64,000 nt of DNA from Cordylochernes scorpioides (lineage: Eukaryota > Arthropoda > Arachnida > Pseudoscorpiones > Chernetidae), in the NCBI GenBank assembly GCA_030710605.1, contig CP092872.1, forward strand, positions 93,832,627 through 93,896,626. The letters are read 5' to 3'. A program made the position numbers and the translations under genes. The notes under the pieces were generated by a model that made no database searches, was not told the origin of the DNA, and was given only the letters and a program-made list of their open reading frames with translations. Numbering within the stretch: the stretch's first letter is position 1; every line of letters begins with the position of its first letter. Below, one piece after another: positions 1 through 64,000 of the stretch.

Positions 1-450
1 ACGAACTCTGATATTGCGTTATTTTTACGAAAATTCGGTATTCGCACGTTTTTCAAAAATTCGCCTTCCCTAGAAGCATCCTTACGGCACCCCATAACAA
101 AAAGCTCCATCAAACTTAACCCTCTATCCCTCAATAACGGCATCTATAAAATATCATGCAACGATTGTGAGCAATGCTACATAGGTGAAACTGGTCGAAC
201 CATCGCCACTAGAATCCGCGAACACAACCGTAATATACGTTCCAAAGATCGAAAATCTCTCATCTTTCAACACATGGCAGATTTCGACCATTCCTTTAAT
301 TTAGACGATACGATTTCTGTATACAGGGATATTGGAAACAAGTACCAACGCTTGGTTCTGGAAGCACTGGTGTCCAACTGTACTCCCAGTTTTAACCGGA
401 AGATTGATCTCCCACCGCAATATACAATATTTTACGGCCTCACTCGCTGA
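1..450 (+). CDS. Penelope-like element ORF, C-terminal GIY-YIG endonuclease (5' end outside window)
   Basis: The frame is open from base 1 to TGA at 448-450 (149 codons). Codons 9-21 (LRKFGIRTFFKNS) match the linker between reverse transcriptase and endonuclease in Penelope-like retroelements. GIYKISC at codons 47-53, a cysteine pair just after it (C53, C56, C59), YIGETGR at 60-66 and R-I-R-E-H at 71-75 are the GIY-YIG nuclease signature. In this family the nuclease nicks target DNA to prime reverse transcription. The reverse transcriptase part would lie left of the window. No internal stop is seen, but completeness cannot be judged. Confidence 0.9.
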   Translation, partial: TNSDIALFLRKFGIRTFFKNSPSLEASLRHPITKSSIKLNPLSLNNGIYKISCNDCEQCYIGETGRTIATRIREHNRNIRSKDRKSLIFQHMADFDHSFNLDDTISVYRDIGNKYQRLVLEALVSNCTPSFNRKIDLPPQYTIFYGLTR

Positions 451-692
451 TATGTTTTTGGGTTTTTATTGTTATTTATGGTTCAATTTTTATCTCCGTG
501 TTTTGCCTTCAGATTTAATTTTTATCTCCGTTTTTGCCTCTATTTCTCACACAGAGTTTGTTTTATTTTTATTTGTAAATATGCAAATTCCCCTTTCCAA
601 TCTCCAGTATGTAAAATTCCTTATTCTTTGCGCGTATATATGTAAATATTTTCGCTTATAAATATGGCACTTCTTTGTCTACACTTGTATTA

Positions 693-729
693 GACCTGAA
701 GAAGGGCAGTTGCTGCCTGAAAGCTCGTC
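693..729 (+). ncRNA. Hammerhead-like motif in PLE 3' terminal repeat
   Basis: CTGAAGA (696-702) is followed by a stem II (AGG-CAG against CTGCCT, one bulged G), GAAA (719-722), a two-base-pair palindromic stem III (AG/CT), C as the cleavage base at 726, and a 3-bp stem I (GAC 693-695 with GTC 727-729). PLE terminal repeats are known to carry minimal hammerheads with very short stem III. It sits about 240 bp after the ORF stop, as expected for the element's 3' end. Confidence 0.6.
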
Positions 730-780
730 GTGTTCTATTAAAAGAATCTTACCACGTTACCCTGTTTTTCTTTAAAAAGG

Positions 781-1174
781 GATTATTGAATATTGTAATG
801 GAATATATATATGTAGTAATGTAGTTTATGCTGTTGGATGACTGTAGTGTAGCATGTTGGTTAGAAGCAGTCGTGGTGGTTGAGTGATGGGTGGTAAGGA
901 AACACAGGATCCAGAGGTCCTGTGAGGAAATAGATCGGGGAGGAAAGATAGAAGGTCCGAGAACAACCCCTAGAACAACTGGTGTCAAGACCACCTCGGT
1001 GAGAACTGACCCTTGATCATCACATCCAGCCGCTTTTAAACCGATTTAAGTAAGTTAAATCCCCTAGGGGAGAATGAAGACTTGACATTGTTTACCAAAG
1101 GGGTTTAACCTGGCTATCTTCCCTTGTACTCCCACACAGGCCATTGTATTTATATATTTCCGAATATTATGACA
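781..1174. other. No gene recognised
   Basis: Unique-looking intergenic DNA. No open frame with recognisable content, no RNA gene and no repeat shared with the rest of the window was seen. Confidence 0.5.
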
Positions 1175-1189
1175 TATATATACCCTCGT

Positions 1190-1372
1190 CGCATGAGAAA
1201 GAATGCAGGGCAAAGGATACTGGAGGATGACCTATCTGTAAATAGGTAACTGAATGTGAGACAAACTTTATTTTGTTGTAAATGTTTCCTCTTCCCTCTC
1301 CTCTTGTTGACGTGTAAATACGGCGAATCCTGTATGGGGCGGAATACCCTAAATAAAGGCTTTTGTTGTTGT
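1190..1372 (+). mobile_element. LINE 3' fragment with target-site duplication
   Basis: The fragment ends in GGCGAATCCTGTATGGGG, AATAAAGG and a (TTG)n tail. It is bracketed by a 15-bp duplication, tatatataccctcgt, at 1175-1189 and 1373-1387. The same 3' end recurs at 55882-55997. Severely 5'-truncated, non-coding. Confidence 0.85.
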
Positions 1373-1552
1373 TATATATACCCTCGTGGTATCAAGAGTT
1401 CCTGAAGACTCTGTCTGAGGTAGATTATGAAGAAGAACTTCCTGTTGCCAAGTTTACCACGGACGGTCTACCAAGCTTGCCTTGTCTGCTGCTAATGACC
1501 TTCCTGGTGTAGGCCAAACAAGGTTCTGTGCTCTACCTCACTCACTCCAATG

Positions 1553-1762
1553 TACACTCATGGACAACACTTAAGGAAGTTGTACCTTTTACCATGTATA
1601 TCGGGATTATGACAATAACTCTGAAAGATATTACAGTGACCTTTATTGAAGACTCACGAGATAACCAAGTGTGAACAGCCTCTGTCTCCTTCCAAAAAAA
1701 AAAATAGACGACCGGTGATATCAAAGACTTTCCATCTCCTTAAGCTTTTGTCTATGAGTGAT
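1553..1762 (+). mobile_element. Tc1/mariner-like MITE (family M1)
   Basis: Terminal inverted repeats, tacactcatggacaa at the left and its diverged complement at the right, enclose about 210 bp with no coding capacity. The most abundant mobile family in this window. The TA ends and GGACAAAA-type terminus suggest the Tc1/mariner group, an inference. Confidence 0.75.
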
Positions 1763-2049
1763 AATATATGTATGTAACAATAAGGGCAACCTCAGTATTT
1801 GAAAGAAAGTTTATCAATGGACTAAAGCAAAGGCTAAAAAAAATGTAAACAAATCAAATATAGGTATTCTTCTGGGGATTATTTACTATGCAAATTTCCG
1901 TAAAGTTATGAGAGAAGAAAGGAAAAAAAAATCAACAACAATGGACTAAAAAAAAAATAACAAAAATAAAAATATAAACAACAATAGAACATTTATATGG
2001 ATCGTTCAAAATATTTTTAGAGAGAGAGAAAGAAAAAGAGGAAAATGGA

Positions 2050-2278
2050 ATACACTCATGTGGATAAAACTTAAGGAAGGGTAAATTCTTTGATGTCGCT
2101 GGTCGTCTTTTTTTTTTTTTTTTGAAGGAAACAGAGGCAATTTTGTTCACACTTGGTTATCTCGTGTGTCTTCAATAAAAGGCTACTGTATATCAAATAT
2201 CTTTCAAGAGTTATTGTCTGAATACCGATATATATGCTAAAAGGTACAACTTTCTTAAGTTTTGTCCATGAGTGTATA
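2050..2278 (-). mobile_element. MITE M1 copy
   Basis: Same inverted repeats as the copy at 1553, reversed, with a long T run (about 2107-2123) in the middle. Confidence 0.75.
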
Positions 2279-2394
2279 TAGATTCTGAGTAAAGAAGCGG
2301 GTTTATATGACACTGGTTAAAACCATGTAATTCGGCTGTCCTTAACTTATGAAAATAATGTTCTTCTTTAATCTTATTAATGGTTGCAAGGTTT

Positions 2395-2782
2395 TCCCAC
2401 TATGTACCAAGTGTCAACCTGTAACCACAAAACACATTATTGACTGTTTTGAAAATAGAGCAATCCATAAATAAATATTTAATTAAAAAGGCATATATTG
2501 GATCAAAATATCATTTATTTTATCAATATTTCAGTTGGCTGAACGCCAACTTTTATCAACGTGTTATAACATTAAACATAACATACATTAAATATGTTAT
2601 AACACCTTGATAAAGGTTGGCGTTCAGCCAACTGAAATATTCATGAAATAAATGATATTTTGATCCAATATATGTCTTTTTAATTAAAGATTATTGACTG
2701 TATTGGCTCATCCAGGGATGAACTCTACTCATCCCAAGCAGACACCATCAACAAGCTCTACAGGCTTGATACCTTAATATGA
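2395..2782 (+). pseudogene. LINE ORF2 C-terminus split by a foldback element
   Basis: Codons from 2395 read CKVFPLCTKCQPVTTKHIIDC, a C-x2-C-x8-H-x4-C knuckle typical of LINE ORF2 C-termini. The frame is interrupted after 2448 by a 242-bp insertion and resumes at 2691 in the duplicated target, running to a TGA at 2780-2782. The 5' part is missing and the copy is dead. The 3' flank (GGAGATAAGAAAGAAGAAG) is shared with LINE copies at 3497 and 37618. Confidence 0.75.
2449..2690. mobile_element. Palindromic PLE-like foldback element with 12-bp TSD
   Basis: Two inverted arms (about 2490-2580 and 2590-2685) meet at a short centre. Each arm carries TTGATAAA, a GTTGGC stem and CTGAAAT, a degenerate hammerhead-like arrangement. 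The target attattgactgt is present at 2437-2448 and again at 2691-2702. Related copies: 33875-34115 (both arms) and 5085-5175 (one arm). Confidence 0.75.
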
Positions 2783-3093
2783 TTGAGTGGAGATAAGAAA
2801 GAAGAAGATATCCCTCTTTCTTCACTAATACTCTGGAAGTTGAAAAGATATCGAGATAACGTAATTATTCGGTACAGAATGCTAAGAAGAATCCAGATGT
2901 TTGCTCTAGGCCGGGTGAACATTCCACTGGTATGTGGAGTAGAGAAATATTTGCTTACCAGCCTGGATGGCAGAGGGAAGGAATGTGCGTGACTTGGCCG
3001 TTTCCTATTATACAATTGCCAATTAACAAAATTGATTTATTAACAACTTGTTAATTACATAGATGCACAGTATGCACAGTTATTATTACTACA

Positions 3094-3245
3094 ATGATGA
3101 TGTGAACAATTGAAATATAAATTCCATGTAAAATGACAAGATGATGCGAACAATTGAAATATAAATTCCATGTAAAATGACAAGATGATGTGAACAATTG
3201 AAATATAAATTCCATGTAAAATGACAAGATGATGTGAACAATTAA
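3094..3245. repeat. 44-bp tandem repeat, about 3.4 units
   Basis: Direct repeats of gatgatgtgaacaattg followed by aaatataaattccatg; one unit has cga in place of tga. No coding sense. Confidence 0.85.
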
Positions 3246-3254
3246 CATATAAAT

Positions 3255-3468
3255 GTTATCAAAATTCGAAATTAGTTTAAAGACGTATGATTCTTTTTGA
3301 AAATAAACAATTTCTACTGCCCTTACTGCAATGGAAAAAATATATGGAGGGTTCACCACTGATGAGCCAGGCCTTCCCATTAATTTTTTCATTGCAGTAA
3401 GGACAGTAGAAATTGTTTATTTTCAAAAAGAATCTTACGCCTTTAAAATAATTTCGAATTTTGATAAC
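3255..3468. mobile_element. Foldback element with CUGAUGA hairpin at its centre
   Basis: Arms of about 85 bp (from gttatcaaaattcgaa to its complement ending at 3468) flank a centre in which GGAGGGTTCACCACTGATGA and CCTTCCC can pair. The centre equals the second hairpin of the transposed hammerhead family; the first hairpin (GUC and GAA parts) is absent. Confidence 0.65.
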
Positions 3469-3496
3469 AGATGGCGCGCTAGTGCATCATAATATC

Positions 3497-3797
3497 TTCT
3501 TCTTTCTTATCTCCACACTGGGTGAAGTAGAATGCGTCTGCCTTTGTCATTAAGACTGGGAGCACTACTCAGTGGCAGGCCGACTTATCTCCAAAAGAAA
3601 TGGCCGCCTCTGACATGAAGAACAGACGCCATGTACAGCCGCTCCTAACATGGAGTACAAACGCTGCTCATCCTGTATACCTGGAGCCCTTACAATGTAC
3701 TATCAGCCGGGCTAGCTGAGCCCAGGTTTTTTAGTGAGCTTGTTACTGCTCCCCCTCCTCCTTTTTCATCCGGGCTTGGGACCGGCAAAGGCGTATG
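3497..3797 (-). mobile_element. LINE 3' region (GAA-tailed family)
   Basis: On the minus strand it ends in GTGGAGATAAGAAAGAAGAA. The same GC-richer block, including cagacgccatgt and ctatcagccgggc, recurs at 37618-37995. No intact frame. Confidence 0.65.
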
Positions 3798-3894
3798 TAT
3801 AAAAAGAGGTACCTCTCCCTTTATTTGTACATCAAAATGATGGAACTATACATCATCCTAGTAAAAAAACTTTACTAGTGATAATAAAGAATAA

Positions 3895-4080
3895 GCCACA
3901 ACACCAGTTTTGACAAATTCAGACAAAAGTCAACAACCTGTATACCATGGTTTCTGGCTATGACCCTCATCAGAACTGAGATGGCCTCGATTTCATAACA
4001 TTCTACGAGAAGGGGTTATGGAATTGGTCGAATTTACCAAACAGGTTTTTATGTTGGTGAAATGGCAGAGGCCAATTTCC
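3895..4080 (-). mobile_element. PLE-type terminal repeat with decayed hammerhead
   Basis: Minus strand has CTGATGA (3967-3973), GAAACCATGGTA and TACAGG (3938-3943), as in the better copy at 44312. Stem I on the 5' side is lost and stem II is weak, so cleavage is unlikely. Flanks resemble 19300-19770 and 44200-44500. Confidence 0.6.
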
Positions 4081-4615
4081 AGGAAAGATTACATAAACGC
4101 TATATACAAGGATTATGTACATGGTGATGCAGAGTACAATGGAATATCTTCAACAGGTCTCCAGCGACATCGCACATTTCTAGGCCGACAAAATAAACGC
4201 ACTTCGCAAATTTCGGATGTTATTTTAATTTTATTTTATTAAATCCTATATAGACGAAAGAATGTTGCTCTTACTGAATAATACAAACGAGACATTTACA
4301 AGTTTTTTCAACCGGGGTATTCCAAATTATTTTCGCCCTAATTTCCACAACACACAATTTGTAACCAACCATGGTAATTTCGGGAGTTTTCTGGAAAGAA
4401 TCCGCGCATCGGAGGATCCGGGCTGTTTTTGTGGATGCCGCATTCAAGATTCTACTCACCTTTTACTTAAGTGCCCAGCATTTCAAGACTACATACTCAA
4501 TAACGGTATTCTCTGTACCGATCCAAGAGAACTGATATCCAGCAGGGATTCATACATTGAATTCAATAGATTTTGTAAATTTATATCAAAGTTTTTAAAT
4601 AATCTCAAGTGTTAG
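4081..4615 (+). pseudogene. LINE ORF2 C-terminal fragment
   Basis: 4262-4615 reads in one frame through NTQFVTNHGNFGSFLERIRA, then CFCGCRIQDSTHLLLKCPAF, a zinc-knuckle tail of non-LTR reverse transcriptases. Upstream (to about 4200) GISSTGLQRHRTFLGRQNK belongs to the same protein in another frame, so at least one frameshift exists. The 3' UTR runs AT-rich to about 4870 and contains a (CT)n run at 4784-4799. Confidence 0.7.
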
Positions 4616-5084
4616 GTATAATTGTAACTATGTGCTGTATATATGATTTTTTTCCTTTTTTCTTTGTTTTGAGGTGTGTTTAAATTAAATTACCTATGTA
4701 TATAGTATGCTTGTTTGAAACCAATTTAATGAATATGGTAAATGCCTTTGTGCATATATTTTTGGATATATAAATAGATTCTCCCTCTCTCTCTCTCTCT
4801 TGTATTGCTTTCCTTTGGGCGCCAGTGTCCTTGGCGGGACATCGCGCTTTGTATTTATAGTTGAATTATTATAGTACAAATAATTATAAATATAAAATAG
4901 GTGTTATTGTTAATTTTCAAAATATTCACACCCATATTTTACAAAATATATTTTGTCCATAATATAAATATATATATCAATTTTTTTTTCTCCCCATTGA
5001 ATATAACAAAATATTTTTAAAACTTAATTCTGTTGACGTTATGTGGCGCTGAGTTTGTTGTTGACACACATTAAATATGTTATA

Positions 5085-5175
5085 ACATCTTGATAAAGGT
5101 TGGTGTTCAGCTAACTGAAATATTGGTAAAATAAATGGTATTTTGATCCAATATATGCCTTTTTAATTAAAAACT
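5085..5175 (+). mobile_element. Single arm of PLE-like foldback element
   Basis: Matches the right arm of the element at 2449-2690: TTGATAAAGG, GTTGG, CTGAAATATT, then gatccaatatatgcc. Confidence 0.65.
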
Positions 5176-5339
5176 TCGAATTTCCTTAGGATTTTCTTCC
5201 AGTAACGGTGAGGTAGATGACAATAAGAACGCTTGGTTGGGAGAGATTCCGTAGGAAGGTAGTTTTTTACTCTCCGTGCATGCACCATTAGTAGGAAGGC
5301 CTACTCGTTTAAATATGGCATGCTCCCCGTGTACTAAAT

Positions 5340-5935
5340 ATAGCTATACACTTACAACTGGTGAATATGCATTTAAAATATGTAAATAGGTGTTTAAAAT
5401 CCTGTAAATTTCCGCTCAAACTCCGTAAATATGAACTTAATATATGTAAATATGCACTTAAGATATATGTAAATAAGAACTAAAATCCTGTAAATATGCA
5501 CTTAAGGTATGTAAAAATACGTTAAATACCCGTTAATATGTACTTAATTTATGTAAATATGCATTTAAGGTATGTACAAATTCTACAAAAATCCTGTAAA
5601 TATGCACTTAAGGTATGTAAAAATACGTTAAATACCCGTTAATATGTACTTAATTTATGTAAATATGCATTTAAGGTGTTACAAATTCTACAAAAATACA
5701 GTAAATATGCACTTAAGGTATGTACAAATTCTACAAAAATACAGTAAATATGCACTTAAGATATATGCAAATAAGAATTAAAATCCTGTAAATATGCACT
5801 TAAGATAGGTAAAAATGCGTTAAATACCAGTTAATGTGTACTTAATTAATGTAAATATGCATTTAAGGTATGTACAAATTCTACAAAAATACAGTAAATA
5901 TGCACTTAAGGTAGGTAAAGATGCGCTAAAAATGT
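5340..5935. repeat. AT-rich irregular tandem repeat
   Basis: Motifs gtaaatatgcacttaag, gttaaatacccgttaatatg and gtacaaattctacaaaaat recur in blocks of about 106 bp and shorter sub-blocks of about 42-48 bp. No coding or RNA signal. Confidence 0.75.
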
Positions 5936-6411
5936 GCACACATATTGGCTTATATATGAAAAACACGCTTTTTAGAAAAATGGTGACTAACAATTTGTCG
6001 TTATTACTTAATCATATTTGTGTAGATTTAGTCTTTAAGAAAGTTTTTTTTTTTTTTTTTAATTTAAAAAGTATTTTAATAATGAACATTTCGTGTATTG
6101 ATTTAAAATGGTTTATTTTGATCTGGGTTAATGAAATTCTGGTTTGTAAGGTAGTCCAATATGTACTGAGAGTAAACACACAAAATGATTTTTTAAAATA
6201 TTATATATATAAAGTAAAAAATTAAAAAAAAACTCTGCAAAAATTTTTATATTTATTTAATTCGATTATAATATTATTTGCATCTATATTTCAAGTACAA
6301 AATATATACAAAGTATATTTCTATGTATTTATAATTATTAATACATTTTTTTTAAATAAAAATATATTTTTTAAATATATAAATATTAATAATAAATTAC
6401 AAAAAGGCATA
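5936..6411. other. AT-rich, no gene recognised
   Basis: Poly-T and poly-A runs and short TA tracts only. An open frame crosses 5836-6225 but is low-complexity and unlike a protein. Confidence 0.5.
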
Positions 6412-6500
6412 AGACGCCGCAATACTTTTTATTTACTTGATTAAAGGAAGCTTTCGGACGAGATCTTCTTCAGCTAACTAAAATATATAAGCAACGTAAT
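6412..6500 (-). mobile_element. PLE terminal motif
   Basis: Minus strand has CTGAAGAAGA, a short spacer and CCGAAAGCTT, the usual PLE 3'-end signature. Stem II is poorly formed. Confidence 0.5.
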
Positions 6501-6752
6501 AGAGAGAGATATGTATGTAAATATGGGATTAATAATAAACTATGTGTAATTATATTTGGAGTCATATATATTTCGTAGACTTGAGAGCTCCTTCAATAAA
6601 GAGCTATCCCGCTGAAAAAGATAACTCTCCGCAGAACCTTCAATTAACCAATCAACTAATGAGTCAAGGTCCATCATTTGTCCCTCGACCAATCCTTGGA
6701 CCTGATTGGCCCAAGATTCTTGACCAATAGCTGGGGTCTCTAACTTATAAAA

Positions 6753-6961
6753 TACACTCATGGACAAGCCTTAAGGAAGTGGAAAATCTTTGATGTCGCC
6801 GGTCGTCTGTTGTTTTGAAGGAGACAGAGGCAATTTTGTTGACACTTGGGTATCTCCTGTGTCTTCAATAAAGGTCACTGTAATATCTTTCATAGTTATT
6901 GTATGAATCCCAATATACATGCTAAAAGGTATAAACTCCTTAAGTTTTGGTCATGAGTGTA
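6753..6961 (-). mobile_element. MITE M1 copy
   Basis: Full-length, with tacactcatggac at one end and gtcatgagtgta at the other. Confidence 0.75.
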
Positions 6962-7045
6962 TTTCTACTATCCATTATAAGCTTATTTGCATATATCCAT
7001 TATATATTTTAATCAAGAAAGCGCAAATAGCCCTCGATTTTTGTA

Positions 7046-7225
7046 AAAGTCTAACCTCACCAGTGAGTGCAAATAACTAAACGGGACACATTTATAAGTG
7101 CAAAAGTCGAACTGCTTTCCACATGTGTAGACATGTGGTGCACTTACAGTGAAAAAAAAAATCGCCAACTATTACCCACCATGATTATCATGGCCTTTAC
7201 CACGTGTACTGAGGATAATAAAAAA
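7046..7225 (+). mobile_element. SINE-A body, head missing
   Basis: Carries the SINE-A body (cagtgagtgcaaataac, cacatgtgtagacatgtgg) and tail (ccaccatgattatcatgg) found in full at 35135, 45195, 46965 and 54880. The tRNA-like head is absent. Confidence 0.65.
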
Positions 7226-7277
7226 AAATCAAGAATTTCTTTCAATTGCCGGAGATGTATAAACAGAGCAGCCTAAT

Positions 7278-8313
7278 ATACACTCATGGACAAAACTTAA
7301 GAAAGTTATACCTTTCAGCATGTATATCGGGATTCATACAATAACACTGAAAGACATTATAGTGACCTTTATTGAAGACACACGAGATAACCAATATCCA
7401 CTCATGGACAAAACTTAAGGAAGTTGTTCCTTTCAACATGTATATCGGGATTCAGACAATAACTCTGAAATATATTACAGTGACCTTTATTGAAGACACA
7501 CGAGATAACCAATATCCACTCATGGACAAAACTTAAGGAAGTTGTACCTTTCAGCATATATATCGGGATTCATACAATAACACTGAAAGACATTATAGTG
7601 ACCTCTATTGAAGACACACGAGATAACCAATATACACTCATGGACAAAACTTAAGGAAGTTGTACCTTTCAGCATGTATATCGGGATTCATACAATAACA
7701 CTGAAAGACATTACAGTGACCTTTATTGAAGACACACGAGATAACCAATATCCACTCATGGACAAAACTTAAGGAAGTTGTACCTTTTAACATGTATATC
7801 GGGATTCATACAATAACACTGAAAGTTATTACAGTGACCTTTATTGAAGACACACGAGATAACCAATATCCACTCATGGACAAAACTTAAGGAAGTTGTA
7901 CCTTTTAACATGTATATCGGGATTCATACAATAACACTGAAAGATATTACAGTGACCTTTATTGAAGACACACGAGATAACCAATATACACTCATGGACA
8001 AAACTTAAGTAAGTTGTACCTTTCAGCATGTATATCGGGATTCATACAATAACACTGAAAGACATTACAGTGACCTTTATTGAAGACACACGAGATAACC
8101 AATATACACTCATGGACAAAACTTAAGAAAGTTATATCTTTTAACATGTATATCGGGATTGAGACAATAACACTGAAAGATATTACAGTGACCTTTATTG
8201 AAGACACACGAGATAACCAAGTGTGAGAAAAATTGTCTCCGTCTCCTTCAAAAAAAAAAATCAGACCGCTGGCGATATCAAATACTTTCCACTTCTTTAA
8301 GTTTTTTTTCCAG
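7278..8313 (+). mobile_element. MITE M1 with eight internal 118-bp tandem units
   Basis: Left terminus plus body is repeated head to tail at 7280, 7399, 7517, 7635, 7753, 7871, 7989 and 8107 (spacing 118-119 bp). The last unit alone continues into the right end (cttccttcaaa-type run, then an inverted terminus near 8280-8313). Units differ by scattered substitutions, so this is an expanded array, not an assembly echo. Confidence 0.85.
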
Positions 8314-8501
8314 TAGTGTACAAGAATAAAATTGTTTTATTTACAAAAGAAACATTCGTTCTATATAAGACTCTATTTCTAAGTAAGCAAATTTCTAAGG
8401 ATGTGATTTCAGGGTCTGCTATCTGTTCAATGGCTATATCAATATGATACATTAGCGTGCCATATGTTATAATGATCCATAAGATACCGTCTACAACCAT
8501 A

Positions 8502-8758
8502 TACACCTATACCTCGCTTTGCGTCGGGGTTACGTTCCAAAAAAACACGACGCAAATTGAAACGACGCAAAGTGAAAATAAAATTTTGATGGCATGGCGC
8601 AATCAAAAACAAAAGTGTTGCTATATTTTAGGAAAAAAAATTAAAGATTCGAATCCAAAACAACGCAACTTCGAAAATCTAACGACGTACAGTGAAAATC
8701 AGTAAAAATTAAGCAGCGACGCAACTTCGAAAAAAACGCAAAGCGAGGTATTGGTGTA
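8502..8758. mobile_element. pogo/Tigger-like MITE (family P1)
   Basis: Ends tacacctatacctcgctttg and aaagcgaggtattggtgta are inverted repeats flanked by TA. The CATACCTCG-type end recalls Tigger/pogo transposons (from memory). No transposase frame. Further copies at 27560 and 40009. Confidence 0.7.
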
Positions 8759-9009
8759 ATCAATTATCATATACTCTGTAGAAAGGTTTGAGAGAAACCC
8801 GAAAGCTTGAGAAGAAAACATATAATAAAGTAAGAAACTCATCTTTGGAAGTTTTTATTCTCTAGACTTTTTTAATAACTCTTGTTATGTTGACTTTGCT
8901 TAGAATTTTTAATGAAACTGATTCCAAGAATTAAACATTATATTTATTGATTTACAAGAGAGAGAACAAAATATAAAAGGGAAACTAATATTAAACAAAG
9001 AACTTTTTT

Positions 9010-9340
9010 TTCGGTTAGAGCCTATATGTAAAATATGTGAAATAAACTCTGAGAGAAAACTGACAAAAACTATAACAAGACTTAGAACAAAACACTATAA
9101 AGGAATGACAATACATCCAGATGGCACAAGAACTTATAAAGCATGCAACAACTGTCCTGGTGTGGCACTAACACCTACTCACATATTCTCATGTCCAGCA
9201 ATGGCCGCAGCCTAGCAGAAAATTGACTTAGACCCAGAGCAGCAGCTTTAAACACCCAAGATAGTGGATATTGCTGCTGCTGTGATAGAGATGCATGGAG
9301 ACATCTGAGACTCTTCTTTGGACACGACAACAACAACCTG
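9010..9340 (+). pseudogene. LINE ORF2 C-terminal relic
   Basis: Conceptual translation gives LTKTITRLRTKHYKGMTIH, then YKACNNCPG and THIFSCPAM, a CxxC...HxxxC tail of a non-LTR reverse transcriptase, followed by a stop. A matching piece lies inverted at 56010-56100. This type is common in arthropod genomes as I remember them. Confidence 0.65.
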
Positions 9341-9687
9341 TGAGCTTACACACACTCTGTGGTAACATTTAATTAATATATATACAACATGTTATCTCGG
9401 GAGCATGGGTTATATCAGGTTAGTCATTTTTGTTCCTACAGAGGGAAATTTATCGACAGTGTGGTAACCCAGGGAATTTTTATTGTAATTTGTTTATTTT
9501 TACCGTGAAACCTGAGGTGGCAGACAGCGAGGGATCAGGTCGGAGCTGCGTGGGTAGTGCGTCCTTGTGACTCACCTACTTGCCCGGAGCCTTGACTTCG
9601 TTATCCCGTCTTTCCTACTGGACTTGTGGAGCGATGTTTGTTTTGTATTGCTGAGTACTTCTTGTAATGGTCAGACGGCTGGAGGAA

Positions 9688-10117
9688 TACACTCATGGAC
9701 AAAACTTAAGAAAGTGGAAAATCTTTGATATCGCCGGGAGTTTTTTTTTTTTTTTTTATGAGACAGGCAATTTTTCCCCCACTTGGTTATCTTGTGTGTC
9801 TTTAATAAAGGTCACTGTAATATCTTACAGAGTTATTGTCTGAATCCAGATATACATGCTAAAAGGTACAACTTCCTTAATTTTTGTCCATGAGTGTATA
9901 TTGGTTATCTCGTATGTCTTCAATAAAAGTCACTGTAATATCTTTCAGAGTTATTGTCTGAATCCAGATATACATGATAAAAGGTACAACTTCCTTCATT
10001 TTTGTCCATGAGTGTATATTGGTTATCTCGTGTGTCTTTAATGAAGGTTACTGTAATATCTTTCAGAGTTATTTTCTGAATCCCGATATACATGCTAAAA
10101 CTTTGTCCATGAGTGTA
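9688..10117 (-). mobile_element. MITE M1 with about three internal repeats
   Basis: Reverse orientation: right terminus first (9688), then repeats of the 118-bp body separated by gagtgtatattggttatctcg, ending in a shortened terminus. Confidence 0.75.
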
Positions 10118-10364
10118 TTTTCCACACTAAGCGAGTAGTTAAGAGTTAGCGATATATGCTGAAGGGATTGCTATAAAACGACTATTTACAATTATATATA
10201 GTCGAGGAGATTTCTCCAGCACCAAAAAGTCCTCCTCCATACAATCAGAGGATCTCCGTTATCTCCCCACAAGAAGAACTTGTAGATGGACGCTGTCTTT
10301 GTTGACACGAGAGCTGGCATCCATTCCTTGTCCGAAGATCCAGTATCTCTGTTTTTCATACCCC

Positions 10365-10461
10365 TATATTTGCATACCCACATATTTGCATATCCATATA
10401 TTTGCATACTAATATATTTGCATATCCACAAATTTGCATACCCATATATTTGCATACCCTT
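10365..10461. repeat. 16-bp tandem repeat, six ATTTGCAT octamers
   Basis: Units of the form tatttgcatacccaca, about 16-17 bp apart. Each contains ATTTGCAT, the complement of the POU/octamer site ATGCAAAT. Confidence 0.75.
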
Positions 10462-10639
10462 TGCCTCCCGCCAGGTGGCTGTAAATAACGGAAACCGGAT
10501 GTTGGAATCGGGACAATCCTATGATAAGGACACTCTATCTAGACGCCTCGAGGTCACAGGTTCGAAACTCTCAGAAATTCTCTTTTTTTTCCCCTCCATT
10601 CTCTTTGTTAAAGGGAGTTTGTGTCTCTCTTTGAAATAA

Positions 10640-11216
10640 GTTTCCGTTGAAGTTTGTCTCGGGTGAATGTCCTCACAAATATTTAGATTGATAGAAAAAT
10701 ATATATATATATTTTTTTAAATTCGTATCGACCCCGGTACTGAAGAAGGAGAGAGAAATACTACGTCAAAAGATTGGTTATTAAAAAAAGTCACATGTTT
10801 TTATGACAAAAGTAGTAAAAGCAAATCCAATGTATTAGCTTTTCATAAATTCTGGAAAACAGCACAGGCAATAGACGCAATAAGATGATGGATTTAATAT
10901 ATAAACAATATAAATTATCAATTTCTTAAAAAGATACATTTGTTGCTATTAAATCTAATACAATATAGAAACTCATCATTTTAAATGGTATTGAATGGAT
11001 GAGATATTTCGATCTTTCCGACCGTTTGTGTGACCAGTATTGTGAGATTTATTCTGAAAACTAACCAATAAATAGTTAAGACCATTCACGGTGTTTACCT
11101 TACAACTCTGAACACTCGGATTTTCCTGGAAAATCTCTTAAAGATTTCTTGAAAAAAGCCATGGTCCACCTGTGCTGTGTGAGCAGAAGAGCTTAAATTG
11201 ACTTGTTCCATTATAT
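10640..11216. other. No gene recognised
   Basis: AT-rich unique DNA. No frame, RNA gene or shared repeat identified. Confidence 0.45.
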
Positions 11217-11493
11217 GTATGTTCCATATGTAAATACCTGTTTTTTTTTTCTCTCTTTTCGCTCTCCACTTCTTCCATCCATATTTTCAATTTTTTTTTT
11301 CAAATCCATATTCTTATTTTCCATAGGATCATTCAAATAATAATCTGTATATATTTATCATGTGTATATAATCTTTCTCCATTTTTACCTCTTTGTATAT
11401 TTTCCACTTTCATAGGTTTCTCCGTCTTGTAACCCCAAGGAGAATCCTCTGTAAGACCTGTGTGTCTTAATAAAGGTTTTTGTGTGTGTGTGT
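11217..11493 (+). mobile_element. LINE 3' UTR, GT-tailed
   Basis: Ends gtaaccccaaggagaatcc, a hairpin (agacc/tgtgtgtct region), AATAAAGG and (TG)n. Near-identical ends lie at 15130-15359 and 37200-37441. The hairpin plus AATAAA is probably the 3' recognition element for this LINE group. Confidence 0.7.
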
Positions 11494-11517
11494 TAAGACC
11501 ATTCAATACTAATATTT

Positions 11518-12730
11518 ACAACAACAACAACAACAAAAAGCCTTTATTGGGGCCACTCGCCCTATACAGGATTCGCCAGTTCACAAGGGATAGGGAGAAC
11601 ACTGTGAGGCCTTTTTCCGGGATATAGTCTTGTGGAATCCAAATATCGCCATCGCTATATACCTATTCCTTGATATTTCATTAATCAGTGCCGGAAATGA
11701 AGGACAAAGTTGCCCCGTTTTATCATTTAATTTTCGTCTTTCCTCAGACAGAGCAGCACAGTCAAATAAGTAATGCAACATCTCCGTTGTTATTCCTGAT
11801 CCACAGAAAGTGCATTTCAGGTCTTCACGCCTCAATAAAATCAAATGGTGTTCTCTGAAAAAAATTGAAAGGGTTCTAAATTGTGCAATTAATCTGATGA
11901 TAGGAAAAGGGAGTTCAGTTAAGAAGTATTCTTCGGTGGTAAAGGTTGTATATATGTCTCTATAGTGGGAATATAACTTTGATTGGGTTATTCTTGTTAG
12001 GTCGTTTTGTATTGTTTGCTCTATCGCAGTTCTTAATATTCCAGGGATAGCATTCCTTAGTGAGTCAGGATCATTACAATAAGTAAGCCACGAGGATCCG
12101 TTATTATTAAGTAAATTGCTTAATTGTTTTATAAAACCGATGGGCGCACCTGTAGCACAGGATAATTGCCTCATTCTAGTTAAACAAATTCGAGGCAGTC
12201 TATTTGTATCCATACTCAGCACCCTCAGCCAATATTTCAAGGTCAATTTCAGAGCTGTTATTATTAATGAGACGCGGCCTGTTTCTGGTCTTATTATGTA
12301 TCCTGGTGTATATCTAGGCAAATTCAAAAACCTACGAATAAATGTATCTTGTATATGGTCTAATAAATCTTTATGCTCTGTTGCCCAAATTGGAGCAGCA
12401 TACATCAAAACAGCCATCACAATTGAGTCAAACAGTTTCATTGCAGAGTTTAGTGAATTAATTTTTGATTTCGCCAATATTGGGGTTGTAGCATTTATTG
12501 CCGCAAGTGCTTTTCCTTTGAAAAAGTTTGCGGCTTGAGTGGTTTTAGTTGTACTGACCAGAGGGTATCCCAAGTAGATATATCTTCTTGTTACCATCAG
12601 AGGTTTACCATTCCAGTACCATCTATCTTCTCTTGAGGGTTTACCACCATTGCGAAATACCATAACCTTCGATTTGGACTCGTTCAGTGTCATTTCGTTC
12701 ACACCAAGATATTCCTTCAATATATTAATC
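11518..12730 (-). mobile_element. 5'-truncated LINE with 21-bp target duplication
   Basis: The element is bounded by an identical 21-bp target, gaccattcaatactaatattt, at 11497-11517 and 12731-12751. Its 3' end on the minus strand is GTGGCCCCAATAAAGGC followed by (TTG)n. It lacks the 5' part, including ORF1 and most of the reverse transcriptase. Inserted directly beside the (TG)n tail of another LINE. Confidence 0.93.
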
Positions 12731-12798
12731 GACCATTCAATACTAATATTTGGAACGAGACACACACGATGAGCAAAGAAAGCCTTCAGAAGACTCAA
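11581..12798 (-). CDS. LINE ORF2 C-terminal region (reverse transcriptase thumb and zinc knuckle), truncated
   Basis: A 405-codon open frame with no internal stop. The first 22 residues come from the insertion site upstream of 12730, so the ATG is not the element's own. Residues 38-49 (NESKSKVMVFRN) and 74-78 (YLGYP) are the end of the palm/thumb of a non-LTR reverse transcriptase, and MYAAPIW at 132-138 is a conserved follow-on block. C329-x2-C332-x9-H342-x4-C347 is the C-terminal zinc knuckle, and RYIAMAIFGFHKTISRK at 379-395 is shared with the fragments at 20574 and 38756. The YxDD catalytic box lies in the missing part, so it cannot be active alone. The intact frame suggests recent insertion. 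Confidence 0.85.
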   Translation of the reverse strand: MSLLKAFFAHRVCLVPNISIEWSINILKEYLGVNEMTLNESKSKVMVFRNGGKPSREDRWYWNGKPLMVTRRYIYLGYPLVSTTKTTQAANFFKGKALAAINATTPILAKSKINSLNSAMKLFDSIVMAVLMYAAPIWATEHKDLLDHIQDTFIRRFLNLPRYTPGYIIRPETGRVSLIITALKLTLKYWLRVLSMDTNRLPRICLTRMRQLSCATGAPIGFIKQLSNLLNNNGSSWLTYCNDPDSLRNAIPGILRTAIEQTIQNDLTRITQSKLYSHYRDIYTTFTTEEYFLTELPFPIIRLIAQFRTLSIFFREHHLILLRREDLKCTFCGSGITTEMLHYLFDCAALSEERRKLNDKTGQLCPSFPALINEISRNRYIAMAIFGFHKTISRKKASQCSPYPL

Positions 12799-13094
12799 GT
12801 TTTAAAGAGCATTTTGACGGAATAAAAGAAAATGATACGAAGACAATGGTAAAGAACGAGTAATGGCCTCGGTATTGTACAGTACAGGACCTCCCAGGTT
12901 CCATTGTTCGGTGCTACAATGAAATTAGGGGCCGCGCAATTCCACCAATTGACGCCCTTGATCCTGCTTGCTGGAATCTTTAATGAGATGTAGTCAGTCT
13001 ACTGCTGGCTCTTCGGCCGTATATTCTGGACCTTCGAGCGAGAAGAATCTATCGACAGATCTTCAAATAATATCAGAACATTTTCGATATTAGT
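12752..13094. other. No gene recognised
   Basis: Flank of the LINE insertion. No frame or repeat assigned. Confidence 0.4.
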
Positions 13095-13375
13095 GAATCC
13101 TGTATACACACACATACAGCTTTATTAAGACTACCGGTCTTATACAGATTCAACACAGGAAGGAAGCATTGATGGTACTCCTATACTCCAGGCAGCACAG
13201 AACCCAACAACAGTCTCCAGGTCCGACACATGTCAAGTAGCCACAGAATCCACCGTACATAAGTTAGCGTATCACTGAAAAGGCGAGTGTGGAATCACGT
13301 TCTAGTTTTCGCTTTACTCATCCAAATGGACCACGACATTCGGCGATTCTATTAATCTCCTCCGAACGGTGACTG
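13095..13375 (-). mobile_element. LINE 3' end, GT-tailed
   Basis: Minus strand ends in GACCGGTAGTCTTAATAAAGC and (TG)n. The block (caggtccgacacatgtc, ccaaatggaccacgacattc) is inverted relative to 22330-22605. Confidence 0.7.
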
Positions 13376-13621
13376 CGGCCTTAAAGAATTTGTATAAACC
13401 AAAGAGAAGATGTAATTTACACTCATGGACAAAACTGAGAGAAAACGATGGAGTTATAAAAGAGAACAAATATCTCATATAGAAAAGTTTGGTCATAGAA
13501 TTGACTCAGCCATTTTACCAGATAAACAACTCTTTGGCTTATTCTGAACATATCGTGTGAATCCCTTTTGGATCTTATTCATTTGGGTAAAATTTAATCT
13601 TGGAAGCGCTAGCAATAAATT

Positions 13622-13855
13622 GCATACACTCATAAACAAAACTTAAGGAAGTGGTAAGTATTTGATGTCGTCGGTCGTCTATTTTTTTTTTTTTTTGTAA
13701 AGAAGACAAGCAATTTTGTTTACACTTATCTATCTCATGTGTCTTCAAAAAAGGTCACTGTGTATCAAATATATTTCAGAGTTATTGAGAGATATTATAT
13801 CCCGATATGCATGCAAAAGGTACAACTTCCTTAAGTTTTGACTATAAATACATAT
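13622..13855 (-). mobile_element. MITE M1 copy, diverged
   Basis: tacactcataaacaaaactt at the left, cttccttaagttttgac near the right; terminal bases decayed. Confidence 0.6.
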
Positions 13856-14099
13856 ATTTTTCAATATTTGTATATTCAAATAGTCAAATCTCTCTAAATT
13901 AGATTTTTTTTCTTGTCGGAAAGCGTCGACTCTATTTGGTTATAATACAGCGAAAAAAATTAAGATCTATAAAATGTTATCATTTAATTTATATAAAAAA
14001 AGAACATTTCAATTATGAATAAAACTTGTAACAAACATTTGAAAATTGAATAAATGATAATTAAAATTACTATACAATTTTTAAAAATATATATATATA

Positions 14100-14235
14100 A
14101 TGTAAAAAAACACGTTAATAACGTGCTTCTTTATTGGTATGGAAAGCTTTCGGAAATTTATTGTCTTTTTATCATATACCTGAAGAAGGTCAATAAATGT
14201 CCGAAAGCTTGCTATGCAAATTTAAAAAAAAGCCA
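14100..14235. mobile_element. Inverted pair of PLE termini
   Basis: gaaagctttcggaaatttattg is followed 30-40 bp later by its complement-like caataaatgtccgaaagct, preceded by CCTGAAGAAGG. The second copy reads as a PLE 3' signature on the plus strand. Confidence 0.6.
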
Positions 14236-14669
14236 CAATACTAACTTTTTTTTTTTTTTTATCTATAAACACTCTTCCAAACTTTTTATATCATTCCGAT
14301 AAGGAACTTTCACAACTTCCCTTTTACATATTCACTTCATTTGATACGCTTCGCTGATTGCCAGCGGAAATTGTCAATTGATTTGTCGCAATTGTTGTTT
14401 TTATGTCGCGCTTTCACTGGTGACAAAGAGGTCGAGGAAATGACACTGTCTTCCCCTACGTACCAGCTTGCGGTGTTCGAGCTCTCTATCTTTGCAGCTT
14501 TACTTTCTCAGAATTCCTGAATTGTGAGGTAGATATGTAAACTTGTATTTAAGACAATGATAATCTCCATATTTGCTTATGTGTCTTCAATAAAGGTCAC
14601 TGTAATATCTTTCAGAGTTATTCATTCATCAGCTGAGAAATTATTTTATTGAGACGAAAAATCTTGGTG

Positions 14670-15080
14670 TATGTACCATATGTAAATTCCAGTGTTTTTT
14701 TTTTTTTCATTTTTTTATTTTGTATCTTTTTTTTTCCTCTCGGATTTACCCTTTTAAATATGTTAATGAGCTCAATTGTCTTAATTATAATGTATAAATT
14801 TCATTATCTCAATATTGATTGTGATTAGCTTTTGCTTTTTTATCTTCATTTGCGGTGAATCCGTGGCAAATCCATGTATAATAAATTTCTTTTCCTCCAA
14901 TTTACCCAGACTAATCTATTAGCTTGATTGTTTTATAAAATGTTTCCACTATAATGTACCATTAAGGTACTATTATTATTATTATTTTTTTTCCTGTATG
15001 TATCCTACATTTCTGCTTGGAGAATCTGTATAAGACTAAAAGGTCTTAATAAAGTTTTTGTTGTTGTTGTTGTTGTATAA
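14670..15080 (+). mobile_element. LINE 3' UTR, TTG-tailed
   Basis: Ends gaatctgtataagactaaaa, ggtcttAATAAAG and (TTG)n. Directly duplicated segment (ctaatctattagcttgattg) at 14910 and 15112 joins it to the next LINE end. Confidence 0.65.
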
Positions 15081-15129
15081 TAAATTTCTTTTCCTCCAAT
15101 TTACTCAGACTAATCTATTAGCTTGATTG

Positions 15130-15359
15130 TTTTATATAATGTTTCCTGTATATACCATCCATATTTCCAAAAATTTTTATTTTATTTATTTATTTTTTAA
15201 AATTCTTCTTATTTCTTTATCATTTCTTATAATCTGTATATATTTACCATATGTATATATTCTTTCACCATTTTTATTTCCCACTTTCTCCGTTTTGTAA
15301 CCCCAAGGAGAATCCTCTGTAAGACCTGTGTGTCTTAATAAAGGCTTTTGTGTGTGTGT
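15130..15359 (+). mobile_element. LINE 3' UTR, GT-tailed
   Basis: Same 3' end as 11217-11493, ending AATAAAGGCTTTTGTGTGTG and running straight into MITE sequence. Confidence 0.65.
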
Positions 15360-15668
15360 ATCTTTCAGAGTTATTGTCTGAATCCCGATATACATGCTAT
15401 AAGGTACAAATTTCTTAAGTTTTGTCCATGAGTGTATATTGGTTATCTCGTGTGTCTTCAATAAAGGTCACTGTAATATCGTTCAGAGTTATTGTCTGAA
15501 TCCCGATATACATGCTATAAGGTACAAATTTCTTAAGTTTTGTCCATGAGTGTATATTGGTTATCTCGTGTGTCTTCAATAAAGGTCACTGTAATATCTT
15601 TCAGAGTTATTGTTTGAATCCCGATATACATGCTAAAAGGTACAACTTCCTTAAGTCCATGAGTGTAT
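15360..15668 (-). mobile_element. MITE M1 array, about three units, left edge lost
   Basis: Repeats of the reverse 118-bp body ending gtccatgagtgtatattgg; begins abruptly at the LINE tail. Confidence 0.7.
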
Positions 15669-15779
15669 ATACAAATTTATAAGAAGAAATACAAGTTAGG
15701 GAGTAGAGCTTCTTTTATAAGAGAATGATATTACATGTAACGTCCTCGTGTTTGTTGGTTGACGTTAATCAGCAAGAAG

Positions 15780-16050
15780 TACTTGGAAGTTAAAAAAGAA
15801 AAGACTTTATTTCTTTTTGGCTAACATCAGACATAATATATCAGACATAAGTTTACATGTGATATATATTACAATAAGTCAAAAGGCAACTGCACAGAGT
15901 ATCATCAGTGATAAATATGTGCTCACTGATAATTTACTATATAGGCATGCCAGCTGCCGTTACAGTACAAGCTTTCGGTAAATATACCCTACAAGTACCC
16001 GTAGAAGGCATTTTGTCGGAAAGCTTGTACAATCGTCCGTTTATAAAAAA
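15780..16050. mobile_element. PLE termini, inverted
   Basis: gtacaagctttcggtaaata and gtcggaaagcttgtac are inverted with GTAGAAGG between, a PLE-type end pair. Confidence 0.5.
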
Positions 16051-16101
16051 GGCTCTTTTACCTTTTTCCCTTCTTTTGTTTCTTCTTCTAAAACCTGTAT
16101 T

Positions 16102-16320
16102 TACACTCATGGACAAAACTTAAAGAAATTGTACCTTTCAAGCTTTTATATCGGGATTCAGACAATAACTCTGAACGATATTACAGTGATCTTTATTGAA
16201 GACACACGAGATAACCAAGTGTGAACAAAATTGCCTCTGTCTCCTTTAAAATATATATATTATAATAGACGACCGACGACATCAAAATATGAACTTCCTT
16301 AAGTTTTGTTCATGAGTGTA
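16102..16320 (+). mobile_element. MITE M1 copy
   Basis: Complete, tacactcatggac to catgagtgta. Confidence 0.75.
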
Positions 16321-16390
16321 TTAAAAGGAAAGAGTTTGGTAAAGAAAGTTCTGGAAGGTGAAATGGATGGAGAGAGAACGGTAAGAAGAA

Positions 16391-19234
16391 TTGGACTGAT
16401 GGACTGGATGGGAAGTTATGAAGAAATAAAGAACTCAAGATAGAGAAGTATGACGTCACTGGAGACCTGGTCAAGAACAGAGAAACTGAAGAATTGGACT
16501 GATGGACTGGATGGGAAGTTATGAAGAAATAAAGAACTCAAGATAGAGAAGTATGACGTCACTGGAGACCTGGACAAGAACAGAGAAACTGAAGAATTGG
16601 ACTGATGGACTGGATGGGAAGTTATGAAGAAATAAAGAACTCAAGATAGAGAAGTATGACGTCACTGGAGACCTGGACAAGAACAGAGAAACTGAAGAAT
16701 TGGACTGATGGACTGGATGGGAAGTTATGAAGAAATAAAGAACTCAAGATAGAGAAGTATGACGTCACTGGAGACCTGGACAAGAACAGAGAAACTGAAA
16801 ATTTGGACTGATGGACTGGATAGGAAGTTATGAAGAAATAAAGAACTCAAGATAGAGAAGTATGACGTCACTGGAGACCTGGACAAGAACAGAGAAACTG
16901 AAAATTTGGACTGATGGACTGGATAGGAAGTTATGAAGAAATAAAGAACTCAAGATAGAGAAGTATGACGTCACTGGAGACCTGGACAAGAACAGAGAAA
17001 CTGAAAAATTGGACTGATGGACTGGATAGGAAGTTATGAAGAAATAAAGAACTCAAGATAGAGAAGTATGACGTCACTGGAGACCTGGACAAGAACAGAG
17101 AAACCGAAGAATTGGACTGATGGACTGGATGGGAAGTTATGAAGAAATAAAGAACTCAAGATAGAGAAGTATGACGTCACTGGAGACCTGGACAAGAAAA
17201 GAGAAACTGAAGAATCGGACTGATGGACTGGATGGGAAGTTATGAAGAAATAAAGAACTCAAGATAGAGAAGTATGACGTCACTGGAGACCTGGACAAGA
17301 ACAGAGAAACTGAAAAATTGGACTGATGGACTGGATAGGAAGTTATGAAGAAATAAAGAACTCAAGATAGAGAAGTATGACGTCACTGGAGACCTGGACA
17401 AGAACAGAGAAACCGAAGAATTGGACTGATGGACTGGATGGGAAGTTATGAAGAAATAAAGAACTCAAGATAGAGAAGTATGACGTCACTGGAGACCTGG
17501 ACAAGAACAGAGAAACTGAAGAATCGGACTGATGGACTGGATGGGAAGTTATGAAGAAATAAAGAACTCAAGATAGAGAAGTATGACGTCACTGGAGACC
17601 TGGACAAGAACAGAGGAACTGAAGAATTGGACTGATGGACTGGATGGGAAGTTATGAAGAAATAAAGAACTCAAGATAGAGAAGTATGACGTCACTGGAG
17701 ACCTGGACAAGAACAGAGAAACTCAAGAATTGGACTGATGGACTGGATGGGAAGTTATGAAGAAATAAAGAACTCAAGATAGAGAAGTATGACGTCACTG
17801 GAGACCTGATCAAGAACAGAGAAACTGAAGAATTGGACTGATGGACTGGATGGGAAGTTATGAAGAAATAAAGAACTCAAGATAGAAAAGTATGACGTCA
17901 CTGGAGACCTGGACAAGAACAGAGAAACTGAAGAATTGGACTGATGGACTGGATGGGAAGATATGAAGAAATAAAGAACTCAAGATAGAGAAGTATGACG
18001 TCACTGAAGACCCGAACAAGAACAGAGAAACTGAAGAATTGGACTGATGGACTGGATGGGAAGTTATGAAGAAATAAAGAACTCAAGATAGAGAAGTATG
18101 ACGTCACTGTAGACCCGAACAAGAACAGAGAAACTGAAGAATTGGACTGATGGACTGGATGGGAAGTTATGAAGAAATAAAGAACTCAAGATAGAGAAGT
18201 ATGACGTCACTGGAGACCTGATCAAGAACAGAGAAACTGAAGAATTGGACTGATGGACTGGATGGGAAGTTATGAAGAAATAAAGAACTCAAGATAGAGA
18301 AGTATGACGTCACTGGAGACCTGGACAAGAACAGAGGAACTGAAGAATTGGACTGATGGACTGGATGGGAAGTTATGAAGAAATAAAGAACTCAAGATAG
18401 AGAAGTATGACGTCACTGGAGACCTGATCAAGAACAGAGAAACTGAAGAATTGGACTGATGGACTGGATGGGAAGTTATGAAGAAATAAAGAACTCAAGA
18501 TAGAGAAGTATGACGTCACTGGAGACCTGGACAAGAACAGAGAAACTGAAGAATTGGACTGATGGACTGGATGGGAAGATATGAAGAAATAAAGAACTCA
18601 AGATAGAGAAGTATGACGTCACTGGAGACCTGGACAAGAACAGAGAAACTGAAGAATTGGACTGATGGACTGGATGGGAAGTTATGAAGAAATAAAGAAC
18701 TCAAGATAGAGAAGTATGACGTCACTGGAGACCTGGGCAAGAACAGAGAAACTGAAGAATTGGACTGATGGACTGGATGGGAAGTTATGAAGAAATAAAG
18801 AACTCAAGATAGAGAAGTATGACGTCACTGGAGACCTGGACAAGAACAGAGAAACTGAAGAATTGGACTGATGGACTGGATGGGAAGTTATGAAGAAATA
18901 AAGAACTCAAGATAGAGAAGTATGACGTCACTGGAGACCTGGACAAGAACAGAGAAACTGAAGAATTGGACTGATGGACTGGATGGGAAGTTATGAAGAA
19001 ATAAAGAACTCAAGATAGAGAAGTATGACGTCACTGGAGACCTGGACAAGAACAGAGAAACTGAAGAATTGGACTGATGGACTGGATGGGAAGTTATGAA
19101 GAAATAAAGAACTCAAGATAGAGAAGTATGACGTCACTGGAGACCTGGACAAGAACAGAGAAACTGAAGAATTGGACTGATGGACTGGATGGGAAGTTAT
19201 GAAGAAATAAAGAACTCAAGATAGAGAAGTATGA
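16391..19234. repeat. 103-bp satellite, 28 units without length change
   Basis: The anchor ttggactgatggactgg falls at 16391 and every 103 bp to 19172 (27 x 103 = 2781 exactly). Units differ by point changes only; variants such as gatcaagaac (units 13 and 19) and gaagatatg (units 15 and 21) recur six units apart, suggesting block duplication. The first 27 units carry TGACGTCA. Several frames are open for 60-75 codons only because the unit is short of stops. Confidence 0.95.
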
Positions 19235-19299
19235 CGACAATAGGAATCGTAACCTGGTAAAAAGTATAGAACCTGAAGATGGAATAAGAAATTACTTTC

Positions 19300-19770
19300 C
19301 AAACTACTTTAAAACTAAAGAGACAAAGGGTCGCCTCTCCCGTCAAAATAGACGTCAAATCTAGACGCCATCTATTGACCGTCACCGCAAACTAGCGGCC
19401 TCGGGTCGGTGACAAAGCCACAACACCAGCTTTGGCAAACTGAAAAGCGTCCACCTAGAGACCATTGTTTCGGGCTGAAGGCCCTCGTCAGTCTAGGGCG
19501 GACTTTATTCCATGATATCCACACGGGATATAATGGAATCTTGACAATCTACCAAAGAGGTGTTTAGCTGACAAAGTGGCTGGGCCAAATCTATGGCTAA
19601 AATATAGATGGAAATTTTGCCGGGAGGATATTGATCTAAAGATACAAAGGGTCGCCTCTCTCCCGTCAAAATAGGCGCCATAGATGGCGTCTAGTTTTGA
19701 CGTCTATTTTGACGGGAGAGGCGACCCTTTGTCTCTTTAGATCAATATCCTCCCGGCAAAATTCCCATAT
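19300..19770 (-). mobile_element. PLE-type terminal repeat with palindromic ends
   Basis: gggtcgcctctcccgtcaaaa occurs near 19328 and again as a perfect palindrome centred near 19685 (19612-19762). Between lies the hammerhead at 19454-19497. Related, more decayed blocks: 3895-4080, 42330-42500, 43220-43640, 44200-44500, 56385-56475. Confidence 0.7.
19454..19497 (-). ncRNA. Hammerhead ribozyme (type I order, canonical core)
   Basis: Reading the minus strand: stem I CCTAGA (19497-19492), CTGACGA (19491-19485), stem II GGGC (19484-19481), loop CTTCA, GCCC (19475-19472), GAAA (19471-19468), stem III AC-loop AATG-GT, C17 at 19460, stem I TCTAGG (19459-19454). Every conserved core base is present, stems I and II are perfect, and the cleavage triplet is GTC. 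Cleavage is predicted between 19460 and 19459. A 2-bp stem III is typical of PLE hammerheads, which often act as tandem pairs. This is self-cleaving RNA of a retroelement, not a host gene. Confidence 0.88.
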
Positions 19771-20159
19771 ATACTTTAAAACTGTTATCTCTATATCAAA
19801 AAAGGCATTTACCATCATCTAGCGGTCTCCTGACCTGCAGGTCTGCGTCTTCTGGCATGGCCTGGATGAAGACTCCCTTACCATCCTAGTGTCTGCTAAA
19901 ACCTGCATATATAAATTTTTCTTCGGCCTAGAACTGAAGAGTGTTCAAGAAGACCTTGTTTTAAAGAATATTACGCGTCTAAAATAGTTTTATAATTTGA
20001 TGACATATACAACTATATATATTTCCCTACATAATCTTTTGTATATATTTTTTATAATTTTTTAAAATTATTTTCTTAACCATTGGTTAGAAGCGAAAAT
20101 AAATATTTAAATTGTCTATTGTTTATATTATTTATTTTTTAATTATCAAAGAATGCTAA

Positions 20160-20478
20160 GATCTATTTGAATTTTAAATAGACAACTTCTCTCCTCTATC
20201 CAGCCAGCCAACGCTGGGGGTGGCCCTGTGTATGTAGAAGTTTGGTTCAAACACAGAGTCTAGTGGTGCCCCCACGCACCATTAGCTACCATGGCGTGAG
20301 GGTACCCGGCTGTGACGTAGCACTTCCTGTGCTGGCCACTTCCGCCGGGGCACTTGTGTGTAACCTTGTTACTTGTGTGCAAGTTGGACGCTTGGGTGGA
20401 TCCACACAGATCCCTGTAGTGTGCACATAACCTATACACATGTGTGTTTTTTTGTGATATTTACGAACGGAAAAATAT
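20160..20478. other. GC-richer block, identity unknown
   Basis: Contains gccagccaacgctggggg and cgctt gggtggatccacac-type stretches. No frame is convincing. It may be the body of the tRNA-headed element that follows. Confidence 0.35.
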
Positions 20479-20553
20479 GTCCAGGATAGCCTAGTGGACA
20501 TGGCATCTGCCCGGTAAGCGGAATACAGTGGGTTCGATTCCCATCCCTGGACA
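20479..20553 (+). other. tRNA-like sequence, probably a SINE head
   Basis: A cloverleaf can be drawn: GTCCAGG acceptor, D arm with tagcctagtgg (A box), anticodon stem TCTGC/GCGGA with loop CCGGTAA, and GTGGGTTCGATTCCCAT (B box). The loop has C rather than T at position 33, and a diverged copy lies at 22972-23045. I read it as a repeat-borne tRNA-derived head, not a working tRNA. Confidence 0.55.
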
Positions 20554-20573
20554 CTTTATTTTTCCGTTTATCA

Positions 20574-20880
20574 ACAACAACAAGCCTTTATTTAGGGTCA
20601 CTGACCCTATACAGTATTCACCAGAGGTATGCATAAGAACAAGGCAGTGAGACAAAGGAAATAACGATATAGACAGAAGAAAAAGAAAAAAAAACAAGAA
20701 AGAGAAAGAGGGAAGCAAGAAAAACAACACAAAAAGAGTAGCAGTAAGAAAGTGAGGAGTGAGTGTCACTTGGCCTTCTTCTGAGATACGGACTTGTGGA
20801 AACCATAAAACGCCGTAGCAATATACTTATTCTGGGTCATATTGTCAATTATTGATGGAAGTGAAGCACAGAGTTGCCCA
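20574..20880 (-). mobile_element. LINE 3' fragment with 14-bp TSD
   Basis: ttttccgtttatca flanks it at 20560-20573 and 20881-20894. Minus strand encodes YIATAFYGF, the C-terminus of the same LINE family as 11581-12798, then a long A/G-rich UTR and (TTG)n. Confidence 0.85.
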
Positions 20881-21015
20881 TTTTCCGTTTATCATTACTC
20901 TTCACAATTCATCTTTTCATACTTCATCCCTAAGGTTAGATATAATCGTTATTTCTCCTTAAAATAAATTTCTATTTTTCGTTCAAATGAAACACATGCG
21001 AGATAATTTTCAAAT
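20881..21015 (-). mobile_element. Arm of foldback family FB1
   Basis: catcattactcttcacaatt through cgttcaaatgaaacacatgc, matching one arm of the full palindrome at 36580-36900. Confidence 0.65.
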
Positions 21016-21239
21016 GACGTTATACACACATATATGTACCTAAGGACGAAAGATTATCAGGGACGAGACCAGTTTAGCGTTTGGACTTATCCTTAACTAA
21101 TGTTTAACTAAAGGAATGAATAATTTAATAACTCATTTACATATACAAAGAACAATTTGGATTATAGATTATAATTTAAAGAGATTTGATCTTGTTACCT
21201 TTTGATTCTAATCTATATAATCTAAATTGTACCTTATAT

Positions 21240-21480
21240 CAGTAAACAGATTTTCTTTATTGAACTTCCCATAAAATAACAACTTTCGAGCATAGGTTCT
21301 TTATCAGTAATGTATGAGGAAGAGTTTGTACTCGAATGCTAGAATTTTTTGTGAAGTTTAATAAAAGAATCGAGTTGCTATATATGTAGTTTGCCAAATG
21401 TTGATATTTATACAAAATGTTTGTTAGCACGTTTTCTTTGAACTTTCTTTTAGAAAGAACGAGCTGACTCACTTCGATTC
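21240..21480 (-). mobile_element. PLE 3' end remnant
   Basis: Minus strand CTGATAAAGAACC, TATG, CTCGAAAGTTG, a hammerhead-like PLE terminus. Confidence 0.45.
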
Positions 21481-22329
21481 AATTCGATTTATTTCAAACA
21501 ACAAAAAAGAATTACACTAAGATTTAATGCGATTTATTTGTATTTTTTAACACAAAAGAAAAAAGAGACTATATTAGTACACACAAAAAAAAAAAAGAAT
21601 GATGATAAGTAACAATAAAATTCTATGAATATGAATTATAATTAATTAATAAAATACAATAATAATAATTTTTAAAAACCTAACAATTTTAATAATCGAA
21701 GTTTCCTAATCATTGTTGTGCAAGTACTGATTGTTGAATACCCAGCATTTCTCATAATTTTTTTTTTTATTCTTCGGACCGGTAATTTAAAAACATTTTC
21801 TCAGACCGGTGTTTGTGTGTGTTTTTCAACAACAACAACAAAAGCTTTACTCTCTACTTAATAGGTTTTAAAGAATTGCTATATGGGTTAAGGATAGCAT
21901 TTGTAAAATTGAGACAGTGTGTATAACGTAAAAATATTTCACAGAATTTGATTATTATTAAGTTCTTTAATAAGATATTTTCTAACGCTGACAGGTAAAA
22001 AATTTCGAGGATCGTTCAAAATGTTCCACGGACCTGTCTTCATGGCCAGCTGTTGAGTGGTATTGATCTATACGTCTCAACTCACCATCTGAAATGTTAA
22101 CATCAATCCATGTCAACCCATTAATAATTATTTATATATAGAGTGGTTCAAAACTAAAAATTGCAAAACACGTTTTCCTAAAGACCTTAATAACAATAAT
22201 TTTCCAGAAAGATTGTTAAAAGAGAATTAATCGTTTAAAGAGAGGTCAACTAAACAAACAATCCAAATTGCCACTAAACAACCAGTTACATGCCGATTGC
22301 TAAAAGACTTGTTGTTAAAAGGAGTTCAA

Positions 22330-22605
22330 CTGAATCTCAAATACCGCTAATAGGTTCGCCGAATGCCGTGGTCCATTTGGATGAGGAAAGCGAAGACTAG
22401 AACACGGCTGATTCCACACTCGCCTGTTCAGTGATTCGCTAACCATGACGTATGCACAAAGGAACGTGTGACCATTGGACATGTGTCGGACCTGGAGGCT
22501 GTTGTTGGGTGCTGCGCTACCTGGAGTATAGGATCTCCATCTATTATTTCTTCCTGTGCTGAATCTGTATAAGACCGCTGGTCTTAATAAATCTTTGTGT
22601 GTGTG
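22330..22605 (+). mobile_element. LINE 3' end, GT-tailed
   Basis: Shares ccgtggtccatttggatgag and ggacatgtgtcggacctgg with 13095-13375 in opposite orientation. Ends in hairpin gaccgctggtc, AATAAA and (TG)n. Confidence 0.7.
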
Positions 22606-22784
22606 AAAAAAAAGACCGCTAATAATCAACCGTTTGAAACCGTTTGTCAGAAACGAGCATTAATGGTTGAAAAGTTCAAATGAACGAGCTATCTGAAACG
22701 TAAGTATTAAACATCAATGTTTCTTTTACAAATAAAATTAAACAAAATTCTACTGTCCTTTTGAAATTGGAAGTGCTTGGCTAA

Positions 22785-23050
22785 TCAGTTTATAATACAA
22801 TATAATGCGGCTTATGATTGTAGAACGACAATTGGCAATTTTATCGCAAATGTTTCTTTTGAACGAAAAATCGAAATTTATTTTAAGGAGAAATAACGAT
22901 TATTTCTAACCTTAGGGATGAAGTATGAAAGGATGAATTGTGAAGAGTAATGATAAACGGAAAAATAAAGTGTCCAGGGATGGGAACCGAACCCACAATG
23001 TTCCGCTTAACGGGCAGATCCCATGTCCATTAGGTTACCCAGTACAATTG
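22785..23050 (-). mobile_element. Foldback FB1 arm plus tRNA-like head
   Basis: FB1 arm (gaacgaaaaatcgaaattt to gaagagtaatgataaacgg) is followed at 22972-23045 by the minus-strand tRNA-like sequence related to 20479. Confidence 0.6.
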
Positions 23051-23186
23051 GCCTTGTTTTTTTTTATTGTTTGTGAAAGAGCATTGCACGATGTGAATAT
23101 TTCAATGTAATTTTACTCTCCTAAAAGCTTATGTCCATAGTTTTCTAAAACACTACAACTATGATTCCATCTTTCATTGTCGCGTA

Positions 23187-23752
23187 TTTACACTTATGGA
23201 CAAAACTTAAGGAAGTTGTACCTTTTAGCATGTATATCGGGATTGAGACAATAACTCTGAAAGATATTACAGTGATCTTTATTGAAGACACACGAGATAA
23301 CCAATATACACTCATGGACAAATCTTAAGGAAGTTGTACCTTTTAACATGTATATCAGGATTCAGACAATAACTCTGAAAGATATTACAGTGACCTTTAT
23401 TAAAGACACACGAGATAACCAATATACACTCATGGACAAAACTTAAGGAAGTTGTACCTTTCAGCATGTATATCGGGATTCAGACAATAACTCTGAAAGA
23501 TATTACAGTGACCTTTATTAAAGACACACGAGATAACCAATATACACTCATAGACAAAACTTAAGGAAGTTGTACCTTTTAACATGTATATCAGGATTCA
23601 GACAATAACTCTGAAAGATATTACAGTGACCTTTATTAAAGACACACGAGATAACCAATATACACTCATGGACAAAACTTAAGGAAGTTGTACCTTTTAA
23701 CATGTATATCAGGATTCAGACAATAACTCTGAAAGATATTACAGTGACCTTT
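23187..23752 (+). mobile_element. MITE M1 array, five units, left half of an interrupted element
   Basis: Direct 118-bp units beginning tacactcatggac; the fifth breaks at acagtgaccttt (23741-23752), where the PLE inserted. The array resumes at 25090. Confidence 0.85.
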
Positions 23753-24218
23753 CGATAAAAATAATCCCTTGAATCAATATTAAAATAAAAACATAAATCC
23801 TCCAGGGAAAAGATTCTTTTAAAAATATTTTTATTTAAAAATATCTCGAGCTTTCGGGCAAGTAAGCCCTTCTACGGGAGAAACTATTTTACATCCTTAA
23901 TACGCCAATAAAATAATATTTAAACTTAAATAAAGTCCTTTAGTTGTTTACATTTGTTTTGAGGCATAATCAACGCGGGCTTCTATTGCGCGTGATTCAC
24001 TTGGAGGTTATGGGGTGGGCTCAGGAAATATAATGTTATAAACTTCCGGGATATCTATTCTTCTGTTAATACTATTGTGCTTTCTGGATATGATGGATTC
24101 TATTATTAGTCTCTGTAGTCTATTGGGGATGTTGGAGTAATGGGTCTTTGGTTCTGATAGGGAGAAGGAATGGCCTGTTTCTCTTATATGTTGGTATACT
24201 AAAGATCTACTGTCTTGG

Positions 24219-24860
24219 TTGTCGATATTTCGTTTGTGTTCTGATACTCTTATATTTAAATTTGAAACAGAAGAAACTCAGAATATATTAAGAAATCTGA
24301 AGACTTGTCAATATCCTTTATCGTTTATTCTAAGACATTTCTATAGCCCCTCTGAAATTCGGAATTCCCCAATCTATAAATCTATTAGCAGTATTCCTTA
24401 TTCACCAGTATCTATTTCTATAGCCCGTCATCTGAAGAAATTTGGGATCAAAACATTTTTCAGCAACTCACCTAATTTAAATTCGTTACTAAGAAACCCC
24501 ATAACAAAGAACAATACCGTTGATTATCCTTCCAATATTAAGAATGCCATATATTCCATAGAATGCAACGAATGCAAAACCAAATATGTTGGCGAAACTG
24601 GCAGACATTTAAATATAAGAGTATCAGAACACAAACGAAATATCGACAACCAAGACAGTAGATCTTTAGTATACCAACATATAAGAGAAACAGGCCATTC
24701 CTTCTCCCTATCAGAACCAAAGACCCATTACTCCAACATCCCCAATAGACTACAGAGACTAATAATAGAATCCATCATATCCAGAAAGCACAATAGTATT
24801 AACAGAAGAATAGATATCCCGGAAGTTTATAACATTATATTTCCTGAGCCCACCCCATAA
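24219..24860 (+). CDS. Penelope-like element linker and GIY-YIG endonuclease
   Basis: 213 codons. Residues 1-14 are read through the inverted arm and are not native. From residue 15 the protein is the PLE linker (QYPLSFI at 31-37, IARHLKKFGIKTFF at 68-81), then the nuclease: AIYSIEC 110-116, paired cysteines C116 and C119, YVGETGR 123-129, R134, E137-H138, and E184 in IIESI as the likely metal-binding acid. The reverse transcriptase is missing, so this copy is a truncated but intact 3' ORF. Two inverted copies of its C-terminal part exist, the other decoded on the minus strand of 23789-24259. Confidence 0.85.
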   Translation: MSIFRLCSDTLIFKFETEETQNILRNLKTCQYPLSFILRHFYSPSEIRNSPIYKSISSIPYSPVSISIARHLKKFGIKTFFSNSPNLNSLLRNPITKNNTVDYPSNIKNAIYSIECNECKTKYVGETGRHLNIRVSEHKRNIDNQDSRSLVYQHIRETGHSFSLSEPKTHYSNIPNRLQRLIIESIISRKHNSINRRIDIPEVYNIIFPEPTP

Positions 24861-24989
24861 CCTCCAAGTGAATCACGCGCAATAGAAGCCCGCGTTGATT
24901 ATGCCTCAAAACAAATGTAAACAACTAAAGAACTGTATTTAAGTTTAAATATTATTTTATTGTGGCGTATTAAGGATGTAAAGATTTTT

Positions 24990-25026
24990 CTCCCGTAGAA
25001 GGGCGTACTTGCCCGAAAGCTCGAGA
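24990..25026 (+). ncRNA. Hammerhead-like PLE terminus, variant core
   Basis: CTC, CCGTAGA, stem II GGGC/GCCC, GAAA, AG/CT, C, GAG. Stem I and II pair but two core bases differ from CUGANGA. Its mirror copy is at 23856-23890 on the minus strand; a closer relative (CTGTAGA) is at 55388-55425. Confidence 0.5.
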
Positions 25027-25089
25027 TATTTTTAAATAAAAATATTTTTAAAAGAATCTTTTCCCTGGAGGATTTATGTTTTTATTTTA

Positions 25090-25275
25090 ACAGTGACCTT
25101 TATTGAAGACACACGAGATAACCAATATACACTCATGGACAAAACTTAAGGAAGTTATACTTTTTAGCATGTATATCAGGATTCAGACAATAACTCTGAA
25201 AGATATTACAGTGACCTTTATTAAAGACACACGAGATAACCAAGTGTGAACGAAATTACCTCTGTCTCTTTAAAA
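25090..25275 (+). mobile_element. MITE M1 array, right half
   Basis: Continues the array cut at 23752: rest of one unit, then a further unit beginning tacactcatggac, ending in the aaccaagtgtgaac right-hand segment without the terminal repeat. Confidence 0.75.
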
Positions 25276-26000
25276 AAAAAACTTGAGAACAGGTAGAATA
25301 CCTCAATCTTGAGAGAAAAAAAAACTTAATTAAACAAAAATATAGTAAATTTACATATTTGATAACAAAAAAAAGTCTAACTAACTCGACTAAACAAAAA
25401 AAAAACAATATTTATATCTACATTAGCGCCGTCTGGACTTCTCGGCGTCACAGAGTTCATCTATGAAATAAACAATAAAGTATTAATAAAAATATAATTT
25501 ATGTAGAAAATAAAATTATTTACAATATATATATATATATATTATATTTAAAAAAAAATAAGATTTCTGTTGTTTTGGATCATATTGATGATTATGCTAT
25601 GGTGGTGCAGTCGTGGTCGAACAATAATCTTGAAAATATAATGTCTTGATTAGTGATTTCTTTATTGAGCTGAGGAATTCATATGAAAAACATAATTTTG
25701 TACAAGTACTGCCTGGCTTAAGGCGTAAGAATAAAAAAAAATGAAAAGCGTATTTACATAATATACAAATGTTTTGGGTCGGCCAATCGGGGAAGAACAA
25801 CAAGGAGTATTTATAGAGAAAGCGTGACCTCTGGCGGTCGATTTATACAGAGTATTTATATCTATGAAATATATATTTTTTTAAATAAAATAATATTTTA
25901 ATATAACATATAGACGACCGGAGACATCAAAATATGAAACGTCCTTAAGTTTTGTTCATGAGTGTAAGAAAAATCGTCCAATACAGTAGATAGCGAAATA
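25276..26000. other. AT-rich, no gene; MITE scrap at its end
   Basis: No coding or RNA signal. 25915-25966 is the right end of a MITE M1 (gacgaccggagacatcaaaa to catgagtgta). Confidence 0.5.
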
Positions 26001-26007
26001 AAAGGGT

Positions 26008-26042
26008 TCACCACTGATGAGCTAAGCCCTCCCACTATTTTT
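26008..26042 (+). repeat. Isolated CUGAUGA hairpin of the transposed hammerhead family
   Basis: GGGTTCACCACTGATGAGC followed by CCCTCCC; stem partly lost. Hairpin 1 absent. Confidence 0.55.
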
Positions 26043-26412
26043 CATTGCAGGAAGGATAGCAGAAAGTTTGTTTTATTGGTAAAAGAAACATTTTCGTGAT
26101 CAATACTTACATTTATTATATCTCAAATGTCTATAACAACCTGCAGATAAGACCGTTCGCTAAAACCAGAATACAAAATGGCAAAACGTTTGGAATGCGA
26201 TGTCCTTAAAAAGGTTTTGTTTCCGTGGCACCGGGTCGACCGACCATCTTGGCCGTCCGGTTTGTTCTATTTGGCCGAATATCGGTGTGGAGCTTTTCTG
26301 CTTGTTACACAAGTGGCGAAGTTTATTCTGGTAACCTCTAACATCATTTTGAGGAGGATTTGTAGATTCTGAATACTTACTCTTGAATGTATAACTCCTC
26401 ATATCACATTCC

Positions 26413-26449
26413 ATCGCTTCTCGGCCTTTTTTCTAAAATTAAAATGTAT
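26413..26449 (+). pseudogene. U2 snRNA 5' fragment
   Basis: atcgcttctcggccttttttctaaaatt-aaaatgta aligns with the first 37 nt of U2 snRNA (18 of the first 18 bases identical, then a few substitutions). The branch-point recognition region (GTAGTA) and all later stems are missing, so the RNA would be non-functional. Confidence 0.75.
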
Positions 26450-26454
26450 CTTAC

Positions 26455-26815
26455 CACATTCCAAGATGTGCTGAGAAGAAAACATTTTTGATATATAGAA
26501 GATCTCTATTTATTTTTTCTTAAATCACAAACCTAATCAGAAGCCAAACGTCCTCTAAGTCAAATGCAAAAGTACAAAATATACAGTTTAGAGACTTTTT
26601 CTTTCATCTTTAGAAATAAAAGCAAACTATCTACCACATTCCAAGATGTACTGAGAAGAAAACGTTTGATACAAAGAAGATTTCTCTCTTTTTTTTTACT
26701 AAATTACAAACCTAATCATAGGCCAAACGTCCTTTAAGTCAAATGAAAAGTAAAACATACTGTTTAGAGACTTTTTCTTTTATCTTTAGAAAGAAAAGTC
26801 TTTATAAATAATGCA
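26455..26815. repeat. Direct duplication of about 180 bp
   Basis: ccacattccaagatgt through ctttagaaa occurs twice, at about 26455-26635 and 26636-26815, with substitutions and small gaps. It begins right after the U2 fragment. Confidence 0.75.
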
Positions 26816-26817
26816 CT

Positions 26818-27030
26818 CATAGATAAAAAAAAAAACTTGGGGAAGTAGAAATTCTTTAATATCGCCTGTCGTCTATTTTCTTTTAAGAAGATAGAAGCAA
26901 TTTTTTTCACACTTGGTTATCTCGTATGTCTTCAATAAAGGTCACTGTCATATCTATCAGAGTTATTGTCTGAATCCCGATATACATGGTAAAAGGGATA
27001 ACTCCCTTAAGTTTTGTCCATGTGTATCAT
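26818..27030 (-). mobile_element. MITE M1 copy
   Basis: Terminal repeats decayed (cactcatagataaaaa left; gttttgtccatgtgta right). Confidence 0.65.
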
Positions 27031-27559
27031 CCAGTTATTTTCTCTTTTTCTGATTATAATATTCGATAGAAACCTCGTTCCTCTTCCGATTAACTCAAGT
27101 TTAACTTCATTTCTATGACCTAAGATTTATGCTTTTTGCTTTCAACTCGTTAGGATGACTTCAATTTCATGATAACCTAAGATTGAGAAAGCGTTCGAAA
27201 TCCACTGAATGATGTTCAGTTAGCAAAGTAACATCTCCAATCTTCAGTGATTCGTTTTTATGATATGGGATAAACGTTAGTAAATTGAATGGTTTTGTTG
27301 AATATACAGAAACGGTCAAAAATTTCCTTTACGGATGTTGGATGTTGAAGATAGGTATCCTTGATTGGATGTTGGATAAGTAGAGATTGGAACACCAGAA
27401 TATCTCGGATATATCTTCATGCTATGATGGTAATCTATAGGGAAGTAGAACACTTAGAGACGTGTCTAGACTGCTCAATCCTGAATCTAGACCATATATG
27501 TTGGTAAAAGTCTCCGCTAGCCCATATATCCAACTGATTGGTAATTTTTACTTGAAATT
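27031..27559. other. No gene recognised
   Basis: Unique DNA with no frame over 60 codons and no shared repeat identified. Confidence 0.45.
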
Positions 27560-27826
27560 TACACCAATACCTCGCTTTGCGTCGTTTCGTTTTGCGTTTT
27601 TTTTTCGAAGTTGCGTCGCTGCTTAATTTTTACTGATTTTCACTGTGCGTCGTTAGATTTTCGAAGTTGCGTTGTTTTGGATTCGAGTCTTTAATTTTTT
27701 TTTTTTGATTTTTTTTTTCCTAAAAATATGGCAACACCTTTGTTTTTGATTGCGCCTTCCCATATTTTCACTTTGCGTCGTGTTTTTTTGGAACGTAACC
27801 CCGACTCAAAGTGAGGTATGGGTGTA
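27560..27826. mobile_element. pogo-like MITE P1 copy
   Basis: tacaccaatacctcgctttg at the left and gtgaggtatgggtgta at the right, TA flanks. Confidence 0.7.
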
Positions 27827-27944
27827 GATGAAAATAATATTATAATTGAAATAAATAAATTTAAAAAATATTTGCGGAGTTTCCTTATTTAGTGTAGTGT
27901 TCAATACTTTAGGAAGAAACTGGCTATATAGACATTTAGTACAC

Positions 27945-28015
27945 TTAGAGTAAAAGCTGTCGCTAACTACCCACCATGATTATCATGGTCTGTACGTCGT
28001 GTTCTAAGGAAGATA
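27945..28015 (+). mobile_element. SINE-A tail fragment
   Basis: cgctaactacccaccatgat followed by tatcatggtctgtac, the SINE-A 3' segment. Confidence 0.5.
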
Positions 28016-28199
28016 AAAAAGAAACTCTGCAAATATTTTAAAATTTATTTGATTGTGGTGATTCTTCAATCATCAATACTGCTTCTTCTGTTGAGTAACA
28101 ATACAACAAGGACAATTATAACAATAAGACAATAATGCGTCATCTATATATATAAGATATGAAAGCATTAAATCACGAATGCTTCTTTTACACATAAAA

Positions 28200-28630
28200 C
28201 TACAACAACAACAAAAGCCTTTATTGAGGACCTCTCGTCCTATATAGGATTCGCCAGTTTACAGAGTAAGAGAAGAGAACTAAGAATACAGAGAGAAACC
28301 TATATGTAGTAGGTATAGTATAGTATTTTCTACACTGTGACTATATACAACAGCAGCAACAAGCCTTTTACTGGAATCAAAGTCCCATACAGGATTCGTC
28401 ATTCTAATCCTGACAAAGATTATTTACATATAATTATTTACATCAATTAGATTATGTATATAGCTTCCCCTTCTCTTCAGCCGTCTTCCAAAATTTGAAC
28501 AACGCAAACGCTCCAGCTCTGTTTCTCACCACCTCATTCAACAGGAGCTCCAAAGAGAGTTCCTCAAGGCCTATTTCACTGAGGAGCATTTCTCGTTCGT
28601 CTTTCAGCCCCATAAAATCTTTCCCACATA
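28200..28630 (-). mobile_element. Two adjacent LINE 3' ends
   Basis: Two (TTG)n/AATAAAGGC ends, at 28203 and 28350, both minus strand. The second continues into a coding relic (FALFKFWK then a stop on the minus strand), the C-terminus of another LINE ORF2. Confidence 0.65.
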
Positions 28631-28669
28631 AAACTAACTTCTACTGTCCTTACTGAGATGAAAAAGATT

Positions 28670-28736
28670 GGGAAGGCTTGGCTCATCAGTGATGAACCCT
28701 CCCAGCGGTTTCGGCAATTTAATCTAACAGACCGCT
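28670..28736 (-). ncRNA. Transposed-order hammerhead, copy B
   Basis: AGCGGUC, GAAACCGCU, GGGAGGG, CUGAUGA, GCCAA, CCUUCCC in this order on the minus strand. Stem III perfect; capping stem kept by G-U; stem II and stem I have mismatches. Confidence 0.5.
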
Positions 28737-28929
28737 TCTTAGAGCTCAAATACTGTGTTGAACGATTCTGTTTATATATGCTGCAATGAAGGGTGGAATC
28801 TTAGAAATGGTATTCAAGCAAACTATGGAAATATGCTCTTATATGACAGTATGTATGTGCAGTATGCAAAAGAGCATTACTCTATGCAAATATTTATATG
28901 TAAATGAGATGAACCTGTATATATATATA

Positions 28930-29335
28930 TATATTATACGTTATAAAACTCTTTATTCAGACATTAACTACATAGAATTATTTACATAAAAGAATTTACA
29001 TAATAAAATAACAATGGCTATATACACAAAGTCAGTTTTACATGAGTCAAAGTTTCAGTTTAGCAAGTAAAGATGCATTATAAATATTGTAACAAAGTAT
29101 TTATTAATTTTATTATTTTTATTAACAGAGTGGTTATTTTTATGATTATATTTTGCTACTCTGTAAATTTCCCACGTGGCTTATCTTTTGTTTACCATTC
29201 ATAGTTTGTTCTTGCTTGAAATAAATTGTTGTCTCCTCCTGAAGTTTTTGTTTTCCCTAAATTTCAACGTGGCAATATCATAACCTGGGTTTTTTGCTAT
29301 TTTTTAAAATGGTACATAATAAAGTTATTCTCTCT
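28930..29335. mobile_element. Repeat relic shared with 47397 and 53370
   Basis: 29090-29330 contains cttttgtttaccattcatag and cacgtgg, the complement of sequence at 47397-47700 and 53370-53480. The rest is AT-rich. Confidence 0.45.
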
Positions 29336-29412
29336 TTAACTGTGGAACTGTAAAATTTTGTAAACTTTGAAAACCCCAGCTAATAGGATGATCTGAAGGA
29401 AATAACAATCAC

Positions 29413-29700
29413 GTGTGTAACGAGATGTGTGTGTTTCCAGAGAGCTCCAATCAACCCATTCCTTGCCAGCCCTCAACGCCAGGTCGCCGCTTGTCTGGAA
29501 AGGTAAACTGGCAGACGATACTTGCCAAGAACCTCCCATATATCAGACGACACCTATGTACGGCGGTGGTATGTCTGGGTGGGTACCTGCCAGGACGACG
29601 CAGTTCCATTTTGAGACGTGGTAATATTGATCGTGGCCGTTCTCTTCACCTTTCTGGAGTCGAGATTTTTAGAAAATGTATTTATTATCCAACAAGGTAC
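29413..29700. other. GC-richer block, function unknown
   Basis: Higher GC than surroundings, with overlapping open frames on both strands (up to 113 codons). tttccag at 29435-29441 resembles a splice acceptor, but no frame looks like a known protein. Could be an isolated exon or an unrecognised transposon. Confidence 0.3.
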
Positions 29701-29889
29701 GATATTGAAAAAATTACGCCCATTACAGAGGAAACAGATAAACAAATAAATTGAAACTTAGGATTAAATATTTACATATTTACATGCACATCAAGTGACA
29801 TAGTTCATAAATTTGCATAAACAAAGTGGTTGTGTGTGTGATATAAGAGATTTAAATCATGATAAAGCACAATTTGGATTATAGATTAT

Positions 29890-30085
29890 AATAAAAGAAA
29901 ATAAGACCTAATCCAAATGATTTATTAGTGTGTGACGTTTCGGAAACAACATTGTCACCATCATCAGACAAAAGAATAAATGACATAAAACATTTATTCT
30001 TTTGTCTGATGATGGTGACAATGTTGTTGCCGAAACGTCACACACTAATAAATTATTTGGATTAGGTCTTATTTTCTTGTATTAT
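29890..30085. mobile_element. Minimal PLE palindrome with two inverted hammerheads
   Basis: Arms of about 75 bp (aagacctaatccaaa to gacaaaagaataaa) around a 20-bp centre. The plus-strand arm reads TGT, CTGATGA (30006-30012), stem II GGTGACAA/TTGTTGCC with G-U pairs, GAAA, AC/GT, C, ACA: a complete minimal hammerhead with a 3-bp stem I. The left arm repeats it on the minus strand with one stem II change. Confidence 0.7.
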
Positions 30086-30270
30086 AGAGAGTTAAATCAT
30101 TTAGATCAGGGAACAAACGATGTCTCACTTTTGTAAACTTCGGACAGACATAGATAAGGTGAAGAGCAGTTTGTTCAGTTTCTTATGTCCATAGGTTCCC
30201 TAAACATCCCTAAACTGAATTCCATAGTAAATACAGGATATATAAGAAAACCAATCCAATACAATAGTAG

Positions 30271-30337
30271 AGCGGTCTGGAGATTAATTTTGGGGAAACC
30301 GCTGAGAGGGTTCACTACTGATGAGCCAAGCCCTCTC
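30271..30337 (+). ncRNA. Transposed-order hammerhead, copy G
   Basis: AGCGGU (30271-30276), C17 30277, stem I UGGAGAU, GAAACCGCU, GAGAGGG, UUCACUA, CUGAUGA, GCCAA, CCCUCUC. Stem III perfect, stem I second pair G-U, capping stem in the A-U form; the base next to GAA is G, breaking one stem II pair. Confidence 0.6.
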
Positions 30338-30542
30338 ATTCAACAACTTTTATCATTGCAGTAAGATCTGTAGATGTAATATTTGATGATATATCTGAAA
30401 AGAAACACATTGTCAAAAAATAATTATATACAAGGGAATAGCGCGCCATCTGTATAAAAGAAAAGAAAACATTAAAGCATAAATGTTTCTTTTAAACATA
30501 AAACAAACTTCTACTGTCCTTACTGCGATTAAAAAATATATT

Positions 30543-30609
30543 GGGAGGGTTTGGCTCATCAGTGGTGAACCCTCCCAGCGGTTTCACCAATTTAATCCAC
30601 CAGACCGCT
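30543..30609 (-). ncRNA. Transposed-order hammerhead, copy A
   Basis: Minus strand: stem III strand AGCGGU (30609-30604), C17 at 30603, stem I UGGUGGA, linker, stem II UUGGU, GAA, ACCGCU, capping strand GGGAGGG, UUCACCA, CUGAUGA, GCCAA, CCCUCCC (30549-30543). Stem I is seven pairs, stem III six, capping stem seven, stem II five with one G-U. Confidence 0.68.
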
Positions 30610-30879
30610 TCTTAGAGCTTTAATACTGTATTGGATCATTCTGCTTATATATGCTACACTGAAGAGTGGAATCTTAGAAATGGTTTACAAGTAAACTATG
30701 GACATAAGCTTTTAGGACAGTAGAATTACATATAAATATTTGCATCGGGCAATGCTCTTTCACAAACAGCAAAAAACAAGGTCAATTAAGTATAAACTGA
30801 TGATCCAAGCAATCTTCATGTTTCTCTATTTGTACTTTTATGCAAATAAAATAGGATGGTAAAATACTCCGGGCGTAAT

Positions 30880-31215
30880 CACACATCTAGATTACAGCAT
30901 ATAGATCAGGTGAAGTAAGTACTTGTGATAACCACGTTGACGCCATGTTTGTTTACCCTGTCCTAGCCACAAGAGCACCGCCCTTCAAAAACCGTATCCA
31001 TATCTTGAAACTCTCGGATGCAGCATCTCTCTCAGGTGATTTGTAGAGGGAGTGGCTGGTAGGACGATTTGTCACGGCGACCCTCCCTTCCAATCATTTC
31101 CCGCTGGGGACCACGGTTACAATTGAACGTCGGTTTTACCACCATTTTATTGACCTCCGTCAATGGATAATGATACATCTAGAGATAAGAGAGGTATGTT
31201 AATAGGGGGAACTAT
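30880..31215. other. Unique block, no gene recognised
   Basis: Moderate GC with no frame longer than about 60 codons and no repeat match in the window. Confidence 0.4.
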
Positions 31216-31231
31216 ACACACAACTATTTAT

Positions 31232-31587
31232 AAATACACTCATGGACAAAAGGAAGTTGAACCTTTTAGCATGTATATCGAGATTCAGACAATAGCTCTG
31301 ACAGATATTACAGTGACCTTTATTGAAGACACACGAGATAACCAATATACACTCATAGACAAAACTTAAGGAAGTTGTACCTTTTACCATGTATATCGAG
31401 ATTCATACAATAACTATGAAATATATTACAGTGACCTTTATTGAAGACACACGAGATAACCAATATACACTCATGGACAAAACTTAAGGAAGTTGTACCT
31501 TTTACCATGTATATCGAGATTCAGACAATAACTCTGAAAGATATTACAGTGATCTTTATTGAAGACACACGAGATAACCAAGTGTTT
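31232..31587 (+). mobile_element. MITE M1 array, three units
   Basis: Units start at about 31233, 31348 and 31466; right end missing where a T run joins foldback FB1. Confidence 0.75.
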
Positions 31588-31589
31588 TT

Positions 31590-31765
31590 TTATACAATAT
31601 AATGCGGCCTATGGTTGTAGAACGACATTTGAAATTATCCGCATGTGCTTCTTTTTAAACGAAAAATCGAAATTTATTTTAAGGAGAAATAACCATTATT
31701 CCTAACCTTAGGGATGAAGTATGAAAGGATGATTTGTGAAGAGTAATGATGATTTTTAAATGTCG
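31590..31765 (+). mobile_element. Foldback FB1 arm
   Basis: gttgtagaacgacatttgaa to gtgaagagtaatgatg. Confidence 0.6.
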
Positions 31766-31785
31766 TTTTATAACCAAGTGTGTAT

Positions 31786-31991
31786 ACACTCATGGACAAA
31801 ACTTAAGGAAGTTGTACCTTTCAGCATGTATATCGAGATTCAGACAGTAACTCTGAAAGATATTACAGTGACCTTTATTAAAAACACACGAGATAACAAA
31901 GTATGTGAACAAAATTTTTCCTGCGAAAAAAATAGACGACCGCCGATATCTAAGACCTTCCACTTCCTTAGGTTTTGTCCATGAGTGTGTA
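31786..31991 (+). mobile_element. MITE M1, complete single copy
   Basis: tacactcatggacaaaactt at the left and ggttttgtccatgagtgt at the right; the clearest full-length single copy. Confidence 0.85.
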
Positions 31992-32029
31992 AATATTTTC
32001 GAGGAGACTTACCCAACGCCAAAGAGTTC

Positions 32030-32290
32030 TCCTCCAGATATCAAATATTCGTTGATTATTCCATAATTGGCCAAATACCCATTCTTGATTAATCAAGAAA
32101 AGCTAACCACGGACGCGTTTCGGGCTGTTGGCCCTTATCAGCGTGGTGCAAGCTGTACCTCAACGACCAAAAATATAAATATATAAACTGGTCATTCAGG
32201 CATCCTGAAAAATCATGAAATTCTGAGGGCGCAACTCATCAGTAACTTATAGTTGCGCGGTCAGGAGATGTATTTTTCTTAATTTATCTA
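32030..32290 (-). mobile_element. PLE-like element around a hammerhead
   Basis: ccaaatacccattcttgatt before the hammerhead recurs in the palindrome at 44620-44860, whose centre keeps only gtccgtggttagc. Ends in ggcgcaactcatcag/gcgcggtcaggagatg. Confidence 0.55.
32107..32146 (-). ncRNA. Hammerhead with A at position 8
   Basis: Minus strand: CCACG, CTGATAA, GGGC-CAACA-GCCC, GAAA, palindromic stem III (ACG/CGT, no loop), C17 at 32112, CGTGG. All stems are perfect, but G8 of CUGANGA, the general acid, is A. It would need to dimerise and may be slow or dead. Confidence 0.65.
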
Positions 32291-32346
32291 CCTAGTAGTA
32301 CAATATTTCAGTTTTTACTCTTTTTTTCATATGAATATATGTGTAT

Positions 32347-32530
32347 AACAGTAGAAACTCCCTGTAAAGGACAACACCTAACTGCAGAGCCAAAGTGTCC
32401 TTTAGGAAGAGGTTTCTTCTTACCGGAGAGTTGCTAAATAGTAAAAATTGTAATTTTGCAAATAAAAAAAGTGTCCTTTGTAGAGAGGTGTCCTCTAGCG
32501 TGAGTGTCCTCTCATGGAGGTTCTACTGTA
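32347..32530. mobile_element. pogo-like MITE (family P2)
   Basis: acagtagaaactccctgtaa and ggaggttctactgta ends; body tgtcctttgtagagaggtg. CAGTAGAACC-type ends recall pogo/Fot1 elements. Other copies: 38393, 57123 (partial), 62083. Confidence 0.75.
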
Positions 32531-32589
32531 TATAAATAATGATAAGCATTGTTATATAACGACTGAGATTTTACAGCAAGTGCTCCACA

Positions 32590-32710
32590 TGTGCATAAAT
32601 GTGGTAAGCAGTTCGACTTTTGCATTTACAAGTGTGCCAGAGCCCCGTTTGGTTACTTGCACTCACTGTAGGCATTGGACTTTTGCAAGTATTGGAAACA
32701 TGTATACATT
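32590..32710 (-). mobile_element. SINE-A body fragment
   Basis: cagttcgacttttgcattt and gttacttgcactcactg as in the full copies. Confidence 0.55.
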
Positions 32711-32829
32711 TAAAAAGAATAGCAGAAGAAATATCACTTTGATCTTGGCCAAAAAAAGACGAGAAACGTTCATAAGAGTGTAAAAGCCTGGAGACTTGTT
32801 TATAACTTTTTGAAGATTTGTTTTCATTT

Positions 32830-33870
32830 TTTTTTTAACTTTTCACAGTAACCGGATTTGAAATATTTGAAAACAAAATATTTGTCTGAAATATTTGCAT
32901 TGGAATTCCTACTTTTACACCAGCTTCAAAAATAAGTTTCTAGAAGTTATTCTATGCAATAAGAAATAACGCTCGTAAATGTCCATAGAGAATAGAATAG
33001 CTAAGACATGTCGCCCTATGGCTTACCAAACATGATTCCTAAATTAAAAACTGCATCGTTTTTTAAATTCAGTTCCCGACCTTTCACTAGCTATCACAGC
33101 GAGTCACTGAAACCTCAAGAATTAAACAAATAATTAGTTAATGTAGCGATATATTTTCTAAGCAAACTTCCAAATAAAAAAGGATCTTCATAAAAACTCC
33201 ATAGATGTCCTGAAATGAGATTCATTTTCAATATAGAATATTCCAATATATAGAATGAATAAAGAAAGCTTTTTCTGTGTACTTAAGGATTCTAATTGGA
33301 ATGGAATCTATGGGTGGGACGATTTTTTTTAGAAGCCCTACCCTCGGTTAAAAAATAGGATGACCCAGATTCCTGGGGTGGGAGGGGTAACCGCCCCCAT
33401 CCTGACCTGTCAGGATTCTTTCCTCTAGGGGTAGCTCATCCTTGCGATGGAGAGAAATACTGTTCATATATATGTTACAAAATTATGTAAATCCTAGAAA
33501 TGATTTGTTAAAGTTGAAGGTGCAGTCGTCTTGAATTTAATTAAAAAAGAGAAAATCAGTCTCAAGAAGTTTATTGTTGAACTCTTTGAGCAAAAAGATT
33601 ATATTAATTTTAAGTAAATATAGAATTTTAACATTTAATTCTATATCACTATTTACATATTTATATAAAATAAAATCTAACTTACCTAACCTCTACTAAA
33701 AAAACAAAAACAATCTATTTATATTTAAGGTGGCGCCATCTAGTGGCCAAGAATAACAGAGTTATTTTAAACAGATTATTAAAATAAAATAATATTTACA
33801 TGCATTTATCTCTATTATATTTCTATTAATTATTTTTTAAAAATTATATAACATATATATATATATGTTC
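32830..33870. other. No gene recognised
   Basis: About 1 kb of AT-rich DNA. 33300-33450 is locally GC-rich (gggtgggaggggtaaccgcc can fold on itself) but codes for nothing I recognise. Confidence 0.45.
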
Positions 33871-33874
33871 TGAA

Positions 33875-34115
33875 AATAGAGCAATCCATACTTAAATTTT
33901 CAGATAATAAAAAGGCATATATTGGATTGAATAAAATATTTATTTGCCAATATTTCAGGTGACTGAATGCTAACCTTTATCAAGGTATTACATTTTTGTT
34001 TACAAGTGTATACAAAAATGTAATGCCTTGATAAAGGTTAGCGTTCAGCCAACCGAAATATTAACAAATAAATCTTTTATTCAATCCAATATATGCTTTT
34101 TACTATCTAATATGT
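33875..34115. mobile_element. Palindromic PLE-like foldback element
   Basis: Same family as 2449-2690: gaaaatagagcaatccat at one end, two arms with TTGATAAAGG and CTGAAAT-like ends around a central 20 bp. Confidence 0.7.
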
Positions 34116-34298
34116 ATATATGTGTGCCGAAAAAGGCACCTCTCCCTTTAATTGGCATCAAAACAAAGCACTATGCATCACCCTAGTAAAAAAAAAAAGT
34201 ACTAGTAATTTTTAATACTTATTTTTGGAAATGTATTTATTTGCACATATCAAATATTATCTCTACAGACCTTACTTCAATGATACAAGTTATTGAAT

Positions 34299-34364
34299 GA
34301 GAGGGCTTGGCTCATCAGTAGTGAACCCTCTCAGAGGTTTCGCCAAATTAATCTCTAGACCGCT
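34299..34364 (-). ncRNA. Transposed-order hammerhead, copy E
   Basis: AGCGGU (34364-34359), C17, UAGAGAU, UUUGGC, GAA, ACCUCU (one mismatch in stem III), GAGAGGG, UUCACUA, CUGAUGA, GCCAA, CCCUCUC. Stem II and capping stem perfect; stem I second pair is A-U instead of G-C. Confidence 0.62.
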
Positions 34365-34370
34365 CTACTA

Positions 34371-34755
34371 TTGTATTGGATTCGGTTCCAAAATAACTTT
34401 ACTAGGTACCACTCAACAAGAGCAACCCAGCTTATGATATTTACAACAATGAATAATATATGTGAAGGTTATTTACATATTAAAACAAAGTGTCAAATTC
34501 GGGATTCAATCCTGGTTCATGACTGTCGGATTTTAACCTCTCGTCCACCGACTTGTTTATGTTTTGGATTCGATTCGGTTCAAAATCACATTATTAGGTA
34601 CCGCTCAGCAAGAGCAACCTAGTTCATGATAATTGAAACAGTGAATAATATGTGATGGTTATTCACATATTAAACAAAATGTTAACACGGGATTCAATCC
34701 CGGTTCATGACTGTCGGGAATCGAGGGTGTTACCCACTCGTCCACCGACTTTTTT
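34371..34755 (-). mobile_element. Two tandem SINE-B copies
   Basis: Each has a body (aaaataactttactaggtac to gttatttacatatt) and a tRNA-like head on the minus strand with A-box gtggacgag and B-box GGGATTGAATCCC. They end at about 34560 and 34755. Confidence 0.7.
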
Positions 34756-34924
34756 TTTTTTTTTAGATTGGTTTTTCTTATATACCCTGTATTTACTATG
34801 GAAGGCAGTTTAGGGGTGTTTAGGGAACCTATGGATATAAGCTTATAGGTCTGTAGAGAAAGGTACAACATACATATAATTACAAGAATTTACATCGAGC
34901 AATGCTCTTCCGCGAAAATGGTTT

Positions 34925-35050
34925 CTTATCAAAGGTATTATTAGCTATTAATAAAAGACAATTCGCTGAGGGAAAAGTTTATTTTATTAGAAGAAACTAT
35001 TAAAAGAAACTTTTCCCTCAGCGAGAATTGTCTTTTATTAATAATTATAC
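34925..35050. mobile_element. Small palindrome, PLE-like
   Basis: aagacaattcgctgagggaa is inverted at 35013-35035 around a 40-bp centre. Confidence 0.5.
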
Positions 35051-35134
35051 CGAAGGGATTATATTAACAACATATTATTAGCTAATTACATTTTATAAAT
35101 TCAAAAGTCATTTATCGTTAAAATTTGCAATTTT

Positions 35135-35450
35135 TTTTTTACTTATCCCTAATACACACGTGGTACAGGCCATGATAATCATGGTGGGTAGAAGTAGGCG
35201 ACTGCTTTTACTGTAAGTACACCACATGTCTACACGTGTGAAAATGCAGTTCGACTTTGCACTTACAAATGTGCCAGAGCCCCGTTTGTTTGCTTGCACT
35301 CGCTGGTGGGGTTGGACTTTTGCAAGAATCGGGGGCCATTAGAGCATTTTTTTAAATCAGAAAAAGTGCCCAATGCGGGATTAGATCCTGGGTCTTAGTG
35401 GTCGAAAACCAGCGGTTTAGACCATCCTTCCACCGACCCCTAGAAAAATT
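35135..35450 (-). mobile_element. SINE-A, full copy
   Basis: tRNA-like head on the minus strand (ggtggaaggatggtctaaac; B box ggatctaatcccgc), then the body and the tail ccatgataatcatgg. Confidence 0.7.
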
Positions 35451-35459
35451 TGCAATATA

Positions 35460-35655
35460 TATTTTTGTCAAAAATTATTTCATAAAAATTGAGTATGAGG
35501 ATTCGAGATAAAACCCGGCCCCTAGGATATCCATCAAAGTTGCGTTGGTACCGCTTGGATTGAAGTGTCCTTCACGGGGTCATGTTTCGCTACCGACTCG
35601 CCAATTTCTCGTGGCGAAATCTTCACCGCAGTGAGACGGTATAAACGAAAGAAAA
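35460..35655. other. GC-richer block, unidentified
   Basis: Repeated gcgaaat/ggcga words and a possible B-box-like gattcgagataaaac. Perhaps another tRNA-derived element; not assigned. Confidence 0.3.
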
Positions 35656-35659
35656 CTTA

Positions 35660-35990
35660 CCGGAATTCAACAAAATTTATGTAGGAGAAACCGGCCGAAA
35701 TTTAGAGAACAGAATTAAGGAACACCAACAGGTTTTATTGGGGAATGGGTGTTAATCAAAATTGGGGAACATGCATTATATACGGGAAATATAGGTCAGA
35801 TTGGAATTATATTGAGATATTTCATAGGAATATAAAATTTAGAAAGGAAAGATTATTTTTAGAGGGATGGTTATCATGAGAAAAGGGGACAAGAACTATA
35901 AATATATTTGAAGATATTCATTTCAGAAATATTATATGAAAGTTTTTATTGTTGATATGGTGGAATTATTCAATACTAATTCTTTTTATC
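35660..35990 (+). pseudogene. Penelope-like GIY-YIG relic
   Basis: KIYVGETGRNLENRIKEHQQ is read from about 35668, the core of the PLE endonuclease, followed by frameshifts and stops. A PLE-like terminus (CTTCAACGGGC and gcTTTCAAG) follows inverted at 36096-36170. Confidence 0.7.
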
Positions 35991-36487
35991 ATTATTATTA
36001 TCTCACTTGTATCATTACACAATGTCATGGAGACACATGTATCTTTTAAAATTACAAATATTTTCTCACAATGAGTTTCTTTTTATTAAAAAACGCTAGC
36101 TTTCAAGTGATAATCGCTCTTCAACGGGCTTAATAAAATATCGATCTTCAACGGGCTTAATAAAATATCGATTGTGAGAAAATATTTGTAATTTTAAAAC
36201 TTTTTTCTCAATTTTTATCATGAATAAACATGTATCTTGTTTAGGATTAGTTGTGGTACAAATTGTGCTTGGTGACTCCCATGTATGAGAATAGGTGGTC
36301 TGGGATTGTCTTCTCCTTTTTACAGATGGTGTATGTTGGGAAGATCTCAACTCTGCCTTCAATTCTATTGAATCCTAGATAGAGAATTTATAAAATTAGT
36401 AGACTGAAGGATTGAAAAAGAATTGGGAAGGCTTGAGTTTCTTTCCGGGCTAATTGGCCATTTCAGGCATGGTCTTCTAGCCCGATT

Positions 36488-36554
36488 GGGAAGACTTGGT
36501 TCATGATTAGTAAACCTTTCCAGCGATTTCGCTAATTTAATCCATCAGACCGCT
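36488..36554 (-). ncRNA. Transposed-order hammerhead, diverged copy L
   Basis: Same layout, but CUGAUGA has become AUCAUGA and stem I is broken. Stem III survives with one G-U. Probably inactive. Confidence 0.45.
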
Positions 36555-36579
36555 ACAACTATTGTACAAGAGTTTATGC

Positions 36580-36900
36580 AAAACGACACTTGAAGTTACA
36601 CCGCATGAGTTTCTTTTCAATGAAAAATCAAAATTTTATTTCAAGGTGAAATATTGACTATTTCTAACCTTTTTGGATGAGGTATGAAAGAGTGAATTAT
36701 GAAGAGTAATGATGAACGGAAAAATAAAAGTGTCCGTTCATTTTTCCGTTCATCATTACTCTTCATAATTCACCCTTTCATACCTCATCCAAAAAGGTTA
36801 GAAATAGTCGATATTTCACCTTGAAATAAAATTTTGATTTTTCGTTGAAAAGAAACTCATGCGGTGTAACTTCAAGTGTCGTTTTACAATCACAGGCCGC
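36580..36900. mobile_element. Foldback FB1, complete palindrome
   Basis: Two arms of about 140 bp (cgacacttgaagttacaccg to gatgaacggaaaaat) around gtgtccgttc. Other copies keep one arm (20881, 22785, 31590) or a shorter palindrome (42005). In two of those a tRNA-like sequence sits at the centre. Confidence 0.8.
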
Positions 36901-37199
36901 AGTGTATTATATTGTATTACAAGAGTTTATATCCATAATTTTCCAGAATAACATGACTAAGATTCCACCCTTCAGTGTCGAATACTAAAGCGAAACCTTT
37001 AGTTGCATAACCAGGAAATGTATTTTTTCCCTAATGCTTTATTTATTGCTATATTAAATTTATAAATTCACAATTGCCATCTCTATTGATAAAATCTGTA
37101 ACAAATAAATTCACTGTCAATGTGTTTCTTTTCAATAATATAAGCAAATATTATCTCTATAGACCTTACTGCAATGATATAAGTTATTGAGTGAAAGGA

Positions 37200-37441
37200 A
37201 TACCTGTTTTCTTTCCTCTTTTCGCTCTCCACTTCTCCCATTCATGTTTCCAATTTTTTTTTTCTTATTTTGCATAGGATCATTCAAATAACAATCTGTA
37301 TATATTTATCATGTGTATATAATCTTTCTCCATTTTTACCCCTTTGTATATTTCCCACTTTCATAGGTTTCTCAGTCTTGTAACCCCAAGGAGAATCCTC
37401 TTTAAGACCTGTGTGTCTTAATAAAGGCTTTTGTGTGTGTG
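37200..37441 (+). mobile_element. LINE 3' UTR, GT-tailed
   Basis: Same end as 11217 and 15130; inserted inside the segment preceding hammerhead copy F, with gttattgagtga repeated on both sides (37176 and 37441). Confidence 0.75.
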
Positions 37442-37449
37442 TTATTGAG

Positions 37450-37515
37450 TGAGAGGCTTGGCTCATCAGTAGTGAACCCTCTCAGCGGTTTCGCCAAATT
37501 AATCTCTAGACCGCT
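37450..37515 (-). ncRNA. Transposed-order hammerhead, copy F
   Basis: AGCGGU (37515-37510), C17 37509, UAGAGAU (37508-37502), UUGGC (37497-37493), GAA (37492-37490), ACCGCU (37489-37484), GAGAGGG (37483-37477), UUCACUA (37476-37470), CUGAUGA (37469-37463), GCCAA (37462-37458), CCUCUC. Core bases match the hammerhead consensus, including G10.1-C11.1 and A15.1-U16.1. The cleanest core in the family. Confidence 0.68.
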
Positions 37516-37617
37516 CTACTATTGTATTGGATTGGTTTGAGATATACCCTACATTTTCTATGGAAGGCAGCTTAGGGGTGTTTAGTGAACCTATGGACAT
37601 ACGCTTATAGGTCTGTC

Positions 37618-37995
37618 TTCTTCTTCTTCTTTCTTATCTCCACTCAATCATATTAGGGTATCAAGTTGTGACCCTTGATGGTGTCTGTTTGACAACCATC
37701 ATGACTGGGTGAAGTAGAATGTGTCTGCCTTTGTCATTAAGACTGGGAGCACTACTCAATGGCAGGCCGACTTAGCTCCAAAATAAATGGCCGCCTCTGA
37801 CATGAGAAACAGACGCCATGTGCAGCTGCTCCTAACATGGAGTACAAACGCTGCTCATCCTGTATCCCTGGATTAGGAGCCCTTACAGGGTACTATCAGC
37901 CGGGCCAGCTGAACCCAGGTTTTTTAGTGAGCTTGTTACTGCTCCCCCTCCTCCTTTTTCATCTGGGCTTGGGACCAGCAAAGGCGGAGTTTTAT
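37618..37995 (-). mobile_element. LINE 3' region (GAA-tailed)
   Basis: Complement of the 3' end seen at 2395-2800 and 3497-3797, with (GAA)n at its 3' end. Confidence 0.65.
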
Positions 37996-38019
37996 AGGTC
38001 TGTAGATGTAGCCACCTGA

Positions 38020-38062
38020 GAGGGTTCACCACTGATGAGCCAAGCTCTCTCATTCAATAACT
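38020..38062 (+). repeat. Isolated CUGAUGA hairpin
   Basis: GAGAGGG, TTCACCA, CTGATGA, GCCAA, CTCTCTC; stem intact with one G-U. Hairpin 1 absent. Confidence 0.55.
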
Positions 38063-38392
38063 TATATCATTGAAGTAAGGTCTGTAGAGATAAAATTTGA
38101 TACTATTATTGAAAAGAAACACATTGACAGTGAATTTATTTGTTACAAATTTTATTTATTGTGCCAAGATTACACTGGACGTCTAAGAAGAAGTCTGGGA
38201 TATTTAAAGTGAATATTTACAAGTTTCGTTCTCAATAGTTTCCTTGTTTCACTAATGGAGTCCAGAGATGAAATCATCTGAACGATGATGCCAACACAGA
38301 ATACATGAATACATTTTAAACCAGTCTTCCCTTTTTGTCATATCTTAATCATCGCAGTATAAGATATCTGTAGAAATAGTTTACAAATTATA

Positions 38393-38569
38393 TACAGTAG
38401 AATCTCCCTGTAAAGGACACCTAATTGCAGAGCCAGTGTCCTTTTGGGAGAGGTATCCTTTTACCGGAGAGTTGTTAAATAGTAAAAATGATAATTATGC
38501 AAATAAAACTGTCCTTTATAGAGAGGTGTTCTCTAACATGAGTGTCCTCTCGTGGAGGTTCTACTGTAT
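38393..38569. mobile_element. pogo-like MITE P2 copy
   Basis: tacagtagaatctccctgta and ggaggttctactgta ends. Confidence 0.75.
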
Positions 38570-38755
38570 ATACAAGACCATGTATCAAACTGTCTTAATT
38601 ATGTCATTATGTATAGACTATCTACCTTGTTATTAATAAATGTAAATAACCTTTACATTTTTAAAAAACTTTTTTTTCCTTTGTAGACTCAGTGGTGAGT
38701 CCATGTATGTGTCTTAAGGAAGGCTTTTTGAGAGCGTCATGTAAAAATGCACTCA

Positions 38756-39030
38756 ACAACAACAACAACAACAAAAAGCCTTTATTTAGAGTCACTGACC
38801 CTAAACAGGATTCACCAGAGGTATGCATAAGAACAAAGCAGTGAGACAAAGGAAACAACGATATAGACAGAAGAAAAAGAAAAAAAAACAAGAAAGAGAA
38901 AGAGGGAAGCAATAAAAACAACACAAAAAGAGTAGCAGTAAGAAAGTGAGGAGTGAGTGTCACTTGGACATTTCTGAGATATGGACTTGTGGAAACCATA
39001 AAACGCCGTAGCAATATACTTATTCTGGGT
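38756..39030 (-). mobile_element. LINE 3' fragment inserted in a MITE terminus
   Basis: Target gtaaaaatgcactca at 38741-38755 and 39031-39045. The target includes the cactca of the MITE M1 inverted repeat. Nearly identical to the copy at 20574-20880. Confidence 0.88.
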
Positions 39031-39037
39031 GTAAAAA

Positions 39038-39251
39038 TGCACTCATGGACAAACCCTAAGGAAGCTGTACCTTTCAGCATGTATATCGGGATTCAGTCAA
39101 TAACTCTGAAAGATATTTTATACACAGTGACCTTTATTGAAGACACACGAGATAACCAAGTATTTAAAAAATTGCCTCTGTCTTCTTCAAAAAATAGACG
39201 ACAGGCGACATTAAAGACTTTCCACTTCCATAATTTTTGTCCATGAGTGTA
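39038..39251 (+). mobile_element. MITE M1 copy, end displaced by LINE
   Basis: gcactcatggacaaaccct to catgagtgta, with an extra 6 bp near 39120. Confidence 0.75.
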
Positions 39252-39379
39252 TATTGGTGTTAGTACAATGTAGTATGAAGACGCGGTACTTATTGTAGTG
39301 AAAATTTGAAACTATTATGGACGCGTAAGATTCTTTTTTTGAAATTAAACAATTTACACTGCCCTTACTGCAATAGAAA

Positions 39380-39445
39380 AATTAATAGGAGGGCCTAGGT
39401 CATCAGTGGTGAACCCTCCCAACGGTTTCGCCAGTTTAATTGTAC
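39380..39445 (-). ncRNA. Transposed-order hammerhead, truncated copy D
   Basis: Keeps GCGAAACCG, GGGAGGG, UUCACCA and CUGAUGA. The cleavage-site strand is gone and the stem II strand after CUGAUGA is changed. Confidence 0.4.
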
Positions 39446-39490
39446 TTATTGTAGTGTTGTGTGTAGTCTGACATCACCTGGGTGTCGCAG

Positions 39491-39904
39491 GAATAGTTCG
39501 CCATTCCAAAGGTTTCGCCACCACCGTGTCCCTGCGTCTCATCGATGCCCATCAGCTCAGCCAGACCTTGCCAGCCTACAGGGACTCGGGTCAGTCCCCT
39601 GCCAACAACGAATGTTTCGTCAGGGGCGGTGATGGGAGGTTCTGGGATCGCAAACGTCTGCCCCGTTGGCTGGAGACCGCTTCCCTTCTCCGCAAGTCCC
39701 CTGCTCCCAGCGATTCTGTGGATAGCTCCGAGCCTGTGTCCAGCCGACGTCTCTTCAGCAAACACAGACAATCGACGGACAGAAGGAAGGACTCGAGTTC
39801 CACGGGATGGTCCTACAGGACCAAACACCGCGATGATGAGGATGATGATGATGAGACGATGTCTTCGTCCACGCTGGAAGACGAGAGCTCCAGTCGACAG
39901 TCAA
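39491..39904 (+). CDS. Internal coding exon of an unidentified host gene
   Basis: GC-rich open frame bounded by a cag acceptor at 39488-39490 (upstream in-frame stop at 39469) and a strong donor, gtaagt, at 39905. The exon starts with two bases completing a codon and ends with one base of the next. About 137 residues: a basic start (GIVRHSKGF), then serine-rich and highly charged sequence with SSTGWSYRTKHRDDEDDDDE and SSSTLEDESSS, probably disordered. No domain recognised. Minus-strand and alternative frames over the same DNA are longer in part but lack splice context. It probably joins the exon at 62448. The weak polypyrimidine tract makes the 5' boundary less certain than the donor. Confidence 0.6.
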
Positions 39905-40008
39905 GTAAGTTATCTACACACATAGCTCTTGGTGATTGAATGGTGTAGTTATACATGTAGACTACGTTGTTATATCTATACCATGCACAATACAATGTGA
40001 GATACAAA

Positions 40009-40282
40009 TACACCCATACCTCGCTTTGCGTCGGGGTTACGTTCCAAAAAAACACGACGCAAATTGAAACGACGCAAAGTGAAAATATGTGAAGGCGCAA
40101 TCAAAAACAAAGGTTTTGCCATATTTTAGGGGAAAAAAATGTTTAAATTAAAGACTCGAATCCAAAACAACGCAACTTCGAAAATCTAACGACGCACAGT
40201 GAAAATCAGTAAAAATTAAGCAGCGACGCAACTTAAAAAAAAAAACGCAAAACGAAACGACGCAAAGCGAGGTATTGGTGTA
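40009..40282. mobile_element. pogo-like MITE P1 copy
   Basis: tacacccatacctcgctttg and gcgaggtattggtgta ends; lies in the presumed intron just after the donor site. Confidence 0.75.
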
Positions 40283-40840
40283 ACAAAAGTTTAACTCTAG
40301 CCTACATAAATCATCAATTGTCACGATTATCTATTTTAGCTTGACCCATTGATTTTGACCATTTTTCACTTTGAGATTCTAAAAATACTTCTAAGAAGAA
40401 AGCCAGGAATGAAGTGAAACCCACATTGTCGTTTTACAAGAGAATGATTAAGTTGAGTGAAATATTTTTTAATTTTCATCGAGTTTCTAAATATATTTAA
40501 ATAAACACAACAAATACTTCAGATTGGAAGCTTGGAAGGGACGTGTGGAAGAGAATTTATTATTTAGGATTGTTGTTTGATTTATTTGCTGCGTTGAACA
40601 TCAATCTAGGATTAGTCAGTCCTTCAATGTTGGTGTGAAACACGGAATTCTAAGAAGGAATCCAGGAATGAATTGAGAACCACAATGTCATTTTACAAGT
40701 ATCTAATCAAGCTAAATGAAATAATTGTTAACAGCGTGGTTCCCTAAATATATTTAAATCTTCGAAACTATTATAGACGCGTATGATTCTTTTTTAAAAT
40801 AAACAATTTCTACTGTCCTTACTGCAATGGATAAATTAAA

Positions 40841-40907
40841 GGGAGGGCCTGGCTCATCAGTGGTGAACCCTCCCAGCGTTTTCGCCAGTTTAATCTACCA
40901 TACCGCT
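40841..40907 (-). ncRNA. Transposed-order hammerhead, copy C
   Basis: AGCGGU, A as cleavage base (GUA), UGGUAGA, CUGGC, GAA, AACGCU, GGGAGGG, UUCACCA, CUGAUGA, GCCAG, CCCUCCC. Stem II outer pair is C-G where other copies have U-A. Stem III and stem I each carry one mismatch. Confidence 0.58.
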
Positions 40908-41499
40908 GTTATATTGCATTTTTGGAACTTCCTTTTATAGTGATACTGATACTAGATTTTGGAATGGGTATTTTTAGATGAACTATGGACATATTCTTTG
41001 TGGACAGTAGAATTACATACAATTATAAATATATAATATTCTTTGAGCAATCGCTCTTCCGCAAACTTTAAATTGAGTCTTTTATTTGAACAATTATATG
41101 GCGCGCTATGCATCATAACATATTTAAATCTACACAACAAATACTTCAGAGCGGCTTGGAAGGGACGTGTGGAATTTCTTATTTACTCTTTAGGATTGTT
41201 GATTGAGTTATTTGCTGCTTTGAACATCAATCTAGGATTGGGCAATCCTTCAATGTTGGTGTGAAACACGGACCTAGAAGAAGGAATCCAGGAATGAACT
41301 GAGAACCACAATGTCGTTTAACAAGTGAGAGTTAAATGAAATAATTTTTAATAGCGAGAGAGAGGGACTAAATATATTCAACACAACAAATACTTCAGGG
41401 CAGCTTAAAGGGGACGTGTGGAAGAGAATTTCTTATTTACTATTTAAGATTGTTGTTTGAAATATTATCTATAATTGATCAGTCCTTCAATATGGGTGT

Positions 41500-41670
41500 T
41501 CCAAAATAAATTTATTAGATACCGCTCAAAAAGAACAACCTAGCTTATGTTATTTACATGATAAATATGAACAGGTTCTTTACAGAAAACAAAGTGTACA
41601 ATGCGGGATATTCGATCCCGGTCCATGGCTGTCGGGAATCGAGGGTTTCAGCCACTCGTCCATCGACTAT
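41500..41670 (-). mobile_element. SINE-B copy
   Basis: Body, then tRNA-like head on the minus strand (agtcgatggacgagtggc; B-box ggatcgaatatcccgc). Confidence 0.65.
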
Positions 41671-42004
41671 GCAATGTTGGTGTGAAACAGAGACTTATAA
41701 GAAGGAATCCAGGAATGAATTGAGAACCACAATGTCGTTTTACAAGTGAGAGTTAAATGAAATAATTGTTAACAGCGAGATCCTAAATATATTTGAATAA
41801 ACACAACAAAAACTTCAGATTGGAAGGGACGTGTGGAAGAGGACCGTCCAATATGGGTGTCTAGATGACAGTAAAGAATGTGCACATTGGACTTTACACA
41901 TACCTTTAAAGTACGTATCCCACACGTGTACAATTTCCCCGTCTCTTATTCCTTTCGTTTCCATGGGAAGTTCTTGCAGTTAAAACGTAATAAGATTTTT
42001 TGAG

Positions 42005-42240
42005 CATTAACATTCTTGTAGAACGGCATTTGAAAACTATCCCGCATGTGTTTCTTTTGAACGAAAAATCAGAATATATTTTAAGGAGAAATAACGATTA
42101 TTACTCCTCACAATTCATCCTTTCATACTTCATCCCTAAGGTTAGAAATAATCGTTATTTCTTCCCTAAAATAAATTTCGATTTTTCGTTCAAAAGAAAC
42201 ACATGCGGGATAATTTTCAAATGTCGTTCTACAATTATAA
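42005..42240. mobile_element. Foldback FB1, shortened palindrome
   Basis: gaacggcatttgaaaactat inverted against aattttcaaatgtcgttcta around an asymmetric centre. Confidence 0.7.
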
Positions 42241-42329
42241 GCCGCATTATATTGAAAAATATTAACATTCTTCATTTCAAAGGCTGTAGTGATTAATAAG
42301 TGTTAAATATATATTCAGACACACAAATT

Positions 42330-42500
42330 TATAAATGAGGGCCAAAAACCGAAACTATTATATATTGCCATTAAAATTAAAGATTTATACCGGTCGAAGT
42401 ATCCTTAATTTTAAGAACTACGAAGGCCGGCCAGGCAGCCTCTATCTTTAAGATATGATGGTATACAGGCTGGCTTTTTGTCTGAATTTTCCCAAACGGT
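42330..42500. mobile_element. Decayed PLE-type terminal repeat
   Basis: atgatggtatacaggctggc and ccaaacggtgttgtgg match flanks of the hammerhead at 44312; hammerhead core lost. Confidence 0.4.
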
Positions 42501-43110
42501 GTTGTGGTTCATTATTTATTATCGTTCTGGTGTACGATTAAATGGAGATTTAAAAAGTGAAAGTTGTATAAGCTTATGATTTTGCTTTGTTTTAAAAATG
42601 AATCGATGTTGGTTCCATATGCTTGAATTGAATATTACACTTCAGTTCTATATATTTTATTGCTTAAAAAAGAACACAACAAAAAAAAACTTCAATTACA
42701 AAATGATTTGATAACTAACTAAGAAAAAAAACAATAATAATAAAAAAAGATGATGATAAAAAAAATTGAATATGTCTGCCAGAAAATGCTTCTATGAATT
42801 AAATATATATATATATATAATAAGAATAATTACAAACTTAACATATAAACTTCAAACAGGAGAGGTGCCTATTTAGGTACATACTTATGAATTTATATAG
42901 AAAAATTTTATATAGAGTTTAAATTCTATTTATCGGAATGGGAGATAAACATTGGATCAACAAATGTACCTTACTCGCTGTTCTTTCTTTATAGGTACCA
43001 ATAAAATGATAATAGGGATTATGATATTAAAATTGGTTGATTTATGTATACTCTCCAGGGGCCTGGGTTACTTATATGTTACTTAAAGTGTTTGTGTGGA
43101 GTAAAATGAA
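42501..43110. other. AT-rich, no gene recognised
   Basis: No frame, RNA gene or shared repeat. Confidence 0.5.
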
Positions 43111-43122
43111 AAAAAAAAAAAA

Positions 43123-43195
43123 CGCCCAACGTGGGGCTCGAACCCACGACCCTGAGATTAAGAGTCTCATGCTCTACCGACTGAGCTAGCCGGGC
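43123..43195 (-). tRNA. tRNA-Lys(CTT)
   Basis: 73 nt, full cloverleaf: GCCCGGC acceptor pairing with GTTGGGC, A box TAGCTCAGTCGG, anticodon loop CTCTTAA with CTT, B box GGTTCGAGCCC. A 14-T terminator follows on the minus strand. Delivers lysine at AAG codons. Confidence 0.96.
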
Positions 43196-43219
43196 TTGTA
43201 TCTAATGATAAAATATATA

Positions 43220-43640
43220 TTGATATAAAAGAAAATTTGCCGGGAGAAAATTATCTATTAAAGCATTTCCCGTCAAAATAAGCGTCAAAACTAGACGCCA
43301 TCTATTGACCGTCGCCTCAACTAGTGGCCTCGGGTCGGTGACAAAGCCACAACACCAGCTTTGGTAAACTGAGAAGTGTCCACTTGGAGACCATGGTTTC
43401 TAGCTAATGGTCCTTTTCAGCCCAAGGCAGACTTTATTCCATGAGATCCTATTTATTTATTGATCCCTTGTGGATCTCATGGAATAAAGTCCGTTCTGGG
43501 CTAAAGAGGGTCATTAGCTTTGTCAGAAGACTCTGTCACCGACTTCAGGTACTAGTTTGCAGCGACGGTCCATAGAATGCGTCTAGTTTTGACGTTTATT
43601 TTGACGGAAGAGGCGCCCTATGCTTTTATAGATAATGATA
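43220..43640. mobile_element. PLE-type terminal repeats, inverted pair
   Basis: Matches 19300-19770: cgtcaaaactagacgccatc and ccgtcgc/gcgacgg arms. Left arm, minus strand, holds a hammerhead with G8 replaced by A (CTGAAAA), paired stem I (CTTGGG/TCCAAG) and GTC. Right arm decayed. Confidence 0.6.
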
Positions 43641-43689
43641 TATATTTTCGGCTACATGAACTCAGTAGAATTTAGTTTAAATATATAAG

Positions 43690-43890
43690 GATTAAAAGAT
43701 TACACGAGGAGCTTTTTTTAGGATTATTGCAAGCTTTCGAACCTTCCGGTTCTTCAACAGGCATGGATAGCATGGATCCATATGTATATCCATGCTATCC
43801 ATGCCTGTTGAAGAACCGGAAGGTTCGAAAGCTTGCAATAATCCAAAAAAGAAGCTCCTCATGTAATCTTTTAATCCTTATATATTTAAA
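43690..43890. mobile_element. PLE palindrome
   Basis: Near-perfect arms of about 95 bp (gaggagctttttt to ccatgctatccatgc). Each arm has TTGAAGAACC-GGAA-GGTTCGAAAGCTTG, a PLE end signature. Confidence 0.75.
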
Positions 43891-43944
43891 TGATATATAT
43901 GTTGTAAATAAACGTTCTACCCTGATATTTAATATTATAAAATA

Positions 43945-44185
43945 AATAAAGCTTCCAGGGTTAAGTTTCTTGTATAACTTTTATTTCAACCTTTCGGATT
44001 TGTCAGTCCTTCAACAGGATTATCATATTAATAACTTAAAATAACTAATAATAATAACTGTATATAAAAATTGTATTTATTATTAAGTTATTAATGTGAT
44101 AATCCTATTGAAGGACTGACAAGTCCGAAAGGTTGAAAATAAAAGTTAAACAAGAAACTTAACCCTGGAAGCTTTATTTATTTTA
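43945..44185. mobile_element. PLE palindrome
   Basis: Arms of about 100 bp (aagcttccagggttaagttt) around an AT-rich centre, each with TTGAAGGACTGACAAGTCCG and GAAAGGTTG. Confidence 0.75.
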
Positions 44186-44199
44186 TAATATATGTTGTA

Positions 44200-44500
44200 A
44201 TTCTTGCCTGGAAATATCAGCCCTTGCCAACTTCACCAGCTTAAACTCCTGTTTGGTGAATTTGACTGATTCCATAACCCTTCTCATAGGATGTTATGAA
44301 ATGAAGCCGTCCCTGTACTGATGAGGGTCATAGCATGAAACCATGGTATACAGGTTGGATTTTTGTATGAATTCACCAAAACCGGTATTATGACTCATTC
44401 TTTATCATCACTAGTAAAGGTTTTTTTTTACTAGGGTGATGATGCACAGTGCATTGTTCTGCTGCACAATTAAAGGGAGAGGTTCCTCTTTTGTTACATA
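44200..44500 (+). mobile_element. PLE-type terminal repeat with hammerhead
   Basis: Flanks gcttaaactcctgtttgg and ccaaaaccggtattatgac match 3895-4080 in opposite orientation. Confidence 0.6.
44312..44354 (+). ncRNA. Hammerhead ribozyme with degenerate stem II
   Basis: CCTGTA (44312-44317), CTGATGA (44318-44324), gggtcatagcat, GAAA (44337-44340), stem III ACC-AT-GGT, A17 at 44348, TACAGG (44349-44354). Core, stem I (6 bp) and stem III (3 bp) are perfect; stem II has no good pairing, so activity is doubtful. Confidence 0.7.
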
Positions 44501-44619
44501 TATTGATATGAAAAAAATAGTACAAATGTAATATTGTACTGGGATAAGGTGCATAAATTAAGAAAAAGGCATCTCCTTATCGTGCAACTGAATGTTGCTG
44601 ATGGCTTGCGCCATCTATC

Positions 44620-44860
44620 GGAATAAATATCAACTATTCTCGTTGATTTTTAATTATTCCAGATTTGGCCAAATACCCATTCTTGATTAATCAAGAAGAG
44701 TCCGTGGTTAGCTTTTCTTGATTAATCAAGAATGGGTATTTGGCCAATTCTGGAATAATTAAAAATCAACGAGAATAGTTGATATTTATTCCGATAGATG
44801 GCGCAAGCCATCAGCAACTTTCAGTTGCACGATAAGGAGATGCCTTTTTCTTAATATATT
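44620..44860. mobile_element. Palindromic element, hammerhead lost
   Basis: Arms of about 110 bp (gccatctatcggaataaat through ttgattaatcaag) joined by gagtccgtggttagc, a remnant of the hammerhead seen whole at 32107. Confidence 0.7.
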
Positions 44861-45194
44861 GATATGTTTTAAATGAATATTGTTTTATTTTTTCCAGAGA
44901 TTCATCTCTTATCTCATTTTTCTTTGCGACTCCGTAAAAAAATGAATTATTTTCTCTCATTTTTTCATCTCCGCTTGAATTATTTTCTCAATTTCTCGCA
45001 TCCTTTCAGAATTCTGTAAGACAGATTTTACAGTTTTCCATCGTATTCTCAAGTTGTTGTATGCCTCGATCTAATTTCTCCACTCTGTGTTCTAAAGAAA
45101 GTAACCTTGTTTCTAATATCTTCCCCCAGTTATCCATTTTCTTCGAGAGCGCACCAATCAATTCTCGTTTATAAATGCATATTAGTGATGGTGT

Positions 45195-45440
45195 CTTGTC
45201 CATACTGTAAGTTCACCACATGTCTATACATGTGAAAAGCAATTCGACTTTTGCACTTACAAAAGTGCCAGGGCTCCTTTTGGTTACTTGCACTCACTGG
45301 TGGGGTTGGACTTTTACAAGAGTCGGGGACCATTGGAGCATTTTTTTTTATCAGAAAAAAAGTGCCCAATGGCGGGATTCGATCCCGGGTGGTAGCGGTC
45401 GAAAACCATCGGTTTAGACCACCCTTCCACTGACCCCTAT
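45195..45440 (-). mobile_element. SINE-A copy
   Basis: Minus strand: tRNA-like head (ggtcagtggaagggtggtc, B box gggatcgaatcccgcc), poly-A-like linker, body. Tail truncated at gtaagttcacc. Confidence 0.7.
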
Positions 45441-45790
45441 TAGTTAAAAATATATAACAATAGGGAATTAAATGGTTTTTGGGAGAGGAGAATCCATTGA
45501 ACATTTCATTTCAACGGCACATCTCTTATCCCATACTTTGGGGATTGCCGCTGTGTATTAAGGTAAAGTTGAGGAAAGATAAGATGGGATTATAGCTCAG
45601 CTATTAGAGATTGGTGACCGAGGATTATCCAGGTCGTTAATCCAAGATCCTCAGTGAAAGGATAAAGTTTTTTAGCGGGCATATCCCCGGATTGTGACAC
45701 TTCTTCTGGACCGAAATACAGTTAATCTCTTACGACCACACACAGACTTCTCTGAAGGATTTATTTTTGGAACTGCTGCATCGAGCATTA
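45441..45790. other. No gene recognised
   Basis: Unique sequence without a convincing frame. Confidence 0.4.
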
Positions 45791-45794
45791 CACT

Positions 45795-46345
45795 TCCACA
45801 AATACACTCATGGATAAAACTTAAGGTAGTGGGAGGTCTTTAATATCGCCGGTCGTTTTCTTGTTTGAAAAAGACAGAGGCAATTTTGTTCACACTTGGT
45901 TACCACACACACATACAAAGCCTTTTTTAAGATGCCAGTCAGATTCTCCTCTCTCATTGCCGGCTTGCAACGATATCCCCACGATGATCAATCACCATCA
46001 TGTGGTGGAGGATAAAACGATGACTCCAAGTTATTTTTCCTACTTACTGCTTTGTAAAAGTTATATAGGGACAGAGCAACCATTCAACATGATATGGCGC
46101 TGTTACTTTGTACTGAGGTAAGTTGGCTGTCGTTTACTTTTAAGAAGAACATCTCTCTTTATTCACTAATATAATGGCACTCAAAGATATAATGAGATCT
46201 CCATTTTTTCAATCTCCATTTTTTTCTTTGCAATACCAGTGCCACACTTGGTTATCTCGTGTGTCTTCAATAAAGGGATCACTGTAATATCTTTCAGAGT
46301 TATTGTCCTGATATACATGATGAAAGATACAACTTCCTTAAGTTT
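45795..46345 (-). mobile_element. MITE M1 split by other DNA
   Basis: Right part 45803-45903 (tacactcatggataaaactt to cacacttggttacc) and left part 46246-46345 (cacttggttatctcg to cttaagttttgg), separated by about 340 bp that begins with a (CA)n LINE 3' end (45905-45960, minus). The MITE end at 46345 runs into the 42-bp array. Confidence 0.6.
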
Positions 46346-46346
46346 T

Positions 46347-46745
46347 GGAACAACTGTTCCAAATTAGAGTTACATGAAGATACAACTGTGAACATCTGTT
46401 CCAAATTACAGATACAATACAACGCACAACTAGGAACATCTGTTCCAAATTACAACTGGCTGAAGACGCAATCAGGAACAACTGTTCCAAATTACAACTG
46501 GCTGAAGACGCAATCAGGAACAACCGTTCCAAATTAAAACTGGCTGAAGACGCAATCAGGAACAACTGTTCCAAATTACAACTGGCTGAAGACGCAATCA
46601 GGAACAACTGTTCCAAATTACAACTGGCTGAAGACGCAATCAGGAACAACTGTTCCAAATTACAACTGGCTGAAGACGCAATCAGGAACATCTGTTCCAA
46701 ATTACTACTGTCTGAAGACGCAATCAGGAACAACCGTTCCAAACT
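46347..46745. repeat. 42-bp minisatellite, inverted array C (about 10 units)
   Basis: ggaacaactgttcc recurs at 46347, 46390, 46433, then every 42 bp to 46727, with spacer aaattacaactggctgaag. Reverse orientation relative to arrays at 48138 and 50925. Open on the minus strand as a 14-residue repeat, judged incidental. Confidence 0.9.
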
Positions 46746-46867
46746 ATTTCTATATAATCACGCAACTCTCAGGAGCTATGTTGAGAAATCAGCATTCCAT
46801 ATATCCAAAAATTAGATTATAAATAAATTTCGTATCTCAATACTTTGCATTTACCCTTTACATACAT

Positions 46868-46940
46868 GCCCGGCTAGCTCAGTCGGTAGAGCATGAGACT
46901 CTTAATCTCAGGGTCGTGGGTTCGAGCCCCACGTTGGGCG
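46868..46940 (+). tRNA. tRNA-Lys(CTT)
   Basis: Same 73-nt sequence as the gene at 43123-43195, CTT anticodon, followed by a 10-T terminator from 46941. Only plus-strand member of the group; about 120 bp from array C. Confidence 0.96.
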
Positions 46941-46964
46941 TTTTTTTTTTTTAATTTTTTTATA

Positions 46965-47285
46965 CAACACGTATCAAAGTGCCATCTTTTGAGATCCCAA
47001 TACCCCATAATAATCATAGTAAATAGTATACGACTGCTTTTACTGTAAGTGCGCCACATGTCTACACATGTGAAAAGCAGTTCGACTTTTGCGCTTACAA
47101 ATGTATCAGAGTTCCGTTTGGTTATTTGTAATCACTGATAGGGTGGGGACCCTACGCAAAAATAAGGAAGTCATTTAAGCTATTTTGTTCTTTAAAAAAA
47201 GTGTTCAAAGCGGGAATCGAACCTAGGTTTTGGATGTAAAAAACCGACAGTTTATACTACTTTCCATACCTATTCCAATATGCAA
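46965..47285 (-). mobile_element. SINE-A, diverged copy
   Basis: Body (gtctacacatgtgaaaagcag) and head (cgggaatcgaacctagg) recognisable but decayed. Confidence 0.6.
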
Positions 47286-47396
47286 ATATTTAGAATAAGT
47301 TTATACTTGTAAAGGTCTTCTGCGATGATTTGGGAGAAAAGGTATCGCACATGCTAATAATATAAGAAATGAAACCACATTAAGCGAAAATATATT

Positions 47397-47720
47397 GCCA
47401 CGTGGAAAATTAGGAAAGACAAACTTCGGAAATATCTTTATATTTATATTGCTAACCAAAATTGATTATTTTTGAGCCCCGGAAAAAAATTTCCGAAACC
47501 CGAGATCGAACCAGGGACCTTTAGATCTTCAGTCTAACGCTCTCCCAACTGAGCTATGCTTTAATAACGAAGACAAACTTCAGAATGACTCAGCGATTTA
47601 TTTAAGGCAAGAACAAACTATGAATGATAAACAAAAAATAAGCAATGTGGGAAGATTACTGAATAGCAAAATATAAACTTAAAAAAATTATACCCTGTTA
47701 ATAAAATAATAAATATTTTG
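47397..47720 (+). mobile_element. Repeat relic around tRNA-Phe-like sequence
   Basis: ttgccacgtggaaaattagg, ggcaagaacaaactatgaat and accctgttaataaaataat recur at 53370-53480 and 53920-53980 and inverted at 29090-29330. Confidence 0.45.
47491..47563 (-). pseudogene. tRNA-Phe(GAA) pseudogene
   Basis: Minus strand TAGCTCAGTTGGGAGAGCG, anticodon loop with GAA (GACTGAAGATC), GGTCCCTGGTTCGATCTCG and 3' TTTCGGA. The 5' acceptor strand is replaced by unrelated bases and cannot pair with the 3' strand. Confidence 0.75.
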
Positions 47721-47939
47721 CGACAATATTATGAGGGCTTCTCTCTCTCGCTCATCAGTGGTTTCACTAATATATTACACTTGTATTAAAGGCCAGTATG
47801 CAATTTTTATTTGTTGAATTTGTGTGTGTGATAAAGAAAAAAATTCGCCCTCTAACATACGACGTAACATATGGCGCGTTATTTTCTGATGTTTAATACA
47901 GGCTGATGGATAAATATTTTTAAAGTTTAAAAAAAAAAA

Positions 47940-48012
47940 CGCCCAACGTGGGGCTCGAACCCACGACCCTGAGATTAAGAGTCTCATGCTCTACCGACTG
48001 AGCTAGCCGGGC
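47940..48012 (-). tRNA. tRNA-Lys(CTT)
   Basis: Identical to the other Lys copies over 73 nt; T run follows on the minus strand. About 125 bp before array D. Confidence 0.96.
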
Positions 48013-48137
48013 ATGTATATAAAGGGTAAATGCAAATTATTGAGATACGCAAAATATTATAATTTTATTTTTGGATAGATGGAATATTGATTTGCCAACA
48101 CAGCTCTTGAGAGTTGCGTGATTATAAAGAAATAGTT

Positions 48138-48995
48138 TGGAACGGTTGTTCCTGATTGCGTCTTCAACCAGTTGTAATTTAGAACAGATGTTCCTAGTTG
48201 TGCGTCGTCATGTAACTGTTTTTTGGAGCAGATGTTCCCAGTAGCGTTGTCATGTAACTGTAATTTGGAACAGATATTCCCAGTTGTGCCGTCATCTAAC
48301 TGTAATTTGGAACATTTGTGCCCAGTTGTGCCGTCATGTAGCTGTAATTTGGAACAGATGTTCCTAGTTGTGTCGTCATGTAGCTGTAATTTGGAACAGA
48401 TGTTCCCAGTTGTGCCGTCATCTAACTGTAATTTGGAACAGATGTTCCCAGTTGTGCCGTCATCTAACTGTAATTTGGAACATTTGTGCCCAGTTGTGCC
48501 GTCATGTAGCTGTAATTTGGAACAGATGTTCCTAGTTGTGTCGTCATGTAGCTGTAATTTGGAACAGATGTTCCCAGTTGTGCCGTCATCTAACTGTAAT
48601 TTGGAACAGTTGTGCCCAGTTGTGCCGTCATGTAGCTGTAATTTGGAACAGATGTTCCCAGTTGTGCCGTCATCTAACTGTAATTTGGAACAGATGTTCC
48701 CAGTTGTGCCGTCATCTAACTGTAATTTGGAACAGATGTTCCCAGTTGTGCCGTCATGTAGCTGTAATTTGGAACAGATGTTCCCAGTTGTGTCGTCGTG
48801 TAACTGTAATTTGGAACAGATGTTCCCAGTTGTGCCGTCATCTAACTGTAATTTGGAACAGTTGTGCCCAGTTGTGTCGTCATCTAACTGTAATTTGGAA
48901 CAGATGTTCCCAGTTGTGCCGTCATGTAGCTGTAATTTGGAACAGATGTTCCCAGTTGTGCCGACATCTAACTGTAATTTGGAACAGATGTTGGA
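48138..48995. repeat. 42-bp minisatellite array D (about 21 units)
   Basis: Anchors fall every 42 bp from 48225 to 48981 (19 units) plus two irregular ones upstream. Core ggaacagatgttcc, spacer cagttgtgccgtcatctaac. An open frame of 263 codons (14-residue period, CNLEQMFPVVPSSN) crosses it. Confidence 0.92.
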
Positions 48996-49258
48996 ACAAA
49001 TGAACAGACCTTAATGCAAGGAAGAGTCAAGCCCTCTCATTGAATAACTTATATCATAGCAGTAAGGTGTATAGAGATATAATATTTGATGATATTTTTG
49101 AAAAGAAACGCATTGCCAGCAAATTTATTTGTTACAAATATAAGAATATAAAAGGGGGGGGGGGGGGGATATTGGTTTTGATTAAAAAGGGACACAAATT
49201 CATTAAAGGAAACAAGATAATAAAAAAGGAGATATTTTATACTGGGTTATAAAAAAAA

Positions 49259-49342
49259 TGTCAGAAGTGGGATTCGAACCCACGCCTACAAGAGTAGACT
49301 GCGACCTGAACGCAGCGCCTTAGACCGCTCGGCCATCCTGAC
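49259..49342 (-). tRNA. tRNA-Leu(CAG)
   Basis: 84 nt with long variable arm. GTCAGGA acceptor, A box TGGCCGAGCGG, anticodon loop TTCAGGT with CAG, B box GGTTCGAATCC. T run (8) follows on the minus strand. Confidence 0.96.
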
Positions 49343-49939
49343 ATGGTACAAACTGTTTGTGCATACTTATTAAAGAGGGAATTATCTCTTGCCAAGTTGT
49401 CAGTTTGTTTGGTCTCTTGTATTCACTATTGGAGATTCTTTTGAAAGAAAGGGAGTTATGAGAGAAATTTATTCTTTTTAAAAAGTTTTCAATGTGAGAT
49501 TCGAATCCGTGTTCTATTGTCGAAATTTGACACTATAAATATATAGCAGTCATTCTTCTAGTAGTCAGAGCCCGCCTGAAAAAAATGACTAGATAGGGTG
49601 TCTTATGGAGGTGGACGCTTATCAGAGACTCTGTTTCAGTTGAAAGAATTTCAATGTCTTGTCCTGACATGACAGAGTCTCTTGTGAATAAACTGTATCA
49701 CCTTATCATCGTTTCATTGCGCGGCGTATTTGAAATGTATTACATGGCAATGACGTTTAATTAAGAATGGTTTGTCCTGTGTTGATACATCACATTGGCA
49801 CATGTAGCATGGGGGCGTCCATGATGTTAGCTTCATGTCAATTGATGGAGACGTGGTTTAATTGGTTTACATACTTCAAGACCCACTTATACACTTGTCC
49901 GCATGTAAATTCTACACAAGCAACGTTTTTATTCCTCAT
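49343..49939. other. Spacer, no gene recognised
   Basis: First 130 bp are duplicated after the second tRNA-Leu (52401-52530). The rest is unique. Confidence 0.5.
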
Positions 49940-49954
49940 ATTATTAGAGTATTC

Positions 49955-50329
49955 AACAACAACAACTTTATTAGGGCATCTAGCCCTGTACGGATTCCCC
50001 GTGGAGTTACAGACAATATTAAACTTAAGAGAACAGGTGAAGATAGAGTATTTACAATTAAGGTATGGCAAACAGGGTGACTTTTTATTGTGCCCCTGTT
50101 CTTCTCTCTTCCACGAGTGCAATTTTATTTCCAACCGCTTTTTGATAGTTGAACAGTTCAATTGCCCAACTTTTCTTATCTGAAACAATTTTTATTAGCT
50201 TTATTGAGTTCAAATGCGGTCTAGGAAGACTTTTCAGGATCTTTTTTCTCTCTCCTTCCATATCCCCGCATTCAGCAATAATATGGTATATTTTATCAGT
50301 TATCTGACTTCCACATAACCCACAGTACA
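49955..50329 (-). mobile_element. LINE 3' fragment with 15-bp TSD
   Basis: Target attattagagtattc at 49940-49954 and 50330-50344. Minus strand encodes YCGLCGSQITDKIYHIIAEC (zinc knuckle) to a stop, then hairpin, AATAAAG and (TTG)n. A different LINE subfamily from 11581. Confidence 0.88.
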
Positions 50330-50728
50330 ATTATTAGAGTATTCTATTTTTATTTCAATTTAAAGCGCTATGTCCCCCTGGGGACACTTGCACTGACAGA
50401 CATACATGTTTCTACAATTGTCTATGTATATATTTACAATAATTTAAGTCCGTATAGTCATAAGATATTAACAAGAAGAAAGAGAGAAAAAAAAGAAAAA
50501 TTGTCATCAAATATTTACATTAAAATTATTTCATTTATCATTATTATCAAAAGAGAATAGAATATATATATGTCGTAAACCCGGGTAAGCCAACAAGTGA
50601 GTTGGAAGCAGTCGGGGTTGAGTGGCAAGGTGTGGGAAGTCTGCACGGGACAGTAAGGACAAAGTTTGGGATAATAACAATGTCGTTAACATCTTTAGAT
50701 AAAAATAATTTCTGAATAAAAAAAAAAA

Positions 50729-50801
50729 CGCCCAACGTGGGGCTCGAACCCACGACCCTGAGATTAAGAGTCTCATGCTCTACCGACTGAGCTAGCCGGG
50801 C
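50729..50801 (-). tRNA. tRNA-Lys(CTT)
   Basis: Identical to the other three over 73 nt; T run follows on the minus strand. About 125 bp before array E. Confidence 0.96.
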
Positions 50802-50924
50802 ATGTATATAAAGGGAAAATGCAAAGTATTGAGATACGAAACTTATTTGTAATCTTATTCTTGGATATATGGAATCCTGATTTCTCAACACAGCTCCTGG
50901 GAGTTAGGTCGTTATGTAACAATA

Positions 50925-51895
50925 GTTTGGAACTGTTGTTCCTGATTGTGTCTTCAGCCAGTTGTAATTTAGAACAGATGTTCCAAGTTGGCGTTGTCCT
51001 GTAACTGTAATTTGGAACAGATGTTCCCAGTAGCGTTGTTATGTAACTGTAATTTGGAACATATGTTCCCAGTAGCGTTGTTATGTAACTGTAATTTGGA
51101 ACATATGTTCCCAGTAGCGTTGTTATGTAGCTGTAATTTGGAACATATGTTCCCAGTAGCGTTGTTATGTAGCTGTAATTTGGAACATATGTTCCCAGTA
51201 GCGTTGTTATGTAACTGTAATTTGGAACATATGTTCCCAGTAGCGTTGTTATGTAGCTGTAATTTGGAACATATGTTCCCAGTAGCGTTGTTATCTAGCT
51301 GTAATTTGGAACATATGTTCCCAGTAGCGTTGTTATGTAGCTGTAATTTGGAACATATGTTCCCAGTAGCGTTGTTATGTAACTGTAATTTGGAACAGAT
51401 GTTCCCAGTAGCGTTGTTATGTAACTGTAATTTGGAACATATGTTCCCAGTAGCGTTGTTATGTAACTGTAATTTGGAACAGATGTTCCCAGTAGCGTTG
51501 TTATGTAACTGTAATTTGGAACATATGTTCCCAGTAGCGTTGTTATGTAACTGTAATTTGGAACATATGTTCCCAGTAGCGTTGTTATGTAGCTGTAATT
51601 TGGAACATATGTTCCCAGTAGCGTTGTTATGTAGCTGTAATTTGGAACATATGTTCCCAGTAGCGTTGTTATGTAACTGTAATTTGGAACAGATGTTCCC
51701 AGTAGCGTTGTTATGTAACTGTAATTTGGAACATATGTTCCCAGTAGCGTTGTTATGTAGCTGTAATTTGGAACATATGTTCCCAGTAGCGTTGTTATGT
51801 AGCTGTAATTTGGAACATATGTTCCCAGTAGCGTTGTCATGTAACTGTAATTTGGAATAGATGTTCCCAGTTGTGTCGTCAGTTGGAATTGGAAC
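50925..51895. repeat. 42-bp minisatellite array E (about 23 units)
   Basis: Anchors every 42 bp from 51014 to 51854 (21 units) with edge units. Core mostly ggaacatatgttcc, a perfect 14-bp palindrome; spacer cagtagcgttgttatgtaac. Both strands are open across it (290 and 323 codons) because the unit is a multiple of three without stops. Confidence 0.93.
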
Positions 51896-51949
51896 AAATG
51901 AACAGACCTTACTGCAATGAAGAGCCAAGAAAAGAAACACACATTGCTA

Positions 51950-52140
51950 GTAAGATTATATAAAAGGGCGTACCTGGATCTGTAAAAGAAAAAAAAATTT
52001 TTTTTTTCTTAAAATATTTCGAGAGATTGCTCCCTCTTTATTGCTCCCTCAATCTCTCGAAATATTTTAAGAAAAAAATTGTTTATTTTATTTTATTTTT
52101 TCTTTTACAGATCCAGGTACGCCCTTTTATATAATCTTAA
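51950..52140. mobile_element. Palindromic element
   Basis: gggcgtacctggatctgtaa inverted at 52100-52130; centre cgagagattgctccctc inverted once. No hammerhead core. Confidence 0.7.
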
Positions 52141-52316
52141 TTAATGGATCGCCTTTTGACCCAAACATTGCTAGTAAATTTATTTGTTACAAATATAAGA
52201 AAATAAAAAGTTGGGGGGGGGGGGGGGTATTGGTTTATATTAAAAAGGGACAACAATTCATTAAAGGAAACAAGATATAAAAAAGGGAGATATATTATAC
52301 TGGGTTATAAAAAAAA

Positions 52317-52400
52317 TGTCAGAAGTGGGATTCGAACCCACGCCTACAAGAGTAGACTGCGACCTGAACGCAGCGCCTTAGACCGCTCGGCCATCCTGAC
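52317..52400 (-). tRNA. tRNA-Leu(CAG)
   Basis: Identical 84-nt sequence to 49259-49342, same upstream and downstream context, T run after its 3' end. Confidence 0.96.
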
Positions 52401-52550
52401 ATGGTACAAACTGTTTGTGCATACTTATTAAAGAGGGAATTATCTCTTAACAAGTTGTCAGAGTCTGTTTGGTTTCTTGTATTCACTGGTGGATATTCTT
52501 TTGAAAAAAAGGGAGTTATGAAAGAAAACTTTTTAAATGAAAAAAAAAAA

Positions 52551-52570
52551 CGCCCAACGTGGGGCTCGAA
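52551..52570 (-). pseudogene. tRNA-Lys 3' fragment
   Basis: cgcccaacgtggggctcgaa plus the preceding A run: 3' acceptor strand and half the T arm of tRNA-Lys, with its terminator. The remainder is replaced. Confidence 0.75.
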
Positions 52571-52964
52571 CGTTAGGCTTTCTAAATCCAGGCTTGTGTG
52601 TATTTTAAAAGACAACAATCCTTCTACGAAGTTTTCTTTATAGAAAATATTCCTATGTCAATTAAAGAAAGGTAAAAAAAAACTCGAGTTAAACCATTTT
52701 CCATTTATTAGATACTGTAACTAGTGATACTTATTAATTAGAAAATAACTAATTACTAACTATCACTGGTTAAATTGTAACTACCGGCTTCCAAACTGGC
52801 ATGGGTGGCTGTTGCATATGCAATAGGAAGTTGGAAACTTTTAACTTTCGTTGGGGATTTTTCCTCTTAGTCAGCCAATCGTCTGTTCACTAAAAGAAGT
52901 TGAAGATTATATATGATGAAATACTATATTGATAAAAATTATATAATTTTATTATTATTCCTAA

Positions 52965-53052
52965 TAAACGTAGTACAGGCCATGATAATCATGGTGGGTA
53001 GAAAATGGCGACTGCTTTTACTGTAAGTGCACCACATGTCTACACATGTGAA
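52965..53052 (-). mobile_element. SINE-A, cut by assembly gap
   Basis: ggccatgataatcatggtgg to gtctacacatgtgaa, then N. Confidence 0.6.
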
Positions 53053-53152
53053 NNNNNNNNNNNNNNNNNNNNNNNNNNNNNNNNNNNNNNNNNNNNNNNN
53101 NNNNNNNNNNNNNNNNNNNNNNNNNNNNNNNNNNNNNNNNNNNNNNNNNNNN
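53053..53152. other. Assembly gap, 100 N
   Basis: Exactly 100 N, so the true length is unknown. Confidence 1.
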
Positions 53153-53369
53153 ATCTCTATGGCTTGATTAACGACCAGTTTCTGTATAACGAAATATTGA
53201 GTGGTCCTATGAAAATCATTGATTGCGATCTTAGATTAAATATTTTATTAATATCCTCTCCGATATTTCGACAAGGCTGTTCGCCCATATTCTAGTATCA
53301 GATCTCTAGAAACTTGCTATCCACTTAAGAAGACAGGTAATCTTCCTCGTCGAGTAATCGGAAGATATT

Positions 53370-53990
53370 GCCAGGTGGAAAATTAGGAAAGACAAATACT
53401 CCAGGATGGCACAGCAATTTATTTAGAGGCAAGAACAAACTATGAATGATAAACAAAAGATAAGCAATGAGGTAAGTTTACAGAGTATTATATATACAGT
53501 TACGAGCGTCATTCCTCATCTCCTAATCAATCAACTCTGTCACCGTTTGCTTTTTTTTTTTTTTTGGAATGGCGCCCTCCTATTGGTTGGCTACGATCAC
53601 GCCACCTTTGCCCCCCCATCATGCCTCCCCCACTCGCTTTTTCGTTTTTGTAACTATTGTGTTGGAGCGGGTCGCTCCTTAAATAAATGCATATATTAGT
53701 TAATAACTAAATGGAATCCTCTCTTTCTCTTTCCCAGTATGAGACGCCTACGGAAGCCAACAGTACATAGACAGATAAAGCACATAGGCTATAGTTATTA
53801 ACTAATAAATGCATTTATTTAAGGCGCCAATTTATAATTGTAACAAATAGTATTTGAATAAAAACATTCAATCGGGTAAAACACGGGCGTTGCCCGGGTC
53901 ATTTGGCTAGTCAAAATATAAACATAAAAAATGATACTCTGTTAAATAAAATAATAAATAATTTGTTACAATATCAATAAAATATTTGAG
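53370..53990. mobile_element. Nested repeat relics
   Basis: Copy of the 47397 repeat, a GC-richer block with a poly-T run (53550-53565), an inverted pair (taaataaatgcatatattag near 53680 and 53795) and gggcgttgcccgggtcattt at 53885. Confidence 0.4.
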
Positions 53991-54059
53991 ATTCAAGTCA
54001 AGCTTTTCATCCTTAATGAGGTTTCTATATTTGATATATGGGAGTTTCTATATTTTATC

Positions 54060-54115
54060 TATGACTAGCGGATGTACCCGGCTTCGCCCGGGTTTTTACC
54101 CGAGTAAAGGTTTGT
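54060..54115 (+). mobile_element. Possible RTE-like LINE scrap
   Basis: gactagcggatgtacccggc resembles the 3'-side motif of RTE-type retroelements as remembered. Short; low certainty. Confidence 0.3.
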
Positions 54116-54870
54116 CTAACGAACATTTGTTAAAACAATTCTATATAAACTTATTTAAAAAAGAAGATATATTTTGATAATTTGAAACTTGTAAATTTGA
54201 ATCTCTCGATAAAGTGAACATTTTTTCCCGGTCCCTGTGTGCCGTGTCATCCTGAATTTTGTCTTTCCTAATTTTCTACATTACAAAATCATCGTTTTAT
54301 CTAGTGAACATTTTTTTCCGGTCCCTTGAAAAATACTCGATAAGTTGAATAAAATCAATATTAATTGGTTCCCTCGGTAATTGGAAGTTAAAGGAATAGT
54401 ATCTTCGCCTTGGAATTGTATCATTATTCTTGTCTCAAATAAATTGCCGTGTCATCCTGAGATAATCTTACTTTTGATAAATAATATTTAAGATTTTATT
54501 ATATATATTATATTATATATATATTACACGTTATTTGTTTTCTTGGCCGACTGTTTTACATATGGTGTTATCTTAAAATTGCTTGTTTTGAATATTTTTT
54601 TAGATTGAGATTATTAGCTAGTATGTAAAAAAATTAACTCTGTTGAAATTTAATTTTGTATTTATATATAAATAAAATTAACTCTGTTGATTTTTTTTTG
54701 TATTTAATCGATAACAGCGAAGTTACGCATGTTAATGTTAGGGAAAAATATTTTGATGTTAAGCAAAACCTGCTCCATCTCGTTTTACATAAATGTTGAA
54801 AATTTGGTTGAAATTGATGCATTGTAACGAAAGTTTTTAGTGAACAACACTTATGAAATTTGCATTTTAT
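54116..54870. other. AT-rich, no gene recognised
   Basis: No frame above 62 codons that looks coding; TA tracts at 54500-54530. Confidence 0.5.
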
Positions 54871-54879
54871 TAATATAGA

Positions 54880-55175
54880 TTGTGGTGGACGATTGGTATA
54901 AACTATCGATTTTTGACAGACACGATCTAGGTTCGAATCCCGTATTGGGCACTTTTTTTTTTCTAATAAAAATTTGCTCCAATGGCTCCCGATTTTTATA
55001 AAATTCCAACCCTACCAGTGAGGACAAGTAATCAAGCCGATCTATATTACACTTGTAAATGCAAAATTTGAACTTCTTTCTACATGTGTAGAATGTGGTG
55101 CACTTACAGTAAAGGTAGTCGCCAACTACTACCCACAATGATTATCATGACCACGTATATGTACTAGGGATAATT
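54880..55175 (+). mobile_element. SINE-A, full copy
   Basis: Head (gtggtggacgattggtataa, B box ggttcgaatcccg), linker, body, tail ccacaatgattatcatgacc. Confidence 0.7.
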
Positions 55176-55379
55176 ATATCCCCTTAGACATTAGAAAATA
55201 TTCCTAACTTTACTACATTCAATAGCTATTATCATGAATGTTAATTTCGCCTTTCCATAATTTCCTAGTATGCTAATTATTCCTCTCAACATTTCATAGA
55301 TATGCAAAATCCCTATAGTTTTTAAATATGTAAATAGTCTCTTCCCTATATAGTGTCCAATGTCCCATATGTTTTCACT

Positions 55380-55440
55380 TGTCTCCTGTAGAAGGGCCGG
55401 CCAGCCCGAAAGCTTGAGCGTTTTACAATAAATCAACGTA
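55380..55440 (+). ncRNA. Hammerhead-like PLE terminus, variant core
   Basis: CTC, CTGTAGA, stem II GGGC/GCCC, GAAA, AG/CT, T17, GAG. Only A6 departs from the consensus. Confidence 0.5.
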
Positions 55441-55544
55441 TTTTAATCTATAACGGTAACTTACTGCAACATATTTAAATTTTATGTGTAGTTTTTTTTT
55501 TTTTTTTTTTAATAGCAATGTATTTCCTCAAAGGTTACGCTGTA

Positions 55545-55745
55545 ATATCCACTCATAGACAAAACTTAAGGAAGTTGTACCTTTCAGAATGTATATTGGG
55601 ATTGAGACAATAACTCTGAAAGATATTACAGTGACCTTTATTGAAGACACACGAGATAACCAAGTGTGAACAAAATTGCCTCCGTCTTCCTAAAAAAAAA
55701 AAAAAAATAGATGACAGGCAATTTCAAAGACTTTCCACGTGTGAT
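55545..55745 (+). mobile_element. MITE M1, right terminus lost
   Basis: ccactcatagacaaaactt through caaagactttccacg. Confidence 0.7.
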
Positions 55746-55881
55746 ATATAAATATATAGTATATATCCTCTTAAATTCATACAAGAATCTTATAGAAAAA
55801 ACAGGTTTATAATTGAAATTTGTATATTTATTTATTGATTCACATAAAGTATCCTTGAAAAGGAAAACATAGGGTCATTGA

Positions 55882-55997
55882 TTTTGTTGTAAATGTTTCC
55901 TCTTCCCTCTCCTCTTGTTGACGTGTAAATACGGCGAATCCTGTATGGGGCGGAATGCCCTAAATAAAGGCTTTTGTTGTTGTTGTTGTTGTTGTTG
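55882..55997 (+). mobile_element. LINE 3' fragment with 12-bp TSD
   Basis: tagggtcattga at 55870-55881 and 55998-56009. Same end as 1190-1372. An inverted scrap of the 9010-type LINE follows at 56010-56100. Confidence 0.85.
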
Positions 55998-56473
55998 TAG
56001 GGTCATTGAAACATTGTTGTTGTTGTCGTGTCCAAAGAAGAATCTCAGATGTCTCCATGCATCACCATCACAGCAGCAGCAATGTCCACTATCTCATTGA
56101 AACGTTGGAAGTAAAGAAAAGATTGATATGTAAATAAAAGTTACGACTCACAATTATATAACCAACCTGTAAAATAGCGTTATCCATAACGTATACAGAG
56201 ATAAGGGTTACGGCGGGCGGTTATATACAGTGCCACATACATGCCATACAACCCAGGAAACAATTCAATTATTGCTTGAGTCATATCCTGGTCATGTAAT
56301 ATCCCGTTTTGGTGATTTGAATTGGTCGCCCCCAGATAGACGATTTAACATCGTTGGACTATTTTCTCTGTGTGTAAATTAAAGGATACCTCTCCCATCA
56401 AAACTAGATACCATCTATTGACCATCTCCGCAAACTAGCGGCCTCAACACCAGCTTTGGCAAACTGAGAAGTA

Positions 56474-56935
56474 GCAATATTTCAATAAAGTTAACATTCA
56501 AACAACAGCTAATACAATACAACTTCCTTAGTACACAAGAACGGTATGTTAAGTGATCAATGATGTTAACGTTGTGACGTGTTATGGGGAGTTGTAGCGC
56601 GATATTTCAATAAAGTTAACATTCAAACAACAGCTAATACAATACAACTTCCTTAGTACACAAGAACGGTATGTTAAGTAATCAATGATGTTAACGTTGT
56701 GACGTGTTATGGGGAGTTGTAGCGATATTTCAATAAAGTTAACATTCAAACAACAGCTAATACAATACAACAACTTCCTTAGTACACAAGAACGGTATGT
56801 CAAGTAATCAATGATGTTAACGTTATGACGTGTTATGGGGAGTTGTAGCGATATTTCAATAGAGTTAACATTCAAACAACAGCTCTAATACAATACAACT
56901 TCCTTAGTACACAAGAACGGTATGTCAAGTAACAA
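56474..56935. repeat. 123-bp tandem repeat, about four units
   Basis: Anchor atatttcaataaagttaac at 56476 and near 56601, 56724 and 56850. Differences are single bases and a 3-bp insertion. Confidence 0.88.
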
Positions 56936-57122
56936 TGCAGGCTCAGTGTTTTTGCCTGCCCCTTCACCTACTTGTCCGACTCCGTCCATTATTAGTTGAC
57001 AATAGTCAAGGAAGTGCCGAAGACAAAAAACGGCCAGTCATCAACTGTTTACCTACCCCAGTTGCCAACGTGCTGCTTTCTTCAACACCACCGGAGAAGG
57101 CTTTTACAGTAGAACATACTCC

Positions 57123-57284
57123 ATGAGTGGACACTCGCGGTAGAGGACACCTCTCTATAAAGGACAGTTTTCATTTGCAAAATTGTTATTTTTACTATTT
57201 TAAAATTCTACGGTAAGAGGGCACCTCTCTCTAATGAACACTTTGGCTCTGCAATTTGGTGTTTTTTACAGGGAGGTTCTACTG
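57123..57284. mobile_element. pogo-like MITE P2, diverged
   Basis: gagtggacactcgcggtaga to gggaggttctactgta; left terminus lost. Confidence 0.65.
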
Positions 57285-57334
57285 TATTAATATATACCAC
57301 AACTTACCCGAATCTGTATTAATAATCTTTTATG

Positions 57335-57420
57335 GATTAAACTGGCGAAACCGCTGGGAGGGTTCACAATTGATGAGCTAAGCCCTTCTCTCCAAATATT
57401 TTATATTCACAGTAGTTTTA
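57335..57420 (+). ncRNA. Transposed-order hammerhead, truncated copy K
   Basis: CUGGC, GAAACCGCU, GGGAGGG, UUCACAA, UUGAUGA, GCUAA. Cleavage strand missing and the core is mutated. Confidence 0.4.
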
Positions 57421-57905
57421 ATTAAAAAATCTTGTGCTTAATGATTTTATTTCTCATTAAGACGCGTATATTAAGTAGATTTTTAATTGAGATTCGAGGA
57501 AAAGAGAGTGTAGCAAGATTCTAAAGCTCGCGGCCAATAAAAGAAAGGTATACAAGAGGATTGATTGATTCGTTTGGTTCTCTTACATAGAGTACTTGTT
57601 TAGTATTCTCCAATTCTGTTTTTAAAAACTACAAAAATTCTCTCTCACAATGATTTCTTTTTATTAAACTCTTTTCACAATTTTATCTTAAATCATGATT
57701 CCAATTCTATATTTACAATGGGCCTCGTTGGTGTATGTGAGATTGTAGGTATCACACAGGTAGATCAGAAACAATGTTGAATGGACCGACCATCTCCACC
57801 GGGAACGGCTCAAAATAGAGCAAGAGGAAGGATTGATCTAGGCAACCGATTAGGATTAGAAATGTTTTGAGGAAATTCGTGACTGTCGCTTAGTACACGA
57901 TAGCT
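57421..57905. other. No gene recognised
   Basis: Unique DNA leading into the 65-bp satellite. Confidence 0.4.
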
Positions 57906-57910
57906 CTGTG

Positions 57911-60900
57911 GATCCTGTGTTTGTATCGAGGAAGTGTGTCTTGGAGGGGTTCATCCCTAGCGACCATTGTCATTGGATTCTGTGCTTGGATCGAGGAAGT
58001 GTGTCTTGGAGGGATTCATCCCTAGCGACCATTGTCACTGGATTCTAGGCTTGGATCGAGGAAGTGTGTCTTGGAGGGGTTCATCCCTAGCGACCATTGT
58101 CATTGGATTCTGTGCTTGGATCGAGGAAGTGTGTCTTGGAGGGATTCATCCCTAGCGACCATTGTCACTGGATTCTAGGCTTGGATCGAGGAAGTGTGTC
58201 TTGGAGGGGTTCATCCCTAGCGACCATTGTCATTGGATTCTGTGCTTGGATCGAGGAAGTGTATCTTGGAGGGATTCATCCCTAGTGACCATTGTCATTG
58301 GATTCTGTGCTTGGATCGAGGAAGTGTGTCTTGAAGGGATTCATCCCTAGCGACCATTGTCACTGGATTCTGTGTTTGGATCGAGGAAGTGTGTCTTGGA
58401 GGGGTTCATCCCTAGCGACCATTGTCACTGGATTCTGTGTTTGGATCGAGGAAGTGTGTCTTGGAGGGGTTCATCCCTAGCGACCATTGTCACTGGATTC
58501 TGTGTTTGGATCGAGGAAGTGTGTCTTGGAGGGATTCATCTCTAGCGACCATTGTCACTGGATTCTGTCCTTGGATCGAGGAAGTGTGTCTTGGAGGGGT
58601 TCATCCCTAGCGACCATTGTCACTGGATCCTGTGCTTGGATCGAGGAAGTGTGTCTTGGAGGGATTCATCCCTAGTGACCATTGTCATTGGATTCTGTGC
58701 TTGGATCGAGGAAGTGTGTCTTGAAGGGGTTCATCCCTAGCGACCATTGTCACTGGATTCTAGGCTTGGATCGAGGAAGTGTGTCTTGGAGGGATTCATC
58801 CCTAGCGACCATTGTCATTGGATTCTGTGTTTGAATCGAGGAAGTGTGTCTTGGAGGGGTTCATCCCTAGCGACCATTGTCATTGGATTCTGTGCTTGGA
58901 TCGAGGAAGTGTGTCTTGGAGGGGTTCATCCCTAGCGACCATTGTCATTGGATTCTGTGCTTGGATCGAGGAAGTGTGTCTTGGAGGGGTTCATCCCTAG
59001 CGACCATTGTCACTGGATTCTAGGCTTGGATCGAGGAAGTGTGTCTTGGAGGGGTTCATCCCTAGCGACCATTGTCATTGGATTCTGTGCTTGGATCGAG
59101 GAAGTGTGTCTTGGAGGGATTAATCCCTAGCGACCATTGTCACTGGATTCTGTGCTTGGATCGAGGAAGTGTGTCTTGGAGGGATTCATCCCTAGCGACC
59201 ATTGTCATTGGATTCTGTGTTTGAATCGAGGAAGTGTGTCTTGGAGGGATTCATCCCTAGTGACCATTGTCACTGGATTCTGTGCTTGGATCGAGGAAGT
59301 GTGTCTTGGAGGGATTCATCCCTAGCGACCATTGTCATTGGATTCTGTGCTTGGATCGAGGAAGTGTGTCTTGGAGGGATTCATCCCTAGCGACCATTGT
59401 CATTGGATTCTGTGTTTGGATCGAGGAAGTGTGTCTTGGAGGGATTCATCCCTAGCGACCATTGTCACTGGATTCTAGGCTTGGATCGAGGAAGTGTGTC
59501 TTGGAGGGATTCATCCCTAGCGACCATTGTCATTGGATTCTGTGTTTGGATCGAGGAAGTGTGTCTTGGAGGGATTTATCCCTAGCGACCATTGTCACTG
59601 GATTCTAGGCTTGGATCGAGGAAGTGTGTCTTGGAGGGATTCATCCCTAGTGACCATTGTCACTGGATTCTAGGCTTGGATCGAGGAAGTGTGTCTTGGA
59701 GGGGTTCATCCCTAGCGACTATTGTCACTGGATCCTGTGCTTGGATCGAGGAAGTGTGTCTTGGAGGGATTCATCCCTAGCGACCATTGTCACTGGATTC
59801 TGTGCTTGGATCGAGGAAGAGTGTCTTGGAGGGATTCATCCCTAGCGACCATTGTCACTGGATTCTGTGTTTGGATCGAGGAAATGTGTCTTGGAGGGAT
59901 TCATCCCTAGCGACCATTGTCATTGGATTCTGTGTTTGGATCGAGGAAGTGTGTCTTGGAGGGATTCATCCCTAGCGACCATTGTCATTGGATTCTGTGC
60001 TTGGATCGAGGAAGTGTGTCTTGGAGGTATTCATCCCTAGTGACCATTGTCATTGGATTCTGTGTTTGGATCGAGGAAGTGTGTCTTGGAGGGATTCATC
60101 CCTAGCGACCATTGTCACTGGATTCTGTGCTTGGATCGAGGAAGTGTGTCTTGGAGGGATTCATCCCTAGTGACCATTGTCATTGGATTCTGTGCTTGGA
60201 TCGAGGAAGTGTGTCTTGAAGGGATTCATCCCTAGTGACCATTGTCATTGGATTCTGTGCTTGGATAGAGAAAGTGTGTCTTGGAGGGATTCATCCCTAG
60301 TGACCATTGTCATTGGATTCTGTGCTTGGATCGAGGAAGTGTGTATTGAAGGGATTCATCCCTAGTGACCATTGTCACTGGATTCTGTGCTTGGATCGAG
60401 GAAATGTGTCTTGGAAGGATTCATCCCTAGTGACCATTGTCATTGGATTCTGTGTTTGGATCGAGGAAGTGTGTCTTGGAGGGATTCATCCCTAGTGACC
60501 ATTGTCATTGGATTCTGTGCTTGGATCGAGGGAATGTGTCTTGAAGGGATTCATCCCTGGTGACCATTGTCATTGGATTCTGTGTTTGGATCGAGGAAGT
60601 GTGTCTTGGAGGGATTCATCCCTGGTGACCATTGTCATTGGATTCTGTGTTTGGATCGAGGAAGTGTGTCTTGGAGGGATTCATCCCTAGCAACCTTAGT
60701 CACTGGATTCTGTACTTGGATCGAGGAAGTGTGTTTTGAAGGGATTCATCCCTAGCGACCATTGTCATTGGATTTGTGCTTGGATCGAGGAAGTGTGTCT
60801 TGGAGGGATTCATCCCTAGTGACCATTGTCATTGGATTTGTGCTTGGATCGAGGAAGTGTGTCTTGGAGGGATTCATCCCTAGTGACCATTGTCATTGGA

Positions 60901-61073
60901 TTCTGTGCTTGGATCGAGGAAATGTGTCTTGGAGGGATTCATCCCTAGCGACCATTGTCATTGGATTCTGTGCTTGGATCGAGGAAATGTGTCTTGGAGG
61001 GATTCATCCCTAGCGACCATTGTCATTGGATTCTGTGCTTGGATCGAGGAAGTGTGTATTGAAGGGATTCATC
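57911..61073. repeat. 65-bp satellite, about 49 units
   Basis: Anchor cgaccattgt at 57961 and every 65 bp to 61014, apart from two 1-bp deletions near 60773 and 60838. Because 65 is not divisible by three, every frame gives the same 62-codon frame ending at cctag; these are not genes. Confidence 0.95.
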
Positions 61074-61079
61074 CGAATG

Positions 61080-61750
61080 TATTCATGGCTGGCTTGATTT
61101 ATTAAGAAAATAGGTTGACCACTAAATATCATTAAACAACGTTTAGTTGATTTTTGTTCCGCTAGATGGCGCTCTGACATCTAAAATGCTCGTGTGAGCG
61201 GTCAGGATATGCAACTTTTTTGTTTTATAAATATAGAATTATATAATTAAACAATTATAATATTATATGCATATAGGTCGTATAGATATTCCGTTTACAT
61301 CCAAAATATATGCAAATAAGATTAGCATCTATTGTAAAGGTTTGAGTTAAATTTTAAAATGGCTAATCACGAATATTAGTTCTTAAAAAAGAACATTTAT
61401 AGTAAGTATAAAAACATTTGTTTAAATTGGCAGATGCACATAATTACATATAAGACAATGTGTTTGAAATTTACATAGCTCATATTTGCATGACTCATGC
61501 TAACGTCTGTATGCACTTATAGGACAATATAGTACAATTGTGGTGAATATGTAAAATATAGAAGGAAAAAAGGTCGATATACAATACCATAGGTAATGGC
61601 ATTTCTTTCATAGGGAAGTCTTAACAAAAATGTATTTGGGGATTCAAGTACCAATTTTGTAAGGCTTATTTGAACATAACGGTTTTGTATTATGTAATTT
61701 ATAGGGTGAAAAAAAAAGGTTTATTCATTCGCCAAAGAAGACAAAAGAAG
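61080..61750. other. AT-rich, no gene recognised
   Basis: 61140-61225 has ttgttccgctagatggcgct and gtgagcggtcagg, a small shared word with other PLE-like ends. Otherwise unremarkable. Confidence 0.4.
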
Positions 61751-61751
61751 T

Positions 61752-61925
61752 CGGTGGATGATTGGTTAAAACCCTCGATTCCCGACAGCCATGAACCAGG
61801 ATCGAATCCCGAGTTGGACACTTTGTTTTAATATGTAAATAACCTTCACATCTATTATTCATTGTTGTAAATATCATAAACTAGGTCGATCTTATTGAGC
61901 GGTACCTAGTAAAGTTATTTTGGAA
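61752..61925 (+). mobile_element. SINE-B, full copy
   Basis: Head (gtcggtggatgattgg, B box ggatcgaatcccg) then body to gttattttggaacc. Best-preserved plus-strand copy. Confidence 0.72.
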
Positions 61926-62082
61926 CCAGAATTCGCCAAAGAGTGATTGTAATAAATAAAAAAAGGCGGACATATTTTGACTCGAATAACACAAAAAGTT
62001 CAAACTTCGAAGATATATCGACATTATCGTGTATGAACTATTTCTGAAAACTACTAATATTTTTTTAGGGTTGAAAGTATTA

Positions 62083-62263
62083 CAGTAGAAGTTCCCTGTA
62101 AAGGACAATATCTAATTGCACAGCTAAAGTGTTCTTAGGGAGAGGTATCCTCTTAGCAGAGTGTTGAAAATAGTAAAAAAATGGTTAATTTTCAAATGAA
62201 AACTGTCCTTTATAGAGAGGTGTCCTCTATCGCGAGTGTCCTCTCATGGAGGTTCTACTGTAT
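62083..62263. mobile_element. pogo-like MITE P2 copy
   Basis: tacagtagaagttccctgta and ggaggttctactgta ends. Confidence 0.75.
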
Positions 62264-62447
62264 ATGTCATTGTGTTTATACAGTAAGTATAATACTGGTC
62301 TATACATGTAGAAAAGCGTTTCAGATTTATACCTACGAGATACCATAGCTGTGTTTTAAATAGTGTGGTTGAAAGATTGTGTAAGATACCTAGATATTGA
62401 CCATATAGGCTCAGTGCATGGGGATGACCGGGCTGATGTGTTTTCAG

Positions 62448-64000
62448 CTTTGCGAGCCGACACTTCCAGTCCGGATTCTGAAGACTACACCGCTCTCGTC
62501 CTCAGCCGTTTCGCGATGGACTTCGACGAGCCGTCGCTGCTAGAGCCCCTGCCACACAACATCTGCCTGCGGTCCACCCGGCTCATCAAGATGATCCTGC
62601 AGCACATCCGGGCCCAGGCGGCTACAGACCGCCCCGCCGGCGCCTCATCCCCCTTCCGGCGCCACGGCAGCTGTCCGGTCAACTTTCTCAAGAAGCACCA
62701 CAACGTCCTGCGGGCTCTACAGACCTTACGGGAGGTGGAGGCAGCCAGTAGACGTAGCTCGGTACGGAGTACGAAGAAGGATCTACCATCGAAGACGGTC
62801 CTAACACGAAGTACGTCGTTACCCAGTCTCCATACGGGTTACGAATCCGAGGACTCCACGGCGTCTACAGTAGTGTACAATGCCATATCGGTGGAGAGCG
62901 ACCTGTGGAAGCTGGGCGAGGCCACGCCTGCATGCTACCACATCGAGAGGGAACAGGAATCCCAGAGCGACATCCAGATCGACTCCGACAAGCTGGTCCC
63001 TGAGGGTGACGATTACCGACTGGTGTTCATCAGCAGTCCGGGGTCCTCCCAGGTGGACGACGAGGACGCCTGCAAGGATGACGTCTCCATGTACAGCGGC
63101 TCCACGGACTACGCAGCCCTCGCCGAGAACGCTTCTGGCATCTTCTTCATGGACGACATGGATTGGGACCTGAGCCAGCTGTGCGGGAACGGCCCGAGAA
63201 TGGGATCAGCGGAGGACGAAATGATCTGCACAGTACTGTTCTCATCCCCTCTTCGCGACTCTGGGAAGAAGCCGCCATCGAAGAACACCCAAAGAAAATC
63301 GAGCTTACCTGACACAACGGGATTGATCAAAATGGACATAGCTACATTAGCAGCACAGAATGAGGAAGATGCATCGTCAAAACCTACAGAAAAGCATACT
63401 CACCAAAGCATCGAAGTTTCCTCGTACCAAAATAACCAACGCAGTGATAGTAGAATGGCTCAACAGAATTGTGATATGCTATGTCAAGATGAAAACAGCA
63501 GTTCGGACGAGAGCGACTCAACAACAACAAGCCACACATCAGTGGCTGAATGTAAGAAAGAAACTTCAGAAACCAAAGTGTTACTACAAAACCAACTTTT
63601 ATCATGCGACCAACTCTTCGATAGTATCCTAGCAGAAGACGAGGAGGCAGCGAGAGACGAAAGCCAAGAAGATGTCATAGACCCTGCTGAGCAGGGCTGG
63701 GCAGGAAAGGCTGAAATTACAGGGATGGCGGTGGTCGACGGGATAACAACAACAATGGTCCGCGCAGGCGCGCCGGCGCCTCACCCCAGGCCCTCTCGAC
63801 ACCAAACGAGTTCCTCGGGTGACACTTCAACAGGCAGCGCTTTGCTTTGGGAGCTTCAAGAAGATGCTCTTATTTCTCAACTGAAAGCGATGGGAGATGA
63901 GAGGGAGTGTTCTACGATGCCTACTGACGTTAAAGTGCTCGAGGAGGAAGCAACAACGGCGTCGCCAGCAGGCCTAACGCCATCATCGTCTTGTTTGGAA
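62448..64000 (+). CDS. Large coding exon of an unidentified host gene (3' end outside window)
   Basis: Acceptor tgtgttttcag ends at 62447. The frame, starting with two bases of a split codon, stays open for 517 codons to the window edge and is far richer in GC than the flanks. Residues 12-50 (DYTALVLSRFAMDF, then LPHNICLRSTRLIKMIL) look helical. LKKHHNVLRALQTLREVEAA at 80-99 is another likely helix. Then come RSTSLPSLHTGYESEDS, DYRLVFISSPGSS near 188-200, acid-rich tracts and FFMDDMDWD. From about residue 280 the protein is polar, Ser/Thr/Glu/Gln-rich and probably disordered. No membrane segment or signal peptide. I do not recognise the family; a cytoplasmic scaffold or regulator is only a guess. 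Confidence 0.75.

Follow-up and report, generated by a model that had tools for sequence, protein, structure and literature searches.

The window analysed here, a stretch of 64,000 nucleotides, contains on its minus strand (37515-37451) a hammerhead-like motif, copy F. Its core bases are complete and, read directly, follow one another in the order cleavage block, GAA block and CUGAUGA block. All of its parts lie on the minus strand, and they are assigned as follows.

37451 to 37515, minus strand: copy F, of the S2 subfamily, a complete predicted type-SGC hammerhead (letters read; aligned with 43 further copies)
37510 to 37515, minus strand: stem III 3' strand AGCGGU, partner of 37484-37489
37509, minus strand: predicted cleavage base C17; the cut would fall directly 3' of it, between 37509 and 37508 (site placed by analogy with type-SGC ribozymes)
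37503 to 37508, minus strand: stem I 3' strand UAGAGA, which includes a covarying pair (letters read)
37498 to 37502, minus strand: linker TTAAT, joining stem I to stem II at their outer ends (letters read)
37493 to 37497, minus strand: stem II 3' strand UUGGC, which includes a covarying pair (letters read)
37490 to 37492, minus strand: core GAA (letters read)
37484 to 37489, minus strand: stem III 5' strand ACCGCU (letters read)
37478 to 37483, minus strand: capping helix 5' strand GAGAGG, within the segment GAGAGGG (37483-37477), which includes a covarying pair
37470 to 37475, minus strand: stem I 5' strand UCACUA, within the segment TTCACTA (37476-37470)
37463 to 37469, minus strand: core CUGAUGA (letters read)
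37458 to 37462, minus strand: stem II 5' strand GCCAA, followed by one G (letters read)
37451 to 37456, minus strand: capping helix 3' strand CCUCUC, one C shorter than the CCCTCTC of its relatives

Both of the core pairs, which we take to be G10.1-C11.1 and A15.1-U16.1 in hammerhead-style numbering, are intact in copy F. Its stem I has an A-A mismatch at the fourth pair. After filtering, six copies with all three blocks were retained in the window, copy F among them, in addition to a further decayed copy and others that are partial. The remaining copies are distributed as follows.

28666 to 28736, minus strand: SGC copy, S1-like (filtered and aligned)
30271 to 30341, plus strand: SGC copy, S2-like, whose stem I has a G-U intermediate (filtered and aligned)
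30539 to 30609, minus strand: SGC copy, S1 (filtered and aligned)
30422 to 30784, minus strand: about one S1-like unit enclosing the copy at 30539-30609 (unit comparison)
34295 to 34364, minus strand: SGC copy, S2 (filtered and aligned)
36485 to 36554, minus strand: decayed SGC copy, outside the alignment (sequence reading)
40837 to 40907, minus strand: SGC copy, S4, with the cleavage triplet GUA (filtered and aligned)

In the S4 subfamily, of which the copy at 40837-40907 (minus strand) is an example, GUA replaces GUC at the predicted cleavage triplet. An A at position 17 is a permitted NUH base.

The motif falls outside hammerhead types I, II and III, which share the cyclic order CUGANGA, GAA, NUH and nested stems, since its order is reversed. 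This arrangement is known from Eckert et al. 2023 (NAR, PMC10085705). That paper defines the blocks S, G and C and describes type-SGC hammerheads of S-G-C order, in which a helix connects stem I with stem II and pseudoknots form. It reports 583 predicted type-SGC sequences from metatranscriptomes and cutting in vitro for five sequences, and states that no genome of a known organism contained any of its RNAs, one type-GCS candidate excepted. The copies described here share with these ribozymes the block order, the core bases, stems I-III, the tying helix and the crossing pairs; their capping helix directly adjoins stem III, as it does in a few of the published examples. The differences lie in the linker, of about 5 nt rather than the typical 3 nt, and in the setting, a retroelement with tens of thousands of copies in an animal nuclear genome, whereas the published RNAs are metatranscriptomic. 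Judged by the features that can be tested at the sequence level (block order, core and core pairs), the motif is a type-SGC hammerhead. The preliminary description of this locus had reported the reversed block order of copy F, together with intact core identities and both core pairs, and the letters of the minus strand at 37515-37451 confirm this. It had also stated that no such ribozyme was described, which is wrong: both the order and the tying helix were already described by Eckert et al. 2023 (PMC10085705). That paper was the sole match for type-SGC hammerheads in a search of the open-licence literature, a body that leaves most subscription journals outside.

Existing models did not retrieve the motif. 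No Rfam 15 family reached its gathering score for it, and Hammerhead_II scored 12.3 bits against 37. Genome-wide, RF00008 and RF00163 gave 0 matches among only 67 and 74 scored candidates, and the controls were likewise silent, so that ordinary hammerheads may be present as well. Among viral contigs, a stem I-CUGAUGA pattern had no match, and a loose S-G-C pattern matched five contigs, none with convincing stems by eye.

Genome-wide abundance was assessed over 2.62 Gb (24 contigs) with exact pattern counts and reversed patterns as controls. The block CTGATGAGCCAA has 65,604 exact matches, versus 35 for its reversed control. A 35-position pattern reaching from the GAA block to the CUGAUGA block was retrieved at 51,778 places and a half pattern from the cleavage block to the GAA block at 45,843, in both cases versus 0 for the reversed control; for a 50-base stretch of S1, 13,083 exact matches were counted. 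As a sequence feature, the motif is thus confirmed to exceed chance, with tens of thousands of matches versus near-empty reversed controls. In the first 4.4 Mb of contig C1, 100 listed GAA-CUGAUGA places were compared with 85 listed cleavage-GAA places, and the two half patterns were in register at 61 of the 100. Extrapolated from these 4.4 Mb, and if that share held, there would be about 30,000 intact ribozymes genome-wide at that strictness.

For the alignment, 93 rows with at most three mismatches on the CUGAUGA side were passed through a cleavage-block filter, which left 65, of which 56 were distinct. Twelve distinct rows whose cleavage block was spurious or missing were dropped and two rows were re-anchored, giving 44 aligned copies over which stem III, stem I, stem II and the capping helix were scored as crossing brackets. 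In register, 89.6% of the cells were paired, versus 32-54% for versions slid by 1 to 3 columns. Cells changed on both sides numbered 25; the shuffles gave 9.4 +/- 2.4, and none of the 500 reached 25. Shuffled cells pair almost as often (88.0% versus 89.6%), and two of the five covariation measures, pairs changed on both sides and further pair types, were no higher than in shuffles of the 44 copies.

The three subfamilies differ by compensatory changes. Stem I, stem II and the capping helix each have one clear covarying pair: pair 2 in stem I (G-C to A-U in 7 copies, 2 with G-U), the outer pair in stem II (U-A to C-G in 6 copies) and pair 2 in the capping helix (G-C to A-U in 8 copies, 5 with G-U). 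As these double changes track the subfamilies, they represent few independent events, and the near invariance of stem III precludes a covariation test of that stem. Because the double changes in stems I and II join different hairpins, they favour loop-loop pairings over two plain hairpins. The earlier proposals that two hairpins contribute their loops to stems I and II, and that the capping helix ties the far ends of these stems, are supported. Substitutions in stems I and II that break pairing had been named as evidence against the fold; two of the three clear compensatory changes preserve cross-hairpin pairs. At the fifth pair of stem I most copies have A-C, and 31 of the 44 are unpaired there. 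Pseudoknot-free folding of five copies recovered the outer stems of both hairpins in each (z -1.6 to -3.3), along with competing pairs within the hairpin loops.

Between the compared S1, S2 and S4 members, 57-61 of 67 columns are identical in the ribozyme, 48-55 of 105-115 upstream of it and 55-78 of 129-137 downstream, where some of the sequence already lies beyond the element. We infer that selection acts on the source elements. Among the individual copies, one at L068:522 (minus strand) has a stem I-II linker grown to a run of 16 A, and those at L002:1016 and L007:1024 (plus strand) belong to a related old type with GAA and CUGAUGA blocks and no recognisable cleavage block.

The element carries one ribozyme per 368-372-bp unit and occurs in tandem and in 5'-to-5' inverted arrays. 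At locus L022, three 372-bp units lie head to tail, one ribozyme each, flanked by a 14-bp target duplication; the repeat step is 371 bp for S4 copies and 368 bp for S2 copies. Target duplications of 11-17 bp were recognised, without a shuffled control, in 9 of 51 clusters, corresponding to 7 distinct insertions, and one further duplication with one mismatch was read by eye at L002. The 5' ends of units are variable. Measured from the predicted cut, the 3' ends of 19 of 23 S1 rows fall into two zones, +143-161 (n=11) or +166-190 (n=8), which lie about 30 nt apart and were set after the ends had been seen, some of the 23 rows sharing a locus. The remaining four are at +83, +117, +120 and +312. 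In divergent copies similarity fades earlier, mostly near +112-128. Copies run through the predicted cut, as would be expected if the template were a circle or an uncut multimer.

The 3'-end region is flanked by an 11-bp stem, formed in S1 by TTCTACTGTCC with GGACAGTAGAA (unit positions 83-93 with 249-259, e.g. in L022) and in S2 by CTCTACAGACC with GGTCTGTAGAG. Of the 93 rows, 36 have both arms (the search tolerated one mismatch), and in 25 of the 36 the arms pair over their full length; some of these fully paired rows are changed on both arms. When one unit was folded as a circle, the 11-bp stem and hairpin 2 formed and hairpin 1 did not, and the circular fold was no more stable than shuffles (z -0.9).

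These units recall the metazoan non-LTR retrozymes of Cervera and de la Pena 2020 (NAR, PMC7229834), which are repeats of 150-450 bp arranged in tandem, each with its own hammerhead, have target duplications of >4 bp and give rise to RNA circles, and whose abundance is illustrated by 126,247 type I motifs in axolotl. Repeat length with one hammerhead per repeat, target duplications and high copy number are shared. The ribozyme differs, being type I in the published animal retrozymes and an SGC permutation here, and circular RNA, demonstrated for the former, is predicted for the present element.

Among the places listed, every inverted pair of neighbours is 5'-to-5'. In the first 100 listed GAA-CUGAUGA places of contig C1, neighbours within 600 bp were found 5'-to-5' 15 times, 3'-to-3' 0 times and in tandem 5 times, three of these tandem pairs deriving from a single 122-bp array. 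In the first 100 listed exact S1 places of the same contig, which overlap with the former list (segmental duplicates were kept in both), neighbours within 1 kb were found 5'-to-5' 9 times, 3'-to-3' 0 times and in tandem 27 times, with steps of 371-373 bp in 25 of the 27. The S1 places include inverted arrays of 11 minus then 4 plus copies and of 4 minus then 9 plus copies.

A candidate for the insertion machinery, outside the ribozyme, is also encoded in the window.

24141 to 24860, plus strand: Penelope-like element frame with a GIY-YIG endonuclease match (22.0 bits, against a Pfam cut-off of 22.6)

Penelope-like GIY-YIG elements are very abundant in this genome: 66,376 candidates were found, and among the best 150 of them, which were scored, seven had open frames of 781 codons. 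Neighbours within 6 kb among these best 150, with segmental duplicates kept in, were 5'-to-5' 24 times, 3'-to-3' 0 times and tandem once. In one sampled Penelope copy, no CUGANGA was found in the spacer and no sequence similarity to the retrozyme unit was detected. Frangieh et al. 2024 (Mob DNA, PMC11167929) reported a Penelope-like protein that acts on both strands of the target, cutting and extending each, and that starts reverse transcription at two adjacent internal RNA sites 30-40 nt apart. The two sites account for the optional 30-40-bp tail of genomic Penelope copies, and no difference in start site was seen between the strands. The unit resembles these elements in its two internal 3'-end zones, comparable to the optional tail, in the pattern of extension on both strands, in its tandem copies and in the position of a hammerhead upstream of the start sites. 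It differs in the kind of hammerhead, which is SGC here, and in coding capacity, since Penelope-like elements encode a reverse transcriptase and a GIY-YIG endonuclease, for which a 372-bp unit is too short. A further difference is that no strand preference in start site was seen for Penelope, whereas one zone per arm is found in seven of eight distinct inverted insertions of the unit. On these sequence comparisons, it is most likely a Penelope-type machine that inserts the retrozyme, and the arrays on both arms probably stem from repeated rounds on circular RNA.

We consider it probable that the type-SGC hammerhead is present once per unit of an abundant, non-autonomous, retrozyme-like animal retroelement, which would be cut, circularised and inserted by Penelope-type machinery along the following lines. 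Transcripts of tandem copies would cut themselves after C17 (A17 in S4) into unit-length pieces, which a host ligase would close into circles. A Penelope-type protein would then nick both strands of the target and start reverse transcription internally, at either of two sites (about +150 or +182, counted from the cut). On each strand it could make several turns of the circle, and the two cDNAs would join at their 5' sides, so that a single target duplication would enclose inverted arrays. For the Anolis Penelope element, mutating the hammerhead left insertion in vitro unaffected, and RNA that had not been processed served as the main substrate (PMC11167929), so the template could be a tandem transcript instead of a circle. 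With somewhat less assurance, we lean towards the fuller account in which an animal retroelement has adopted a non-circularly permuted hammerhead as its processing ribozyme and spread it to tens of thousands of copies. In this account rolling-circle reverse transcription would copy the circular RNA from both target strands, at two neighbouring start sites, and one insertion would leave a pair of diverging multimers, each of at most about a dozen units.

Inverted pairs could instead result from twin priming by a LINE-type machine that moves the element. Variable 5' ends, tandem copies and 11-17-bp target duplications, as found here, also occur with LINEs, and inverted 5' parts are known from LINE insertions. 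The distribution of 3' ends is harder to reconcile with this origin. Ten inverted S1 insertions were picked because both of their outer ends fall in a zone, and they represent eight distinct insertions, as L001, L004, L036 and L006 are one duplicated insertion and L002 and L007 another. In all eight, both arms carry the 3' side of the unit; seven have one arm in each 3' zone and one has both in the first zone. This two-site, two-strand pattern is the one published for Penelope (PMC11167929), and the Penelope-like copies in this genome (best 150 of 66,376) share the pair geometry, 24 to 0. We therefore regard insertion by a LINE-type machine as unlikely and retain a Penelope-type machine.

Several features of the genomic copies may hint at cutting in cells. 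Exact suffixes of S1 number 13,481 when counted from the base that follows the cut. Including C17 lowers the count to 13,196, a loss of 285, and adding one more base lowers it to 13,083, a loss of 113. This step fits extra ends at the predicted cut, and a faster-mutating C17 would give the same. At L054:700-1200, each of four 122-bp repeats (S2) begins precisely at the base that follows the predicted cut, where L007 is also broken; as traces of cutting, these breakpoints are suggestive only. Among the 93 sampled rows, two loci have 5' ends at exactly 0, a pile-up at the cut that is not significant by estimate.

The structure might also have been retained for another role, such as binding of the reverse transcriptase, and no longer be an efficient self-cutter. 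The A-C mismatch in stem I of most copies points that way, as do the rather slow rates of published type-SGC ribozymes (0.007-0.19 per min; PMC10085705) and the Anolis Penelope hammerhead, which cut only with the protein present and was dispensable for insertion in vitro (PMC11167929). The catalytic bases, by contrast, rank among the most conserved columns of the 44 copies, with the reservation that loci L035-L074 were picked for exact CTGATGAGCCAA, so this block appears less mutated than it truly is. The drop in S1 suffix counts at C17 likewise argues for cutting, or equally for a fast-mutating C17. Loss of efficient self-cutting seems to us rather improbable, and the self-cutting retrozyme is preferred.

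A further reading of the element is a MITE, a DNA element with inverted ends whose hairpins serve a transposase. Inverted arms of 85 bp and more and an inverted 11-bp pair flanking the ribozyme are in keeping with it, but variable 5' ends, multimers with a 372-bp step and duplications of varying length do not suit fixed terminal repeats, and we hold it very improbable. That two ordinary hairpins resemble a hammerhead by chance, some copies having loops that can pair within their own hairpin, is hardly credible given that all core bases are present and that the covarying pairs of stems I and II span different hairpins.

Within the literature searched, an SGC ribozyme that is abundant in an animal genome and resides in a retrozyme with Penelope-type insertion marks appears to be new. 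The SGC permutation was formerly known from metatranscriptomes without a known host, and a nuclear genome with three subfamilies lets its origin and its function in the cell be studied. If the proposed reading is true, this would be the first nuclear host for the SGC fold, with a distinctive two-strand, rolling-circle mode of integration. The system also lets one ask whether retrozymes and Penelope elements share machinery, and inverted arrays within single target duplications, as a putative genomic record of two-strand priming, would make the Penelope insertion mechanism testable from genome data. For annotation, the Rfam 15 hammerhead models miss a very abundant hammerhead-like RNA.

Some further features of the window and the assembly were recorded. 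A tRNA-like gene cluster at window positions 43123-52401 comprises four tRNA-Lys(ctt), two tRNA-Leu(cag) and one tRNA-Phe, spaced about 0.4 to 3.7 kb apart, and 120-nt direct repeats occur at 118-bp steps at 31228-31902. The sole COX1 match in the assembly, at L077:406-741 (G000:C3:89667005-89667340), is a decayed nuclear fragment that points weakly to an invertebrate, having serine at AGA and methionine at ATA under the invertebrate mitochondrial code.
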